Below are positions 1-53,241 of a stretch of DNA of 53,241 nucleotides, one piece after another. The translations under genes were made by a program, and so were the position numbers. This DNA is from Spirochaetales bacterium (GTDB lineage: Bacteria > Spirochaetota > Spirochaetia > JAFGDJ01), in contig JAFGDJ010000166.1 in assembly GCA_016932135.1 (NCBI GenBank), positions 1 to 53,241 on the forward strand, read 5' to 3'. Below the pieces are notes generated by a model. The model was not told where the DNA came from and searched no databases. It saw nothing but the letters and a program-made list of their open reading frames with translations. Within the stretch, counting starts at the first letter, position 1, and each line of letters begins with the position of its first letter.

Positions 1-317
1 GCGATACCCTGGTCAAAGGTCTGCCGGACCCAGACCACGTCGTCCCGGTCGAACCCCAGTTCCTCCGCCAGGGCGTAGACAAGACCGTTCTCGAAACCGA
101 TGCCGCCGGCCGGGTCGTCATCCATCATCCATGGGGGATACACCGGCTCCCCGGTAGCCACCGTCAGTTTTCCCGGGGTGCACAGCCGCGGGTCGTCGGG
201 CGTTCTCTCCAGGGCGCTCTGATCGGCCGTCACTTCCTTTTCCTTCTGTCCGCCGGCGAAGACCGGCAGCGCGGCGAGACAAAGAACCAACAATACCAAA
301 AGCACTTTTCTACTCAT
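1..317 (-). CDS. ABC transporter periplasmic solute-binding protein, N-terminal part (cut by window edge)
   Basis: The ORF track misses this gene because it runs off the left edge. Reading the minus strand from the ATG at 317 gives MSRKVLLVLLVLCLAALPVFAGG, a clean Sec signal peptide, followed by GKLTVATGEPVYPPWMM and GFENGLVYALAEELGF. This is the start pattern of family 3 (polar amino-acid type) solute-binding proteins, which capture a ligand in the periplasm for an ABC importer. A strong Shine-Dalgarno (AAGGAGGG) lies six bases before the ATG, and a promoter is visible upstream. The ligand cannot be told from about 105 residues; cognate permease genes would lie outside the window. The family call is fairly safe, the substrate unknown. 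Confidence 0.8.
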   Translation of the reverse strand, partial: MSRKVLLVLLVLCLAALPVFAGGQKEKEVTADQSALERTPDDPRLCTPGKLTVATGEPVYPPWMMDDDPAGGIGFENGLVYALAEELGFDRDDVVWVRQTFDQGI

Positions 318-365
318 GGAACCCTCCTTGTTTCATCCGGTTCATAACGAACCCGTTCCAGGAAC

Positions 366-394
366 AGATTAGGAGGAAAGAAGCCGGTAGTCAA
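366..394 (-). promoter_or_regulatory. Sigma-70 type promoter of the solute-binding protein gene
   Basis: On the minus strand TTGACT is followed after 17 bases by TAATCT. The leader to the ATG at 317 is about 40 bases and contains the AAGGAGGG ribosome-binding site. Inferred from consensus only. Confidence 0.55.
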
Positions 395-399
395 GAGAA

Positions 400-416
400 G
401 GGGGGATGGGGGGGGG
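400..416. repeat. Homopolymer tracts G6 and G9 upstream of the promoter
   Basis: The plus strand reads G6-AT-G9, six bases upstream of the -35 element of the solute-binding protein promoter. Tracts of this length are prone to slipped-strand length change and could modulate the promoter; no direct evidence for that here. Confidence 0.6.
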
Positions 417-446
417 CTCCAAAATGTGAAACCCCACACCTACAGA

Positions 447-473
447 AAGGCCCTGAAGGAACGTTTCGGCCTT
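447..473 (-). terminator. Possible weak intrinsic terminator after the PrsW-like gene
   Basis: AAGGCC and GGCCTT form a 6-bp inverted repeat around a 15-base loop, followed on the minus strand by TTTCT. It sits 40 bases past the stop of the PrsW-like gene. The stem is short and the U-tract poor. Confidence 0.3.
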
Positions 474-513
474 GAGTGAAAGCCGGTAAACCCATGAAGC
501 ATGCACGGATCAG

Positions 514-1548
514 TCAGCCCTCCTCGATCACCCTTTTAACTTCTTTCCTCAACTCCTTTTCCGTCACCAGTTTGGGCAGACTCGAACTGATCCGCTGTAT
601 CGAAGCCCTGTCCATGTCGGTCAGAGCCGTGGCCATGGCTCCGTAACCCTGAAACTTCCGCCCCAGGGCATAGAGACACACCCCCTCGAGAAAAAGAAGA
701 AACAGATCATTTTTCTTGTGGCGGCGGCAATAGGCAATGTGGTCCATCGCCCGGTCGTATTTCCTCCGGCTCACGCTCACGCAGGCCGCCCGGTAATGCC
801 GGCGGTACAGTTCCGCCTTGGACAGCCGCCGGACAGGCGGTTGCTTATCCGGCTCCTTCACCTGACCGGCGAAAACCCTGCCGATATAGCGGTACGCCAG
901 AAAGGCCGGCAGCAGGCTGAGAACCTTCAGAAAAATATTCGCCCCGTTCAGCCTCGCGGAAAGGAAGACATTTGAAAGGCCGTGGAGGATGGCCGACAAC
1001 AGCAGGATGTTGAAAAGAAGCTGCCTTTTTTTCTTTTCTTCCATGATTTCGGCCGCCGGGCTTCCCAGGGAGGAATAGATGTACCCCCACAGCCCGGCGT
1101 AGCTGATATGGGACAGGGTGGAGGTGAAGGTTCGAAGGATCAAGATGCCGACGCCGTAGTTCAGGCCGTAGAGAAAATTCTCTATCCCGGAAAACCCTAA
1201 GGCCGTCATGGCTGCCAGCACCATGCCGTCCCGGGGGTCTTTCTTGGGCGCCCAGGACCGGTAGAACAGGGTAAAGCAGAAAAACTTGCAGCCCTCCTCC
1301 ACCAGCCCGGTGAGGAACACTTCGTCGATAAACAGCCCGCCAACAGAGCCCGGCCCGGAATACCCAATGATCCATCGCAGGCTAAAACCCACCATGACGA
1401 CCCCCCCGGCCGACAACGCCCCGGCGCCGAGAAAAGCCAGGGGCAGCTTCCAGTTTCCCCGGCGGATGGTTTCCCGGCCGAACCTTTTCAGCAGAGCCAG
1501 CCAGCCGAAGATGGCCGCGGCGTCCAGGACCAGCAGCGCCAAAACCAT
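514..1548 (-). CDS. PrsW-family intramembrane metalloprotease-like protein with helical C-terminal tail
   Basis: About 344 residues from the ATG at 1548. The longer start in the ORF track runs through the upstream gene; the ATG overlaps that gene's stop as TGATG, which argues for coupling. Several hydrophobic segments carry the PrsW-family signatures EEGCKF, GFSGIENFLYG and HGLSN in the right order. PrsW proteins are CPBP-like intramembrane proteases; B. subtilis PrsW makes the site-1 cut in anti-sigma factor RsiW. A basic soluble tail of about 100 residues (KYDRAMDHIAYCRRHKKND and on) looks TPR-like and is not part of the core family. The third motif reads HGLSN, where the family usually has HxxxD-like residues, so activity is uncertain. 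Target unknown. Confidence 0.7.
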   Translation of the reverse strand: MVLALLVLDAAAIFGWLALLKRFGRETIRRGNWKLPLAFLGAGALSAGGVVMVGFSLRWIIGYSGPGSVGGLFIDEVFLTGLVEEGCKFFCFTLFYRSWAPKKDPRDGMVLAAMTALGFSGIENFLYGLNYGVGILILRTFTSTLSHISYAGLWGYIYSSLGSPAAEIMEEKKKRQLLFNILLLSAILHGLSNVFLSARLNGANIFLKVLSLLPAFLAYRYIGRVFAGQVKEPDKQPPVRRLSKAELYRRHYRAACVSVSRRKYDRAMDHIAYCRRHKKNDLFLLFLEGVCLYALGRKFQGYGAMATALTDMDRASIQRISSSLPKLVTEKELRKEVKRVIEEG

Positions 1549-1898
1549 CAGGACGGCTCCTCGCCCTGAAGGCTCACCACGGCAAAGACCCCTTCCTCGG
1601 CGGTATACAGCCGGGCCGACAGCTCCGCCGGGAACAGCACGTAGCCCGCCCGGGGGCTGCGGACCGGAAGGAGGCACGAAAAGGAAAGGGGGTTGTCCCC
1701 CTTCCCGGCGGTCAGTTCCCGCTCCAAGGAGGCGAAAATGCTGTCCAGCGAGAGTTCCAGCAGATGGGGCGGCAGGAAAGCCCGGAGGGTCTTTGATACG
1801 TAGGTGGGCATAAAAAAGTTATGGGCCGCCGAAAGGGCCGTGCATTCAAAGAGTTCCTTCCTGTCTTCCAGGCAAGAAAGCCCTTCGGTCTCGGACAA
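1548..1898 (-). CDS. Hypothetical 116-residue protein, coupled to the PrsW-like gene
   Basis: Starts at a TTG at 1898 preceded by an excellent ribosome-binding site (GGAAGGAGGTTCCA), which is the main reason to accept the gene. Its stop overlaps the start of the PrsW-like gene by one base. No signal peptide or membrane segment is visible; the protein has a leucine-rich middle (FLPPHLLELSLDSIF) and a hydrophobic, beta-like C-terminal half (GYVLFPAELSARLYTAEEGVFAVVSL). I do not recognise a family. Coupling suggests a partner or regulator of the membrane protease, but that is inference only. Confidence 0.6.
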   Translation of the reverse strand: MSETEGLSCLEDRKELFECTALSAAHNFFMPTYVSKTLRAFLPPHLLELSLDSIFASLERELTAGKGDNPLSFSCLLPVRSPRAGYVLFPAELSARLYTAEEGVFAVVSLQGEEPS

Positions 1899-2156
1899 TG
1901 GAACCTCCTTCCTCGAAGTATAACAGACAGTTCACTTTTTTACATACACCTTCTGATCTCAAGGCCGGGTCACCGTCGCCTCATTGATAAAGCAGAGAAC
2001 GTGCCATTATTCATAAGAAAAGGATTTTCTTTCTATTTCTATTCCCGGAAGGAATTTATTTTTTAGAATGTGCCGCGTGAAGAGTCCACGATAGTGAATA
2101 AACCGGATTACCGAAACCTGGGTTACCGGGCAAGGTAACTTCAGTTCCTTCGTTGT
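1899..2156. other. Intergenic region, transition into AT-rich DNA
   Basis: No gene is supported here. The left part carries the leader of the 116-residue protein gene on the minus strand. Near 2122-2140 there is a short inverted repeat, GTTACC-N6-GGTAAC. Base composition shifts to AT-rich from about 2030 onward, ahead of the Fic gene. Confidence 0.5.
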
Positions 2157-2228
2157 TGTCAATTTTTATGTCATTTGTCTTGTCATTTGTATTGTCATTT
2201 ATTTTGTCAGATATTTTGTCTATTTTAC
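2157..2228 (+). repeat. Six TGTC iterons at exact 12-bp spacing upstream of the Fic promoter
   Basis: TGTC begins at 2157, 2169, 2181, 2193, 2205 and 2217, with the consensus TGTCATTTNTNT in the central units. A degenerate seventh unit (TGAC at 2229) overlaps the -35 element. TTTGTC at 2215-2220 and GACAAA at 2230-2235 also form an inverted repeat across the -35 hexamer. This layout resembles an array of regulator-binding sites. Confidence 0.75.
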
Positions 2229-2256
2229 TGACAAATAAGACGATATATGGTATAAT
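2228..2256 (+). promoter_or_regulatory. Strong extended -10 promoter of the Fic gene
   Basis: CTGACA, 17 bases, then TATAAT preceded by TGG (extended -10). Transcription would start near 2263, leaving a very short leader with the purine-rich site GGGAGTGGGGG before the ATG at 2281. The -35 element is overlapped by the last iteron. Confidence 0.75.
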
Positions 2257-2280
2257 TCTTATGAAGGGAGTGGGGGAATA

Positions 2281-3444
2281 ATGCATAATAATTATACACA
2301 TATCTCTTTTAAATCAAATTGGACAATTTCAAATCAAACATGGTATCTACTAGGTCAGTGTGATGCTATTATTAAATCAATCTCGTATACTCCAATTCGA
2401 CCTGATTATCGGGAAAAATTGCATAAAATCGCATTGATAAAAGGAGCGCAAGCTACTACCGCTATTGAAGGTAACACTTTATCATATAAAGAAATAGAAG
2501 AAATACAAGATGGTATTGATCTTCCGCCAAGCAGGGAATATTTACAAAAAGAAGTACAAAATATCTTAAAAGGATTCAATACAATTCTTAAAGAGATCTT
2601 AATTGATGAAAAAATATCAACAATTACTCCTGAGCTTATTCAAAGATTTCATTCTATTGTCGGAGATGGATTAGGTGAAACCTTTAAGGCGCAACCAGGA
2701 AAATTTCGAAGAAACAATGTTACTGTAGCAAAATATCGAGCTCCAAATTTTGAAGAAATATTACCTTTAGTTAAGACCTTTTGTGATTGGTTAAAAAAGG
2801 AATTTCACTTTATAAAGGGCCAATCGTTTCATGAAACAATAATTGAAGCAATAATAACCCACATATATATAGTTTGGATTCATCCTTTTTCTGATGGTAA
2901 CGGAAGAACGGCAAGATTATTAGAATATTATTTATTATTAAGAGCTGGCGTACCGGATATTGCCTCACATATTTTATCAAATTTCTACAATCAGACAAGA
3001 AATGAATATTATCGACGTATCGAACTATCGACACAAAACAATGATGTAACTCCTTTTTTAGAATATGCCGTACAAGGATTTAGAGACGGATTAATTGAGG
3101 TTTTAAAAATTATGCAAGAAAACCAATTATTAATCACTTGGAGAAATTATATCTATGGAATTTTTAGTGACAAAACCGTTAAAAGGAATGATTCTGTTAA
3201 TGATCGTAGAAGAAATTTGATTTTACGAATACCCCATGATAGATACGTTGATGCAGAAGAAATTATTGAGTTACACCCATCCATCTTCAAGCATTATCAA
3301 AAAATTTCAGATCGAACTTTTATCCGTGATATTGAAGAATTATTATCCTTAAAGCTTCTTATAAAAGAGAATAATACATATAAAGCTCACATTGAACTTC
3401 TTGGGGGATATATGGCATTCTCTGTAAAAAATTCCGAAACATAA
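2281..3444 (+). CDS. Fic-family protein (probable AMP/NMP transferase) with C-terminal winged helix
   Basis: 387 residues. The catalytic Fic motif HPFSDGNGR starts at about residue 201. Around residues 59-65 lies TTAIEGN, matching the (S/T)xxxE(G/N) inhibitory helix, so this is a self-inhibited class II Fic enzyme with an N-terminal Fic_N region (KFRRNNVTVAKYRAP). The last 70 residues (HPSIFKHYQKISDRTFIRDIEELL and on) look like a winged helix-turn-helix. Fic enzymes transfer AMP or similar groups to target hydroxyls. Base composition is strikingly AT-rich compared with both neighbours, which suggests recent transfer. The upstream iterons and the winged helix make self-regulation plausible. 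No toxin or antitoxin partner gene is seen nearby; the target is unknown. Confidence 0.9.
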   Translation: MHNNYTHISFKSNWTISNQTWYLLGQCDAIIKSISYTPIRPDYREKLHKIALIKGAQATTAIEGNTLSYKEIEEIQDGIDLPPSREYLQKEVQNILKGFNTILKEILIDEKISTITPELIQRFHSIVGDGLGETFKAQPGKFRRNNVTVAKYRAPNFEEILPLVKTFCDWLKKEFHFIKGQSFHETIIEAIITHIYIVWIHPFSDGNGRTARLLEYYLLLRAGVPDIASHILSNFYNQTRNEYYRRIELSTQNNDVTPFLEYAVQGFRDGLIEVLKIMQENQLLITWRNYIYGIFSDKTVKRNDSVNDRRRNLILRIPHDRYVDAEEIIELHPSIFKHYQKISDRTFIRDIEELLSLKLLIKENNTYKAHIELLGGYMAFSVKNSET

Positions 3445-3629
3445 GATATATCAAAGGAGTCCACTATAAACAATGAAAAACTTCAATAAATCTTTTCAGA
3501 TATCCGATAGACGAGCTTAGTCCTACCGATGTCTGGTTCTCATACTACTGGGAAACGGTCCTGGCGCTTGTGTGTTCCTGGTCGTATCTTGTCACCCCCT
3601 CTCTATTTCATTTCCAAAAAGAGGAACCT
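3445..3629 (+). other. Short spacer with a possible gene remnant
   Basis: An AAAGGAG-like site is followed 13 bases later by an ATG that opens only a 15-codon frame. In another frame an open stretch runs without stop into the S41 gene (RYPIDELSPTDVWFSYYWETVLALV), which looks protein-like but has no start codon; it may be debris of an older gene at the right boundary of the AT-rich insert. Composition returns to the GC-richer background near 3510. Confidence 0.35.
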
Positions 3630-5051
3630 ATGAAAAAAATCAGTCCCCTTATGGTCTGCCTTCTCTTGCTGCTTTTGGGAAGCGGCTGTACAACCCCCTT
3701 CTTCTTCCCCCCCGGCGCCGATGGTTTCTGGTATGCGCCGGGTTACGGAGCTATTGTAGAAATAGGGCACCGCAGCGACCTGCGGTATTTTGAAGTCACC
3801 GAGGTGAGCTTCCTGGAACAGGATTTGCCCTTTACCGGCCTGCCGGGTTTCTATTTCCGGGTTGTGGATGAGGACCACGCGGTATTAGGAGTCGAGGGAA
3901 CAAGCTGGAATTACCGGTTGGAACGGATCAATGGTTTGCCTGACAGACAGATCTACAGGACCGCTACCCGGGATTACCGGGTCAACTTTGAGGTTCTTTG
4001 GCACACCTTCAATGAGCGGTATGCCTTTTTTCAGGAGCGGGGTGTAGATTGGGACGCCGTCTATCAAGACTACGCGCCAAGAGCAGCCCTCTGTACCTCC
4101 GACGACGAATTCTACACCCTGGTGGTTGAAGTGCTGGACCTCTTTGACGATAATCACATCCTGTTCTACCGTTCGGAAAAAGACCCCGGCTGGTATGATA
4201 CCGATGCCTTTCGCGCTGATTGGATCCGGCACGAAGATGTGACGAAAACCTTTGAGAGCCTGGTCAAGCTCCAAAGCCCTTTTTCCTGCCGCACGGCCGG
4301 TGAAGTTTTCCAGGAGGATCTTTGGCATCCCTTTCTGACGGTTATCAAGAACAACTATCTTTCAGGGGACTACATCTCGTGCTGCCAGGATATGATTTTT
4401 TACGGGACCCTTGACGATACTACCGGCTACATCGCTGTTTTAAAGGAAGATTATTACACCGGCAGAAGGGGGGATGTGCCTCTCCAGGGGCTTGCCGTGC
4501 TAAACCGGGGGTTGGACAAGATGACGGCTTACTTCACCGGGGTTCCGAATATCATCATCGATGCCCGCTTCAACTGGGGAGGGACGGATAGCTACAGCCT
4601 GGCTATGGCCTCCCGGTTTACCGACCGTCGGGATATGGCGGCTTACCAGACGGCACGGGAGGGAACGAGCCAGGTCAACTACCAGGATTTTTTCTATGCT
4701 CCCGACACGGGTCCAGGTTTTGATGCCGAAAACGTCTATGTGCTTGTCGGCCCGGCCTCATTGAGCTCCGGTGAATGTCTTGCCATGTACCTGGGCAATC
4801 TTGAGAAGGTAACGGTGGTGGGTGAACATACCATGGGGGTTTGGTCGAACACCCTGATTCGTCATCTTCCCAACGGGTGGGAGTTCACCCTGTCCAATGA
4901 AAGAATTTATGATCCGAAAGGAACCAACTATGAAGTGGTTGGTTATCCACCGGACGTGGTTGTGGGTTTTAACCCCCGGGGTTTTGATCTCGGAAAGGAT
5001 GCTGTGCTTGATAGCACATTGGAGTTGATAGCAGGCCGGGCTTCCCATTGA
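3630..5051 (+). CDS. S41-family (C-terminal processing type) serine protease lipoprotein
   Basis: 473 residues from the ATG at 3630, chosen because it has GAGGA at the right distance and opens a lipoprotein signal MKKISPLMVCLLLLLLGSGC with the lipid-modified Cys at residue 20. The track start 20 codons earlier is unlikely. A helical S41 N-terminal module is visible (NFEVLWHTFNERYAFFQERGVDWDAVYQDY). The C-terminal protease domain contains the nucleophile region GPASLSSGE near residue 380 and VVGEHTMG, ending in GYPPDVVV. It should be anchored in an envelope membrane and cleave peptides or misfolded proteins in the periplasm. No PDZ domain is obvious. A C7 tract sits just after the lipobox codons. 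Confidence 0.82.
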   Translation: MKKISPLMVCLLLLLLGSGCTTPFFFPPGADGFWYAPGYGAIVEIGHRSDLRYFEVTEVSFLEQDLPFTGLPGFYFRVVDEDHAVLGVEGTSWNYRLERINGLPDRQIYRTATRDYRVNFEVLWHTFNERYAFFQERGVDWDAVYQDYAPRAALCTSDDEFYTLVVEVLDLFDDNHILFYRSEKDPGWYDTDAFRADWIRHEDVTKTFESLVKLQSPFSCRTAGEVFQEDLWHPFLTVIKNNYLSGDYISCCQDMIFYGTLDDTTGYIAVLKEDYYTGRRGDVPLQGLAVLNRGLDKMTAYFTGVPNIIIDARFNWGGTDSYSLAMASRFTDRRDMAAYQTAREGTSQVNYQDFFYAPDTGPGFDAENVYVLVGPASLSSGECLAMYLGNLEKVTVVGEHTMGVWSNTLIRHLPNGWEFTLSNERIYDPKGTNYEVVGYPPDVVVGFNPRGFDLGKDAVLDSTLELIAGRASH

Positions 5052-5102
5052 TACGAAATGATGGAGGATCCTGATTCTTGACTTTTGTGTGAGGAGAAAT
5101 GA

Positions 5103-5834
5103 ATGATTGCAAAAAGAGCATTTTTATTACTAGTAACAGTCTGTTTCACAGTCAATATATATGCTGTTGACACAAGCAATATGCGTGAAATCTATAATAA
5201 TGAAATTCTAGTATATGCCGAAGACTGTATGGATTATACGGATTTTATAGCTGCTATTCTCACATCCCTGGGAGAATTGGAAACAATCTTCCAGAAAAAA
5301 ATCAGGAGTATCGTTTCCATATATATTTACTCCAGCCATACTTCTTCTTCCCTGAAGATATTCGGATCAGAAACCGATGTCATTCAAACCGCCATGGCTG
5401 ATCCGGTCAATCTCAAAATTTATTTGACATCTCCTTATGATACTTTCAAATCTAAAGAGTACTATTATTCAGTTCCAATTCATGAGCTTGTTCATTTATT
5501 CTATTCACCGGCTGATTTATGGCTGCGTGAAGGTATTGCGGTTTATTTATCAGGACAGCTTAATAATGATATTTCCCTGGAGCAGATTAACGGATACAGC
5601 TATTTCTATCCAATAAAAATGACAAACGCTGATTTCTTACAATACTATAACAACTTCGGATGGCTCGTGAAATATTTAATGGAAGAGAAACTCGGGAATT
5701 CAATAGTTAGGTTTAGAGAATTTTGTAATAGTAAAAGTAAAGCAGCCTTATTAGGTTATAGAACCATGGACGAATTTATTATTGACTGGAAAAGATGGAT
5801 TGAGAAAATCAGGCCGACTCCCGCTTCATCCTGA
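5103..5834 (+). CDS. Secreted gluzincin-type zinc metalloprotease, peptidase MA-like
   Basis: 243 residues with a signal peptide (MIAKRAFLLLVTVCFTVNIYA). HELVH starts near residue 126, and LREGIAVYLSG follows about 15 residues later, giving the HExxH plus downstream Glu zinc site of gluzincins of the MA-like type. GAGGAG lies before the start. It follows the S41 lipoprotein gene by 51 bases on the same strand, so both proteases may be co-transcribed and act in the periplasm or outside. It is noticeably more AT-rich than the genes right of it, though less so than the Fic gene. Substrate unknown. Confidence 0.78.
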   Translation: MIAKRAFLLLVTVCFTVNIYAVDTSNMREIYNNEILVYAEDCMDYTDFIAAILTSLGELETIFQKKIRSIVSIYIYSSHTSSSLKIFGSETDVIQTAMADPVNLKIYLTSPYDTFKSKEYYYSVPIHELVHLFYSPADLWLREGIAVYLSGQLNNDISLEQINGYSYFYPIKMTNADFLQYYNNFGWLVKYLMEEKLGNSIVRFREFCNSKSKAALLGYRTMDEFIIDWKRWIEKIRPTPASS

Positions 5835-5852
5835 CATGTTTATCAGCCTGCC

Positions 5853-5900
5853 CTTTGTTCTCCGCCGCCTTGGCGCCTTCGCGTAAAATCCTCCTCCCGC
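5853..5900. repeat. Low-complexity GCCTTSGCG-type motif, possible dispersed repeat remnant
   Basis: The intergenic text TCCGCCGCCTTGGCGCCTTCGCG contains two overlapping copies of GCCTTSGCG. It resembles the short dispersed (CTTTGCG)-like extragenic sequences seen in many environmental genomes. Only one copy is present in this window, so repeat status is unproven. Confidence 0.3.
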
Positions 5901-5969
5901 TGATCCCTCACACACAACCTATCCATCCTCTTCCCCCAAAACCCGGGCCATGCTACACTCAAGGCGGTC

Positions 5970-6767
5970 ATGAAAGACGCGAAGCTCTACCCCGGCATCA
6001 TCGACAGTCACTTTCACGCATCGATGCTGCGAAAAAAAGGATTGAATCCTCACACTGTGATGGACTGGTGTTTCGGCAACGGCCTGGAAGCGGCGTTGGA
6101 TATTGCCGTGGACACCGAGGATTTCGAGGCGCGCAAACGCTTCGCCTCTGGCTACCCCCGGATATACCTCAGCGCGGGCTTGTACCCGTCGGTGAGCGAA
6201 GAGAAAAACCTGCAAGGCCTTCTGGATACCCTGGAAAGGCAGGCCGCCGATCCCGCAGTGATGGTCCTGGGCGAGGCGGGGCTGGATTATCACTGGAACT
6301 TCGCCACTCCGGCGAAACAGCAAGCCCTTTTCCGGTTCCAGGCGGCTTTAGCGTCCCAGCTGAAGAAGCCCCTCATTGTGCACAGCCGGGAGGCGGGAGA
6401 AGACACCTGCGCCTGCCTGGCCGCCCTCAAGCCCGCCGCCGGGGGGATCATCCACTGTTTTTCCGAGGACTACCCGGCGGCGAAACGGTACATCGACCTG
6501 GGGTTTCTCATCTCCTTCGCGGGAAACGTCACCTACCCCAAGGCGGAGAACCTCCACGAAGCGGCGGCGAAGATCCCCTTAAGGGCCCTGCTCCTGGAGA
6601 CCGACGCCCCCTACATGGCTCCCCAGCCGGTCAGGGGAAAGCCCAACCACCCGGGGATGATCGGGTATACGTATGAGTTCATTGCGAAGTTACGTAACCT
6701 ACCATTGGAGGAATTGATAACAGGGGTACGGGAAAACTTTTACCGGCTGCTCAATCTTCCAGAATAA
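5970..6767 (+). CDS. TatD-family metal-dependent hydrolase
   Basis: 265 residues, the usual family length, forming a TIM barrel of the amidohydrolase class. The metal-binding signatures appear in order: DSHFH (residues 12-16), GEAGLDYHW, VHSRE, IHCFSE and LLETDAPYMAP. TatD enzymes are DNA exonucleases or related hydrolases. A likely extended -10 (TGCTACACT) lies about 20 bases upstream of the ATG, with AAGGCGG as ribosome-binding site. The gene converges on the OmpA-family gene and overlaps its 3' end by 17 bases. Family assignment is firm; whether it acts on DNA, as E. coli TatD does, is not shown by sequence alone. Confidence 0.9.
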   Translation: MKDAKLYPGIIDSHFHASMLRKKGLNPHTVMDWCFGNGLEAALDIAVDTEDFEARKRFASGYPRIYLSAGLYPSVSEEKNLQGLLDTLERQAADPAVMVLGEAGLDYHWNFATPAKQQALFRFQAALASQLKKPLIVHSREAGEDTCACLAALKPAAGGIIHCFSEDYPAAKRYIDLGFLISFAGNVTYPKAENLHEAAAKIPLRALLLETDAPYMAPQPVRGKPNHPGMIGYTYEFIAKLRNLPLEELITGVRENFYRLLNLPE

Positions 6768-7956
6768 AGATCTGAACCCGGCGGTTTCGCCCCCGGCCTT
6801 CCTCCGTGTCGTTGGGAGCCACCGGTTCGGTGCCCCCCCGCCCTTCGTAGAGAAAACGCCCCGCCGGGATTCCCCGGGCCGCCAGTTCATCAGCCAGGGT
6901 CTTGGCCCGTTGAATCGACAGCTCCATCTGGCTTTCCGGGGTTCCCACGTCGGCGGTATGCCCCACCACCAGGAAGGTTTTGTCTTCCAGTCTTCGAAGG
7001 ATAGCGGCCAGGGTGTCGATCTTTCCTTTCTCCTCCGGCAGCACCACCGCCTGATCGGGGACAAAGTGGATGACCTCCAGGTTGATGGAAACCCCGATAC
7101 CGGTCTCTTCCACCGTCACCCCTCCCGTGCCGGTCCGCTCCAGTTCTTCCCGGATCTCTTCGGTGAGTCTTTTCCGCTCCCCGGGCAAGCCGCCGCCGTA
7201 CCAGGTCAGGATAAAGCCCGAAACGACGAGCTGCCGCCCCCCGGAGAAATCGTAGACCTCGTCCACCGTATCCCGCATGAAGATCTTCCCGCTCTGCTGG
7301 TTCAGGTAGATGGTGACCAGGTGTTTTCCCTGGACCTGCGTAAGGTTAGGGTCCCCCCAGGGGTCGGCCCCCTGGCGATAGCGGACGGCGTACTGGGCGT
7401 TAATGACCTCGACGGGTTCTCCGTTCAGGTCACCGGGGCCGGCGTACTCGAATTCACAGAGAAAGGGGACCCGGGTGGGAACCATATCCCTGACGGGCTG
7501 TAAAATCCGAAGCCCCTCGCCCCGCCAGCGTTCCCCCGGTGCCGGGGTTTCCTCGGGAAAAGCGGGAAAGTTCAGCAGAAAGGGCCATTCCTGCCCTGGG
7601 GGCACCGAAAACACTCCACCGGGACCCGGAAGAAGAGATCCTTTTTGGGAGGAATCTATCCGCCGGGCTATATCCCGGGCATCCCGGGTCATCTGTTCAT
7701 ACTCAAAGAACACCCCGGTATACCCTGCCTCATCGGGATTCACTGAAAACACCGTTCTGCTCTCATTGTACAGGTACCCCCGGTATACCCCGTTCTCCCG
7801 GATTCGCAGGTTCTGCTTTTCCCGCTGGGTAAAGATATCCGAAGGGGTCCAGTCCAGGGCAAATGAAACCAGGGGAAGAAAAAAGAACAAACAAAAAAAG
7901 GCCCCAACGAAACGCGGGGCCTTTACTAAGCAGGTCATGCTAATTTTACCAGACAT
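6751..7956 (-). CDS. OmpA-family protein, secreted, with large N-terminal domain
   Basis: 401 residues as drawn. The signal peptide follows a second ATG six codons in (TCLVKAPRFVGAFFCLFFFLPLVSFA), so the start could be 7956 or 7938; neither has a good Shine-Dalgarno. The first ATG overlaps the flaA2 stop region, which allows coupling. The C-terminal 110 residues form an OmpA peptidoglycan-binding domain (VIHFVPDQAVVLPEEKGKIDTLAAIL, VVGHTADVG, SIQRAKTLADEL, GRNRRVQIFI). The first 260 residues are beta-rich with no recognised family. It probably tethers the outer membrane or a periplasmic structure to the cell wall. A perfect intrinsic terminator lies inside its signal-peptide codons. Convergent with tatD, 17-base overlap. 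Confidence 0.82.
   Translation of the reverse strand: MSGKISMTCLVKAPRFVGAFFCLFFFLPLVSFALDWTPSDIFTQREKQNLRIRENGVYRGYLYNESRTVFSVNPDEAGYTGVFFEYEQMTRDARDIARRIDSSQKGSLLPGPGGVFSVPPGQEWPFLLNFPAFPEETPAPGERWRGEGLRILQPVRDMVPTRVPFLCEFEYAGPGDLNGEPVEVINAQYAVRYRQGADPWGDPNLTQVQGKHLVTIYLNQQSGKIFMRDTVDEVYDFSGGRQLVVSGFILTWYGGGLPGERKRLTEEIREELERTGTGGVTVEETGIGVSINLEVIHFVPDQAVVLPEEKGKIDTLAAILRRLEDKTFLVVGHTADVGTPESQMELSIQRAKTLADELAARGIPAGRFLYEGRGGTEPVAPNDTEEGRGRNRRVQIFILED
7890..7924 (-). terminator. Intrinsic terminator of the flaA operon, inside the OmpA-family signal-peptide codons
   Basis: On the minus strand AAAGGCCCC-N10-GGGGCCTTT is a perfect 9-bp stem followed by TTTTTTTGTTTG. It begins 22 bases past the flaA2 stop codon, a normal place for a terminator, yet it is in the reading frame of the downstream OmpA-family protein. 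Confidence 0.8.
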
Positions 7957-8662
7957 CCTGAATATCGTCGGTGTCCCTGCTCACTTCGGAGAAAAGATCC
8001 GTGGTGGCCCTGAGATCGTCAAAGTAAATATAGTAATTTCCGACGGTCTCGGCGGGGTCACATTCGATGAGAAACCCTTCGACCTTGATGCCCATCTTGT
8101 TGTTGTAATGGTAATCCCTTTGAACGATGGACGTCGGAATTGCCACAGTCATCCGCTTCCATCCGGAAAAATTCAAGGTTCCCACGGTTAGCTCGGCCTT
8201 CTTTCCAAAGGTATCGGAAATAAGAACCTTTAAGGTGTGCTTCGTATTCCGGCCGATCACCCAAACCGAAAGGGTTTTGGTTATGCCCTCGATGGCAAGA
8301 GGATGGGACGGATACACGGCAAAATGGGTCATGGACCGTTTATAGAACTGTACTTTTACACCCAGGACATAATCGTCCGCTTCTTCGATTCCCAGGGCTT
8401 CTTCATCTTCGATGGGTTCTTTTTCCTCAGGTCCGCCTTCGATTCTTCGAACGGTCACAAAACCCAGATCCCGGGGAATGCTGGCGGTCCAGAAACCCGC
8501 GTCTTCAAATTTAGTCACCGACACTTCTTTGAGAAGCTGCTGAGCCGTATCTACACCAATCTGAGAGGGATCGGCTTCGCCTACCCTGCTCATACCGTTC
8601 TGCGCCAGGAGGACTCCGGCGGTAAGCAAAAATAGCAGAATAAATAAATTCCGTCGTTTCAT
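7946..8662 (-). CDS. flaA: Flagellar filament sheath protein, FlaA family (FlaA2-like)
   Basis: 238 residues with a signal peptide ending near VLLAQ. FlaA-family features include the repeated pattern of a beta-rich core (LSVWVIGRNTKHTLKVLISD, GTLNFSGWKRMTVAIP) and the ending YYIYFDDLRATTDLF. FlaA proteins are exported by Sec and coat the FlaB core of spirochaete periplasmic flagella. The gene starts one base after the flaA1 stop; its ribosome-binding site GGGGAGGAA is made by the last flaA1 codons, so the two are translationally coupled. T. pallidum likewise has two adjacent flaA genes next to a class II aldolase gene, and fba is close by here. It is shorter and more diverged than flaA1. Confidence 0.85.
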   Translation of the reverse strand: MKRRNLFILLFLLTAGVLLAQNGMSRVGEADPSQIGVDTAQQLLKEVSVTKFEDAGFWTASIPRDLGFVTVRRIEGGPEEKEPIEDEEALGIEEADDYVLGVKVQFYKRSMTHFAVYPSHPLAIEGITKTLSVWVIGRNTKHTLKVLISDTFGKKAELTVGTLNFSGWKRMTVAIPTSIVQRDYHYNNKMGIKVEGFLIECDPAETVGNYYIYFDDLRATTDLFSEVSRDTDDIQDVW

Positions 8663-8663
8663 C

Positions 8664-9395
8664 TTATTCCTCCCCCCACATTTCTTCCATTTTCTCCGGC
8701 CAGGTCAGATCGTCACCGTCAAAACGGGATTCAAACATATCCGTGAGAATTTTGATCTGGTCGATGTACATGTAAAAATCCGCCACCCGTTCGGTGGGTT
8801 TTGTCCAGAGAACAAGCTTCTCCAGAGCCAATCCCTGTCGATGGGGAACATAGGTTTCCGACTGGGGAATGTAGTGGGGAATATCGGCTCTCAGATTCCT
8901 CCAACCGCGGTAGTTGATACTTCCCAGGTGAATAACCCAGACAACCCCCCGGTAATCACTGATATGGACTTCCATGTAATAATCGTACATGGAACCCCAG
9001 ATCCATAAATCGATCTGTTTTGCTCGGCCGGGGATGGGAATCGGGTTGGCTTCCAATTCACCGTCTTCACCCTCTTTCACGGGAATGAATTCCAGGTAAT
9101 TATACCCCATGCGGTCAAACTTGGCGTTTACTCCAAGCACCTGCAGTTCGTTCTCGTCTCTGTTTCGGCCGAAAAGGGCTTCAGGCCACGCGTCGGCATA
9201 GGTGATCTTGGGATAATCTTCGGTAATGAACTTACTCCCCCGGACATACCAGTCGGTAGTACGGGTCTCAGGATCGAAACTTTCGAGAATCCGGGATTCC
9301 AGGTTTTCCGTAACCTCATCCGCCGTTACGAAAACGGGCAAGAGTACACCGAATAGCAGTAAAAGGCACAAAAAAAGGAGACTGCCTCGTTTCAT
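8664..9395 (-). CDS. flaA: Flagellar filament sheath protein, FlaA family (FlaA1-like)
   Basis: 243 residues from the ATG at 9395, which has AAGGAG six bases upstream and opens the signal peptide MKRGSLLFLCLLLLFGVLLPVFVTA. The two upstream ATGs in the track lack this spacing. Family features: ESFDPETRTTDWYVRGSKF, KQIDLWIWGSMYDYYMEVHISD, GSINYRGWRNLRADIP and DFYMYIDQIKILTDMFESRFDGDDL, which parallel the second FlaA. It should be a periplasmic sheath subunit of the flagellar filament. It is first in the flaA1-flaA2 operon behind a near-perfect sigma-70 promoter rather than a sigma-28 one, as expected for Sec-exported sheath genes. Confidence 0.9.
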   Translation of the reverse strand: MKRGSLLFLCLLLLFGVLLPVFVTADEVTENLESRILESFDPETRTTDWYVRGSKFITEDYPKITYADAWPEALFGRNRDENELQVLGVNAKFDRMGYNYLEFIPVKEGEDGELEANPIPIPGRAKQIDLWIWGSMYDYYMEVHISDYRGVVWVIHLGSINYRGWRNLRADIPHYIPQSETYVPHRQGLALEKLVLWTKPTERVADFYMYIDQIKILTDMFESRFDGDDLTWPEKMEEMWGEE

Positions 9396-9448
9396 TCTTA
9401 ACTCCTTCATTACATACTTATAGTAGTATCCATTGTCAGGCATGTAGA

Positions 9449-9477
9449 ATTATATTTCTATCGAATATGTTTGTCAA
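9449..9477 (-). promoter_or_regulatory. Consensus sigma-70 promoter of the flaA operon
   Basis: On the minus strand TTGACA-N17-TATAAT matches the consensus at all 12 positions. The leader to the flaA1 ATG is about 45 bases. Confidence 0.85.
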
Positions 9478-9529
9478 ACATTTTTATCCAAACCCGGTAA
9501 TTCCGCATCTGCAGGCAATTAAAAATATA

Positions 9530-9558
9530 TTGCTATTTTACCGAACATTGCATACAAT
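9530..9558 (+). promoter_or_regulatory. Sigma-70 type promoter of the papain-like lipoprotein gene
   Basis: TTGCTA-N17-TACAAT, diverging from the flaA promoter about 50 bases away. The leader carries AAAGGAG before the ATG at 9601. Confidence 0.6.
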
Positions 9559-9600
9559 CCTCTTTATTCTGCAACAAATAAATAAAAGGAGTAAGGTGAA

Positions 9601-10365
9601 ATGAGAAAAGTTTCGTTGGTTTTGATTCCTGTTCTTTTTCTGCTTCTGCTTCTTTCCTGCCAGACGGCGCCTACAGCAAAGAATGTTATCGCTTACCCCA
9701 CGGATTACGACCTGTATACCACCGGGGCTTCCTGTTATGACGGCTGCGGGGATCACTTTGATTCCCCCTACTTCAAACACCCCGACTTTTACAACATGGA
9801 GTCCCAGGGCAGTCTGGTGATAATCCCCCGGTTCGAGACCTACCAGCAGACCACGGAATACACCTGCGGTGCCGGCACGATCTTGATGGTAATCAACCAT
9901 TTCGGCGTGGCCGACCAGGATGAACTTTCCATCGCCGAGGTCGCTGAAATCAGCGAAGAGACCGGCGTCAGTGTGGCGGGAATCGTGAAATACTTCGAGA
10001 AAGAGGGCTGGAACGTTACCAGCAGCCTGAACGAAGGGGTTTATGACGGCTATACCTTTGAAGATCCCGCGGAATTCACCGCCTGGGTACTGGAAAACCT
10101 GGGGAACGATATCCCCATTTTAGTGGACTGGCTCGATTGGGCAGGCCACTGGCAGGCGATTATCGGCTACGACACCATGGGCACCGAAGATCACTTCGGC
10201 GACGATGTCCTGGTGATGGCGGATCCCTATGACACCAGCGATCACTGGCAGGACGGCTACTTCATCGTTCCCGCCGAGCGTTTCTTCTACATGTGGCGGG
10301 AAGGGGTCTACGAATCGTCCCTTCCCCTCCAGCAGCCCTGGGTCATTGCCACTCCGGCAAAATAG
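9601..10365 (+). CDS. Lipoprotein with papain-like C39-type cysteine peptidase fold
   Basis: 254 residues; lipoprotein signal MRKVSLVLIPVLFLLLLLSC with lipidated Cys about residue 20. A cysteine-peptidase triad can be proposed: Cys at about 89 in TTEYTCGAGTILMVINHFG, His at about 183 in WAGHWQAIIGYD, and Asp at about 208 in MADPYD. This order and the CGAG...H...D context fit the C39_2 group of papain-like enzymes, some of which process peptides or are inactive binding domains. A possible second Cys pair (CYDGC) lies before the domain. Single gene with its own promoter and a strong terminator. Likely periplasmic face, substrate unknown. Confidence 0.75.
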   Translation: MRKVSLVLIPVLFLLLLLSCQTAPTAKNVIAYPTDYDLYTTGASCYDGCGDHFDSPYFKHPDFYNMESQGSLVIIPRFETYQQTTEYTCGAGTILMVINHFGVADQDELSIAEVAEISEETGVSVAGIVKYFEKEGWNVTSSLNEGVYDGYTFEDPAEFTAWVLENLGNDIPILVDWLDWAGHWQAIIGYDTMGTEDHFGDDVLVMADPYDTSDHWQDGYFIVPAERFFYMWREGVYESSLPLQQPWVIATPAK

Positions 10366-10388
10366 ACATTTCTTCCGCTTTTTTTTAG

Positions 10389-10411
10389 AGGGTGCCTAGG
10401 CACCCTTTTTT
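10389..10411 (+). terminator. Intrinsic terminator after the papain-like lipoprotein gene
   Basis: The 16-base palindrome GGGTGCCTAGGCACCC (stem with flanking A-T pair) is followed by TTTTTT. It separates this gene from the convergent lipoprotein gene on the minus strand. Confidence 0.85.
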
Positions 10412-10482
10412 ATTGCCAGGAAAGGACCGCTTTATAAAAGCCGTCATCCGGACAGGATCGTTGAAACAGTCTTCCATCCAGG

Positions 10483-11325
10483 TCAGTTTTCCATAAATTC
10501 TCCACCCTGAAGGCTCACCGGAAGGAAAACCGTCTCATGGATCCCTTCTTTCACCCTTTGCAAGGCTTCAATCAAGCCGGTGACATAGGATTCCCGGAGT
10601 ACCAGGAAAGGCTGACCTTCCTGGCCCGGGGGTAAGGGGATATCTTCCGTGACCACCGGAAGGTCCACACTGAGACAATAATCGATTCCCTTCTTATTAT
10701 ATCTTCCTGCGAAAAAGACCCCCAGGACGGTGCGGTCCAGCAGGCTCAAGGAAAGAAATCGGTCCATTTCATCCTCGCCGGCTTCCGAGGATAGCCTTTT
10801 TACCTCCAGCGGGGGGGACGGATCCACCTGCCGCCAACCCTCCATGAAGGCCTGGTATTCCTCTTCCCGAGCGGTGTTTCCCTGCAGAAAGACCGCCGCG
10901 GTTACAGAGCCTTCCTTATTTTGTCCGCGGACCCAGGCCGCGCAGCGCCCGCCTGTTTCCTTCAAGGCTTCCCGGCGGTCCGAAAGAACCGGGAGCAGGT
11001 TGTCTTTTTCCCAGGATCCGTAAGCGATAAAGGTGGTCCCGGGGAACTGTTCGGCCAATCGACCGGCATGCCCGGAAAGCAGGGGGCTGAACAAAAGGAT
11101 ATCGGTATCCGCGGATTCGACGGCCTGCGGGAGTTGGTTTTCCATGTTCGTCAGGCTGATGGATTGGATATCCACATGGAATCCTTTTTTGCGAAACTGC
11201 CGAAGGACCGCTTTTTCCGGTCCGTTGAGGACCATCCAGGCTTCATCCACCAGGAAAAGCGCGTCGGGTTTTCCGCACGACAGAAAGAGAAGTGTAAGCA
11301 GCCCCACGATCAGCCGACGAATCAT
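10483..11325 (-). CDS. Lipoprotein with type I periplasmic-binding-protein-like fold
   Basis: 280 residues from the ATG at 11325, preferred because it opens a lipoprotein signal, MIRRLIVGLLTLLFLSC. The body alternates beta strands and helices (DALFLVDEAWMVLNGPEKAVLRQFRKKGF, TDILLFSPLLSGHAGRLAEQFPGTTFIAYG), resembling BMP/PnrA-like or LacI-like binding proteins in which two lobes close over a nucleoside or sugar. No membrane permease gene adjoins it. There is no Shine-Dalgarno: the -10 element ends five bases before the ATG, so the mRNA may be leaderless. Spirochaetes carry several lipoproteins of this fold; the ligand cannot be guessed. Confidence 0.62.
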   Translation of the reverse strand: MIRRLIVGLLTLLFLSCGKPDALFLVDEAWMVLNGPEKAVLRQFRKKGFHVDIQSISLTNMENQLPQAVESADTDILLFSPLLSGHAGRLAEQFPGTTFIAYGSWEKDNLLPVLSDRREALKETGGRCAAWVRGQNKEGSVTAAVFLQGNTAREEEYQAFMEGWRQVDPSPPLEVKRLSSEAGEDEMDRFLSLSLLDRTVLGVFFAGRYNKKGIDYCLSVDLPVVTEDIPLPPGQEGQPFLVLRESYVTGLIEALQRVKEGIHETVFLPVSLQGGEFMEN

Positions 11326-11330
11326 GGGCC

Positions 11331-11360
11331 ATGGTAGCACCGGCACGGGAAGCCGGTCAA
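11331..11360 (-). promoter_or_regulatory. Extended -10 promoter, probably giving a leaderless transcript
   Basis: Minus strand: TTGACC-N18-TACCAT with TGC before the -10. Five bases separate the -10 from the lipoprotein ATG, so transcription should begin at or next to the start codon. Confidence 0.5.
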
Positions 11361-11369
11361 GAAGAGACG

Positions 11370-11398
11370 TTGACACGGTGAAGTCACCATTTTAGAAT
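11370..11398 (+). promoter_or_regulatory. fba promoter with dyad in the spacer
   Basis: TTGACA-N17-TAGAAT. Inside the spacer, GGTGA-AG-TCACC (11377-11388) is a perfect 12-base dyad between -35 and -10, a classic position for a repressor site. Confidence 0.7.
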
Positions 11399-11437
11399 AG
11401 GAAAGAACGGCTTACGATAGCCGGAAGGAGTGAACCC

Positions 11438-12436
11438 ATGGTATCATATAAAGAATTAGGCCTTGTAAATACCAAGGAACTGTTTGAAAAAGCCGTAGCC
11501 GGAGGCTACGCTCTGCCCGCGTATAATTTCAACAACATGGAACAGCTACAGGCGATTCTGCAGGCCTGCGTGGAAACCAAATCTCCTGTCATTCTCCAGG
11601 TTTCCAAGGGCGCCCGGCAATATGCCAACGCCACCCTGCTTCGGTATATGGCCCAGGGTGCCGTGGCCTACGTGAAGGAACTGGGATACTCCATTCCCAT
11701 CGTCCTGCACTTGGACCATGGAGATAGTTTTGAAACCTGTAAAGACTGTATCGACTTCGGTTTTTCCTCCGTCATGATCGACGGCAGCCACCTGCCCTAT
11801 GAAGAGAACATCGCCCTCACCAAGAAGGTGGTGGAATACGCCCACTCGAGACCCGATTATGTCACCGTGGAAGGCGAATTAGGGGTTCTCGCCGGCATAG
11901 AAGACGAGGTTTCTTCAGCGGTAACCCATTATACCAAGCCGGAGGAGGTGGAAGATTTCGTCGGCAGAACCGGCGTGGATTCCCTGGCCATTTCCATCGG
12001 CACCTCCCACGGAAGGAATAAATTCAAACCGGAACAGTGTACTCGGAACGCCGAGGGAATCCTTATTCCCCCTCCCTTGAGATTTGACATTCTCAAGGAG
12101 GTGGAACAGCGGCTACCCGGATTTCCCATTGTTCTGCACGGCTCATCCTCGGTTCCCCGGGACCTGGTGGAGATGATCAATCAATACGGCGGCGACCTGC
12201 GGGACTCCATCGGTATACCGGAGGACCAGCTTCGAAAAGCCGCCTCATCGGCGGTCTGTAAAATCAATATCGATTCCGACGGGCGTCTGGCCATGACCGC
12301 GGCAATACGAAAGGTTCTGGCCACAAAACCCGATGAATTCGACCCGAGGAAATATCTCGGACCCGCCAGGGATTCCTTGAAAGAGTTATATAAAAGAAAG
12401 AACGAAGACGTTCTCGGTTCGGCGGGGAAAGCTTAA
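11438..12436 (+). CDS. fba: Class II fructose-bisphosphate aldolase
   Basis: 332 residues. It cleaves fructose 1,6-bisphosphate to dihydroxyacetone phosphate and glyceraldehyde 3-phosphate in glycolysis, or runs in reverse for gluconeogenesis. Zinc and substrate motifs are present in order: HLDHGD (about residues 91-96), VEGELG, SIGTSHG and VLHGSSS, with NIDSDGRLAMTAAIR binding the phosphate. The starting segment VNTKELFEKAVAGGYALPAYNFNNMEQLQAIL is typical. GGAAGGAG lies before the ATG. It has its own strong promoter with an operator-like dyad and ends at a strong terminator, so it is monocistronic. T. pallidum has the equivalent gene next to its flaA pair. Confidence 0.95.
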   Translation: MVSYKELGLVNTKELFEKAVAGGYALPAYNFNNMEQLQAILQACVETKSPVILQVSKGARQYANATLLRYMAQGAVAYVKELGYSIPIVLHLDHGDSFETCKDCIDFGFSSVMIDGSHLPYEENIALTKKVVEYAHSRPDYVTVEGELGVLAGIEDEVSSAVTHYTKPEEVEDFVGRTGVDSLAISIGTSHGRNKFKPEQCTRNAEGILIPPPLRFDILKEVEQRLPGFPIVLHGSSSVPRDLVEMINQYGGDLRDSIGIPEDQLRKAASSAVCKINIDSDGRLAMTAAIRKVLATKPDEFDPRKYLGPARDSLKELYKRKNEDVLGSAGKA

Positions 12437-12456
12437 AACCCCTGATCCGTGGAATG

Positions 12457-12486
12457 AAAGCCGTCCCTTCAGGGACGGCTTTTTTA
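12457..12486 (+). terminator. Intrinsic terminator of fba
   Basis: AAAGCCGTCCC-TTCA-GGGACGGCTTT followed by TTTTTAT. The stop codon of the convergent membrane-protein gene lies in the T-tract. Confidence 0.92.
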
Positions 12487-13128
12487 TCGGCGGGAGAGTC
12501 TCCCGGCAGTGGTAAGGAAAAGAAAGAAGGCTGCGCCTAAAGAAACCACCGTAACAAGCACGGCCGGTAGAATTGAAGACACCAGGAAGAAGGTCGGTAC
12601 CAGGGCAAAAAGGGCTGTTCCCGCCGGCACGACGAGAAGAAGAAGCCACCGGCCGTAGCCTTCTCTTTCAAAGGCGGCAACGCATAAAGAAGATGAAAAA
12701 AGAATCATGGTTATAAAGAGCAGGGGCCGTAAAAAGAGGATCTGCGGATCGTACCACATAAAATGGATGATCATCTCGACTATCCCGAAGAAAGCGAAAT
12801 ATCCTGCGTAATACAGCAGGGTTTTACTGCAAAAACTGTGGTAATCACCGTATTCCCGGGTTCGGAAAAGGAGGATATACCCTGCCAATGCCGGAAGCAG
12901 GGGCAGCAGATAATCATGGAACAGGTAATACACATACAGTCCGAAGGGGGTAAAAACCTCCGGCACCGCTTTCCGCAGGAATGAAAAGATCAGGACTCCC
13001 GGAAGAAAGACAAGAAACCCCTTCAACCATGCCAGAAAGGCATCGCCTCGGATCAGGGAAGCCGGAAAACAAAAGGGAATAATAAAGGGAGTGAACAGCG
13101 GAACCGCTAATACCAGAAAGAGAACCAT
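12484..13128 (-). CDS. Polytopic membrane protein of unknown function
   Basis: 214 residues, almost entirely hydrophobic, with about six transmembrane segments (for example FLVLAVPLFTPFIIPFCFP, LLFITMILFSSSLCVAAF and LPAVLVTVVSLGAAFFLFL) and a short basic tail. No ribosome-binding site is seen before the ATG at 13128. It follows the ferritin-like gene by 44 bases on the same strand and probably shares its promoter. I do not recognise a family. Confidence 0.65.
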   Translation of the reverse strand: MVLFLVLAVPLFTPFIIPFCFPASLIRGDAFLAWLKGFLVFLPGVLIFSFLRKAVPEVFTPFGLYVYYLFHDYLLPLLPALAGYILLFRTREYGDYHSFCSKTLLYYAGYFAFFGIVEMIIHFMWYDPQILFLRPLLFITMILFSSSLCVAAFEREGYGRWLLLLVVPAGTALFALVPTFFLVSSILPAVLVTVVSLGAAFFLFLTTAGRLSRR

Positions 13129-13172
13129 AAAAGGGAAATTATCATGAAAGGCGCCTTTAAGGCAAGAGAAAG

Positions 13173-13619
13173 TTACGATGATAGGTTCAGCAGATCGATT
13201 CGGTCCTTCAACAGAGCCGCCTGCTTTCGGTCCTCTTCTTCCAGGCGCCGGAAGACATAGGCCGTATCGCCGCCGGGAACACTCTCCGCCAGGAAAGCGT
13301 AGAAACTATAGAAGGCGATGAGTCGCTGTTCAATAAAGATAAGAAAGTCTTTCGGTTCCATGGCCGGATGAAAAAGAGAGAAATCCGCCACCTTCTCCAA
13401 GAGAGGATGTACTTTCGCATCGGAAAAACTCATCCGGTTGAGTTCATGATCACCGGACAGGTCTTCCAGTTCTATCAGCTGGGCTTTCTTTTGTTCCGTC
13501 AGGGAATAGATAAGGTTCCTCGAACCGGTATTGGTTATCCCCCTGACATAGGTTCGGCAAAGCTCGCGTATTTCTTCGAGCTTCCCCCCCAAGAAACCGG
13601 TAATTTCAAAATACTCCAC
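13173..13619 (-). CDS. Degenerate ferritin-like (rubrerythrin-like) helical protein
   Basis: 148 residues starting at a GTG with GGAGGAGA upstream. The last 60 residues, FIEQRLIAFYSFYAFLAE and FRRLEEEDRKQAALLKDRIDLL, mirror rubrerythrin helices (a Glu-containing helix ending FY..LAE, and a helix with EE..H..LL). The position where the iron-binding His is expected holds Gln, so metal binding is probably lost. It has no signal peptide. It is first in a two-gene unit with the membrane protein, behind a consensus promoter. Fold assignment is moderate; function is unknown. Confidence 0.55.
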   Translation of the reverse strand: MEYFEITGFLGGKLEEIRELCRTYVRGITNTGSRNLIYSLTEQKKAQLIELEDLSGDHELNRMSFSDAKVHPLLEKVADFSLFHPAMEPKDFLIFIEQRLIAFYSFYAFLAESVPGGDTAYVFRRLEEEDRKQAALLKDRIDLLNLSS

Positions 13620-13640
13620 CCTTCTCCTCCGTATGGATGG

Positions 13641-13669
13641 ATAGTACTGTATTCACCGTCGGTTGTCAA
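13641..13669 (-). promoter_or_regulatory. Promoter of the ferritin-like/membrane protein unit
   Basis: Minus strand TTGACA-N17-TACTAT, with a leader of about 15 bases holding GGAGGAGA before the GTG start. Confidence 0.75.
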
Positions 13670-13747
13670 AACCTCTTTTCTCGTATTCGCCTACAGAAAA
13701 ATCTTTCAAATACCGGTTTTCGAATTCCTGCTTTTTACGCTTCCCCT

Positions 13748-13776
13748 TTGACTAAATCCTTCATAGGTGATATAGT
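13748..13776 (+). promoter_or_regulatory. Promoter of the infC-rpmI-rplT operon
   Basis: TTGACT-N17-TATAGT with TGA giving an extended -10. Transcription would begin near 13783, leaving a leader of about 40 bases. Confidence 0.8.
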
Positions 13777-13791
13777 ACCCGGTACGCGGAG

Positions 13792-13813
13792 GCAGATCTG
13801 CACTGCGTCGCAG
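13792..13813 (+). promoter_or_regulatory. Two small hairpins in the infC leader next to the ribosome-binding site
   Basis: The palindrome GCAGATCTGC is followed by CTGCG-T-CGCAG, immediately before AGAGGAGG. infC operons are commonly feedback-controlled by L20 or IF3 through leader RNA structure; whether this compact leader does so is not shown. Confidence 0.35.
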
Positions 13814-13823
13814 AGGAGGTAGA

Positions 13824-14339
13824 TTGGCTGTAAAAGATTTTCGAGTGAATGAAGAAATCAGGGTAAAGCAGGTCAGGTTGATCGGCGACGACGGCACCCA
13901 ACACGGTATTGTCGATATTGAAGATGCCCTTCGTGTGGCTAAGGAAGCGGAGTGTGATCTTGTGGAGGTTTCTCCACAGGCTAAACCGCCGGTATGCAAG
14001 ATCCTGGATTATGGAAAATACAAGTTCGAACTGGAAAAAAAACAGCGAGAATCCAAAAAGAAGCAGAAACTCGTAAAAATCAAAGAAATCCGGATGCAGC
14101 CGAAAATCGAGAAACACGATCTGGAGTTTAAAACAAAGCATATCCAGGAATTCCTGGAAGAGGGAAACAAGGTTAAGGTAACCATTCGATTCCGGGGACG
14201 GGAACTGGCTCACACTGAACTGGGCCGGAAGGTTCTGGATGAAGTCCTGGAGATGCTGGAAATACCCTACGTTCTGGATAAAAACCCCCAGATGGAAGGG
14301 CGGTTTATGTCCATGGTTTTAAACCCCAAATCTAAATAG
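13824..14339 (+). CDS. infC: Translation initiation factor IF-3
   Basis: 171 residues, standard length. Start is TTG (13824) behind AGAGGAGGT; infC genes often use unusual start codons as part of self-control. N-terminal domain: [32 protein letters not shown] and [15 protein letters not shown]; linker rich in Lys; C-terminal domain [42 protein letters not shown]. (K)IKEIRMQP is the hallmark. It binds the 30S subunit, checks the start codon and initiator tRNA, and keeps subunits apart. First gene of the classic infC-rpmI-rplT operon. Confidence 0.97.
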
Positions 14340-14383
14340 AATCCAATGCACAACAGATTAACAGGATAGAAAGGAACGATACT

Positions 14384-14581
14384 ATGCCAAAGATGAAAAC
14401 AAGGAAAGCAGCCGCCAAACGGTACAGCTTTACCGGTACCGGAAAGGTAAAATACAAGAAACAGGGACTCCTGCACATTCTGACGAAGAAGAGTACCAAG
14501 AGAAAACGGAACCTGCGGCACAGCGGGATCTTAAGCCCTGTGGAAGAAAAAAGAGCCAGACGGCTCATGCCCTACGGATAG
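14384..14581 (+). CDS. rpmI: Large ribosomal subunit protein bL35
   Basis: 65 residues, highly basic, with the family pattern [28 protein letters not shown] and [16 protein letters not shown]. Ribosome-binding site AAAGGA. Sits between infC and rplT as in most bacteria. Confidence 0.97.
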
Positions 14582-14611
14582 AATAGTCCAACAGAAGGAG
14601 TAGATACATCC

Positions 14612-14971
14612 ATGCCCAGAGCAGTTGACGGAACAAGAAGAAAAGACAGAAGAAAGAAAATTCTCAAAGAAACGAAAGGATATAAGGGAAGCCGCGGTAC
14701 GCTTCTTCGCTCAGCAAAAGACGCGGTTACCCGTGCCGGAGTATACGCTTACCGGGACAGGCGCCAACGGAAACGGGATTTCCGGAGTTTATGGATAACC
14801 AGGATCTCCGCTGCCTGCCGGTTGAACGGTATTACCTATTCCCGGTTTATCAGCGGTTTAAACAATGCCGGCATCACCATTAACAGAAAAGCCCTGGCCG
14901 ATATGGCCGTGGCGGACAAGGAAGGCTTCAAGGTTCTGGTCGAAAAAGCCTCCGCTGCCGTAACCGGTTAA
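14612..14971 (+). CDS. rplT: Large ribosomal subunit protein bL20
   Basis: 119 residues. MPRAVDGTRRKDRRKKILKETKGYKGSRGTLLRSAKDAVTRAGVYAYRDRRQRKRDFR is the rRNA-binding arm, followed by LWITRISAACRLNGITYSRFISGL and the globular end. L20 is an early 50S assembly protein and often represses its own operon. GAAGGAG lies before the ATG. The start MPRAVDG is a little unusual (most begin MPRVK), but the rest is canonical. Confidence 0.97.
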   Translation: MPRAVDGTRRKDRRKKILKETKGYKGSRGTLLRSAKDAVTRAGVYAYRDRRQRKRDFRSLWITRISAACRLNGITYSRFISGLNNAGITINRKALADMAVADKEGFKVLVEKASAAVTG

Positions 14972-14977
14972 GAGAAC

Positions 14978-15421
14978 ATGCTTACCCTTGAGCAGGTAAA
15001 ACAGCTGGAAGCCCGTGTCAAAAGGGCTGTCGATCTGATCGACAGCCTGCGGGAAGAAAACACGGTACTCAAGGTACGCCTCGAAAAGAGCGAAAGCCGC
15101 CTGAAGGAACTCGAAAAGCTGATCGACGGATTCAGGAACGATCAGGATCAGATCGAACAGGGCATTAAGGATGTGCTGGAACAGCTTAATTCCCTGGAAG
15201 ACAGTATGTATAACGAACAGGGTACGGAAGAACCCGTCGGCACAGCTCCGTCGGTGGAAGCACCTCCTTCGGTATCTACCCCTGCAGCGCCGGCGCCCTC
15301 AGCGGCCGGTTCATCCGGTTTTTCTTCCCCTCCTCTATCTCGGGAGGAATCCTTGTCGGAAGACGATCTCGAGGAACCGGAGGAAGATCCGGAATCATCG
15401 GGTCAGTTGGATATTTTCTGA
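14978..15421 (+). CDS. Coiled-coil protein with acidic disordered tail, ZapB-like, upstream of zapA
   Basis: 147 residues beginning six bases after rplT. Residues 3-75 form a continuous heptad coiled coil (LEQVKQLEARVKRAVDLIDSLREENTVLKVRLEKSESRLKELEKLIDGF), similar in style to ZapB or other small division coiled coils. The remainder is Pro/Ala/Ser-rich, then strongly acidic (SEDDLEEPEEDPESSGQLDIF), and looks disordered; the LDIF end could be a docking peptide. Its position directly before zapA suggests a partner of ZapA at the division ring. That role is inferred from location and shape only. Confidence 0.65.
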   Translation: MLTLEQVKQLEARVKRAVDLIDSLREENTVLKVRLEKSESRLKELEKLIDGFRNDQDQIEQGIKDVLEQLNSLEDSMYNEQGTEEPVGTAPSVEAPPSVSTPAAPAPSAAGSSGFSSPPLSREESLSEDDLEEPEEDPESSGQLDIF

Positions 15422-15430
15422 AGGGCGGCC

Positions 15431-15718
15431 ATGGAAAAACGCGCGTTTCAGGTACAATTGCTGGGTACTTCCTTTATTGTACAAACGGATGAAGACGCCG
15501 ATTATTTCACGCGCCTTTTGGATTACGTAAGCAAAAAGACCGACGAGATTGAATCAGCCGTACGGGTAAAAGATCCATTAAAAACCGCTATTTTAACATG
15601 CCTGACCATCGCGGATGAGCTTCACAAAGGCTTCGTTATGGATCAGGATCTGCATGAGGCCGAGAAGATAACCCTCAGCCTCTTGGAGAAAATTGACAGA
15701 AGTCTGGATAGTAGATAA
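15431..15718 (+). CDS. zapA: Cell division protein ZapA
   Basis: 95 residues. The N-terminal part (FQVQLLGTSFIVQTDEDADYFTRLLDYVSKKTDEI) matches the ZapA globular domain (V.I.G..Y.i....EEYL..lA..vd..i), and the second half is a long helix (TAILTCLTIADELHKGFVMDQDLHEAEKITLSLLEKIDRSL) for tetramer formation. ZapA cross-links FtsZ filaments at the division site. The gene follows the coiled-coil gene by nine bases and is followed directly by 6S RNA, an arrangement also found in E. coli and many other bacteria, which supports both calls. Confidence 0.88.
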   Translation: MEKRAFQVQLLGTSFIVQTDEDADYFTRLLDYVSKKTDEIESAVRVKDPLKTAILTCLTIADELHKGFVMDQDLHEAEKITLSLLEKIDRSLDSR

Positions 15719-15899
15719 CCCTGCGGTGTTCGGGAGGGGTTTATATCTCTTGGGTCAACCCATCAGAACGGGATTCCAAATCTCGGGGTTGAATGCTCTC
15801 CGCCTTGAGCGGTTCGGCACAGGATGCCCCGATGCGGAAACCCACTTGAACAATTGGAGTTCAAGAGATTTCTCCCCAAGCGGCATCGCGGGGATTTTA
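15714..15899 (+). ncRNA. ssrS: 6S RNA
   Basis: About 185 nt directly after zapA. The 5' end CCCTGCGGTGTTCGGG matches the conserved 6S start (CUGNGRUGUUCG), and the 3' end AAGCGGCATCGCGGGGATT matches the conserved closing strand (GGCGGCAUCNCGGRGAUU). CCCTGCGGTG pairs with CATCGCGGGG. ACTTGAAC-AATTGGA-GTTCAAG is the conserved hairpin near the 3' side, and the long stem is interrupted by an unpaired centre. 6S RNA mimics an open promoter and binds housekeeping RNA polymerase in slow growth. Ends are approximate; the 5' end overlaps the zapA stop. Confidence 0.85.
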
Positions 15900-15925
15900 T
15901 TATCCCGGAATAATCCCTTCCATTA

Positions 15926-15955
15926 TTGACAGGATACAAAGGGAGATACTACTAT
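15926..15955 (+). promoter_or_regulatory. Promoter of the PilZ gene, near-leaderless
   Basis: TTGACA-N18-TACTAT. Only 11 bases lie between the -10 and the ATG at 15967, so the leader should be about 4-5 bases with no room for a ribosome-binding site. Confidence 0.6.
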
Positions 15956-15966
15956 TCTAGAACGCT

Positions 15967-16794
15967 ATGGCTTTAATTACCGGACAACAATTATCAAGAT
16001 ATTTCGAACAGTTCAGATCTATTGACGTAACTTTTACCAAGGGAGTTGTTCAAGTTACCGGACTCAGGACGGATCAGAATTTTTTGAAATGCCTGGGGAC
16101 TCAATGGCCCTGTGTCATCTATTCCTCTTCCATGGTGGGAGCGAAGGTCGTGGCCGGATTGACACAAGACTTTTTCAATAAAATCAGATCCGCCAACAAC
16201 GTGGTCTCCTTGCGGTTTTCTTTCAATCAACAGGATAAAACAGATCCCCTGGCTTTTTTTATCCCCGCGAAAATTACCGGTTACAACCCGTACAACAAGG
16301 AAAAACCCGATCTTATGTTCATCACCCTGGATTTTACTCAGCGGCCGGCGGATGACCTGATAGCTATTCTGGGGCGTCTTCTGGAAACCAATGTCAACTC
16401 AAAAAAGCGAAAGGAAGAGCGTATCGAGGTTACCGACGAGGTGCAGCGTTCTTTAGGTCTGAAATCAAAAAGCACCTATATCTACATTGAAAGCATCCCA
16501 AGAAAATGTATTCTCAGGGACATCTCCTTTTCCGGGGCGAAGTGTATCACCTCCGGTATCGGGAAATTCCTTGATAATAAGCCGATTCACCTGAGCCTGG
16601 AATTCGACGACGCGAAAAAGCCTACCCAGATTCCCGGAACGATTATCCGCCATGAAGCGGTTCAGGGAAGAAAGGATATTCTGGCCCTGGCCATTCATTT
16701 CGACGAGGCGTCGGTTCCCATGGATTACAAAATGCGGATAAATGAGTATATCCGCGTACCGAAAAAACATCTCTCCGCTTTAGAGGATGCATGA
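15967..16794 (+). CDS. PilZ-domain c-di-GMP receptor protein with PilZN-like N-terminus
   Basis: 275 residues. The C-terminal PilZ domain carries IPRKCILRDISFSGAKCI, that is the R...(R/K) switch region and D-S-GA strand that bind cyclic di-GMP (about residues 178-196), and ends in LAIHFDE. The N-terminal 150 residues (KGVVQVTGLRTDQNFLKCLGTQWPCVIYSSSMVGAKVVAGL) resemble the YcgR/PilZN-type beta domain common in spirochaetes. No membrane segment. The next gene overlaps by four bases (ATGA). In spirochaetes such proteins couple c-di-GMP to motility. The leader looks too short for a Shine-Dalgarno. Confidence 0.82.
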   Translation: MALITGQQLSRYFEQFRSIDVTFTKGVVQVTGLRTDQNFLKCLGTQWPCVIYSSSMVGAKVVAGLTQDFFNKIRSANNVVSLRFSFNQQDKTDPLAFFIPAKITGYNPYNKEKPDLMFITLDFTQRPADDLIAILGRLLETNVNSKKRKEERIEVTDEVQRSLGLKSKSTYIYIESIPRKCILRDISFSGAKCITSGIGKFLDNKPIHLSLEFDDAKKPTQIPGTIIRHEAVQGRKDILALAIHFDEASVPMDYKMRINEYIRVPKKHLSALEDA

Positions 16795-17906
16795 AAGAAG
16801 ATCCTTCCGATATCCTGGACAATATTGTCTATATCTCCATTCCCGACGACCTGGAAGGCCTCCAGGACCTCCCGATAGATCCTTCCGTGCTGTTACCGGT
16901 AGAGCTGCAAGGTTCTCCCGAAGACTTCAATCTCCAGGAACTGTCCTGGGTGATGATCGTTTCCGCCATGCTGCGGATCCTCGCCTACAACCCCGCTCAT
17001 GAACACGCCGATTATTACCGTACACTCATAAAAGCGGTAAAACCGGATATCCGAGAGGAACTCCTGGAAGCGGGGGTGATAAAAGCCCGGAATAAAGACT
17101 TTCCCCTGGCGGAAGAAATCTTTCTTTCTCTTCGCAACCTGGACGAAAACGACCTGGCCGCGGCGGTGAACCTCGCCCTGTCCTATGAAGAACACGGGGA
17201 AGCCTACGAGAAAATCGACAAGGAAGACCTGGCGGATTATTATTTTAATCTGGCCTTTGAAGCCTACAAGCAAGCCCTGGAAGTAGACTCCGATAACCCG
17301 GACGTACACATGTGTGCCGGTACCTTTTTCTTAAAACGGCGCAACTTTGAGAAAGCCCTTCTTCACCTGGAGCGCTTCGTTGACCTGGCTGAAGATTCTA
17401 AAAAACGCCGGCAAGCCCTGGACATGATAACCCGGATAAAAAGTCGGACCCGTCAGGACGTTCTTTTTACCGAAGCCTACGATTTTATAAAAATGGGCAA
17501 GGAAAGGGAAGGAATTCAGCGGATTGAGGAATTCCTTCAGGAGAACCCCGGGATTTGGAACGCCTGGTTTCTCCTCGGCTGGGCGCACCGCCGCCTCGGG
17601 CAATACCAGGAAGGCCGAAAAGCCTTCTATAAGGCCCTGGAATATGGTTCCGTCGAGGCGGACACTCATAACGAACTGGCTATCTGTCTGCTGGAACTGG
17701 GAGAATACTCGGAAAGTAAAAAGGAGCTGGAGAAGGCTCTGCGAATAGAACCGGAAAATACAAAAATCATCTCGAACATGGGTATTCTGGCAATAAAGCA
17801 GGAAAATCCGGATCTGGCGGCAGGGTTTTTCCGAACGGTGCTGGACCTGAACCCGGACGACGAAATCGCAAAAAAATACCTGGAATTCCTCGGTTTTCCC
17901 GAATAA
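16791..17906 (+). CDS. Tetratricopeptide repeat protein
   Basis: 371 residues, soluble. At least five TPR-like helix pairs are visible, for example AAAVNLALSYEEHGEAYEK, PDVHMCAGTFFLKRRNFEKALLHLERFVDLA, WNAWFLLGWAHRRLGQYQEGRKAFYKALEYG, THNELAICLLELGEYSESKKELEKALRIEPEN and NMGILAIKQENPDLAAGFFRTVLDLNPDD. The first 90 residues are acidic and not repeat-like. It overlaps the PilZ gene by four bases, so the two should work together; a scaffold that senses or transmits c-di-GMP state is a reasonable guess. A T8 run follows the stop without a clear hairpin. Confidence 0.8.
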   Translation: MKEDPSDILDNIVYISIPDDLEGLQDLPIDPSVLLPVELQGSPEDFNLQELSWVMIVSAMLRILAYNPAHEHADYYRTLIKAVKPDIREELLEAGVIKARNKDFPLAEEIFLSLRNLDENDLAAAVNLALSYEEHGEAYEKIDKEDLADYYFNLAFEAYKQALEVDSDNPDVHMCAGTFFLKRRNFEKALLHLERFVDLAEDSKKRRQALDMITRIKSRTRQDVLFTEAYDFIKMGKEREGIQRIEEFLQENPGIWNAWFLLGWAHRRLGQYQEGRKAFYKALEYGSVEADTHNELAICLLELGEYSESKKELEKALRIEPENTKIISNMGILAIKQENPDLAAGFFRTVLDLNPDDEIAKKYLEFLGFPE

Positions 17907-17931
17907 TTTTTTTTATTCCTTCATCCTCCAT

Positions 17932-17959
17932 TAAAGATTAACACCCCCCCCGTCGATAG
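17932..17959 (+). promoter_or_regulatory. Sigma-28 (FliA) type promoter of flaB1 with a C8 tract in the spacer
   Basis: TAAA (17932-17935), 16 bases, then GTCGATAG (17952-17959), against the consensus TAAA-N15-GCCGATAA. The spacer contains eight consecutive C (17944-17951). Loss of one C would give the consensus spacing. The predicted leader is close to 200 bases. Confidence 0.6.
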
Positions 17960-17980
17960 AATGAAAAGAGGGTACTATCG

Positions 17981-18010
17981 CCTGTTGACGGCCGAAACAG
18001 GCCGGTTTTT
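17981..18010 (+). terminator. Hairpin plus T-run: terminator of the TPR gene or attenuator of flaB1
   Basis: CGGCC-GAAACA-GGCCG followed by GTTTTT. The alternative pairing CCTGTT/AACAGG (17981-17986 with 17996-18001) shares bases with it and would exclude it. Because it lies downstream of the sigma-28-like promoter, it would also be within the flaB1 leader. Confidence 0.5.
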
Positions 18011-18102
18011 CCCTCTAGGTAGTATATCGGCCTTTTCTTGAGGGTCCATAAGGGGTTTCTTCAGGGAAAGCAAGATACACCGCCAAAAACAAAAGGTACC
18101 AA

Positions 18103-18163
18103 ACCCCCGTTTAAGGGGGGTCAAGGGCAAGGATGCCCGAATACATTTTCACGGAGGATACGT
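18103..18163 (+). promoter_or_regulatory. flaB1 leader with candidate CsrA-binding hairpin and GGA-type ribosome-binding site
   Basis: ACCCCC-GTTTAA-GGGGGT (18103-18121) is followed by GGGCA-AGGA-TGCCC (18125-18138). The loop context CAAGGATG matches the CsrA consensus CARGGAUG. The Shine-Dalgarno CGGAGGA (18152-18158) supplies further GGA, 22 bases downstream of the loop GGA. This is the paired-site layout by which CsrA blocks flagellin translation. Confidence 0.65.
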
Positions 18164-19024
18164 ATGATAATCAATCACAACATGAGCGCTCTCTTCGCCA
18201 ACCGGGAACTGGCAAACACCCACAACAACCTGACGAAGAACATGGAAAAGCTCTCATCGGGTCTCAGGATCACCAGGGCGGGAGATGATGCTTCCGGTTT
18301 GGCGGTATCGGAAAAAATGCGGTCCCAGATCAGGGGCTTAAAGCAGGCTTCCCAGAATGCTTCCAACGGCATATCCTTTATCCAGTCGACTGAAGGGTAT
18401 CTCCAGGAAACCCAGGACATCCTGCAGCGCATGAGGGAACTGGCCGTCCAGTCATCCAACGGCATCTACTCGGAAGAGGACCGGATGCAGATCCAGGTGG
18501 AAATCTCCCAGCTGGTGGATGAAATTGATCGAATCGCTTCTCACGCCCAGTTCAACGGTATGAACATGCTCACCGGTCGTTTCGCTTCTGAAACAGGAGA
18601 GAATACCGTCACCGCTTCCATGTGGTTTCACATCGGAGCCAACATGGATCAGAGGGAAAGGGTTTACATCGGCACCATGACCTCTTCGGCGTTGAAGATT
18701 CGTGATCTTGGTTCCAACGAAATCCTGACCTTAGAGTCTCCCGAAGAATCGAACCGCGCCATCGGCACCATCGACATGGCCCTGAAGAAGGTCAACAAGC
18801 AGCGGGCGGATCTGGGAGCCTACCAGAACCGGCTCGAGCATGCTGTGCGGGGCCTTGAAGTCGGCGCCGAAAACCTGCAGGCCGCTGAATCGAGAATCCG
18901 GGACGTGGACATGGCTTCCGAGATGGTGGAATACACCAAGAATCAGATCCTTGTTCAGGCCGGTACGGCGATGCTCGCCCAGGCAAACATGAAAACCCAG
19001 TCTGTCTTGCAATTACTGGGGTAA
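18164..19024 (+). CDS. flaB1: Periplasmic flagellar core flagellin FlaB
   Basis: 286 residues from the ATG at 18164; the 42 extra codons in the track are leader. It begins [36 protein letters not shown] and ends [33 protein letters not shown], the D0/D1 helices that pack the filament core; the variable domains are absent, as usual in spirochaetes. No signal peptide, since it leaves through the flagellar export channel. ACGGAGGA precedes the start. The sigma-28-like promoter and a structured leader with a CsrA-like site indicate tight control. flaB2 follows 241 bases later and is very similar. Confidence 0.95.
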
Positions 19025-19050
19025 GGCATTATAATTGAACTAATGCCTTA
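19022..19050. other. Perfect 10-bp inverted repeat at the flaB1 stop codon
   Basis: TAAGGCATTA-N9-TAATGCCTTA starts at the flaB1 stop codon. It is followed by A residues, not T, so it is not a plus-strand terminator; it may protect the 3' end or act on the opposite strand. Confidence 0.5.
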
Positions 19051-19105
19051 AAAAGGCTTGTAAGATCTTTGAAAAACAGACCCTCTTGAAGCCTATGAAA
19101 AAAAA

Positions 19106-19154
19106 GGAGAGTTTCCGGTTCGAGTTTCTAGAGAACCGGAAACCTCTCTTTGTT
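19106..19154 (+). terminator. Intrinsic terminator of flaB1
   Basis: GGAGAGTTTCCGGTTC and GAACCGGAAACCTCTC pair over about 15 bp with one bulge, followed by TTTGTT. It ends roughly 130 bases past the flaB1 stop. Confidence 0.7.
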
Positions 19155-19222
19155 GCACAGGAGCGCGAACGGAACGGAAGTGGCGCGACTTTCTTCCGGC
19201 TCCCCCTGATGCCGCATAGGAC

Positions 19223-19265
19223 AAAGGCCAAGGAGGCCTTTTGAATTATATCAAGGAGGGTATAT
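19223..19265 (+). promoter_or_regulatory. flaB2 leader with AAGGA-loop hairpin and GGA-type ribosome-binding site
   Basis: AAAGGCC-AAGGA-GGCCTTT is a 7-bp stem whose whole loop is the CsrA core ANGGA. The Shine-Dalgarno TCAAGGAGGG follows, with its GGA 23 bases after the loop GGA. The spacing copies the flaB1 leader although the surrounding sequences differ. Confidence 0.65.
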
Positions 19266-20111
19266 ATGGTTATAAACCACAACATGAGTGCCATGTACGC
19301 CAACCGTACTCTGGGTGTTCAGTCGGCTGCCACAGCGGGCAACATCGAGAAGCTCAGCTCCGGTATGAGAATTAACAAAGCCGGGGACGATGCTTCAGGG
19401 CTTGCAGTTTCAGAAAAGCTTCGCAGCCAGATCAGAGGACTGAACCAGGCGGAAAGAAACATTCAGAACGGCGTTTCTTTCATTCAGACAACGGAAGGAT
19501 ACCTGCAGGAAACCCAGGACATTCTACACCGCCTCAGAGAACTGGCGGTTCAGTCTGCCAACGGTGTATATACCGATGAAGACAGAATGCAGATCCAGGT
19601 TGAGGTATCCCAGCTGATCGACGAAGTGAACCGCATCGCTTCCCACGCCCAATTCAACGGCATGAATATGCTGACGGGTAATTTTGCTCAGGAAGGGGAA
19701 GGAATCATGCAGTTCCAGGTTGGCGCGAATATGGACCAGAATGAAAGGGTCTACATCGGCACCATGACGGCTTTGGCTCTTGGTCTTGAAGGCGAACAGG
19801 GGCTTGATAACGCTCTTACTATCGCCGATCCGGATCAGGCCAACAGGGCTATCGGTACCGTTGATTCCGCTCTTCAGAGAGTGTCACGGCAGCGGGCCGA
19901 CCTTGGCGCGTATCAGAACCGGTTCGAAATGGCATCAAAGGGTGTCGCCATCGCGGCGGAAAACCTGCAGGCCGCAGAATCGAGGATCCGCGATGTGGAT
20001 ATGGCTTCCGAGATGGTAGAATATGTGAAAAATCAGATTCTTACCCAATCCGGCACCGCCATGCTGGCCCAGGCCAACACCAAGACCCAGTCGGTTCTTC
20101 AGTTATTGTAA
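19266..20111 (+). CDS. flaB2: Periplasmic flagellar core flagellin FlaB, second copy
   Basis: 281 residues. It starts [59 protein letters not shown] and ends [32 protein letters not shown], so it has the D0/D1 helices only. It differs from FlaB1 mainly in the middle (about residues 135-200) and in the helix after the KLSSG motif. AAGGAGG precedes the ATG. I do not see a convincing sigma-28 promoter in the 110 bases after the flaB1 terminator, only a weak GCCGCATA. Spirochaete filaments usually mix several FlaB subunits, so the two are likely co-polymerised. Confidence 0.95.
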
Positions 20112-20150
20112 AGAATGGCCTACCCTTTTGAAGGGGGGTATTCGAAGAAG

Positions 20151-20180
20151 AAAGAGATATCTGGACGTAATCTCTTTTTT
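20151..20180 (+). terminator. Intrinsic terminator of flaB2
   Basis: AAAGAGAT-N11-ATCTCTTT followed by TTT, 40 bases past the flaB2 stop. Confidence 0.8.
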
Positions 20181-20192
20181 CATGATCGTTGA

Positions 20193-20215
20193 GGGAAGGC
20201 TCGCGCCGCCTTCCC
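20193..20215 (+). other. Hairpin in the flaG leader
   Basis: GGGAAGGC-TCGCGCC-GCCTTCCC is a perfect 8-bp stem between the flaB2 terminator and the flaG ribosome-binding site. No T-tract follows, so a leader structure or mRNA 5' stabiliser is more likely than a terminator. Confidence 0.45.
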
Positions 20216-20241
20216 CCTATTTCATATATCGAGGAAACGCC

Positions 20242-20592
20242 ATGGAACTGGACATTTCCAGTATTCAGGGTAAGACGGTTCAACAAACGAGATTTCATAC
20301 TAATAGTCAGGCTGCCAGAGCCGTTGAAGCCACCAAGGCTGCGGCAAAAGAAGCCGCCGTCGAAATGCCCGACATAAACGTTGAGCAGTATCTCAAAGAT
20401 ATCATGCGCATGACGGATACCTTTAATCGAAAGTTGAAATTTACCATCAACAGAGAGCTCGAACAGGTTGTCGTAAAGGTCATCGATCGGGAAACCGATA
20501 AAGTAATTAAGGAAATTCCTCCCGCGGAACTTCAGCGGCTTCACATACGGATGAAGGAAGCCTTGGGACTTTTGTTCGACGAAAAGATTTAG
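20242..20592 (+). CDS. flaG: FlaG-family flagellar protein
   Basis: 116 residues from the ATG at 20242 (GAGGAAA upstream); the track start lies inside the flaB2 terminator region. The C-terminal 60 residues, KLKFTINRELEQVVVKVIDRETDKVIKEIPPAELQRLHIRMKEALGLLFDEKI, are the FlaG domain (L.F...e.....vVkviD..T.EVIRQIP.Ee.l). The first 55 residues are low-complexity. FlaG proteins influence filament length and usually sit between flagellin and fliD, exactly as here. The exact role in periplasmic flagella is unsettled. Confidence 0.9.
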   Translation: MELDISSIQGKTVQQTRFHTNSQAARAVEATKAAAKEAAVEMPDINVEQYLKDIMRMTDTFNRKLKFTINRELEQVVVKVIDRETDKVIKEIPPAELQRLHIRMKEALGLLFDEKI

Positions 20593-20623
20593 ACGTCAAA
20601 TATAAGGGGGGATAACAGGACCT

Positions 20624-22648
20624 ATGTCTGATATATCCATCCCCGGCGTTACAAGCAAACTTCAGACCGATAAAATGATCGAGAAACTCATGGAACTTGA
20701 AAGGGTTCCCTTGGAGCGTCTTGAAGCCGATCGCGACCTCCTGGAAGACCAGAAAAAGGTCTGGAGAGACGTTACTCAGAGGCTTTCATCCCTGCGGGAC
20801 ACGGCCAGAACCCTTTATGGTTTTGAAAATCCCTTCCAAAGCAGAATCGCCAATTCCGACGACGAAGGGGTCCTCACCGCCACGGCAACCCGCCAGGCCG
20901 CCTTTGATTCCAGTTCCGTACAGGTTATTCAGACCGCCGGGGCCGACCGTTTTCTATCCGCTTCCCTGCCCGACGACTACAAGGTTCCCGAAGGGACCTA
21001 TCGCTTTACCGTGGGAGAAAAAGAGATATCCTTCAACTACAATGGCGGGTCCTTGAACGACTTTGCCTCCAGCGTCAATCGCCGGGGTAAGGACCTCCTG
21101 CGGGCCCAGGTCGTCAAGGATACGTCAAAAACTTCGGTTATACTTATCGAATCTCTGGTTTCCGGGGAAGCCAACAGGCTTGGTTTCTCCGAAACCGCCG
21201 AAACCTTCGCCCTGGAATCGGGGATTCTTCGCGAAATGAAGGGTGACAGCCGGGAGATTCAACCCGCCTTGGAAGCCCTCCGCCGATGGTCGAACCCCTT
21301 ACAAAAGGAGCTCTTTCAGTCGGAAGGCGGCTTCCTCCTGGCGACTCCGGGAGCCGAAGCGTCCCTGCCGATTCAGCCGGGGCTTTCATCCGTCCGGGGG
21401 CTCTATCTGGAGATGGAAGTTCGCTTTACCGACCTGGGCGGCGACGCAACCTTGCCCCCCTCCCCTCCCCCGGGTCCGGATATTCCTCCGGGCGGGAGCG
21501 TTACCTTTCAGGGAATTACCGTGGATAGCGCTTCCAGCCGGATAGAACTCCCGGAATGGACACCCCCCGAACCACCGAAACGGGTGGATGACCCCGCGGT
21601 GCTGTTCCTGCAATCCGGAGATCGAGTGGTAGGCCTGCCGGTCTTACAGCTCACCGAGGCACCCCAGACCATCCGTATCGCCCTGGATGATTACGTCGAC
21701 TCGGTAGACGCCCTGCTGCTGCGAAATCGAAACACTCACAGAAATCTACAGATGGGTCCCGTAAGGATTTTCGACCCCACGGCTCGGGGAGATTACGCCC
21801 CGGCAAATGTTATCTCGGAAGCCCGAAACAGCATTGTCTCATTCGAGGGGATTCAGGTCGTCCGGGAGACGAATTCCATCGACGACTTGATTCCCGGGGT
21901 AACCTTGAATCTGAAGAAAGCCTCGGACGATCCGGTTTCTCTGGAAATCGAACCGGACCGGGAATCGGTGAAAGAACAGCTCATCACCTTTGTGGGATAT
22001 TACAATCAGCTTTTGGCCACCATACAGATTCTCACCTCATCGGATGAAGAGGTGATAGACGAGATTTCCTATTTCACCGACGAAGAACGGGAAGCCGCCG
22101 AGGAACAACTGGGGCTGTACCAGGGCGATACCACCCTGCTTCAGCTGAAGTCGCGGCTGCAAACCATCATGATGAACGCCTATGAGACGTCGGCAGGCCG
22201 GGAACTGGCCCTGCTCTCTCAAATAGGGATAGCTACCAATGTCAAAGGGTTGTCCGGCGGTTTCGATTCATCCAGGTTAAGGGGATACCTGGAAATCGAT
22301 GAGAAAACCCTGGATGCCGCGCTGGAAAGCAACCTGGAAGCCGTAGCTCAGCTCTTTGGCCGGGATACCGACAACGATCTGATCGTCGACGCGGGGGCCG
22401 CGTACGCCCTTGAATCCTATGTCCGCCCCTATGTTGAAACCGGCGGTATAATAAGCTATAAAATAACCTCCCTGGATAGCCAAATAGACAGAACCGACAG
22501 GGATATTGTGAATTACGAAGCCAAGCTGGTGGCGAAGGAAGAAGAACTTCGACGGAAATATGGAATGATGGAAGGGGCTATCAACGCCTTGGAAAGTTCA
22601 TCCCAGGACATCGAAAATCTCAACAGAACCTTCGACAATTCAAGGTAA
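20624..22648 (+). CDS. fliD: Flagellar filament cap protein FliD
   Basis: 674 residues. N-terminal FliD_N: ISIPGVTSKLQTDKMIEKLMELERVPLERLEADRDLLEDQKKVWRDVTQRLSSLRDTARTLYG. C-terminal FliD_C region: FDSSRLRGYLEIDEKTLDAALESNLEAVAQLFG and a closing coiled coil (ITSLDSQIDRTDRDIVNYEAKLVAKEEELRRKYGMMEGAINALESSSQDIENL). The cap sits at the filament tip and helps each flagellin fold and insert. At 674 residues it is longer than the enteric protein (about 470); the extra part lies in the middle (Pro-rich LPPSPPPGPDIPPGGS near residue 285). It follows flaG by 31 bases and leads into two uncharacterised motility-type genes. Confidence 0.93.
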   Translation: MSDISIPGVTSKLQTDKMIEKLMELERVPLERLEADRDLLEDQKKVWRDVTQRLSSLRDTARTLYGFENPFQSRIANSDDEGVLTATATRQAAFDSSSVQVIQTAGADRFLSASLPDDYKVPEGTYRFTVGEKEISFNYNGGSLNDFASSVNRRGKDLLRAQVVKDTSKTSVILIESLVSGEANRLGFSETAETFALESGILREMKGDSREIQPALEALRRWSNPLQKELFQSEGGFLLATPGAEASLPIQPGLSSVRGLYLEMEVRFTDLGGDATLPPSPPPGPDIPPGGSVTFQGITVDSASSRIELPEWTPPEPPKRVDDPAVLFLQSGDRVVGLPVLQLTEAPQTIRIALDDYVDSVDALLLRNRNTHRNLQMGPVRIFDPTARGDYAPANVISEARNSIVSFEGIQVVRETNSIDDLIPGVTLNLKKASDDPVSLEIEPDRESVKEQLITFVGYYNQLLATIQILTSSDEEVIDEISYFTDEEREAAEEQLGLYQGDTTLLQLKSRLQTIMMNAYETSAGRELALLSQIGIATNVKGLSGGFDSSRLRGYLEIDEKTLDAALESNLEAVAQLFGRDTDNDLIVDAGAAYALESYVRPYVETGGIISYKITSLDSQIDRTDRDIVNYEAKLVAKEEELRRKYGMMEGAINALESSSQDIENLNRTFDNSR

Positions 22649-22665
22649 AAGAAGGAGAACGGCCG

Positions 22666-23586
22666 GTGGAAATTCGACTGAATCGGGAACCCCTCGACAT
22701 CACCATGGAGGATGAAAAGGTCCTGTCAGATGTGGTGGATGAACTATACAGGCTCATTCAGGACGCGGGATTCCATATATCCCGGATTCAGCACAACGGA
22801 GAGGAACTCATACCCGAAGAGAAAACATCCTGGGCCGATCTTCCCCTGGAGCACGTGGGGGTTCTGGATATAGAAGCGAAGACCCTCCGGGAAGCTACCT
22901 TTGAACACCTCAACACGGTTCGCCAGTATATTTCCATGGTTCGCGGGGCTTTTCTGAAAGAAAACACCCCCCTGTTGACCGATCTTTCCATCGACTATCC
23001 CTCGGTGAGGGATTCCCTGGACCCCCTGATTTCCAGTCAAGGGCCGGGGAACCCCCTGGCCGAGATCCTGGATGAGCAGATACACCGTTTTAATGTCTTC
23101 TCGGATCAGCCGCTGTATAAAGATTCCGACTCTTTAATCGAGCTTTTAAATTCCCTCTTAACGTTGCTGGCTGAACGGATGCGGGAAATTTCGTCTCCGG
23201 CGGAAGAGCTGAAAAAGTCTTCCGAAGCTTTAAAAGCTATGCTTGGTTCCCTCCGGGATGTTTCCCTCCTTCTCCAGACCGGGAAGGATAGGGAAGCCAT
23301 GGCTTTGGTCTTATCGTGTATCGAACTGGTCTCGAAGATTATCCGGCTCTACCCTCTTATCCTGGACGAGTCTGGTATTTCTCCGGATACCCTGACCGTG
23401 GGGGAGAGCTCTATTAAGGATTTCTATAGTGATTTTAACGCCACCATGGAAGAACTTATCCAGGCTTTTCAGGTTAACGACAGTGTGCTGATCGGTGATC
23501 TCCTGGAATATGAAGTTGCTCCCAGGCTGGAATCCCTTCTTCCCTCCCTGGCGGATATTGTTTCCTCCGAGGAACGAACACAATGA
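22666..23586 (+). CDS. Hypothetical protein in the fliS position: beta-grasp-like N-terminus plus helical domain
   Basis: 306 residues starting at GTG (22666) with AAGGAGAA upstream. The first 75 residues (MEIRLNREPLDITMEDEKVLSDVVDELYRLIQDAGFHISRIQHNGEEL) suggest a ubiquitin-like beta-grasp fold. The rest is helical; the end (LLQTGKDREAMALVLSCIELVSKIIRLYPLIL and VNDSVLIGDLLEYEVAPRLESL) resembles small flagellar chaperone bundles. fliD is usually followed by fliS or fliT, and neither is present. I propose a spirochaete filament-export chaperone, but that is inference from position and helix pattern. Its stop overlaps the next gene by four bases (ATGA). Confidence 0.6.
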   Translation: MEIRLNREPLDITMEDEKVLSDVVDELYRLIQDAGFHISRIQHNGEELIPEEKTSWADLPLEHVGVLDIEAKTLREATFEHLNTVRQYISMVRGAFLKENTPLLTDLSIDYPSVRDSLDPLISSQGPGNPLAEILDEQIHRFNVFSDQPLYKDSDSLIELLNSLLTLLAERMREISSPAEELKKSSEALKAMLGSLRDVSLLLQTGKDREAMALVLSCIELVSKIIRLYPLILDESGISPDTLTVGESSIKDFYSDFNATMEELIQAFQVNDSVLIGDLLEYEVAPRLESLLPSLADIVSSEERTQ

Positions 23587-24692
23587 TTGTTTCACCCGTT
23601 CTTTTACAGTTGCAACCCATGATCAAGGCAGTCGATTCAAAGACTATTGTTCTGGGTATCGTTCTTTTCGCCGGTTTTTTCCTGGTCCTGATCATTGCCG
23701 GCCGTGTATCGGGGGGTAAAAAAGATCAATCCGGCCAGGAAGCAAAACCGATGCGCTTTCGGAAATCCACCTTCCGAAAAAAGGCCACCGCCATCGGTCT
23801 TTCCAAGATACAGATCAGTACCCTGGAAAACTTCATGGAAAACTACACGGTCCGTCAACCCTACGCTCTTTTAAAGAATTCGTCCCAGCTGGACCTGATC
23901 TTAAAAAAAGCCCTGGCGGATATCGATAACCAGGTGTCTTCTCCCGATGTGAAGGAATCTCAGCGTTCCACCATTTACGGCATTAAGCAGGTAGTGGAAC
24001 GGCAGAGGCAGGGCCGCTCTTCTTTAAGCGGCTCAAAACAAATCAGTATCAATCAGAGCCTGATGCTCAGTCCCGAATCGGGAGGGCGCTTTCCATCCAC
24101 AGTGGTGGGAAACCTCCGGGATATGCTGGCGGTACAGATTCCGAGGAATGAAGGGCTGCAGGAAATCCGCTGGAAGCGGGGGACGAAACTGAATGTGTTC
24201 TTCTGGAAGAGTAACGGGCAAAGCTACTCCTTTCTTACCAAGGTCGCCGGTTATAACGCTTTAAAGGGCACTACCTGTCTTCTGCTGCAACATTCCAATG
24301 CCGTAAAGCAAGCCCACCAGCGACGCTATCGCCGGAAGACCCTGGAACGCCCCACCTATTTCTACCCGGTTCGGATCCTAACCATGGGTACGGGAAGAAA
24401 ACAGGAAAAGAAGGCCTTTGTGGAGACCAAGAACGGCGCCCTGGGGACAATTCTTGATATTTCCGCAGGAGGGTGTGCCGTAAAAACCTCCTATCCTCTG
24501 CTAAAGGGCAGCCTGATAAAGGTGGAGTTCGAGACCGAAAAGCAAAAGTCCGTGGCCGCTTTTGGAAAGGTGAAAAATATGACCCGGGCGCAACCGGTCG
24601 GCGGCATCATGAACATCATGTTCACCCGCCTTTCCAGAAAGAACCTGAATACCATCAACGCCTATATCTACGAACTTGAAAAAAAAGCCTAG
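23583..24692 (+). CDS. Membrane-anchored PilZ-domain protein
   Basis: 369 residues. One transmembrane helix near residues 22-42 (TIVLGIVLFAGFFLVLIIAGRV) with a basic region after it. A long middle region ends in a YcgR-like beta domain (EIRWKRGTKLNVFFWKSNGQSYSFLTKVAGY). The PilZ domain starts at RRYRRKTLERPTYFYPVRI and continues with GTILDISAGGCAVKTSYPL, so both the RxxxR switch and the D-SxGG motif are intact for c-di-GMP binding. It is in the fliD transcription unit and overlaps the preceding gene. It probably sets motor or export activity by c-di-GMP, like YcgR, although membrane anchoring is different. Confidence 0.82.
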   Translation: MIVSPVLLQLQPMIKAVDSKTIVLGIVLFAGFFLVLIIAGRVSGGKKDQSGQEAKPMRFRKSTFRKKATAIGLSKIQISTLENFMENYTVRQPYALLKNSSQLDLILKKALADIDNQVSSPDVKESQRSTIYGIKQVVERQRQGRSSLSGSKQISINQSLMLSPESGGRFPSTVVGNLRDMLAVQIPRNEGLQEIRWKRGTKLNVFFWKSNGQSYSFLTKVAGYNALKGTTCLLLQHSNAVKQAHQRRYRRKTLERPTYFYPVRILTMGTGRKQEKKAFVETKNGALGTILDISAGGCAVKTSYPLLKGSLIKVEFETEKQKSVAAFGKVKNMTRAQPVGGIMNIMFTRLSRKNLNTINAYIYELEKKA

Positions 24693-24710
24693 ATATACTA
24701 CTATAACGAC

Positions 24711-24974
24711 GTGAAAATCGTCACCATAAAAGACATCTTAAAGAAAGAGAACCACCTGTTCTATCGGAACGATTATTCCGGAACGGTGGTCTATGAAATA
24801 ACCAACGGAACGACCCTGGATCAACCGGTGGAGTTTTCCATCGAGAGGTCTGCCCTGGGAACCGTGGACATACAAATACGCCTGCCGGAAGCCTTTGATT
24901 ACCCCCGGGTTCCCGCCCTGCGTTCCTTGAAGGCGTATATATCCTCCATCGAAAAAGAAGGAACCCTTCTCTGA
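24711..24974 (+). CDS. Hypothetical 87-residue protein
   Basis: Starts at GTG 24711, 18 bases after the PilZ gene, with no clear ribosome-binding site. The sequence (FYRNDYSGTVVYEITNGTTLDQPVEFSIERSALGTVDIQIRLPE) suggests a small all-beta protein followed by a helix (VPALRSLKAYISSIEKEGTLL). No family recognised. Its stop overlaps the proposed CTG start of tsaE by three bases, so it may serve to deliver ribosomes to tsaE. Confidence 0.6.
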   Translation: MKIVTIKDILKKENHLFYRNDYSGTVVYEITNGTTLDQPVEFSIERSALGTVDIQIRLPEAFDYPRVPALRSLKAYISSIEKEGTLL

Positions 24975-25393
24975 AAACCCTGAACAGCGCGTCGGCGGAA
25001 GAAACAATTCAAGAAGGTGTCTCTTTAGGCAGCCGGTTGACCCCCGGAAGCGTGGTGGCCCTGTCGGGTCCTTTAGGCTCCGGTAAAACGACCTTTGTGA
25101 AGGGCCTTGCCCGGGCCTTGGGGGTAAAAGAAACCATCACCAGCCCCACCTTTACCATTATTTCCGAGTACCAGGGAAACATCCCCCTGTATCACATGGA
25201 TCTCTACCGAATTGATTCGGCCGAAGAGTTTGAAAACACCGGCGGAGGGGAACTTCTGTCGGGATCCGGCGTCTCGGTTATCGAGTGGGCCGAACATGCT
25301 GCGGAAGCCCTTCCGGAAGACACGCTGTATATTTCCTTTTCCATTACCCCCGACGGCACCCGACGGATAACCTATAACGGAGACGGGCTTTGA
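24971..25393 (+). CDS. tsaE: tRNA threonylcarbamoyladenosine biosynthesis ATPase TsaE, probable CTG start
   Basis: About 140 residues if begun at CTG 24971. The track start (TTG 25037) leaves out LNSASAEETIQEGVSLGSRL, which clearly matches the TsaE N-terminal helix (S.eeT..lG..La..L.pG). No ATG, GTG or TTG is available in frame upstream, but CTG 24971 has AGAAGGA eight bases before it and overlaps the upstream stop (CTGA). Other motifs: Walker A SGPLGSGKTTF, SPTFTIISEY, LYHMDLYRI and VIEWAEHA. TsaE works with TsaB and TsaD to make t6A37 on ANN-decoding tRNAs. tsaB follows with a four-base overlap. Confidence 0.88.
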   Translation: MKTLNSASAEETIQEGVSLGSRLTPGSVVALSGPLGSGKTTFVKGLARALGVKETITSPTFTIISEYQGNIPLYHMDLYRIDSAEEFENTGGGELLSGSGVSVIEWAEHAAEALPEDTLYISFSITPDGTRRITYNGDGL

Positions 25394-26055
25394 AGATTCT
25401 GGCTTTCGATACTTCCGCCGATATCCTGAGTATCTGTCTTCTCAACGGGCAGAACCAGTTCCTGACCGAAACCCGGGGAGAGCTGAAGCACGCGCAAACC
25501 CTCCTGCCCGGTATCAACCATGTCCTTTCCCAGGCAGGATTAACTCCTGCCGACCTGGACCTGGTGGTCTGTTCCCGCGGACCGGGCTCCTTTACCGGCC
25601 TTCGCATCGGTATGGCCACCGCCAAGGGACTGTCGGAAGGGACCGGTGTACCGGTGTTTTCCGTGGATACCCTGGACGCGCTGGCGTATCCCTACAGGTA
25701 CTGCCACGGGGCGGTTATACCGGTCCTGGACGCGAAGAAATCCCGTTTCTACGCCGCCCTGTACACCGAAGGCCGGCGGAAGACAGATCAGCTGGACTGC
25801 GGGCATGAGGAGTTATTGGAGCTTTCTTCCGATTATCCCCAGGTGCTCCTTACCGGTCCCGGAGCCTTTCTTCTGCAGAAAGCCTGGAACGATCGGCGCC
25901 AGGGAGTGGGTCTGGCCCCGGGTCCCTTTCAGGCCGTCGCCGCGTCATTGGCGGTCCTGGGAAAAGAAGGCTTTCAGGAAAAAGGGGCTGACCTTCCCGG
26001 AATGGGTCCCGTGTATCTGCGAAAAAGTGACGCGGAGATACAAAGGAGTTCCTGA
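25390..26055 (+). CDS. tsaB: tRNA threonylcarbamoyladenosine biosynthesis protein TsaB
   Basis: 221 residues from a TTG overlapping the tsaE stop (TTGA). ASKHA-fold signatures: MKILAFDTSADILSICLL at the start, HAQTLLPGINHVLSQAG, and VVCSRGPGSFTGLRIGMATAKGLS, the TsaB hallmark. TsaB is the inactive paralogue of TsaD and scaffolds the TsaD-TsaB-TsaE complex for t6A synthesis. tsaD is not in the window. The unit continues with an HD-GYP gene five bases downstream. Confidence 0.93.
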   Translation: MKILAFDTSADILSICLLNGQNQFLTETRGELKHAQTLLPGINHVLSQAGLTPADLDLVVCSRGPGSFTGLRIGMATAKGLSEGTGVPVFSVDTLDALAYPYRYCHGAVIPVLDAKKSRFYAALYTEGRRKTDQLDCGHEELLELSSDYPQVLLTGPGAFLLQKAWNDRRQGVGLAPGPFQAVAASLAVLGKEGFQEKGADLPGMGPVYLRKSDAEIQRSS

Positions 26056-26060
26056 TACCT

Positions 26061-27164
26061 ATGGAAGAGGATTTCTTTGCCGATCTGGAACCTCTGGAAA
26101 CGCTGGAAGAACTGGAAAACCTTGAAGAACTCCAGGATTACGGCGATCTTGACGTAACGGTCTTAGAGGATCCCTTTATCGCTCGACTGATCAGCACTTT
26201 AGACAGGAGTTCCCTCCCCTTTCTGCTCATCGATACCTCATTACGGATTCTCTGGAGAAACGATGCCTTTCCCCGGATGTTCGGGATGGAATCCTGCGAC
26301 GCGGGGAACCACCTTTTCGATCCCTTCGACGGCGTTCCCGGCTCTTCATCCGGACCGTCCTTTACCGAGGCCATAAAATCTCCTGAGACTGGTTTCAGTT
26401 ACCGGGGCCGGGTTCAATCTTCAGATCCTCATCGTCTTACCCTGCAGGCCAACATGCTCGTCTCTCCCCTTTTTTCCGAAGAAAGCGGCCATAAGGTTCA
26501 TCTGGGTTATTCGGTATGCTTCGATGATGTGACCGAAGAAAACAAAAATATTCTCCGGGGAACCTTCTTAAGTCTTCTCCATGCCTCGCAGATGAAGGAC
26601 AACGATACGGGAAAGCATATCAAACGGGTTGGAGAATATTCCCGTCTCATGGCAAAGAGCCTCATGGAAGACCCGGCCTTCCCCGAAGTAACACCGGAGT
26701 TTATCGATAATATCACTTTTCTTGCCCCCATGCACGATGTGGGGAAGATCGGCACCCCCGATGATATTCTCAATAAAGAAGGCCCCCTGGAACCCTGGGA
26801 GTGGGATGTCATGCGGGAGCATACCATCAACGGCGCCTATATCATGGCTACCTATCCCCACCCGATGGCGAAACAGATAGCCCTCTCCCACCACGAACGC
26901 TGGGACGGCTCGGGATACCCGTACAACCTCTCCGAAGAGATGATCCCCCTTTCCGCCCGGATTGTCGCCCTGGCGGATGTGTATGACGCTCTGCGGATGA
27001 AAAGAAGTTATAAGGAAGGCTTTCCGCATCAAAAGGCCATGGAGATTATACAAACCTCTTCGGAAAGTCATTTTGATCCGGCCATGGTGAATTGCTTCGT
27101 GAAACTTTCCGGGACGATTCGAGAAGTCTATGAATTGCTGAAGGATGAACCTGAAAAAGATTAA
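26061..27164 (+). CDS. PAS-HD-GYP protein, probable c-di-GMP phosphodiesterase
   Basis: 367 residues. A PAS-like sensor region lies at about residues 45-160 ([50 protein letters not shown]). The HD-GYP domain follows: [29 protein letters not shown] at about 224, [11 protein letters not shown] and [13 protein letters not shown], all metal and GYP residues intact. Such enzymes hydrolyse c-di-GMP to pGpG or GMP. An acidic coiled N-terminus ([25 protein letters not shown]) precedes PAS. AAGGAG lies 12 bases before the ATG, rather far. Converges with csrA; the two stop codons share the bases TTAA. Confidence 0.9.
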
Positions 27165-27400
27165 TTGGTTTTATCGGGCTTTGGAAAGATCACATCCAGC
27201 ACCGGCAGGTCCGTGCCCGCTGCCGCGGCGGCCCGGTTTTCCTGCTGAATGGCTTCGTAGACTTCATGCCGGTAGATCTTAACTTCTCGCGGCGCCTGGA
27301 TACCGATCTTTACCTGGTCGCCCCGGATATCCACGATGGAAATTTCTACCTGATCGCCGATATTGATGCTCTCGTTGACCTTTCTGGCGAGGATCAGCAT
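27161..27400 (-). CDS. csrA: Carbon storage regulator CsrA (translational repressor)
   Basis: 79 residues. [51 protein letters not shown] contains the full set of RNA-binding residues, including the N-terminal LILARK strand and the PREV.IYR.E.. strand. The dimer binds GGA in hairpin loops, often over ribosome-binding sites. It is last in the flgN-flgK-flgL-fliW-csrA operon and overlaps fliW by seven bases. In B. subtilis CsrA represses flagellin (hag) translation and is sequestered by FliW; Borrelia CsrA also represses flaB. The two flaB leaders here carry fitting sites. The tail after residue 55 ([20 protein letters not shown]) is longer than usual. Confidence 0.97.
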
Positions 27401-27849
27401 GCATCATTCCTTAAGGCAGCCAACTCATCGAGAATATAGTGCCGGACCTTCCAGGTGTCGTTGATCGAAACTGACTGTCGGCCGATTCTTTTTTCACGAT
27501 TTATAATAATGGGACCCTGAAGGTTCGCCGTCATCCGGGAATGATTCTCCGGAATGGTAACAATGGCAAAAACCAGGGTGTTGCTCCCGTCATCATTATC
27601 CAGTTCCAGTTCTTCCAGGTCCCCATCCTGGATATCCAGGGTATAATCGGGACGGAACACCTTTGGGTTGATAAGAACAAAGGCGATCTCGGGGACCTCC
27701 AGGGATTGAAGCCAGTAGAAGGGCTGCTGCACCGCGTCAAGGAGAACATATTCGCGGAGATTCTCAAATCCGAGAATACCGAAAGGAAAGAGAATCTTCT
27801 GACGTTCATCCACGTCCACCGGTCCGTAAGCCTTGGTCTGTACGCGCAT
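27394..27849 (-). CDS. fliW: Flagellar assembly factor FliW (CsrA antagonist)
   Basis: 151 residues. The family pattern is clear: [51 protein letters not shown], then [37 protein letters not shown]. FliW binds either free flagellin or CsrA, so flagellin secretion releases FliW to block CsrA and flagellin translation resumes. Located between flgL and csrA, as in B. subtilis and T. pallidum. The seven-base overlap with csrA suggests matched synthesis of the two partners. Confidence 0.95.
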
Positions 27850-27855
27850 AGATTT

Positions 27856-29100
27856 TTACCTCAGGTAGTCCATTAAAGTAGGCTGCAACACTCGGGCGGC
27901 GGTCTGAAGAGCCGCCTTGTGGGTATATTCCAGCATCTTCAGGTCGGTAATGGCCTCGGCCAGATCAATATCCGTTTCCTTGGAGTTCTTCTCTTTCAGT
28001 TCCGGGATTTCGTAAAGAAGCCGTTTTTCCACGGTCTGCATCCGTTCATCCAGGGCCCCGAGGCCCGCGATGGAAGACAAGAGGGTGTGATGAGCCAGGT
28101 CAAGTCCCTTCAAGGCTCCGCCGCCGATTTGAAGGGTATCGCCGCTGTAGAGGCTGTCCCGAAGATTCATCATCATATCGAAGACCGATCCGCCGGAGAC
28201 CCGGGCGTCCCGGTGGTAATTCAGGGGAGGTCTTCCGTTTTCCGCCAGAATACCGAGGTCCTTCAGTACCCGGCCATCTCCCCGGTCTTCCAGCATCAAC
28301 TGGTGGGGAACGGTGGTGGTCAACACCAGGCTGTTTCTCACAGGGTCCAAGGACGCCTTTACCGCCGCCCCCGATTCATTGATCTTGGCGATAACGCTGT
28401 GAACCGAATCCCCACTTTTCAAGGAAATTTCCATGCCGTCCACCAGAATGAAGGAATCTTCCTGCACCTGAAACGCCTGGGCGTCCCGCTGTGAATAGAC
28501 CTGCTGATGTTCCGCCCAGAAGACCCTGTTTCCCTGGAGAAGCTGGTCGACATAACTGCCTTCGGCGATCTCCACCTTCCCCGAATTGGCCGTGCCGAGG
28601 TAGTCCACCGAGGTGATGACCTGTTTGTCCGTCCAGGGGACGCTGCCGGTAAGCACCCGAAAGGCCTGGCCTTCGGTCTTGTCCCCCGCGAAAAGGGCCG
28701 AGCCCTCCCCGTCCACGGCATTACCGATCTCCACCAGTTCGTTCAGCAGTTCGTTCACTTCTTCCGCCATGTAGGCCCGTTCTTCCGGTGTATATACGCC
28801 GTTGGCTCCCTGGACGGCGATTTCCCGCACCCGCTGAACAATATCGTTGGCCGAACTCATATACCCTTCGGCGATTCGCAGGTCTCCCCGCAAGGTGTCG
28901 ATGTTCCGGGTAAACCGGGTGAGCCGCTGAATCTTGGAGGTGTAACGGGTGGAATGGGCCGCTGCGATGGGATCATCCCGCAGTTCCTTGATCCTGGTTT
29001 GCCCGGCCATCCGGTTCTGCAGCTCGCTCATTCTCCATTCCCGCATTCTGGCTTGATACTGCATATCGTCATTGGGCATTTGTGTGCTTATTCGTTTCAT
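27856..29100 (-). CDS. flgL: Flagellar hook-filament junction protein FlgL
   Basis: 414 residues. It has flagellin-like terminal helices: MKRISTQMPNDDMQYQARMREWRMSELQNRMAGQTRIKELRDDPIAAAHSTRYTSKI at the start, IVQRVREIAVQGANGVYTPEERAYMAEEVNELLNELVEIGNA next, and DIDLAEAITDLKMLEYTHKAALQTAARVLQPTLMDYLR at the end. It forms the second junction ring between hook and filament. No signal peptide. It follows flgK by six bases in the junction operon and is followed by fliW six bases on. Confidence 0.94.
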   Translation of the reverse strand: MKRISTQMPNDDMQYQARMREWRMSELQNRMAGQTRIKELRDDPIAAAHSTRYTSKIQRLTRFTRNIDTLRGDLRIAEGYMSSANDIVQRVREIAVQGANGVYTPEERAYMAEEVNELLNELVEIGNAVDGEGSALFAGDKTEGQAFRVLTGSVPWTDKQVITSVDYLGTANSGKVEIAEGSYVDQLLQGNRVFWAEHQQVYSQRDAQAFQVQEDSFILVDGMEISLKSGDSVHSVIAKINESGAAVKASLDPVRNSLVLTTTVPHQLMLEDRGDGRVLKDLGILAENGRPPLNYHRDARVSGGSVFDMMMNLRDSLYSGDTLQIGGGALKGLDLAHHTLLSSIAGLGALDERMQTVEKRLLYEIPELKEKNSKETDIDLAEAITDLKMLEYTHKAALQTAARVLQPTLMDYLR

Positions 29101-29106
29101 CTAGGG

Positions 29107-30984
29107 TTATACCCCCATCCTGTTAATAATGGTATCCAAAAGGGTGTTAAAGGTCGTGATAAACCGGGCCGCCGCGGCATACCCGTGCTGGTATTTAATG
29201 AGCTGGGCGAATTCTTCATCCACGTTGACCCCGGAAATCGAGTCCCTCATGGATTTCAGTTCCTGCATAATGGCGTTCTGGGTCTCGTAGGCCCGCTGGG
29301 CGGTCTCGCCTTTCAACCCCGCGTTGGCCACGGTTTCGGAAAAATAATTGTCGAAACTGGTAATGCCCCCGGCCATAACGTCGTTGTTTCTCAAGGCCGC
29401 CACGGCCAGGGCGGCCGAGCCGTCACCCTCTTCCGCCGGTCTGCCGTTAATGCCGAAACCTGCCGCCACGGAAAGAGGATCGGCCTTCACGGCGGGGTTT
29501 ATCTCGATCCACCCGGCGGGGTGGCTCAAGGGAGCCACGGCGTATTCCAGCCCCCCGCCCCTTAAAGACACCGCCGCGTCGGCGGTATCCCAGCGGTAAG
29601 CGCCTTCGGGTCCCGGATTGATCAGGATACCGGCGTAGCCGGTGAGAAACTGCCCCGAATCTTCAAGATACCGCAGCACGAAATCCGGGTTTCCTTCCTG
29701 AGCCGCCGGGGTTGCCCGGAGGGACAATGTTCCTTCCCGGGACAGCCGGGCGGAGACTTCGGCGCCGGAAACATTGATTCGGTGAACCAGGTCGGCTACC
29801 GTATCGGTGGGGAAATACTCCACCTCCAGGGTTCCGCCGGGAGCCGCCAGAGTGATAACCCCGGCCAGGCCGATCTGCTCTTCCGGATGCAGGGTGTTGG
29901 TTCCGTTTACCCGGAACAACCAGGTGGAATCGAACTCACCGTCGCCGTTTCGGTCGTAATTACCGGTAATATTTTCCACAAAGGGGTATTCGGTAAAAAA
30001 CTCCAAACCCGTTTTACCGTTGGCGCCGTAGGCCGAGGTGTGAATTTCATTGACCAGGTCCATGAAATTCACCACCATCATATCGAGGTTTTGAATTTCA
30101 TTTTTCAAGTCGATATCCCGGAGTTCCACTAACGCGGCGAGCTTTCCGCCGGCAAAATAGGCGGTTTCACCGGAATCCTGCCAGGTAACCCGGGAATAGC
30201 CCTCATTCAGCGGCGAAGGTTCTGCTCCCAGGGGATGAACGTTCCGCCCCTGCAGCAAATGCAGTCCCCCGGTATGAATGGTAAACTCGTCGGGGTCCCG
30301 GCCGTCCACGGTTATGTTGATGATTCCCGAGAGTTCCTGCACCAGCAGGTCCCGCCGGTCCAAAAGGTCGTTGGGGTTGTCTCCCATAGCCTCGATCTTG
30401 ACGATCTGTTCATTCACCTCCGCGACTTCCTTCAAAAGGGCGTTTACCCGGGTCACGGTAACCTGAATTTCTTCTTCCAGCATGTCCCGGATCTCTTTCA
30501 AGGAGGCGAATTCATGGTGGAACCCCTCCACCAGGGCCTCTCCCCGTTCCAGCACCGCCAAACGGGAAGCCGTTTCTTCCGGATGCAGGGATAATTCCTG
30601 CCAGGAATCCCAGAAGCGGTCCATCAGGGTTCTGGTGGAGAGCTCCGTGGGTTCGTTATAGACCTGTTCAACCATCAGAAGATACCGGTCCATGGCTTCC
30701 CAGTAGCCCGTTCCGTTGGCCTGGGCGACGATCCGTTTTTCCAGGATCTGGTCCCTCACCCGCTCTATCCGCTGAACCACGACTCCCTGGCCGACCTGGC
30801 CGGGGGTTTCCTCCCGGCTTAATCCGGGCATATAGAGGGGGCTCATGGGAGTAAGCTGCACCCGCTGACGGCTGTATCCCGGATTGGAAGCGTTGCTGAT
30901 ATTATGCCCCACGGTGGAAAGACCCTGGGTGTGAGCCACCAGGCTCCTCTTGCCGATTTCAATTCCCGCGAAGGTGGATTGCAC
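29107..30984 (-). CDS. flgK: Flagellar hook-filament junction protein FlgK
   Basis: 625 residues from GTG 30984. The track start 49 codons earlier is wrong: the flgN stop and AGGAG lie directly before this GTG. N-terminal FlgK motif STFAGIEIGKRSLVAHTQGLSTVGHNISNASNPGYSRQRVQL; C-terminal GVNVDEEFAQLIKYQHGYAAAARFITTFNTLLDTIINRMGV. It forms the first ring at the hook end and contacts FlgL and FlaB. The core is enlarged by beta-rich inserts (about residues 330-530), longer than in enterics. A region DRNGDGEFDSTW (about residues 346-357) looks like an EF-hand-style calcium loop. Confidence 0.94.
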   Translation of the reverse strand: MQSTFAGIEIGKRSLVAHTQGLSTVGHNISNASNPGYSRQRVQLTPMSPLYMPGLSREETPGQVGQGVVVQRIERVRDQILEKRIVAQANGTGYWEAMDRYLLMVEQVYNEPTELSTRTLMDRFWDSWQELSLHPEETASRLAVLERGEALVEGFHHEFASLKEIRDMLEEEIQVTVTRVNALLKEVAEVNEQIVKIEAMGDNPNDLLDRRDLLVQELSGIINITVDGRDPDEFTIHTGGLHLLQGRNVHPLGAEPSPLNEGYSRVTWQDSGETAYFAGGKLAALVELRDIDLKNEIQNLDMMVVNFMDLVNEIHTSAYGANGKTGLEFFTEYPFVENITGNYDRNGDGEFDSTWLFRVNGTNTLHPEEQIGLAGVITLAAPGGTLEVEYFPTDTVADLVHRINVSGAEVSARLSREGTLSLRATPAAQEGNPDFVLRYLEDSGQFLTGYAGILINPGPEGAYRWDTADAAVSLRGGGLEYAVAPLSHPAGWIEINPAVKADPLSVAAGFGINGRPAEEGDGSAALAVAALRNNDVMAGGITSFDNYFSETVANAGLKGETAQRAYETQNAIMQELKSMRDSISGVNVDEEFAQLIKYQHGYAAAARFITTFNTLLDTIINRMGV

Positions 30985-30994
30985 GGTGTTGCTC

Positions 30995-31495
30995 CTAAAG
31001 ACTGGTATTGAGAACCATAGGTTCCGCCTGGATGTCCATGGCTCCCCCATGCTTTGAATAAATTTTCCCCTTCTGATAGGGGAAAATCTCCTCCAGAATC
31101 TGTCGTACCGTTCCCGAAACCGTGCGGACATAGGAATCTATACACAGGGTGATACTCTGAATTCGTAAGGCTGCCATTTTCAGCTTCCGATAGAGTTCAA
31201 CACTGATATCCCTTTCCCGGTCGGGGAGATGAAACACCACATGATAGAAACTGGCGTCTTCACTCTCACCATAGCCGGTTTTCAGGGCTGTAAAGGCCTC
31301 ATCCCGCAAACGCTCAACCGCTTCAATCTTCTCAGCCAGGGGAGAAAGCTGTTGAATGGTGAGATTTAATTCACTCCAATTGTTCTGCCTGACGCAGGAA
31401 CGCACCATTTCCTCTCTACTCCCGAATTCCTCCAGAAGCAGAATTTCCTCCGCCATGAGATCAAGTAATTTTGTAACTGCCGCTCTTTGTTCCAT
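30995..31495 (-). CDS. flgN: FlgN-family flagellar export chaperone
   Basis: 166 residues, all helical (VTKLLDLMAEEILLLEEFGSREEMVRSCVRQNNWSELNLTIQQLSPLAEKIEAVERLRDEAF). The pattern of a long E-rich helix, followed by a helix with L..L...I...E..R...F, fits FlgN, which guards FlgK and FlgL before export. Its stop codon TAG forms part of the flgK ribosome-binding site (TAGGAG), so flgK translation is coupled. It is first in the operon, behind a sigma-28-like promoter. Sequence similarity to classical FlgN is low; position is the stronger evidence. Confidence 0.75.
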   Translation of the reverse strand: MEQRAAVTKLLDLMAEEILLLEEFGSREEMVRSCVRQNNWSELNLTIQQLSPLAEKIEAVERLRDEAFTALKTGYGESEDASFYHVVFHLPDRERDISVELYRKLKMAALRIQSITLCIDSYVRTVSGTVRQILEEIFPYQKGKIYSKHGGAMDIQAEPMVLNTSL

Positions 31496-31517
31496 GTGCC
31501 GGTACTCCTTACTTCTA

Positions 31518-31544
31518 TCTTCGGTATCTGAAAATGGAGGTTTA
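31518..31544 (-). promoter_or_regulatory. Sigma-28-like promoter of the flgN-flgK-flgL-fliW-csrA operon
   Basis: Minus strand TAAA-N15-ACCGAAGA, against the consensus TAAA-N15-GCCGATAA. Start of the flgN gene is 23 bases downstream of the -10, with AAGGAG between. The -35 and the spacing are exact; the -10 matches at five of eight positions. Confidence 0.5.
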
Positions 31545-31657
31545 GAGATTTACCTTCCGGAATATAAAAAACATACCCCTTGGAAGTATTCCAAAGAAAA
31601 GATTTTCGTGATATGGTCAGATATATGCAAACATTACAATATACAGGAGTACGTAAT

Positions 31658-32593
31658 ATGAATACCGACAGAGAAATCGTCATCATAGGCGGCGGAGTCG
31701 CCGGTCTTTCCGCCGCTCAATACGCCGCCCGGGCAAGCCTGAACACCCTGGTGATCGAAGAAATGGCTGCCGGCGGGCAGAGTCTGCTCATAAACGACCT
31801 GGAGAATTACCCCGGTTTTGACGCTCCGGTAAGCGGAATCGAGCTTTCCCAGAAGATGGAAAAACAGGCCAGGGCTTTCGGCGCGGAATTTCTTTCCACC
31901 ACCGTTACAGCCCTGAAAAAGGAAGGTGATATCTTCCATGTGGAAACCAAAAAGGGAACCATTACCTCCCTGGCGGTGATTTTAGCCACCGGAGCGAAGC
32001 ATCGCCACCTGGATATTCCGGGAGAAGAGGAATTTTCCGGCCGGGGGGTTTCCTACTGCGCCACCTGCGACGGTCCGTTCTTTCGAAACAAGAAGATCCT
32101 GGTGGTGGGAGGTGGAGACGCGGCCTGCGACGAAGCTATGTTTCTGTCCAAGCTGACGGATAAGCTGGTCATGGTACATCGCCGGGACCGTTTCCGCGCT
32201 CAGAAATCCCTGGCGGACCGGGTTCTGAAAAACAAACGGATCGATGTTCGATTCAACACTACCGCGAAAGAGATAAAGGGAACCAACCAGGTCGAAAAAG
32301 TTGTTCTGACCCGCACCGATACGGGGGAAGAATACGAAGAAGCCTTCGACGCCGTTTTTGTCTTTGTCGGTTCCATTCCTCAGACCGCCTTGGTGCCCGA
32401 CTTGCCGAAGGATGAGGCCGGATATGTGATTACCGACCAGGGCATGGCCACCGAGATGCCGGGCCTTTATATCGCCGGAGACCTGCGGGCAACTCCCTTC
32501 CGGCAGATTGTCGTTGCCGCCGCCGACGGAGCCATTGCTTCCCATATGGCCGCCGGTTATATCGATGATCTGAAAGGGCAGGCTTACGAGTAG
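31658..32593 (+). CDS. trxB: Thioredoxin reductase (NADPH)
   Basis: 311 residues from the ATG at 31658 (CAGGAG upstream); the track start is 26 codons too early. FAD-binding IIGGGVAGLSAAQYAARA, redox-active CATC in VSYCATCDGPFF at about residues 133-136, NADPH-binding VVGGGDAACDEAMFLS with HRRDRFRAQ, and the closing GLYIAGDLRATPFRQIVVAAADGAIAS. It passes electrons from NADPH to thioredoxin in the cytoplasm. It diverges from the flgN operon. The downstream NagZ-like gene begins within its last codons. Confidence 0.95.
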   Translation: MNTDREIVIIGGGVAGLSAAQYAARASLNTLVIEEMAAGGQSLLINDLENYPGFDAPVSGIELSQKMEKQARAFGAEFLSTTVTALKKEGDIFHVETKKGTITSLAVILATGAKHRHLDIPGEEEFSGRGVSYCATCDGPFFRNKKILVVGGGDAACDEAMFLSKLTDKLVMVHRRDRFRAQKSLADRVLKNKRIDVRFNTTAKEIKGTNQVEKVVLTRTDTGEEYEEAFDAVFVFVGSIPQTALVPDLPKDEAGYVITDQGMATEMPGLYIAGDLRATPFRQIVVAAADGAIASHMAAGYIDDLKGQAYE

Positions 32594-34280
32594 TCTCCGC
32601 TTTCGTCCCTTTTTCCTTTTTTTCCTTCTTCTCGCCCTGAGGCTGACAGGAATTTCCGCCACCCCTCTCGATTTCTGGACGGACCTTCCCCCGGAGGAAG
32701 CGGCGGAGGCTCTGGTAAACGCCATGTCCGATGAAGAACTTCTGGGGCAGACCCTCTTGCTTGGGTATCTCGGTTATTCCCCGGACAGGAATTTTCTTTC
32801 CTGGATCAGGGATCGTTATATCGGCGGGGTGAAGATTTTCGGTTGGAATGTCCGGGACACCACAACCCTGGCCGCCGGGATAGGCCGGATGCAGGAAGAA
32901 GCGGCAAAAACACCCTTAAAGATCCCCCTGATTGTGGCTACCGACCAGGAAGGGGGATGGGTGCGCCATGTCCGAGACACGACTTCCGACACCCCGGGCA
33001 ATATGGCCCTGGGGGCCTCACGGCTTCCCCAGGATTCCTACCTTACCGGCTATTATATCGGCCTGGAATTAAAGGCCCTGGGAATCAACATGAATTTCGC
33101 CCCCACGGTGGACGTGTATGCCAATCCCCAGGCCCATGTCATCGGCCCCAGGGCGTTTTCTTCAGATCCCGTGCAGGCCGCCGTTCTCGGCACGGCCTAT
33201 TATCTAGGCTTAAAAGACGCGGGAATCATCGCCACGGCAAAACACTTTCCCGGCCACGGCAATGCCGACGAAGATTCCCACGGCACTCTTCCTCTGATTC
33301 ATGACAGCCTGGAGGTCCTCTGGAACCGGGACCTGGTACCCTACCGGATGATGATTCCCGAAGGAATTCCCGCTATTATGACCGGTCACCTGGGGTTTCC
33401 CGGGATAATAGACGAGAGGACCCCTTCATCCTTGAGTTATTTCTTTCAGACCGAACTCTTGAAGAACCGCCTGGGATTTCAAGGCATTGTCATGACCGAT
33501 GATTTGCATATGGTGGGGGCTCACCAGCGGACCGAGGATGTGGCAGAGGTCTGCGCGGAGGCCATGATGGCGGGAAACGACTTTATCCTCATTTCCCGGT
33601 TCCCCGAGACCCATGAACGGGTCTGGAATACCATGATGAAACAACTGAAGAACGATCCGGCCTTCCGATCCCGGCTGAAAGACGCGGCGTACCGGGTACT
33701 GAAAATTAAACTGGAATACTTAAAGCGTAGCGACGGGGTTCCCCTGTACCCGGACACGGAGCATCTGGCCAACCTGGTACCTACCCCGGAGGGAAAAGAT
33801 TTTTTCTTTGAACAATCCTTCCGCAGCGTCACGGTAATCCGGGACTCCGCCCTTCCTCTTTCGATCTCTCCGGATGAACGGATTCTTTTGGCCGGCCAGT
33901 TTCAAGAATTCTTTTCCGTCGGAAAAACCTATTTCCCCCAGGCGGATACCTTTGATTTTTCCTATTCCCCCTTTTACTACCCCGTGCCGGCGGAAAAACG
34001 CAGCCTTACAGCCATGGCCGGGAACTACGATACCATTATTTTCTGCCTGGCCAATCCTAACAGCCTGGAGCACCTGAAGGCTCTTGAAAGCTTCGATGCC
34101 CGGATTATCGTCCTTTCAACCCTTACCCCGATCTATCTGCAGGAGGTTCCCTGGGTACCGGGAGCCGTGGCCGTGTACGGCACCGGTATCGATTCTTTCA
34201 CCGCCGGTTTTGCCGCCCTGTCGGGAATGTTCCATCCGGAAGGAACCCTGCCCGTTGAGTTTACCGGTCCTCTCCCATGA
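32586..34280 (+). CDS. Glycoside hydrolase family 3 beta-N-acetylhexosaminidase (NagZ-like), exported, start uncertain
   Basis: The GH3 core is plain: GGVKIFGWNV, ATDQEGGWVRHVRD, INMNFAPTVDV, AKHFPGHGNADEDSHGTLP (His-Asp region of bacterial NagZ) and the nucleophile loop IVMTDDLHMVGA. It removes N-acetylglucosamine from muropeptides. The track starts at ATG 32724, but the open frame extends upstream through SSLRFRPFFLFFLLLALRLTGISATPLDFW, an evident signal peptide. No ATG, GTG or TTG lies in that extension; it is closed by TGA at 32571. The best start is ACG 32586 after AAAGGGCAGG, overlapping the trxB 3' end. About 220 residues after the catalytic domain form a second GH3 domain. Cytosolic synthesis from 32724 is the alternative. 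Confidence 0.82.
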   Translation, partial: TSSLRFRPFFLFFLLLALRLTGISATPLDFWTDLPPEEAAEALVNAMSDEELLGQTLLLGYLGYSPDRNFLSWIRDRYIGGVKIFGWNVRDTTTLAAGIGRMQEEAAKTPLKIPLIVATDQEGGWVRHVRDTTSDTPGNMALGASRLPQDSYLTGYYIGLELKALGINMNFAPTVDVYANPQAHVIGPRAFSSDPVQAAVLGTAYYLGLKDAGIIATAKHFPGHGNADEDSHGTLPLIHDSLEVLWNRDLVPYRMMIPEGIPAIMTGHLGFPGIIDERTPSSLSYFFQTELLKNRLGFQGIVMTDDLHMVGAHQRTEDVAEVCAEAMMAGNDFILISRFPETHERVWNTMMKQLKNDPAFRSRLKDAAYRVLKIKLEYLKRSDGVPLYPDTEHLANLVPTPEGKDFFFEQSFRSVTVIRDSALPLSISPDERILLAGQFQEFFSVGKTYFPQADTFDFSYSPFYYPVPAEKRSLTAMAGNYDTIIFCLANPNSLEHLKALESFDARIIVLSTLTPIYLQEVPWVPGAVAVYGTGIDSFTAGFAALSGMFHPEGTLPVEFTGPLP

Positions 34281-35137
34281 CCGGCGGTACCTGGTATTAC
34301 GCTAAAAAGCAACACCTCATCGCTTTAGGCCGGTGGATTGAGCCGAGAGAGCCCTGGGGAATCCCCCTGTCCGGGGCTCTGGCGGGAAGAAAGACGAAAG
34401 TCCGATCTTCCTTTCTGATCTATGAAACCTCCGACGGCATTTCCGCCGTTCTTTCGGTAACCGACGGAGGGGTTTTAAATCCGGTTTTTCATGAATCCTA
34501 TGAGCCGGATCACCTCGACCCGCCGCCGGCAAAACTCCTCCCCCCGAAGCCCTTTTCCATCATGGGAAAAGAACCCTGGGCACGGCAGGTCCTCGATTGG
34601 TACGGCCGAACAGACTGCAGAACCGTGGAGTATTATCTCATGGTGCGAAAAAGCCTTTATGCCCTATCGGAACGGAAACTACCCGGGATAACCGTAAAAA
34701 AGATGGGACTCAAGGATCTGGACGGGCTTCTCATGCTTCAAGAGGGCTACGAACTGGAGGAAGTGCTTCTTGAGCCGGAAGCCTTCAACCCCCGGATCAG
34801 CCGAATCAATCTGGAAAGGCTTTTATCCGAGGAACTGGTCTACGCCGCCTTGGACTCCTCCGGGAAAGCCCTGGCCAAGGCCAACACTAATACCCGGGCC
34901 TTGAACTGTTACCAGATCGGCGGGGTCTACACCCTGCCGGGCCTGCGGGGCCAGGGGCTGGGAAAGGCGGTGATGGATTCCCTGGTCCGGGATATCGAAA
35001 GCCGGGAAAAAACTCCCTGCCTCTTTGTCAAACAGGAAAACCTGCCGGCCATCTCCCTCTACCTGGCCGGGGGTTTCAAAACCTACGGTACCTACCTTAT
35101 AGCGTACCCGGGGAAACCCGCCCTGTCTCACGGCTGA
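34277..35137 (+). CDS. GNAT-family N-acetyltransferase
   Basis: 286 residues; start ATG overlaps the NagZ-like stop (ATGA). The C-terminal half is a GNAT domain with the acetyl-CoA loop LPGLRGQGLGKAVMDSLV (about residues 220-237) preceded by YQIGGVYT and followed by FVKQENLPAISLYLAGGFKTYGTYLIAY. The N-terminal 130 residues (SFLIYETSDGISAVLSVTDGGVLNPVF) are a separate domain seen in some spirochaete acetyltransferases. Substrate unknown. The last 41 bases overlap the convergent mrfB-like gene. Confidence 0.82.
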   Translation: MTGGTWYYAKKQHLIALGRWIEPREPWGIPLSGALAGRKTKVRSSFLIYETSDGISAVLSVTDGGVLNPVFHESYEPDHLDPPPAKLLPPKPFSIMGKEPWARQVLDWYGRTDCRTVEYYLMVRKSLYALSERKLPGITVKKMGLKDLDGLLMLQEGYELEEVLLEPEAFNPRISRINLERLLSEELVYAALDSSGKALAKANTNTRALNCYQIGGVYTLPGLRGQGLGKAVMDSLVRDIESREKTPCLFVKQENLPAISLYLAGGFKTYGTYLIAYPGKPALSHG

Positions 35138-36263
35138 TCTTTCTCTCTAACCGCCTTATCCGATGAAGAATCCAGGGGTTCTCATTCGCGTCGACCCCGG
35201 AGAATAGAAGAGCCTCATTCAGTACCTTCAGGGCTTCCTCCGGGTTCTTTTTCCGATGCTCCAGGTGCTTCGCCCGCTCTTCCGCCGATGCCAGATCGGC
35301 GGAGGATTCCATAATGATTCTCCAGGTATGATCCGCCTCGTCGTACCGCCCCGCCCTTTTCAGGTGGAAGGCCAGAACAGACCCCGCCTTCCGGTCCCCC
35401 GCCTCCAGGGCATTGCGCAAGAAGCCTTCAGCCTCCGGGTGTCCGTTCAAAAGAAGCAAACGACCTAAACCCGCGCGGTCCACCTTATCCGCGGAACAAG
35501 GGTGATCCAGGAGCAAGGTGAGGTGCCGAAGAAGCGAAACCAGGGACAGGATGTCCTGTTCATTGTGCCGGAAAACCCTGTTCAATTCTGTCCGGTCGCC
35601 GGTTTTCAAGAAAGAAAAATACACCTCCGGTACCAGGAATCCAGGCACATCATTATCCCGGGGAATTCCAAGAATCTGTGATTCCAGGTCTCCCAGGGAA
35701 CAGGTCCCCAGAAGAGGGCGAAACAGCCTGCGGGAGAGAAACAGCAGGTCAAGATGTTCTCTCGGCGGTGCCCAGGGTAGCCCCTGCATCAGGCAGCGGG
35801 TTCGCCACAAGGGAAGGTCGAAGCTTTTACCGTTATAGGATACCAGGAGGGATTCTTCGGGCAAGAGGCCTTGGAGAATCTGCAGGAACTCTCTTTCCCC
35901 GGGGAAATCGGCGAGAAAAACCTGGTATACCACCGCTTTTTCCCCCTCAAAAAGCCCTACCCCGGCCAAAAACGCCACGGTACCGGCTCCGCCGGAAAGT
36001 CCCGTGGTTTCCAGGTCGAAGAACCGCAGAGCCTCCGGCCGCAGCTCCGGCAGTATGGCGTCAGGGTCCCTCGAATCCGGTATTCCCGCCGGTTCCGACA
36101 GTTTCCTTTGCCACACGGCGTTGCCTGCCTGCTCCCATCCTTCCAGTGTTAGGGGCGTCGACGGTTTTCGAGGCGGAGGGTTTTCCATCATGAGAGCGGG
36201 ATTTCGCAGACTTCTCAGTATGGCCAGGCGGGACTTCAGGGAATCCGAGTCGCCCATCTTCAT
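35097..36263 (-). CDS. mrfB: RNase H-like exonuclease, MrfB/YprB family
   Basis: 388 residues. The exonuclease acidic motifs appear in order: FFDLETTGLSGG (DEDD first pair, about residue 81), SYNGKSFDLPLW, HLDLLFLSR and HNEQDILSL. The fold is RNase_H_2 as in B. subtilis YprB (MrfB), which with the helicase YprA (MrfA) repairs mitomycin C damage independently of UvrABC. The C-terminal 120 residues are helical and TPR-like (GHPEAEGFLRNALEAGDRKAGSVLAFHLKRAGRYDEADHTW), as in YprB. Start overlaps the helicase stop (ATGA), so the pair is tightly coupled. Convergent overlap with the GNAT gene of 41 bases. Confidence 0.85.
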   Translation of the reverse strand: MKMGDSDSLKSRLAILRSLRNPALMMENPPPRKPSTPLTLEGWEQAGNAVWQRKLSEPAGIPDSRDPDAILPELRPEALRFFDLETTGLSGGAGTVAFLAGVGLFEGEKAVVYQVFLADFPGEREFLQILQGLLPEESLLVSYNGKSFDLPLWRTRCLMQGLPWAPPREHLDLLFLSRRLFRPLLGTCSLGDLESQILGIPRDNDVPGFLVPEVYFSFLKTGDRTELNRVFRHNEQDILSLVSLLRHLTLLLDHPCSADKVDRAGLGRLLLLNGHPEAEGFLRNALEAGDRKAGSVLAFHLKRAGRYDEADHTWRIIMESSADLASAEERAKHLEHRKKNPEEALKVLNEALLFSGVDANENPWILHRIRRLERKISRETGRVSPGTL

Positions 36264-38545
36264 TTCCAGTGGTCGAAGAACCGGATAACCGCTTCCTTGA
36301 TATTTCCCACCGCCGCTTTTTCATCTTCCGGTCCGATGCAGGAAGGGCAGCCCCCCTCGCAGGGGCAGGAGGTCACCAGAGCCGCAGCGGCGTCACGGAT
36401 AACCTCAAGGCGCCGGGCGAAACCTTCGGATAATCCGGACCCCCCGGGAGCCCGGTCGTAGATATAGATGGTGGGATATCCCGTATGCGGGTCCTTCAGG
36501 CGTTCCGCCGTACCGAGATCCCGGCTGTCGCAGAGGAGAAACACCGGAGCCACCTGGATCAGCAGATTTCCCAGCCGACCGATGAGCTGTTCACGGATAT
36601 ACTCCGGGGCCTCGTAAAAGGCTTTGTGTATCGGTGTCTCCTCCTGGAAGATAAGGGCAAGACTGCGGGTATGAACCTCTTCCGGAGGAAGAAAGACATC
36701 GCCGTACCCCAGGTTCTCATGAGTCCGGAATTTCAGTTTTTTGTATTTGGTCACCTGGGTCCGGACCAGCACGTCCCCCAGGAGCACCCCGGCACCGGCG
36801 GTAAGCTCCCGATGGTCTTCGTGGAGGACCTTGATATCCGTTTTCACGATGGTATCGGTATAGAAGTTCACATCTTTGCCGGTTACCCGGCAGGTGTGGT
36901 GCTCCAGATCCAGCTCCGTGACCAGAAACTGGTCCTGCCGGTGCAGGTAGACAGCCCCTTCATGGAGCAGTTCCTTGGCCGAGGGCACATCCATTTCGCC
37001 GATGACCTCCTGCCTGCCCCCGGTGATATCGATGATCACCACGTTCTCCGGGGAACTGGATCGCAGGGAGATCTGCTCGGCCGGGTAGGAGCGATCGGCC
37101 CAGTACCAGGTGCCGCCGGATAACCGCACCACTCCTTCCTCCTCCAGGATCCGGAGCATCTCTCCGGCGGCGGGGCCGAAGGTTTCACTGTCCTTAAAGG
37201 GTATTTCGAAAACGGCGCATTTTATATGATCCGAGAGGATATAGGGGTTATCCGGGTCCACCCAGGCCGACTCCGGAGACTCTCCCAGCAGGTATTCCGG
37301 GTGTTTGACCAGGTACTGATCCGTGGGGGCCGACGAGGCGATCATAAAAGCGGCCGATTCATCGCTCCGCCGGCCGGCTCTTCCGGCCTGCTGCCACAGG
37401 GAGGCAATGGAACCGGGAAACCCCGCCAGGACAGCGGCATCCAGGCCCCCGATATCGATTCCCAGTTCCAGGGCGTTGGTGGAAACCACCCCCTGGATGG
37501 AACCGTTCCGCAGCCCCTGCTCGATCATCCTGCGCTCCCTGGGCAGATAGCCGCCCCGGTAGGTTTCCACCCGGATATGCCGATTGTCGGAATACCGGTT
37601 GGCCAGATCGCGGTTAATATAGGAACCGATAAGCTCCGTTCTGACCCTTGAGCGGGCGAAGACAATGGTTTTTACCCCGTTTAAGAGAAATTCCTTGGCA
37701 ATGCGGACCGATTCGGTTACCACTCCCCGGCGGATCCCCTGAACCGGATCAACCAGGGGGGGGTTGTACAGCACCAGGTGCTTGATCCCCGAAGGGGCGC
37801 CGTTGTTGTTCACCAGGGTTACCGGCTCACCGATCAGGGTTTCCGCCAGGTGGTCCGGATTTCCAATGGTGGCACTGCAGCAGATGAATACCGGGTGGGC
37901 GCCGTAAAACGCCAGAATACGTTTGAGCCTCCGGATGAGGTTGGCCATATGGCTGCCGAACACTCCCCGGTAGATATGAATTTCATCGATAACGACGAAC
38001 TGCAAGGAAGCGAGAAACTTGATCCACTTGGGATGGTTCGGGAGAATCCCCGCGTGGAGCATGTCGGGGTTGGAAATGACGATCCGTCCGGAATCCCGGG
38101 CGGCCACCCGGATGGAAGAGGGGGTATCACCGTCATAGGTGAAGACCTTCAACCCCAGGTCCGCCCCCAGGACTGTTTCATTGAGTTCCGCCTGCTGATC
38201 CTGAGAAAGAGCCTTGGTGGGAAAGAGATACAGGGCCCTGGCGTCCTGGGAAGACAAAAGGCGGCTCATCACCGGCAGGTTGTAACAAAGGGTCTTTCCT
38301 GAAGCCGTGGGGGTAACCACCACCACGTTCTTCCCCTCTTTCACTGTTCTGAAGGTCTCATACTGATGGGAATAGAGTTTGTGAATCCCCCGGCTCTGAA
38401 GAGCCCGGGTTATCTTTTCTCCCAATTCGGCGGGGAAGTCTACCTCCACCGCCTTTTTTTGAGGGATCGTTTTATGAAGGGTTACACATTCCGAAAGCTC
38501 TCTTCGGGAAAGAAGAGAACTAAGGAGATCCTGCAGAGAAGGCAC
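36260..38545 (-). CDS. mrfA: DEXH-box helicase with DUF1998 zinc-binding end, MrfA/YprA family
   Basis: 761 residues from GTG 38545, two bases after the mutT stop with GAGG upstream; the track start runs 29 codons into mutT. Motifs: SHQYETF, VVTPTASGKTLCY (Walker A), VVIDEIHIYRG (DEIH), CCSATIGNP, STNALELGIDIGGLD and QQAGRAGRR. The C-terminal domain ends with four cysteines, CPCEGGCPSC, the DUF1998 zinc site. MrfA opens DNA around mitomycin adducts for MrfB. A G8/C8 run codes for NPPLV at 37756-37763. Length fits the B. subtilis protein (about 750). Confidence 0.9.
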   Translation of the reverse strand: MPSLQDLLSSLLSRRELSECVTLHKTIPQKKAVEVDFPAELGEKITRALQSRGIHKLYSHQYETFRTVKEGKNVVVVTPTASGKTLCYNLPVMSRLLSSQDARALYLFPTKALSQDQQAELNETVLGADLGLKVFTYDGDTPSSIRVAARDSGRIVISNPDMLHAGILPNHPKWIKFLASLQFVVIDEIHIYRGVFGSHMANLIRRLKRILAFYGAHPVFICCSATIGNPDHLAETLIGEPVTLVNNNGAPSGIKHLVLYNPPLVDPVQGIRRGVVTESVRIAKEFLLNGVKTIVFARSRVRTELIGSYINRDLANRYSDNRHIRVETYRGGYLPRERRMIEQGLRNGSIQGVVSTNALELGIDIGGLDAAVLAGFPGSIASLWQQAGRAGRRSDESAAFMIASSAPTDQYLVKHPEYLLGESPESAWVDPDNPYILSDHIKCAVFEIPFKDSETFGPAAGEMLRILEEEGVVRLSGGTWYWADRSYPAEQISLRSSSPENVVIIDITGGRQEVIGEMDVPSAKELLHEGAVYLHRQDQFLVTELDLEHHTCRVTGKDVNFYTDTIVKTDIKVLHEDHRELTAGAGVLLGDVLVRTQVTKYKKLKFRTHENLGYGDVFLPPEEVHTRSLALIFQEETPIHKAFYEAPEYIREQLIGRLGNLLIQVAPVFLLCDSRDLGTAERLKDPHTGYPTIYIYDRAPGGSGLSEGFARRLEVIRDAAAALVTSCPCEGGCPSCIGPEDEKAAVGNIKEAVIRFFDHWK

Positions 38546-38547
38546 GG

Positions 38548-38931
38548 CTATGCCTCGGAGAGAAGGTAATCGAGGATGATTCGATCGGAACGTGCCAGGG
38601 GTCTGCTCGATAAATCGCCGAGACGAAACCACCGGATTCTCTGATGTTCCGTCAGAACGAAATCATCGTCTATCAATTCCACAGCATAGGCCATCAGAGT
38701 ATACTCGGTCCCCCGGTTGCTGAAGGTGCCCATGCAGAGGCGCCGGCCCACCTTCACGGACACCTGGAATTCCTCAAGGTACTCTCTCTCCAAGGCTTCT
38801 TCCGGGGTTTCCCCCGGTTCAACCTTTCCGCCGGGGAATTCCCAACTCTCACCGATGCTGGTTCCAGGTTTTCTCTGGGCGAGTAGATAGGTTCCGTTTC
38901 GTTCAACAACTCCGGCGGTGGAAATAGGCAT
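38548..38931 (-). CDS. mutT: MutT-type Nudix hydrolase
   Basis: 127 residues. Nudix box GGKVEPGETPEEALEREYLEEFQV follows GX5EX7REUXEE; the usual Gly near the end is replaced by Gln. N-terminal AGVVERNGTYLLAQRKPGTSIGESWEFPGG is typical of MutT, which removes 8-oxo-dGTP from the nucleotide pool. It is second in a four-gene unit with the mrfA-mrfB repair pair, which supports a genome-maintenance role. Starts five bases after the membrane protein gene. Confidence 0.85.
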   Translation of the reverse strand: MPISTAGVVERNGTYLLAQRKPGTSIGESWEFPGGKVEPGETPEEALEREYLEEFQVSVKVGRRLCMGTFSNRGTEYTLMAYAVELIDDDFVLTEHQRIRWFRLGDLSSRPLARSDRIILDYLLSEA

Positions 38932-38936
38932 CGTGC

Positions 38937-39350
38937 TTACAGGAAAAGAACTCCGGGAATGAAGAAATGCACCAGGCCGATAACCGCGGCGGCAATACCT
39001 ATAATCGTCTTGTTGCGAACCAGGACATTGGTCGGAGTGCCCATGGAAGTCTCATCCATATCGTTTCGTACCGAATAGTACTCCAGGAAGAGCACCACGC
39101 CCACGGCCCATCCGGCGAGAACCGGCAACAGGTCTCCCACCACAGGGGTGTCACCCTTTGTAGCGCTCAACAGCTTGAGGATTCCCACTACTACGGCCGC
39201 CAGGGCAAAGATGAGTTTTACCGTGGGTTTTTCATCCAGATAATCTCTGGCCGCTTTCGCTACCGGAAAGGCTCCTTTCAATCGGTCCGAGGCGAGAACA
39301 AGGCCTCCCAGCACACTGATCAGGATAGACAGAAAATAGAACTGAACCAT
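38937..39350 (-). CDS. Membrane protein of unknown function, first in the mutT-mrfAB operon
   Basis: 137 residues from ATG 39350 (ACGAGGTGG upstream; the track GTG three codons earlier overlaps that site). Four hydrophobic segments: FYFLSILISVLGGLVLASD, LIFALAAVVVGILKLL, LLPVLAGWAVGVVLFLEYY and TIIGIAAAVIGLVHFFIPGVLFL. No family recognised, though the shape recalls small spirochaete inner-membrane proteins. A promoter with an operator-like dyad lies upstream. Confidence 0.7.
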   Translation of the reverse strand: MVQFYFLSILISVLGGLVLASDRLKGAFPVAKAARDYLDEKPTVKLIFALAAVVVGILKLLSATKGDTPVVGDLLPVLAGWAVGVVLFLEYYSVRNDMDETSMGTPTNVLVRNKTIIGIAAAVIGLVHFFIPGVLFL

Positions 39351-39374
39351 GGATTCCACCTCGTCTATTATTAT

Positions 39375-39397
39375 TTGGCTAATTACAGCATAGCCAA
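39375..39397 (-). promoter_or_regulatory. Operator-like dyad over the -10 of the membrane protein-mutT-mrfAB operon
   Basis: TTGGCTA-N9-TAGCCAA is a perfect 7-bp inverted repeat (23 bases) that covers the -10 and the expected transcription start. This is a typical place for a repressor. Confidence 0.6.
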
Positions 39398-39415
39398 TGA
39401 AAAGATCATGGTCAA
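39387..39415 (-). promoter_or_regulatory. Promoter of the membrane protein-mutT-mrfA-mrfB operon
   Basis: Minus strand TTGACC-N17-TATGCT, about 35 bases upstream of the ATG at 39350. Confidence 0.6.
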
Positions 39416-39445
39416 CTATATTTCTTAAAAGCGGCCTTTTTGCTT

Positions 39446-39964
39446 CTATTCTTTCAAGGTCGCGTTCAATTCCACCGGTTCTTCCTCTCCCAAGCGAAGA
39501 CGGGCGAAGACCTCCCGGTCTCCTTCCGGCAGAGGCAGTTCAAAGCGGAAAACTTCGGAAACATCTTTCTTTACGGGAGTCGATTCGGTCAGGGTGGCTA
39601 CTTCACCGGCCTCATCGGTCCAGACCTCCAGGGTCAGCCGACCGCCCTCATGATCCTTGAGAGCGGTAACCTTTACCGAGGCATAGGCTTTTTGATCGAA
39701 AAGAAATCCCGACAATTCTATCTTCAGGTCATCGGTTTGGTAGATATGGTCCTTGCCGTAGAGAATCGGGCGGAAGGCGATAAAAATCACCGTCAGTATC
39801 ATGATATCCAGCAGAATGATGACGGAGGATGTATTGAGCCGCAGCAGCCGCAGCAGGCCGAAGGGTTTTTTCCCCTCTTCCTCTTTCTTTGGACCGATTC
39901 TGTCTTCCCTGCGGTAATGAAAGATAATCTCCCCGTCTTCCCCGGTTTCTTTCTTTTCCACCAC
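39446..39964 (-). CDS. Hypothetical membrane-anchored protein with C-terminal beta domain
   Basis: About 172 residues from GTG 39964, whose G is shared with the nnr stop (TAGTG), with GAGGA upstream inside nnr; the track start 22 codons earlier is unlikely. A highly charged cytoplasmic part (EKKETGEDGEIIFHYRREDRIGPKKEEEGKK) is followed by one transmembrane helix (SSVIILLDIMILTVIFIAF) and a periplasmic beta-rich domain (IELSGFLFDQKAYASVKVTALKDHEGGRLTLEVWTDEAG). No family recognised. Last gene of the lipoprotein-nnr unit. Confidence 0.65.
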   Translation of the reverse strand: MVEKKETGEDGEIIFHYRREDRIGPKKEEEGKKPFGLLRLLRLNTSSVIILLDIMILTVIFIAFRPILYGKDHIYQTDDLKIELSGFLFDQKAYASVKVTALKDHEGGRLTLEVWTDEAGEVATLTESTPVKKDVSEVFRFELPLPEGDREVFARLRLGEEEPVELNATLKE

Positions 39965-41475
39965 TACAATTCCTCTATCCCTGCTAAGATTCTCGGAATT
40001 ACCGGCAGAAGATCCTCCGCGGCATACCACCCCTTCTCCCGAAAACAGAGCCTTCCCGCCTGAAGATGAACTAAGGCGGCGGTTTTTCCGGCATCTTCGG
40101 CGGAATAGCCCGCCGCCAGGAGTCCCCCGGCCAGCCCTGCCAGGACATCTCCCGAACCGGCAGTAGCCAAGGAGGGTTCCATCCCGTCGATAAGAAAAAA
40201 CCTTCCGTCCGGCCGGGCAAGGGTGGTAACGGGGCCTTTGAGCAGCACCAGGGCGTTGTATCTTTTAGCCACCTCGGTGGCCGCCTTCCAGGGCTCGCTG
40301 TGGACCTGGTCTTCATCCACCCCGGGCAGCCGACGGCATTCCCCCGCGTGGGGGGTGAGGATCCAGGAGCCGTGGAAATCGATCTTCCCCTGCATTCGTG
40401 ATAAAAGGGTAATACCGTCGGCGTCCAGAACCCCCGGGCGCCCGGAGGCCATACAGAAGCGCAGCCAGGTCTCTCGGTCTTCCATTCCCCAGCCAGGCCC
40501 CACGCAAAGGGCGGTGTGCTTGGAAAGCAGCCCCATTTCAGGGTTCTTTGCAGGATCCCACGGGCGCCCGATGACTGACCGCAGGGACCCCGCCATAAGG
40601 CCGTAGAGCTTTTCCTCCAGCATAAGGGTTACCAGGCCGGCGGAGCTGCGGGCCGCCGCCTCGGAAGTCAGCCGAGCCGCTCCGGAAGTGCCGGGACTGC
40701 CGGCGAAGATACAGAGGCTTCCCCGCCGGTACTTGTGAACCGCCGGAGATACCCGGGGAAGCAGAGGAGGCAGATCCTCCGGGGAAAGAAGCTCCCCCGG
40801 ATATTGGGGGTTGTCCAGGAGTTTCGGAGGAAAACCGATTTCCATAACCCGGATATTTCCGCAGAAAGGCCTGGCCGGCGGACGGTACAAGGCCAGCTTC
40901 GGCAGCCCCACGGTTAAGGTTATGTCCGCTTGAAAGGCGGTCCAGCCTTCTTCATAAGCATCTCCGATACCGCTGGGCACATCCAGGGCTATTTTCATCC
41001 CTTGAAGGGTGTTGACGAAGGCAACCAGTTCTTCCGCCTTCCCGGAAAGGGAGCCCTTTAAGCCCGTGCCGGTGAGACCGTCGAAGAAAACTTGAGACCC
41101 TGCCAGGAGTTTTTTCAGTTTTCGGTCTCCTTCCTTCGAAGACCCCCAGGTATGAAGATGAACCCCCAGGTGACGGCAGATCGCCAGATGGGTCTCCACC
41201 GCGGGGCTGAAGCGGCCGCCCAACAAAAGAACCTGAATCGAGGAATATCCCTTGATAAAAGCCTGCCGGGCCATCACCAGAGCGTCTCCGCCGTTGTTCC
41301 CTCCCCCGGCGAGGAATACGAGGGAAGGATGTTTCCCATCCTTCGCATATTCTTTCTCGAAGGCTTCAAACATCCGGAGGCCGGCATTTTCCATTAGCAC
41401 TAAACCCGGATATCCGTAATCGTCGATGCTACGGCGGTCCAGTTCCGCCATTTCCGTCCCCGTTACCAGTTTCAT
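39964..41475 (-). CDS. nnr: Bifunctional NAD(P)H-hydrate repair enzyme (epimerase/dehydratase)
   Basis: 503 residues from ATG 41475 (overlaps the upstream stop as ATGA; 12 codons shorter than the track). N-terminal epimerase (YjeF_N): GYPGLVLMENAGLRM, FLAGGGNNGGDALVMARQ and DGLTGTGLKG. C-terminal ADP/ATP-dependent dehydratase (carbohydrate-kinase-like): GSPGTSGAARLTSEAAARSSAGLVTL, LDADGITLL, LTPHAGECRRL, LLKGPVTTLA and the anion-hole motif ATAGSGDVLAG. It repairs hydrated NADH and NADPH in both epimeric forms. Fused two-domain form as in E. coli YjeF. Confidence 0.93.
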   Translation of the reverse strand: MKLVTGTEMAELDRRSIDDYGYPGLVLMENAGLRMFEAFEKEYAKDGKHPSLVFLAGGGNNGGDALVMARQAFIKGYSSIQVLLLGGRFSPAVETHLAICRHLGVHLHTWGSSKEGDRKLKKLLAGSQVFFDGLTGTGLKGSLSGKAEELVAFVNTLQGMKIALDVPSGIGDAYEEGWTAFQADITLTVGLPKLALYRPPARPFCGNIRVMEIGFPPKLLDNPQYPGELLSPEDLPPLLPRVSPAVHKYRRGSLCIFAGSPGTSGAARLTSEAAARSSAGLVTLMLEEKLYGLMAGSLRSVIGRPWDPAKNPEMGLLSKHTALCVGPGWGMEDRETWLRFCMASGRPGVLDADGITLLSRMQGKIDFHGSWILTPHAGECRRLPGVDEDQVHSEPWKAATEVAKRYNALVLLKGPVTTLARPDGRFFLIDGMEPSLATAGSGDVLAGLAGGLLAAGYSAEDAGKTAALVHLQAGRLCFREKGWYAAEDLLPVIPRILAGIEEL

Positions 41476-42677
41476 TCTTCCACTCCCTGAAGCAATCGGT
41501 CGGTTCGCCACAATACAACCTCCACCCGATTTTCAAGACAAAGGACGGAGCTGAGAATTCCCTCGAACCCCACATTCATATCCCGATACATCAGATCTCC
41601 GTCGGCTAATTCAATCCTGGGGCGGCTAATGACTGCCCCGTGCCGGTCGATAATCAACAGGCGGTACATAGGACCATCCTCGGGGCTCAAGAGAAAGAAG
41701 TTTTTTCCTTCCGCCACCCCCAGGAGCTCGTACAGCATGATCTGCCCCTTTCCCGTAAAACCCGCCGGTTCGGAGGATTCCCGTCGGTGTATAGGGATCT
41801 CAATGGAATCGCTGTACAACCCTGTTTCGGCGTTCAGCACCAGGATGGCGGAAGAAATGTATCCGTAGTTGTCCGCGGAACCGCTCAAGCTTTCGGTTCC
41901 GTAATAGTCCACCTTCAGATAGAGCTGTCGCACCCTCGGGTCGGGAATAATAGACTCTAAAGAAGCGGTATAATCGCTGCCTTCGGGAATCGGAATGGTT
42001 AAAAGAGGTATATCCAGAGTGACCAGCGGTTTGGATTCCTGGGAAAACCAGAAGACTCTCCAACCCCGCATATTCCTGGTGGTAACGATAAGTTCCCCCT
42101 GTCGGCTGATGTCCATTCGCTGAATAAAAGAGAAAGGGGTACCCCCCACGCCTTCCTGGCCGAGATAGTCCAAAAGACGACCGTCCCTATTGAATCGTAG
42201 AATTATCCGGTCCAGCATGGCGTCGTTTTCTTCGTCGTATTCCCGGCGGCTTTCGACAATCCGGTCATTCACATAGATGATATCCTGGGGAGATACGGTA
42301 AAATTCCGGATATCCTCAAAGGGGTACGAAAAGGCCCGCCGCGTGGAGGGATCTCCTTCACCGCTTTCCTTCTCCAACAGTACCGGCTCGGGGTTCATGG
42401 CCGGATTGTAGAAGAGTTCAACAATATCTCCGTAGGAGTTGAATTTCATCACCTTCCCCGAAGATCTGTTGAGTATATAGAAAAAACCGTCCCGCATGAC
42501 CATTTTAGTGGAAGTATCGAAAGGAGTTCCCGGCATCTGGATGATATCCAGCTGGTCTTCCATCTTTCCGTAGGAAAGACGGAAGAGATCCTCCCGTTCC
42601 AGGTCGATCTCACCCCGGTTTGCACAGGAAACGATCAGAAGAGAAGCAAGAACACCGATGATAAACCTGATTTTCAT
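41472..42677 (-). CDS. Lipoprotein with NHL/beta-propeller-like repeats
   Basis: 401 residues from ATG 42677, which opens MKIRFIIGVLASLLIVSCANRG (lipidated Cys at residue 18). The track start, 97 codons upstream, runs through the palindromic repeat element. The body has strand-rich repeats with the pattern of NHL or 6-bladed propellers (DGFFYILNRSSGKVMKFNSYGDIVELF, RIILRFNRDGRLLDYLGQEG, FIQRMDISRQGELIVTTRNMRG). Similar spirochaete lipoproteins are known but have no firm function. The -10 ends six bases before the ATG, with no ribosome-binding site. First of a three-gene unit with nnr. Confidence 0.75.
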   Translation of the reverse strand: MKIRFIIGVLASLLIVSCANRGEIDLEREDLFRLSYGKMEDQLDIIQMPGTPFDTSTKMVMRDGFFYILNRSSGKVMKFNSYGDIVELFYNPAMNPEPVLLEKESGEGDPSTRRAFSYPFEDIRNFTVSPQDIIYVNDRIVESRREYDEENDAMLDRIILRFNRDGRLLDYLGQEGVGGTPFSFIQRMDISRQGELIVTTRNMRGWRVFWFSQESKPLVTLDIPLLTIPIPEGSDYTASLESIIPDPRVRQLYLKVDYYGTESLSGSADNYGYISSAILVLNAETGLYSDSIEIPIHRRESSEPAGFTGKGQIMLYELLGVAEGKNFFLLSPEDGPMYRLLIIDRHGAVISRPRIELADGDLMYRDMNVGFEGILSSVLCLENRVEVVLWRTDRLLQGVEE

Positions 42678-42683
42678 GGAAAA

Positions 42684-42713
42684 AGTGTACAATTCACCTC
42701 TTGAGTGTGTCAA
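42684..42713 (-). promoter_or_regulatory. Promoter of the lipoprotein-nnr unit, apparently leaderless
   Basis: Minus strand TTGACA-N18-TACACT. Only TTTTCC separates the -10 from the ATG at 42677. Confidence 0.6.
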
Positions 42714-42727
42714 TTGATGGTCGCACC

Positions 42728-42853
42728 TATCATCGACAGTCGTTTCCTTTGTACGACCGATGAGGGAGTGGCCAAAACATGTCGCTTTCGCTCCAAATGT
42801 TTTGTCGCACTCCCGATCGGTCCATTCAGGGTTATCCAGCACTGTCGATGATA
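42728..42853. repeat. 126-bp nested palindromic intergenic element
   Basis: The outer arms TATCATCGACAGT and ACTGTCGATGATA (42728-42740, 42841-42853) are perfect. Nested inside are GACCGAT/ATCGGTC, GGGAGTG/CACTCCC and CAAAACAT/ATGTTTTG, separated by small asymmetric gaps, around a 16-base centre. The right half (42794-42837) is repeated exactly at 42966-43009. It codes for nothing convincing. The bases between the copies (42854-42965) show no gene. This resembles REP/BIME or MITE-type elements. Confidence 0.75.
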
Positions 42854-42965
42854 AGGCTTTTTGTAGAAAAGAACATATCCCTCGGACGAAGTCAAAAGTC
42901 CTCGGGGTAGTTCCATTCAGCCCCTCAAGGGCCTTACCATGCCGGATTTGTATTGCTTCAGTGAG

Positions 42966-43009
42966 CAAATGTTTTGTCGCACTCCCGATCGGTCCATTCA
43001 GGGTTATCC
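42966..43009. repeat. 44-bp solo copy of the palindromic element half, next to the galM stop
   Basis: CAAATGTTTTGTCGCACTCC and the following bases are identical, over 44 positions, to 42794-42837, in the same orientation. It lies seven bases past the galM stop codon, where it could influence mRNA ends. Confidence 0.85.
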
Positions 43010-43016
43010 GATGGTT

Positions 43017-44033
43017 TCAGGCCGGGCGGGTGCTGAACCGGTATATCGTGGAGGTCCTGTATACGTCGCCCGCTTCCAGGACCACGGAAGGGAAGTCGAG
43101 TCTGTTCGGGGAGTCGGGGAAGTGCTGGGTCTCCAGGCAGAAACCCGCCCTGGGGCCGTAGGGCTTTCCCTTCTTCCCGACAAGTGTTCCGTTGAGAGTA
43201 TTGCCGGTATAGAACTGGACTCCCGGCTCGGTAGTGAAGACTTCCATGTACCGACCCGAGACTTTCTCATAGACCTCCGCGGCCAGGGTCATGTCACCCG
43301 GGCGGCTCTTGTTCAGAACAAAGTTATGGTCATACCCTTTTCCAAAAGCCAGTTGCTCGTTATCCTCATCGATTCTTTCGCCGATGAAGCGAGGCTTCCT
43401 GAAATCGAAGGGGGTTCCCTCTAGGGGAGCGATGTCCGTCGGTATCAGAGCTCTGTCGACCCGGGTATAGGCATCGGCGTTGATCCTTATCTCATGGCCT
43501 TGAATGTCCCCCGAACCCTCGCCGGATAAATTCCAGTAGGTGTGGTTGGTCAGGTTGACGATGGTCGCCGCGTCGGTCCGGGCAAGATAATCGATTCTCA
43601 CCTCCTTCGACCGGCTCAAGGTATAGGTTACGGTGACATCGAGATTCCCCGGAAACCCCTCTTCGCCGTCGACACTGCGATAGGTCAATTCCAGGGCCTC
43701 GCCGTCATCGACATCGAGCTTCCGGGCGTTCCATACAACCTTGTCGAAACCTTTCTCTCCGCCGTGGAGGCTGTTTTCACCGTTGTTTGCCGCCAGGCGA
43801 TATTCCCGCCCCGCAAGGTTGAACCGGGCCCCAGCGATCCGGTTCCCGTAGCGTCCTACGATGGCTCCGAAATAGGGATGCCTCCCCAGGTAGGCTTCCG
43901 GTGTGGAGAATCCCAGGACAAGATCCTCCGGCCTTCCGTTCCTGTCCGGGACCTTCAGGGCGGTCACGATGCCCCCGTAATTGAGAACGGTCATCTCCAT
44001 ACCCTGAGCATTTTTCAACACAAACAACCGCAT
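43017..44033 (-). CDS. galM: Aldose 1-epimerase (galactose mutarotase)
   Basis: 338 residues with the family motifs in order: GRYGNRIAGARF, NSLHGGEKGFDKVVW, VNLTNHTYWNLSG (first catalytic His), GYDHNFVL, TTEPGVQFYTGN and GFCLETQHFPDSPN (catalytic Glu). It interconverts alpha and beta forms of galactose or glucose in the cytoplasm. AGGGGGG precedes the ATG. No galactose-pathway genes adjoin it; it diverges from secA and ends at the 44-bp repeat. Confidence 0.93.
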   Translation of the reverse strand: MRLFVLKNAQGMEMTVLNYGGIVTALKVPDRNGRPEDLVLGFSTPEAYLGRHPYFGAIVGRYGNRIAGARFNLAGREYRLAANNGENSLHGGEKGFDKVVWNARKLDVDDGEALELTYRSVDGEEGFPGNLDVTVTYTLSRSKEVRIDYLARTDAATIVNLTNHTYWNLSGEGSGDIQGHEIRINADAYTRVDRALIPTDIAPLEGTPFDFRKPRFIGERIDEDNEQLAFGKGYDHNFVLNKSRPGDMTLAAEVYEKVSGRYMEVFTTEPGVQFYTGNTLNGTLVGKKGKPYGPRAGFCLETQHFPDSPNRLDFPSVVLEAGDVYRTSTIYRFSTRPA

Positions 44034-44194
44034 TGTCGCCCCCCTAGATTCTTATCATATACCATTTCGGGATCTTTTGTCCGCCCTTTCCCTTCCGGGG
44101 TGACCCCCTAAGGAGGTACTTTCAGTCCCCCTTTCTTTCTTACCCGATTTTTAGTATATTACTCTCTAGACAAAATAAAACGAGAGCGGTATAC

Positions 44195-46951
44195 ATGCTA
44201 CAGAAAACATTGACCAAAATATTCGGTTCCAAGCATGAACATGATCTGAAATCCATGCTACCCCTGCTGGGAAAGATAAACGAACTGGAAGGCTGGGCTA
44301 TGAGCCTTACAAAAGAAGAATGTAAGGCCCAGACTGAGCGTTTCAAAGAGCGCCTTGCCCGGGGTGAAACCTTGGACAACCTGCTGCCGGAAGCCTACGC
44401 CCTGACCCGGGAAGCATCCCGGCGGGTTTTAGGTGAGCGTCCCTATGATGTCCAGCTCTTGGGCAGCATTGTCCTGCACCGCGGGAAAATCATGGAGATG
44501 AAAACCGGTGAAGGAAAGACGCTTTCCAGCGTTTCGGCGGCTTACCTCAACGCCCTGACGGGAAAGGGTGTTCATATCATCACCGTGAACGACTACCTGG
44601 CTGAGCGGGACGCCGGCTGGATGGGCCCGGTATATGAATACCTGGGGCTTACAGTGGGCTGCATTCTTTCGGGGATGGATAACGACCAGCGAAAGGAATC
44701 CTACGCCAAGGATATTACCTACGGAACGAACAACGAATTCGGGTTCGATTACCTCCGGGACAATATGCGATGGACCCTGGACGGTAGAGTTCAGCGGGGT
44801 CATCATTACACCATCATCGACGAGATTGACTCGATTCTCATCGACGAAGCCAGAACCCCCTTAATCATCTCCGGCCAGGCCGAAGACGACACAGCCAAAT
44901 TCAACGATGTGAATCGCCTGATTTCCCAGCTGGTAGAATGTTCCAAGGACCCGGAAACCGGTGATTATCCGGAGGACCCTGAGGGGGATTACAAGGTCGA
45001 CGAGAAGAGCAAACGGATTACCTTTACCGAAGAGGGGATGAACCACATCGAGGCAATTCTCCAGAGAGCCAAGGTGATTTCCGGTTCCCTCTATACCGAT
45101 GAAAACTTCGAATACATCCATTATTTCACCCAGGCCCTGAAGGCTCATTGCCTTTTTCATCGGGACGTGGATTACGTCATTGAAGACGGCTTGGTTCAGA
45201 TCGTCGATGAGTTTACCGGCCGCATTCTCCATGGCCGTCGCTACTCCGAGGGTCTCCACCAGGCTATTGAAGCGAAAGAACACATCAAGGTGGCCCGGCG
45301 TAACCGCACCCTGGCAACCATCACCTTTCAGAACTATTTCAGGATGTACCAAAAGATTTCAGGTATGACCGGAACCGCCGACACCGAGGCCAAGGAATTC
45401 AACAGCATCTACGGCCTCGATGTGGTGGTTATTCCCACCAACCGGCCGGTTATTCGAAGAGACGAGGACGACGTCATTTACCTCACGGAAACCTTTAAAT
45501 TTGACGCCATCTGCGATGAGATCGCCCGGGTCCATGCCGCCGGTCAGCCGATCCTGGTGGGTACCGTATCCATAGAGAAATCGGAAAAGCTTTCCCACAT
45601 GCTGACCAAAAAAGGCATTCGCCATGAAGTGCTGAACGCCAAGAACCACCACCGGGAAGCCATGATCATCGCAGAAGCCGGGGCTGCCGGTTCGGTAACC
45701 ATTGCCACCAACATGGCCGGCCGCGGGACGGACATCAAACTGGGGGGAAACCCGGAATACCGCGCCCGGAGAAAAGTCGGCACCGAAGGGAGCGAGGAAG
45801 ACTTTCTCAAAGCCCTGGAAAAGGAGCGGGAAATCTGGACGGCGGAATACCAACGGGTACAGGAAGCCGGCGGGTTGTATATCCTCGGTACCGAAAGGCA
45901 CGAATCGAGGCGAATCGATAACCAGCTTCGCGGGCGTTCCGGCCGCCAGGGCGACCCGGGAACAAGCCGTTTCTTTCTCTCCCTGGATGACGATCTGATG
46001 CGGCTTTTCGCCCGGGACAATATAAAAAACCTGATGGGGCGGATCGGTATGTCCGGTGGGGAGCCCCTTTTTCACCCCTGGATCAACAAGGCTATCGAAC
46101 GAGCCCAGACCCGGGTGGAGGAACGGAACTTCGAGATCCGGAAACACCTCCTGGAATACGACGACGTTTTGAACGAACAGAGGAACTTCATCTATTCCCA
46201 GCGGGACGCCATCCTGGCGGAAGGTGATCTTTCGGTCCGAATCCTGGAAACCGCCAAGGACCTGGTGGCCGATTACATAGACGAGTTCGCCAGGCAGCGA
46301 GGCTCCGGCGATCCCACGGTTTTTCAAACCCTGGCGGAACATCTGCGCAACGACTTTTTCATTCAGTGGGATCCGGAAGACGCGGACGGGTTACAGAAAA
46401 AACCCTCGGAAGAACTTCTCGAAATGCTGGAACAGGAACTTCAGTCTAACCTGGAAGAAAAAAGAAGCATCCTGGATACCGAAAATCTCACCAACTTCAT
46501 CCGTTACGAATACTTACGGAACATCGATACCCGCTGGCAGGATCACCTGGATAACCTGGAAGCCTTGCGGGAGGCGGTATACCTGCGGGCCTACGGGCAG
46601 AAAAACCCCCTGCTGGAATATAAGCTTGAAGGTTTCGATATCTTCGATAAGATGATTTACGACATCAAGACCAACATAGCCAAGAAGATCATCAAAGTCC
46701 GGTTCGTCAGTCCCGAATCCGCCGGCCGCCGCCGCGGCAGAGCCCTGTCGGTAACCAACGAGAGCCATCGGGAGGTCGGCCAGTTTGCCCTGGCCGGAGC
46801 CGTTCCCGCAGCCCGAGCCGCTTCAGGGGGTGAAAGCGCCGCCGCCCAGCCGGAAAAGGTGCAGGTGCGACGGACCACCCCCAAGGTCGGCAGAAACGAT
46901 CCCTGCCCCTGCGGCAGCGGAAAGAAGTACAAGTACTGCTGCGGTCGTTAA
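44195..46951 (+). CDS. secA: Preprotein translocase ATPase SecA
   Basis: 918 residues. Walker [12 protein letters not shown] (about residue 107), [38 protein letters not shown], Walker [51 protein letters not shown] and [13 protein letters not shown]. The end [18 protein letters not shown] is the zinc-binding SEC-C tail that contacts SecB or lipids. It drives Sec-dependent export, needed for the FlaA, lipoprotein and protease genes in this window. Single gene; converges with the M23 peptidase gene with seven bases between stops and no visible terminator. Confidence 0.98.
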
Positions 46952-46958
46952 GAAATCC

Positions 46959-48053
46959 TTAAAACAGATAGTTCAAGGGATTGATCGGACTGTTGTTCTT
47001 ATAGATGGAAAAATGGAGGTGCGACCCGGTACTTCGACCGGTGCTTCCCATGTCACCCAGCCTTTGTCCCTGCTCCACCCGCTGGCCTTCCCGCACACTC
47101 ACCCGTTCCAGGTGGGCATAGAGAGACTGGAAGCCGTAACTATGACGAATAATGACGTATTTGCCGTATCCCGTCGGCCGCTCTCCCACGTCTACCACCA
47201 CTCCGGCCATGGTAGCCGTAACGGCGGTACCTGTTCGGTTGGCGATATCGATGCCGTAGTGGAACTGCCGCCGGCCGGTGAAGGGGTCGCTGCGGTAGCC
47301 GTAGTAGGAGGTCAGCCGGCCATTGGTGGGATATAAAAACAGGGTACCGGTGGCTTTTCGGTATTCGTATTCACTGATCTGTCCCCCGGGAATAAAAAGA
47401 TCGTCCCCCGGCAGAATGAGATTGGTGGTCAGATCGTTGGCGTCTAATAGGCGGTTCACGTTGGTCCCATACGCCTGGGCGATGGACTCCAGGGTATCCC
47501 CGGCTTTTACCTTGTAGGGAATACCGTCTATTTCCGGAATCTTCAAGACCTCTCCTGGGTAGATTCGACGGACATTCTCAATCCCGTTATAGCCGATGAG
47601 GGTTCCCACGGAGATATCATATTTCCGGGCGATCTCCGAAAGGGTATCCCCCGACTGGATCACATAGTTTACCGGGTCGATCCCGGAAATAAACCTGAAA
47701 TCCATATCGTTCACCTCGCCGGACCCCTGGCCCTCAAATTCCGAGGAGACAACGTTCAGCAGGCTGGAATTGAGAACCGGATCTTCAGGAAGAAGGATAT
47801 CAACTTTTTTCCGACCCAGACCGGAAAAAACCACGGTAAGAAGAACAATGCCTAAAACGCCCAGGCTGATCGCAAGAACCCGGTCGCTTTTTTTCCACGT
47901 AAGCTGTCCTAAGAATTTCTTTACTCTCAGGGTGAGCCGCCGGAACAGAAGAGCCGCCGAAGCCTGCCTTTCCGGTGAAGGGAGAAAACTGATTTTTTTC
48001 TTTCGTCGCTTTCGGACTTTCTGCTCAAGTATTATGGGTGTCATATCAATCAT
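46959..48053 (-). CDS. LysM-M23 peptidoglycan endopeptidase or activator, membrane-anchored
   Basis: 364 residues. Basic cytoplasmic head (about 55 residues), one transmembrane helix (about 58-77), two LysM domains (about 129-173 and 180-222: YVIQSGDTLSEIARKYDISVGTLIGYNGI and YKVKAGDTLESIAQAYGTNVNRLL), then a peptidase M23 domain with FHYGIDIA (His266, Asp270), YAHLE (His314) and SHLHF (His345, His347). All four M23 zinc and catalytic positions are present, so it can be active. It binds and cuts cross-links in peptidoglycan in the periplasm. Start is ATG 48053 or 48044; ribosome-binding site is weak. Diverges from lepB. Confidence 0.9.
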   Translation of the reverse strand: MIDMTPIILEQKVRKRRKKKISFLPSPERQASAALLFRRLTLRVKKFLGQLTWKKSDRVLAISLGVLGIVLLTVVFSGLGRKKVDILLPEDPVLNSSLLNVVSSEFEGQGSGEVNDMDFRFISGIDPVNYVIQSGDTLSEIARKYDISVGTLIGYNGIENVRRIYPGEVLKIPEIDGIPYKVKAGDTLESIAQAYGTNVNRLLDANDLTTNLILPGDDLFIPGGQISEYEYRKATGTLFLYPTNGRLTSYYGYRSDPFTGRRQFHYGIDIANRTGTAVTATMAGVVVDVGERPTGYGKYVIIRHSYGFQSLYAHLERVSVREGQRVEQGQRLGDMGSTGRSTGSHLHFSIYKNNSPINPLNYLF

Positions 48054-48061
48054 TATTCATA

Positions 48062-48090
48062 TCGACAAGAAAACCCTCTCATATTACTAT
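48062..48090 (+). promoter_or_regulatory. Promoter of lepB, near-leaderless
   Basis: TCGACA-N17-TACTAT. The start codon is 14 bases after the -10, so the leader is about 7-8 bases and has no purine-rich site. Confidence 0.55.
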
Positions 48091-48104
48091 AAGACCCATA
48101 AAAT

Positions 48105-48623
48105 ATGGCTGAAACCAAGATATCTACAGCTCGTATCATACTCGGTGCCACGATTTTTGTCATCCTTTTTCATCTCTTTTTTTTGGATATCTCCGGTATC
48201 ACCGGAACATCTATGGAACCGACCCTCCGGGAGGGTGAAGTGGTATTGATCTTCCGCCTGGCCTACGGGTTGCAGCTTCCCCTGGTTAACCGGTATCTTG
48301 TCTTCTGGCATGCCGTTGAAGCGGGAGACCTGGTAGTTTTCAACAGCCCCCTGGATAACAGAACAGTGGTAAAACGGTGTATCGCCGTGGAAGGAACGCC
48401 GATAGAAATACAGGGGGGAATCCTGCGACTGGAAGGACAGACCTTTCCCCTGACGAAAGAGCTTTCCGAAAATCTTTTCGGTTGCACCAGGGTGCCGGAG
48501 AAAACGATTCTTGTACTGGGGGATAACAGGAATCGTTCCATCGACTCCCGTTCCTACGGTTTTATTCCCCGAGAACGAATAAGGGGCAAGGTCATCGGTC
48601 ATAACAAAGGACGGACATCGTGA
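48105..48623 (+). CDS. lepB: Signal peptidase I
   Basis: 172 residues, the short Gram-positive-like form with one N-terminal transmembrane helix (ARIILGATIFVILFHLFFLD). Catalytic Ser in GTSMEPTL (about residue 36), catalytic Lys in RTVVKRCIAV (about 89) and the closing motif VLGDNRNRSIDSRSYGFI. It cuts signal peptides from Sec substrates at the outer face of the inner membrane. Overlaps the PBP gene by four bases (GTGA). Other spirochaetes have several such paralogues. Confidence 0.93.
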   Translation: MAETKISTARIILGATIFVILFHLFFLDISGITGTSMEPTLREGEVVLIFRLAYGLQLPLVNRYLVFWHAVEAGDLVVFNSPLDNRTVVKRCIAVEGTPIEIQGGILRLEGQTFPLTKELSENLFGCTRVPEKTILVLGDNRNRSIDSRSYGFIPRERIRGKVIGHNKGRTS

Positions 48624-50482
48624 TTGAAGGGTCGCAAAAACGGCGTTTCTTTTTTTTCCTGATAATAACCGCTCTGTTCATTACCCTGATTGTCTGGAAA
48701 TACGGATCCATCATGTTATTCGGGGAGAAACAAGCCGGGACAATCCCGGGGAAACCCATGGTGGAACGGGGTCCCATCCTGGATCGGAACGGCAGAATTC
48801 TCGCCATTCAGACCGCCATGGATTCCGTGGAAGCCTGGATCCCCTATATCCGAGAGGCGCAAGAAACCGCCGGTCTTCTGGCGGAAATCCTGGAAATGGA
48901 TGAAGAAGAACTCTTCACGGCTTTTACCACCCGCAGCGGCAGCATGTGGATCAAGCGCAAAATCACCCCTACCGAGGCTGCCCGAATCAGGGAATTACAG
49001 GCCCAGGACCGCCTGCCGGGAATTTATCTTCGCCAGGAATTCGGACGGAACTACCCGGAGCAGCGCATCGCCGGGCATCTGATAGGATACGTGGGAACGG
49101 ATAATGTGGGCTTAGACGGGATCGAATACGCCCTGGAGGATACCCTGTCCCCGGAACCGGAAGGGCGGCACCAGGATACCCTCTACGGCAACCAGGTGTT
49201 TCTGACCATAGATATCACTATTCAGCACACCGCCGAGAAACTGGCCCGAGAGGCCCTGGAGGAATACCAGGCCGATTCGGTGATGATCCTGGTGGCGGAC
49301 GCGAAAAACGGGGATATCCTGGCATCGGCCTCGGCTCCCGACTTCAACCCCAACAGTTTTATGGATTTTTCGGAGAAAGAAAGGAAAAACCTGCCGGTAA
49401 CCTTTTCCTATGAGCCCGGCTCTGTGTTCAAGATCTTCAGTATCGCCTCTTTTCTCGATACCGGTTCCATTACCCCTTATACAACCTTTTTCTGCAACGG
49501 CCTCTACGAAAATCCCCTTCTGCGGGAACCGATCGCATGCCTGGGAGCCCATGGCTCCGTGGACGCGGAACATATCCTGGAGTATTCCTGCAACGCCGGC
49601 GCGGCCTACGCTTCGGATACCATCAGTATAGAAGATTTTCACATGATGATTACCCGTTTCGGTTTTGGAAAACCCACGGGTCTGCCTTTAGCGGGGGAAT
49701 CCCACGGCCTGGTACGGGATCCGGGTCAATGGTCCTCCCGCTCGAAGCCGACGATCTCTTTCGGCCAGGAAATCCTTGTATCGGCCATGCAGATAATCCA
49801 GGCGACCACCACCTTCACCAACCGCGGTATCATGCTTCGGCCCCATATTATAAAAAAGATCGTCGCTCCCGACGGCCGGGTCCTGGAAGAATACAACCGG
49901 GAACCTATACGAGAGGTTATCTCCGCCGCCACGGCCGACACGGTGCTCAATATGATGGAAGCCGCCACCGGACCTGCCGGCACGGCCCGCCGAGCTGCCG
50001 TGGAGGGATACCGGATGTCCGCCAAAACCGGAACGGCGGAGGTTCTTGACCCGAAAACCGGAACCTATTCGAAGGAAGCCTTTCTCGCCTCCTGTCTGGC
50101 CATTCTTCCCACGGATGATCCCGCTCTGATTGTGTACGTGGTGATCGACTATCCAAAGACCGGAATCTATTACGGCAGCAGGATCGCTGCGCCGATAGTG
50201 GGAGCCATCTCTTCGGAGATACTGACCTACCTGGGTATTCCCGGAGAGGGTTATCGGGTTATCGAACATCCGGGAATGATTACCCTGCCGGCGCAGCAGG
50301 CGCTAACGGTAGGCGCCACCCTCCCCGATTTTACCGGCTTTTCGAAGAAGGATCTTTTACCCCTGTTGGAGGATCACCGGTTCACCCTGAAGATACAGGG
50401 TTCCGGCTGGGTAGTCCGCCAGTACCCCCCGGCGGGAACAACGGTTACCGAGGGAATGACTATCTCCGTGGAACTGCAATGA
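48620..50482 (+). CDS. FtsI/PBP2-type peptidoglycan transpeptidase with PASTA domain
   Basis: 620 residues from GTG 48620. One N-terminal transmembrane helix, then PBP dimerisation domain (ERGPILDRNGRILA, YPEQRIAGHLIGYVG). Transpeptidase motifs: SVFK in YEPGSVFKIF near residue 268, SCN in LEYSCNAG near 322, and KTG in MSAKTGTAEV near 468. The final 65 residues (TLPDFTGFSKKDLLPLLEDHRFTLKIQGSGWVVRQYPPAGTTVTEGMTISVEL) form one PASTA domain. It cross-links cell wall, most likely for septum formation. Unit lepB-PBP-maf: overlaps of four bases at both ends. Confidence 0.9.
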   Translation: MIEGSQKRRFFFFLIITALFITLIVWKYGSIMLFGEKQAGTIPGKPMVERGPILDRNGRILAIQTAMDSVEAWIPYIREAQETAGLLAEILEMDEEELFTAFTTRSGSMWIKRKITPTEAARIRELQAQDRLPGIYLRQEFGRNYPEQRIAGHLIGYVGTDNVGLDGIEYALEDTLSPEPEGRHQDTLYGNQVFLTIDITIQHTAEKLAREALEEYQADSVMILVADAKNGDILASASAPDFNPNSFMDFSEKERKNLPVTFSYEPGSVFKIFSIASFLDTGSITPYTTFFCNGLYENPLLREPIACLGAHGSVDAEHILEYSCNAGAAYASDTISIEDFHMMITRFGFGKPTGLPLAGESHGLVRDPGQWSSRSKPTISFGQEILVSAMQIIQATTTFTNRGIMLRPHIIKKIVAPDGRVLEEYNREPIREVISAATADTVLNMMEAATGPAGTARRAAVEGYRMSAKTGTAEVLDPKTGTYSKEAFLASCLAILPTDDPALIVYVVIDYPKTGIYYGSRIAAPIVGAISSEILTYLGIPGEGYRVIEHPGMITLPAQQALTVGATLPDFTGFSKKDLLPLLEDHRFTLKIQGSGWVVRQYPPAGTTVTEGMTISVELQ

Positions 50483-52323
50483 CGGTTTACCGGCGGAACC
50501 TCCATTGCCTCTGCGCTAAATTCCCGGGCTTCAAGAAAGACATTCTGGATAATTATACCCCCAAGGAAAACCTGGAAAAACTCGACACCCCTTCCGGAAG
50601 CCCGACGGCAATCCTCGACGGCCTTTACCTCCATTCCCGGAACGACCCGGTTAACGAAGGACACCGGATCGTCGAACAATCGATAACCGGAGAAGAAGAC
50701 TGCGTGGTCCTCGAAGGCTTCGGCCTGGGTTACCTGGCCGAGGCGGTTCTTCGGAAGGCGCCCACAATGCCCCTGATTATCGTAGAGAGCGATCCTTCCC
50801 TTTTCCTGGCCCTCCTTTCCGTGCGCCCCTTGGACCAAATCTTCTCCCGGGACAACGTCAGCCTGCTTCTGGCGGTGGAAGGAGACAACCTGGTACGCCT
50901 CGTATCATCAGCGGGGTATGCCGACATTAAAGTGATCAGACACCGTCTCCTCTCGAAGCTCTATGAGCAGTACTTCGACAGTGTGGAAAAAGCCCTGGCC
51001 GCGTACCTGGCCAGAAAGGATATCAACAGAAATACCTTAAAACGCTTCGCCGGCGTCTGGGTGAGAAACCTGATGAGCAACCTTCCCGTGATGGCCCGGG
51101 CCCGGGGTACGGCGGCCTTGAAGGACCGCTTTCAGGGCCTTCCCGCCCTGCTCCTGGCAGCCGGGCCCACGGTGGAAGAGGTCCTCCCCTTCCTCAAGGA
51201 ACTGCGAAAGCGTTTTATCCTGATTTCCGTGGACACCTGCGCGGGCCTTCTTTCCGCCGCGGGGATCGAACCGGATATCCTGGTGGTGGTGGACCCCCAG
51301 TACTGGAACACCCGGTACCTGGATACGGCGGCCTTCCGGGAATCCCTGCTGATTTCGGAATCTTCCACCCATCCCCGGGTATTCCGCCTTTTAAAAGGGC
51401 CGGTGTTCTTCGGCAGTTCAATCTTCCCCTTAGGGAGGTACCTGGAGCGGTTTACCGCGATCACCGGGGAGCTGGGAGCCGGCGGCTCCGTGGCCACCAG
51501 CGCCTGGGACCTGGCCCGCTGGGGGGGGTGTAAGGAGATCATCTGCGCCGGTCTGGACCTGGGGTTCCCCGAAATGAAAACCCATTACCGGGGTTGTTTC
51601 TTCGAGCATCTGCAGCTGGCCGCCGGGACCCGCCTGGTTCCCACGGAGCTGGAAGCCTATAAAGCCCTGCACAGCGCCGATCCTTTTTACGAACCGAGCC
51701 TCGGGGGGGAGCGGGTTTTAACGGATCACCGGCTGAAGGTGTACAAATGGTGGTTCGAAAACCAGTTCAGAACTTATTCCCAGGTGACGACCAGAAGTCT
51801 GTCCCTCCAGGGTTTATACCTGGAGGGGTTGGGTCAGGCCTCCATGGAAGAACTCTTATCATATCCTCAGTGCCGTGAGGAGATAGACCGCCGCGTAAGG
51901 GAAATTCAACTCACCGCCGCGCCGGCCGGTAAAACGCCGGATGACCTGACCCGGGGAATCCGGAAGCTCCGGGAGGCTCTGGAAGACCTGGAGCAGGCGG
52001 CGAATAAAGGCCTGTCAACGCTCACCGAGATTCATGAAAAAAGAGACCGGGGAAAAGATTTTTCCAGGGAACTTGAACTCCTGGATGCCCTGGACAGAGA
52101 AATCCTCTCATCTGAAACCAAGGACCTGGCGGGTTTTCTCATGCAGGATTTTATTTCCATGATTACCTCCCGGAAGGAAGATCCGGAAGGGAAAGGGCGA
52201 ACCGATGCCCTGGTATCCACAAGAATTCTCTATGAGGGACTGAAGGAAGCCCTGGAATATCATCTGGATCTTCTTAATCGAACTGTACAGAAACGAAGCG
52301 AGGTAACCGGAGGATTGCAGTAA
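50479..52323 (+). CDS. Motility accessory factor (Maf, DUF115 family), possible flagellin glycosyltransferase
   Basis: 614 residues. The MAF_flag10 (MptE-like) domain spans about 215-400: LPALLLAAGPTVEEVLPFLKELRKRFILISVDTCAGLLSAAGIEPDILVVVDPQYWNT, and GGSVATSAWDLARWGGCKEIICAGLDLGFPE. A Maf N-terminal domain comes before it (GLYLHSRNDPVNEGHRIVEQSI, CVVLEGFGLGYLAEAVL), and a helical C-terminal region follows. In Campylobacter and Aeromonas, Maf proteins add nonulosonic acids to flagellin; some are switched by poly-G tracts. A G8 run (51521-51528) codes for W-G-G here. Start overlaps the PBP stop (ATGA). No sugar-biosynthesis genes are in the window. Confidence 0.85.
   Translation: MTVYRRNLHCLCAKFPGFKKDILDNYTPKENLEKLDTPSGSPTAILDGLYLHSRNDPVNEGHRIVEQSITGEEDCVVLEGFGLGYLAEAVLRKAPTMPLIIVESDPSLFLALLSVRPLDQIFSRDNVSLLLAVEGDNLVRLVSSAGYADIKVIRHRLLSKLYEQYFDSVEKALAAYLARKDINRNTLKRFAGVWVRNLMSNLPVMARARGTAALKDRFQGLPALLLAAGPTVEEVLPFLKELRKRFILISVDTCAGLLSAAGIEPDILVVVDPQYWNTRYLDTAAFRESLLISESSTHPRVFRLLKGPVFFGSSIFPLGRYLERFTAITGELGAGGSVATSAWDLARWGGCKEIICAGLDLGFPEMKTHYRGCFFEHLQLAAGTRLVPTELEAYKALHSADPFYEPSLGGERVLTDHRLKVYKWWFENQFRTYSQVTTRSLSLQGLYLEGLGQASMEELLSYPQCREEIDRRVREIQLTAAPAGKTPDDLTRGIRKLREALEDLEQAANKGLSTLTEIHEKRDRGKDFSRELELLDALDREILSSETKDLAGFLMQDFISMITSRKEDPEGKGRTDALVSTRILYEGLKEALEYHLDLLNRTVQKRSEVTGGLQ
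51521..51528 (+). repeat. G8 homopolymer tract inside the maf gene
   Basis: Eight G in frame (TGG GGG GGG TGT). A gain or loss of one base would shift the frame halfway through the conserved domain. Confidence 0.8.
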
Positions 52324-52386
52324 AGTTCCGCCTTCAGATTCCGATGATAACTACAGGGAGTGCGACATCTTCCTGTATATACACCG

Positions 52387-52425
52387 ACGGTATGCTTTTA
52401 CGTCCAGAAGCATACCGTTTTTTTT
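52387..52425 (+). terminator. Intrinsic terminator after maf
   Basis: ACGGTATGCTT-N10-AAGCATACCGT followed by T8. The stop codon of the convergent kinase lies in the T-tract. Confidence 0.92.
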
Positions 52426-53241
52426 ATGCCCGATCGGTGGTAAAAGGAATTTGGATTTCCCACTCGGTACCCTCATCCCTGCGAAGGATATAGGTTCCCC
52501 CGTTCTGCTGCAGAAGCTCCGAGACCAGCTGCAGCCCCAGGGTATCCGGCGATTGTGGATTGACCGTGGAGGGCATGCCGACGCCGTTGTCCCGAAACAG
52601 CAGCACCAGGGTCTGATCTTTCAACCGGATATCGATGGAAACAACGCCTTCCCGATGATCCGGGAAGGCGTAACGAAAGGCGTTTGTAATAAATTCGTTC
52701 AGCATCAGCCCCAGGGGAATAGCGAAATCCAGGTTGGTGGGAATATCCCGGGGGATCGTTGTTTCCAACAGGACATTGCTGTCGAAAAGATCGCTCCAGA
52801 TTTCCCGAACCAGTCGTTCCACATAGACCTTGAGATTGATCACGTTCAGATTCTCGGAACGGTACAGCAGCTCATGGGCCAGGGCCAGGGTGTTGATACG
52901 GTTCATGCTCTTTTCCAGGGCATTATCGGTCTTTGAGTCTTCAAGGTTGTCTCGTTCCAGGCTGATGAAGCTGGAAATCAGCTGCATGTTGTTCTTTGTC
53001 CGGTGGAGGACCTCTTTCAGCAGCACATCCTTTTCCTTAAGCAGATGGTTCTTCTCCGCCAGGGTTATCTGTAAATCGCCCTGTAATTCCCGGGTCCGCT
53101 CCATTTCTTCCCGCAATCCCTTGGTGCGCTCCGCCACCATTTCTTCCAGCCTCTGGGTTTCGGCGTTGTATCGATTTACGCGAACTCTTAAGAGGAGATA
53201 GAAGATATAGACAACAATGGCAGCTCCGAGAAGAGAATGGA
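52424..53241 (-). CDS. Membrane sensor histidine kinase, HisKA_2 type (N-terminus cut by window edge)
   Basis: The track starts at an internal ATG; the open frame runs on to the right edge. The first visible residues form a transmembrane helix (SLLGAAIVVYIFYLLL) followed by RVRVNRYNAETQRLEEMVAERTKGLREEM, a linker and coiled coil. The HisKA_2 box KEVLHRTKNNMQLISSFISLE holds the phosphorylated His. HATPase motifs: LMLNEFITNAFRYAF (N box), FRDNGVGMP (G1) and LGLQLVSELLQQNGG (G2). The pattern of a membrane helix then N...LE..V..RT suggests a large periplasmic sensor upstream. Response regulator not visible. It ends at the shared terminator region with maf. Confidence 0.88.
   Translation of the reverse strand, partial: HSLLGAAIVVYIFYLLLRVRVNRYNAETQRLEEMVAERTKGLREEMERTRELQGDLQITLAEKNHLLKEKDVLLKEVLHRTKNNMQLISSFISLERDNLEDSKTDNALEKSMNRINTLALAHELLYRSENLNVINLKVYVERLVREIWSDLFDSNVLLETTIPRDIPTNLDFAIPLGLMLNEFITNAFRYAFPDHREGVVSIDIRLKDQTLVLLFRDNGVGMPSTVNPQSPDTLGLQLVSELLQQNGGTYILRRDEGTEWEIQIPFTTDRA

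Follow-up and report, generated by a model that had tools for sequence, protein, structure and literature searches.

Flagellin leaders of a Spirochaetales bacterium carry a conserved CsrA-type hairpin and a second site at the Shine-Dalgarno sequence, a probable translational operator

The leader of B. subtilis hag carries two CsrA sites, one of which lies over the Shine-Dalgarno sequence, and FliW acts as the antagonist of CsrA (PMC7652899). Among spirochaetes, CsrA has been shown experimentally to target B. burgdorferi flaB (Sze et al. 2011, as cited in PMC8668096 and PMC3757020), and a 2022 paper mentions CsrA sites close to the Shine-Dalgarno sequences of both flaB1 and flaB2 in T. denticola (PMC9481697). 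In L. biflexa flaB3 and L. interrogans flaB4 the CsrA site is a hexaloop with GGA at the Shine-Dalgarno sequence, and for flaB3 binding is lost on exchange of GGA for AAA (PMC8668096). With flagellin leaders already established as CsrA-controlled in B. subtilis, Borrelia and L. biflexa, the mechanism as such is not new. Spirochaete motility relies on multi-flagellin periplasmic filaments. The present analysis concerns a stretch of 53,241 nucleotides (the window; contig JAFGDJ010000166.1) from the assembly of a Spirochaetales bacterium (GCA_016932135.1), a draft of 260 contigs that is 82% complete. In the window, the leader of the flagellin core gene flaB1 is very probably a two-site CsrA operator that represses translation and is relieved by FliW.

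The flaB1 leader and the csrA-fliW locus

The flaB1 gene (18164-19024, + strand) encodes a protein of 286 aa that begins with MIINHNMS and matches the Pfam families Flagellin_N (7.7e-46) and Flagellin_C (1.2e-28). Its leader contains the CsrA-type hairpin GGGCA-AGGA-TGCCC (18125-18138, + strand), made up of GGGCA at 18125-18129, AGGA at 18130-18133, with the loop GGA at 18131-18133, and TGCCC at 18134-18138. The segment CAAGGATG (18128-18135) equals CARGGAUG, the core of the RUACARGGAUGU consensus obtained for CsrA by SELEX, and its GGA is displayed in a tetraloop/hexaloop hairpin. A second A-N-GGA site, CACGGAGGA (18150-18158, + strand), lies over the Shine-Dalgarno sequence ahead of the ATG at 18164, and the spacing from GGA to GGA is 22 nt, within the range of 10-63 nt between sites that a CsrA dimer can bridge (PMC7652899). 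The sequence-only reading had described the hairpin, its loop, the Shine-Dalgarno sequence and the 22-nt spacing (18125-18158) in the same terms and had equated the loop with the core of the CsrA consensus; these descriptions are borne out in full.

The minimum-energy folds of the flaB1 leader include the GGA hairpin, and the GGA of the Shine-Dalgarno sequence lies in a weak loop closed by 3 pairs only. The folding energy of the leader is unremarkable against shuffles (z about -1.5 to -1.9), so that the case must rest on comparative tests. Directly 5' of the GGA hairpin, the fold contains a stem ACCCCC/GGGGGU (18103-18121, + strand) of uncertain role; of 103 leaders, 18 have an adjacent upstream stem (6.2 in mononucleotide shuffles), and the stem was excluded from the operator because it is not a general part of these leaders. 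An Rfam scan of the window returned a 6S RNA (15715-15898, + strand; RF00013, 65.8 bits) as its sole match, the GGA hairpin matching no described Rfam family. The 6S RNA lies directly 3' of a zapA-like gene in the order infC-rpmI-rplT-zapB-zapA-6S, with infC and rpmI called by reading.

The csrA gene (27161-27400, - strand; PF02599, 3.3e-25) encodes a protein of 79 aa in which L4, R6, R44, I51 and N55 are retained. It overlaps by 7 nt (27394-27400) with fliW (27394-27849, - strand), whose product matches the Pfam FliW family (2.2e-39) and the FliW chain 5dmb_A (1.7e-26), so that the csrA-fliW pair does lie in the same window as flaB1, as had been claimed. Upstream of the pair are a flgL-like hook-junction gene (27856-29100, - strand; Flagellin_N and Flagellin_IN), which is probably flgL judging by the gene order flgK-flgL-fliW-csrA, and flgK (29107-31131, - strand; FlgK_D1, 1.3e-59). 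The closest solved relatives of the window CsrA are 1t3o (CsrA) and 5dmb_D, the CsrA chain of an entry that also contains FliW. CsrA proteins regulated by FliW are recognised by R44, N55 (with V/I51) and a C-terminal extension (PMC7829508); the window CsrA has the extension and keeps both R44, which binds RNA, and N55, which contacts FliW. On all of these family features, the window CsrA is predicted to be of the RNA-binding and FliW-binding type, and FliW belongs to its family by its FliW domain and by adjoining csrA. Across the class, csrA was detected in 148 of 198 genomes and fliW in 148 of 198, and among the matches listed the positive genomes agree; flagellated genomes lacking csrA are almost absent from the sample, and those that occur are incomplete.

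Conservation of the hairpin and of the Shine-Dalgarno site

Flagellin starts were gathered from relatives outside Leptospira and their leaders were reduced to 168 non-redundant sequences, in which a hairpin was counted when a stem of at least 5 pairs enclosed GGA in a loop of 4-7 nt within the region -75 to -13. Such a hairpin is found in 126 of the 168 leaders, against a mean of 5.1 and a maximum of 11 in dinucleotide shuffles, and GGA is the top-ranked loop trinucleotide among all 64. Of 133 non-flagellin leaders from the same loci with a GGAG Shine-Dalgarno sequence, 7 have the hairpin, and one of these resembles an unrecognised flagellin. By family of the genomes used, the hairpin is present in 29 of 31, and all eight genomes tested that were labelled Borreliaceae, partly from the position of csrA, carry forms such as GGCAAA-AGGA-TTTGCC, as well as CANGGAGG. 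About one quarter of the leaders are without a simple hairpin by this definition, and many of these belong to Treponema-type or second-copy genes.

Across an alignment of 49 near-type leaders the loop GGA never varies and the changes in the stem are compensatory, with a covariation score of 0.679 against 0.241 when shuffled. The stem is paired in 93% of cells against 33-43% with the partner slid, a percentage that is inflated because the leaders of this alignment (A1) were preselected for the hairpin, the unselected counts being the fair measure. Loss of the loop GGA and stem from relatives had been set beforehand as the refutation of the CsrA reading; with 126 of 168 leaders positive and compensatory changes in the stem, both are kept, and on this comparative evidence the pairing and the loop are conserved by selection. 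A chance hairpin in a GC-rich leader would explain why the fold of the single leader is unexceptional, but it is refuted by conservation, given the counts (no shuffle exceeding 11), the covariation and the flagellin-only ranking in whole genomes described below, and its probability is close to nil.

Class-wide, the loop context is CA-N-GGA-UG, which is the CsrA SELEX core, and the base before GGA is free to vary while the A two positions before and the U after are retained. SELEX ligands mostly have four or fewer contiguous pairs (PMC7652899), unlike many of the stems in the flagellin leaders, which have 5-9. These features also bear on whether the leaders might instead hold a CsrA-independent element for translation or stability, with the loop GGA as a standby ribosome site or the stem as a 5' stabiliser, a reading with which the likeness of GGA to part of the Shine-Dalgarno sequence, the high translation of flagellin mRNAs and the folding of the complete 204-nt flaB1 leader, which is more stable than shuffles (z -3.5), would agree. 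However, a free base before GGA together with a kept A and U is the specificity of CsrA and not that of anti-Shine-Dalgarno pairing, and the element tracks genomes with csrA and fliW; we regard a CsrA-independent role as very unlikely.

The Shine-Dalgarno sequences of flagellin genes have the form A-N-GGAG in 95% of cases and the fuller form CANGGAG in 87%; the corresponding figures for the leaders of other genes are 36% and 13%. The GGA of the Shine-Dalgarno sequence lies in a loop of its own, closed by at least 5 pairs, in 70 of the 168 leaders (about 11 expected). The distance between the two GGA motifs is 20-32 nt in 103 of 131 hairpin-bearing leaders, which falls inside the bridging range given above and is therefore compatible with bridging by a dimer. 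Individual leaders, among them L046 3000, L121, L124, L131 and L142, vary in how the second site is presented: in some lineages the Shine-Dalgarno GGA is itself in a strong loop of the type GTTTC-AAGGAG-GAAAC, and several leaders of family f12 have kept the stem, lack the upstream GGA and contain AATATTC-AAGGAG-GAATATT.

In the 19 far-type leaders, where the loop is 38-60 nt from the Shine-Dalgarno sequence, the intervening stretch tends to fold (median z -1.7), reaching p<=0.05 in 9 of them; several of the 19 are interrelated. The median number of unpaired nucleotides is 11 in far-type and 13 in near-type leaders, which is suggestive of a spacer hairpin in the far-type leaders. In L009, L010, L054, L061 and L107, whose GGA hairpin and Shine-Dalgarno sequence are 39-60 nt apart, the gap was seen to be filled by a second hairpin.

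These constraints on the second site help to weigh the possibility that CsrA binds the hairpin yet chiefly protects or destabilises flagellin mRNA instead of blocking the ribosome. The mRNA of E. coli flhDC is protected by CsrA, and in the present leaders the hairpin sits upstream of the Shine-Dalgarno sequence and not over it. Overexpression of CsrA in L. interrogans raised the flaB1, flaB2 and flaB4 transcripts (PMC8668096), an opposite sign which means that the direction of regulation need not be repression everywhere. On the other side, the Shine-Dalgarno site is as strongly constrained as the loop, its position and the narrow spacing fit ribosome occlusion, and repression has been reported for B. 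burgdorferi flaB, B. subtilis hag and L. biflexa flaB3. An action mainly through mRNA stability thus appears unlikely, and a two-site operator acting on translation is the preferred reading.

Flagellin paralogues, flaA and promoters

The second flagellin gene of the window (19266-20111, + strand; 281 aa, Pfam) is preceded by the GGA-loop hairpin AAAGGCC-AAGGA-GGCCTTT (19223-19241, + strand; covariance-model match, E 0.006), and its Shine-Dalgarno sequence is presented as the GGA loop TATATC-AAGGAG-GGTATA with 6 pairs (19247-19264, + strand). An equal arrangement of hairpin and Shine-Dalgarno sequence precedes the third flagellin gene, on contig C33. The element had been described on flaB1, where it is indeed present, but an account confined to flaB1 proves too narrow, as all three flagellin (FlaB) genes of the genome carry it and flaA does not.

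A covariance model of the hairpin and Shine-Dalgarno sequence placed the three flagellin genes at ranks 1-3 in the 3.26 Mb assembly; ranks 1 and 2 were included in training, and the second flagellin of the window (rank 3) was left out. The next matches, considered as further CsrA targets, were rejected as being at chance level, the one at E 0.018 not lying upstream of a long ORF and the one at E 0.085 lying before a fabF-like gene. Strong matches inspected in 16 other genomes were flagellins, those outside training including G022:C10 (E 2.6e-8), G111:C1:871290 (E 2.1e-6) and G026:C1:1702182 (E 4.6e-5). As the model includes a Shine-Dalgarno sequence of the flagellin type, this specificity applies to the flagellin layout and leaves room for CsrA targets of other layouts.

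The true flaA gene, on contig C108, has a putative TTGACA-TATAAT promoter and a short leader, in which a GGA hairpin was looked for and was absent. A candidate sigma-28-type promoter, TAAA-N16-GTCGATA (17932-17958, + strand), was found by pattern scan 205 nt upstream of the flaB1 ATG. Of the 168 flagellin upstream regions, 39 contain sigma-28-like sites, and shuffled controls gave 1. The contrast that had been drawn between FlaA and FlaB therefore stands, with a TTGACA-TATAAT sequence and no GGA hairpin on the one side and a candidate sigma-28-like promoter with the hairpin on the other.

Several other features were noted around these genes. A terminator-like hairpin with a T-run (17989-18004, + strand) lies between the sigma-28-like promoter and flaB1; it was considered as an attenuator and rejected, with one such hairpin found against 1.7 expected. 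The window also contains two tandem FlaA-family genes (7946-9443, - strand), additional to the main flaA of contig C108; a TTGACA-TATAAT promoter-like sequence precedes the upstream member. PilZ-domain genes (15967-16794 and 23583-24692, both + strand), one with PilZN3, flank the flagellin cluster, which suggests a c-di-GMP input near it.

Proposed mechanism and comparison with known systems

The two-site reading draws on the element and its placement, conservation, covariation and flagellin specificity, together with a CsrA/FliW pair of the right type. That CsrA binds the leader, bridges its two sites as a dimer, represses translation and is countered by FliW is proposed for this organism by analogy with other bacteria. 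One CsrA dimer would hold the upstream loop GGA in one RNA pocket and the A-N-GGA of the Shine-Dalgarno sequence in the other and, bridging sites about 22 nt apart, would block ribosome binding. While flagellin is under export, free FliW, encoded in the same operon as CsrA, would bind CsrA and the leader would be released; flagellin accumulating in the cytoplasm would hold FliW, and CsrA would repress again. One operator type would act on all three FlaB genes and none on the sheath gene flaA. Such a common operator on each flaB would provide a mechanism for matching core subunits to export capacity, and the sheath protein, with flaA lacking the operator, would be set separately. More tentatively, and with rather less than even confidence, a single ancestral two-site operator may sit on essentially every FlaB paralogue of the Spirochaetia, with its geometry under selection and, in leaders whose upstream loop has shifted away from the Shine-Dalgarno sequence, a gap-filling hairpin keeping the unpaired distance near 11-13 nt, CsrA being mainly a dedicated flagellin repressor inherited with fliW. 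The element is easily recognised and is thus usable for predicting CsrA control in uncultured spirochaetes and for designing minimal RNA probes.

A literature search of incomplete coverage turned up neither a hairpin that covaries across the class and sits on all FlaB paralogues nor the spacer hairpins. Three features look new, namely the covarying element shared across the class, its presence on every paralogue and the spacer hairpin between distant sites. The T. denticola account consists of a single sentence, without structure, conservation or data from other taxa (PMC9481697), and for L. biflexa flaB3 and L. interrogans flaB4 the site described is that at the Shine-Dalgarno sequence alone (PMC8668096). 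B. burgdorferi flaB, as far as the citing papers relate, resembles flaB1 of the window in that CsrA sites lie around the Shine-Dalgarno sequence of a spirochaete FlaB gene. The hag/CsrA/FliW system of B. subtilis is alike in its two-site flagellin leader with one site at the Shine-Dalgarno sequence, and the window CsrA aligns best to CsrA chains of the B. subtilis type and the window FliW to 5dmb. In contrast to B. subtilis, the flagella here are periplasmic and three flagellin paralogues each have an operator of their own, on which CsrA and FliW would putatively act.

Follow-up and report, generated by a model that had tools for sequence, protein, structure and literature searches.

Control of flagellin synthesis by CsrA and FliW has precedents in Bacillus subtilis hag and Campylobacter jejuni flaA (PMC7652899, PMC4894983, PMC6529632). 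The hag leader contains two CsrA sites, BS1 and BS2, one of which lies on the Shine-Dalgarno (SD) sequence, at a spacing of about 20-25 nt (PMC8523840, PMC7652899). In the 5'UTR of C. jejuni flaA (SL1/SL2), an ANGGA motif occupies the loop of an upstream hairpin and a second site lies 21 nt away at the ribosome-binding site, with compensatory changes (PMC4894983). The spacing that CsrA can bridge extends from 10 to 63 nt and is optimal at about 18 nt or above (PMC7652899). In spirochaetes, the available parts of published accounts report repression of Borrelia flaB by CsrA and in vitro binding of CsrA to the flaB leaders of Leptospira, at a GGA overlapping the SD (PMC8668096), and mention CsrA sites near the flaB1 and flaB2 SDs of Treponema denticola (PMC9481697). 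The CsrA-type switch described below for flaB2 is therefore of a kind already known.

The locus studied here lies in a window (the whole stretch of DNA that was analysed, 53,241 nt) which is contig C187 of a 3.26 Mb genome assembled in 260 contigs. This window carries the tandem flagellin genes flaB1 and flaB2, the latter corresponding by gene order to Treponema flaB3 (a downstream tandem flagellin, as in the flaB1-flaB3 operon of T. denticola). It also encodes fliD and, on the other strand, flgK-flgL-fliW-csrA.

Anatomy of the flaB2 leader and its predicted regulators

The following features are used in this section:
18125-18138, + strand: upstream CsrA-type hairpin of flaB1, GGGC-AAGGAT-GCCC (sequence and folding; 81 leaders covary in one register)
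18150-18156, + strand: CACGGAG site on the flaB1 SD (sequence; CANGGAG context)
18164-19024, + strand: flaB1, flagellin (Pfam)
19223-19241, + strand: upstream CsrA-type hairpin of flaB2, stem AAAGGCC/GGCCTTT, loop AAGGA (sequence, folding, covariation in relatives)
19252-19258, + strand: second CsrA-type site, CAAGGAG, overlapping the flaB2 SD (sequence; CANGGAG context in flagellins)
19266-20111, + strand: flaB2, flagellin, downstream tandem copy (Pfam Flagellin_N and Flagellin_C)
27161-27400, - strand: csrA, no second copy found in the genome; product of 79 aa, extended at its C-terminus and possessing L4, R6 and R44 (search of the genome, sequence)
27394-27849, - strand: fliW, overlapping csrA, candidate CsrA antagonist (Pfam FliW; best structure match is the FliW chain of 5dmb)

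RNA folding of the flaB2 leader recovers a 7-bp hairpin composed of AAAGGCC (19223-19229), AAGGA (19230-19234) and GGCCTTT (19235-19241). An earlier note on this DNA had proposed exactly this structure, with the CsrA core as its complete loop, and its reading is correct to the base; the 23 nt that it gave between the loop GGA and the SD GGA likewise agree with positions 19232 and 19255. The SD itself, AAGGAGG, occupies 19253-19259, ahead of the ATG at 19266. Folding also yields a weak second hairpin, absent from that note, in which the SD GGA lies in the loop (UAUAUC AAGGAG GGUAUA, 19247-19264). Dinucleotide shuffling of the leader rarely produces an equally strong and suitably spaced GGA-loop hairpin (9 cases in 5000), and when both strands of the whole window were searched, the flaB2 hairpin was the sole one of its strength with an ANGGA loop and a CANGGAG 18-35 nt downstream, the weaker flaB1 hairpin falling below the strength cut of that search. 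In the flaB1 leader, the SD GGA lies 22 nt downstream of the hairpin GGA. The flanks of the flaB1 hairpin are unlike those of the flaB2 hairpin, as the note had stated.

Judging from its sequence and from the analogous systems, the flaB2 hairpin is very probably the upstream half of a two-site CsrA operator belonging to a CsrA-FliW-flagellin translational switch. The second half of this operator would overlap the flaB2 SD, and a single CsrA dimer would bridge the loop GGA and the SD GGA, thereby blocking ribosome binding. FliW would strip CsrA from the leader upon flagellin export, so that cytoplasmic flagellin would limit its own synthesis. Binding, bridging, repression and relief by FliW are here extrapolated from B. 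subtilis, Campylobacter and Borrelia. As in hag-type control, there are two GGA sites, one of them on the SD and the upstream one in a hairpin loop, and their spacing (23 nt in flaB2, mostly 21-28 nt in relatives) falls within the 10-63 nt range for bridging by a dimer.

The protein side of the comparison is also present in the genome, which encodes FliW and a CsrA with the RNA-contact residues and a C-terminal extension, both genes being located 7 kb from the flaB2 hairpin. The importance of L4, R6 and R44 for RNA binding is established for the CsrA of E. coli and Pseudomonas. The best solved relatives of this CsrA are 1t3o and the CsrA chain of 5dmb, a structure which is also the best solved match for FliW.

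The genome contains a third flagellin gene, on contig C33, whose leader carries the GGA-loop hairpin CAGAAC-AGGGAA-GTTCTG. All three flagellin genes therefore possess the site, and unlike B. subtilis hag, the system as known here from sequence involves two or three paralogous flagellin genes, each with its own element. Such a multiplicity, together with the titration of CsrA by the C. jejuni flaA 5'UTR (PMC4894983), would suit a leader acting mainly as a sponge that draws CsrA off other messages; a pure sponge, however, has no need of a second site on the SD. This explanation is very improbable as the main function, and sponge activity could rather be an additional role of the proposed operator than an alternative to it.

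Three side observations concern these genes and their surroundings. Unlinked third flagellins at seven other loci (L119, L124, L126, L129, L152, L153 and L160) have their GGA-loop hairpin at a distance of about 45-55 nt from the SD, and an apparent extra hairpin is inserted between both sites. Upstream of flaB1, at 17931-17960, TAAAGATT followed by GTCGATAG resembles by eye a sigma-28 promoter, which would imply a flaB1 leader of about 200 nt. A 6S RNA (Rfam RF00013, 65.8 bits) is found at 15715-15898, directly 3' of a zapA-like gene.

Conservation and covariation in spirochaete flagellin leaders

Protein similarity was the sole criterion for gathering flagellin genes, which came from 297 genomes of the class and from named genome contigs. 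Further loci were pulled in with a composed flagellin-like bait; their leaders were read but left out of the 216 distinct leaders counted here. A GGA-loop hairpin of at least 4 bp is present in 203 of these 216 leaders and was not found in the other 13, and the distance from the loop GGA to the SD GGA is mostly 21-28 nt. When at least 6 bp and a distance of 18-35 nt to the SD are required, the hairpin occurs in 157 of the 216, against about 1.3% of dinucleotide shuffles and 6 of 207 other genes with an SD, two of these six being out-of-frame readings of flagellin itself. CsrA and flagellin also tend to travel together: a comparison of two lists covering the 297 genomes gave both in 218, one alone in 11 and 3 (most of the 11 being incomplete assemblies) and neither in 65.

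To score covariation, leaders were placed in one register set by the loop GGA, and slid registers served for comparison. The flaB1 leaders are 86% paired, against 35-49% in slid registers, and contain 234 double-change cells against 28-98. Most flaB2 leaders belong to one of three loop registers, in each of which pairing amounts to 87-88%, against 25-55% when slid. Pairing is favoured in these figures, as leaders entered the set by virtue of the hairpin found in them and the flaB2 register classes are defined by it; the double changes are the stronger part of the result, in a set where related genomes are not independent. In flaB1 and flaB2 leaders alike, the stems vary on both sides and the loop GGA is invariant. 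The covariation test that the earlier note had proposed for flaB leader stems was thus passed.

Both tandem paralogues have kept the element separately, in about 95 leaders each and with differing loop registers. Since flaB1 and flaB2 prefer different registers, this separate keeping must be of long standing. The independent retention advanced in the earlier note holds in that sense; it describes an old shared architecture and not two independent origins.

The SD site is constrained in the same direction. The context CANGGAG surrounds the SD in 232 of 253 flagellins, against 25 of 199 other genes, and in the tandem paralogues the C at position -3 and the A at -2 are nearly fixed and position -1 varies. 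This pattern is not demanded by pairing with 16S rRNA; it is demanded by the CsrA consensus. A conserved second stem-loop at the SD, of the C. jejuni type, was also considered and rejected: flaB1 leaders are 71% paired there against a median of 43% over registers, with no excess of double changes. Unlike that of C. jejuni flaA, the SD hairpin here is weak and lacks covariation support. A covarying upstream hairpin is not described in the available parts of the Borrelia, Leptospira and T. denticola accounts (PMC8668096, PMC9481697). What is added to the known spirochaete CsrA sites is this candidate operator half, a covarying hairpin that precedes the SD in most flagellin leaders of the class.

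Terminator and stability readings, and the gut Treponema exception

The earlier note had set against its own proposal the possibility that the hairpin acts only as an intrinsic terminator, either for flaB1 or as an attenuator before flaB2. The 7-bp, G+C-rich stem followed by TTTT invites this reading, but four T do not constitute a terminator tract and the hairpin was not reported by the terminator scan. Among 82 flaB2 relatives, only 8 have TTTT after the hairpin and none has at least six T within the 8 bases 3' of it. Moreover, termination does not need an invariant GGA loop, and a much stronger stem is available further upstream, at 19104-19151. In the absence of a conserved T tract, a terminator was rejected as a highly improbable explanation, and the CsrA reading survives the objection.

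This upstream stem, located just 3' of flaB1, is very strong (-26 kcal/mol, z -4.5) and ends in CTCTCTTTGTTG. It may serve as the terminator of flaB1 or in processing, and an alternative pairing of its 3' arm with a GGAG further downstream is conceivable.

Another departure from the general pattern is found in many gut and rumen Treponema, whose flaB2-type leaders keep the stem with a loop reduced from ANGGA to ANGA by the loss of one G (L054, L060, L071, L087, L088, L093, L094, L117, L154-L156, L161, L162 and L170). The genomes of this group that were checked have for the most part retained csrA and fliW, as well as the flaB1 hairpin and the SD site. A stem maintained without its loop GGA, although csrA and fliW are present, may therefore have a further role. 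Either CsrA tolerates an ANGA loop, or flaB2 has escaped the upstream site and the stem serves otherwise.

These leaders also bear on the possibility that the main function of the hairpin is to stabilise the mRNA, to direct its processing or to hold the SD open, CsrA being incidental. The compensatory changes that preserve the gut Treponema stem after the loss of the loop G speak for such a role. Elsewhere, however, the loop GGA is kept along with the preceding CAN, which stability alone does not require, and the SD site follows the same consensus. A CsrA operator is preferred on these grounds, and a mainly structural role is considered unlikely. The gut Treponema, having lost the loop GGA in one paralogue only, represent natural experiments.

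A candidate loop pair before and after flaB2

A second hairpin of the flaB2 leader, separate from the CsrA hairpin, and a counterpart located beyond the gene were also characterized:
19175-19198, + strand: leader hairpin CGGAAG-TGGCGCGACTTT-CTTCCG, loop motif GGCGCGA at 19182-19188 (covariation)
20193-20215, + strand: hairpin 3' of flaB2, GGGAAGGC-TCGCGCC-GCCTTCCC, loop at 20201-20207 (model match, recurrence in relatives)

The leader hairpin sits between flaB1 and the flaB2 CsrA hairpin, in a region with no Rfam family. Alignment of the GGCGC regions by MAFFT and RNAalifold gave no usable structure, and anchored registers were used instead. Stem arms taken from the same species reach a pairing score of at least 9 in 36 of 75 cases, against 141 of 1852 cross-species combinations. 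In a set of 18 aligned members, selected because they pair at the register in question, the covariation score was 1.11, and no slid register exceeded 0.24. The conserved GGCGC block is unlikely to reflect a promoter, as its flanking arms vary with compensation. Around the hairpin, a 5' bulge, GAACGGA, is conserved in the window's relative group and lies within an outer stem; this bulged element (19155-19215) is not in Rfam.

The covariance model R1 misses the GGCGC hairpin of the flaB2 leader in the window itself, the loop of which exceeds in length those from which R1 was built. A covariance model derived from the aligned upstream members also matched the opposite strand just after flaB2, where the loop TCGCGCC is the exact reverse complement of the leader loop GGCGCGA. 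A hairpin with a GCGC or CGCG loop, mostly TCGCGCC, follows flaB2 in 64 of 65 loci, a few of these automatic picks being other hairpins.

The two loops were then compared in 72 pairs, each loop being anchored without reference to the other and the CGC/GCG core being fixed by the anchoring. One end of the loop combines an upstream G, A or T with a downstream C, T or A, and the opposite end combines G or A with C or T. Telling pairs are GACGCGAA with TTCGCGTC (L037), TGCGCGG with CCGCGCA (L030) and AGCGCGA with TCGCGCT (L020). At three variable positions, the observed pairing is reached by 0 of 2000 shuffles, and by 2 of 2000 on the 33 unique loop combinations, both of these shufflings ignoring relatedness. 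Imperfect pairs exist, including eight A-C mismatches at one position. A search that made no use of the motif, and that required the loops of an upstream and a downstream hairpin to be complementary over at least 6 bp, succeeded for 29 of 71 flaB2 genes, 1 of 71 flaB1 genes and 3 of 354 other genes. The isolated loop duplex is predicted to be stable, with a calculated energy of -12.7 kcal/mol.

This recurrence of opposed loops with compensatory changes in most flaB2 relatives suggests a conserved kissing interaction through which the flaB2 message would join its 5' end to its 3' end. The nearest precedent is the pairing of the 5' and 3' UTRs in Staphylococcus aureus icaR (PMC3868564, PMC5502269), where complementary segments likewise belong to one gene; here too, the segments before and after the coding region covary. 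Unlike icaR, in which a linear motif faces the SD, the present case opposes two apical loops away from the SD, the complement of the 3' segment being a leader loop about 80 nt before the flaB2 start codon. Literature searches found no report of a 5'-3' loop-loop interaction in flaB2. On balance, the covariation slightly favours the view that conserved kissing loops connect the two ends of the spirochaete flaB2 mRNA, and that CsrA repression, translation or decay depends on this joining.

A guess made on a single sequence has thus become a class-wide, covariation-supported candidate CsrA operator in spirochaetes, bacteria which build their filaments from several flagellins. The loop pair is a more novel lead than the CsrA site and, if the interaction is real, it would represent a novel mode of organisation for an abundant bacterial mRNA.
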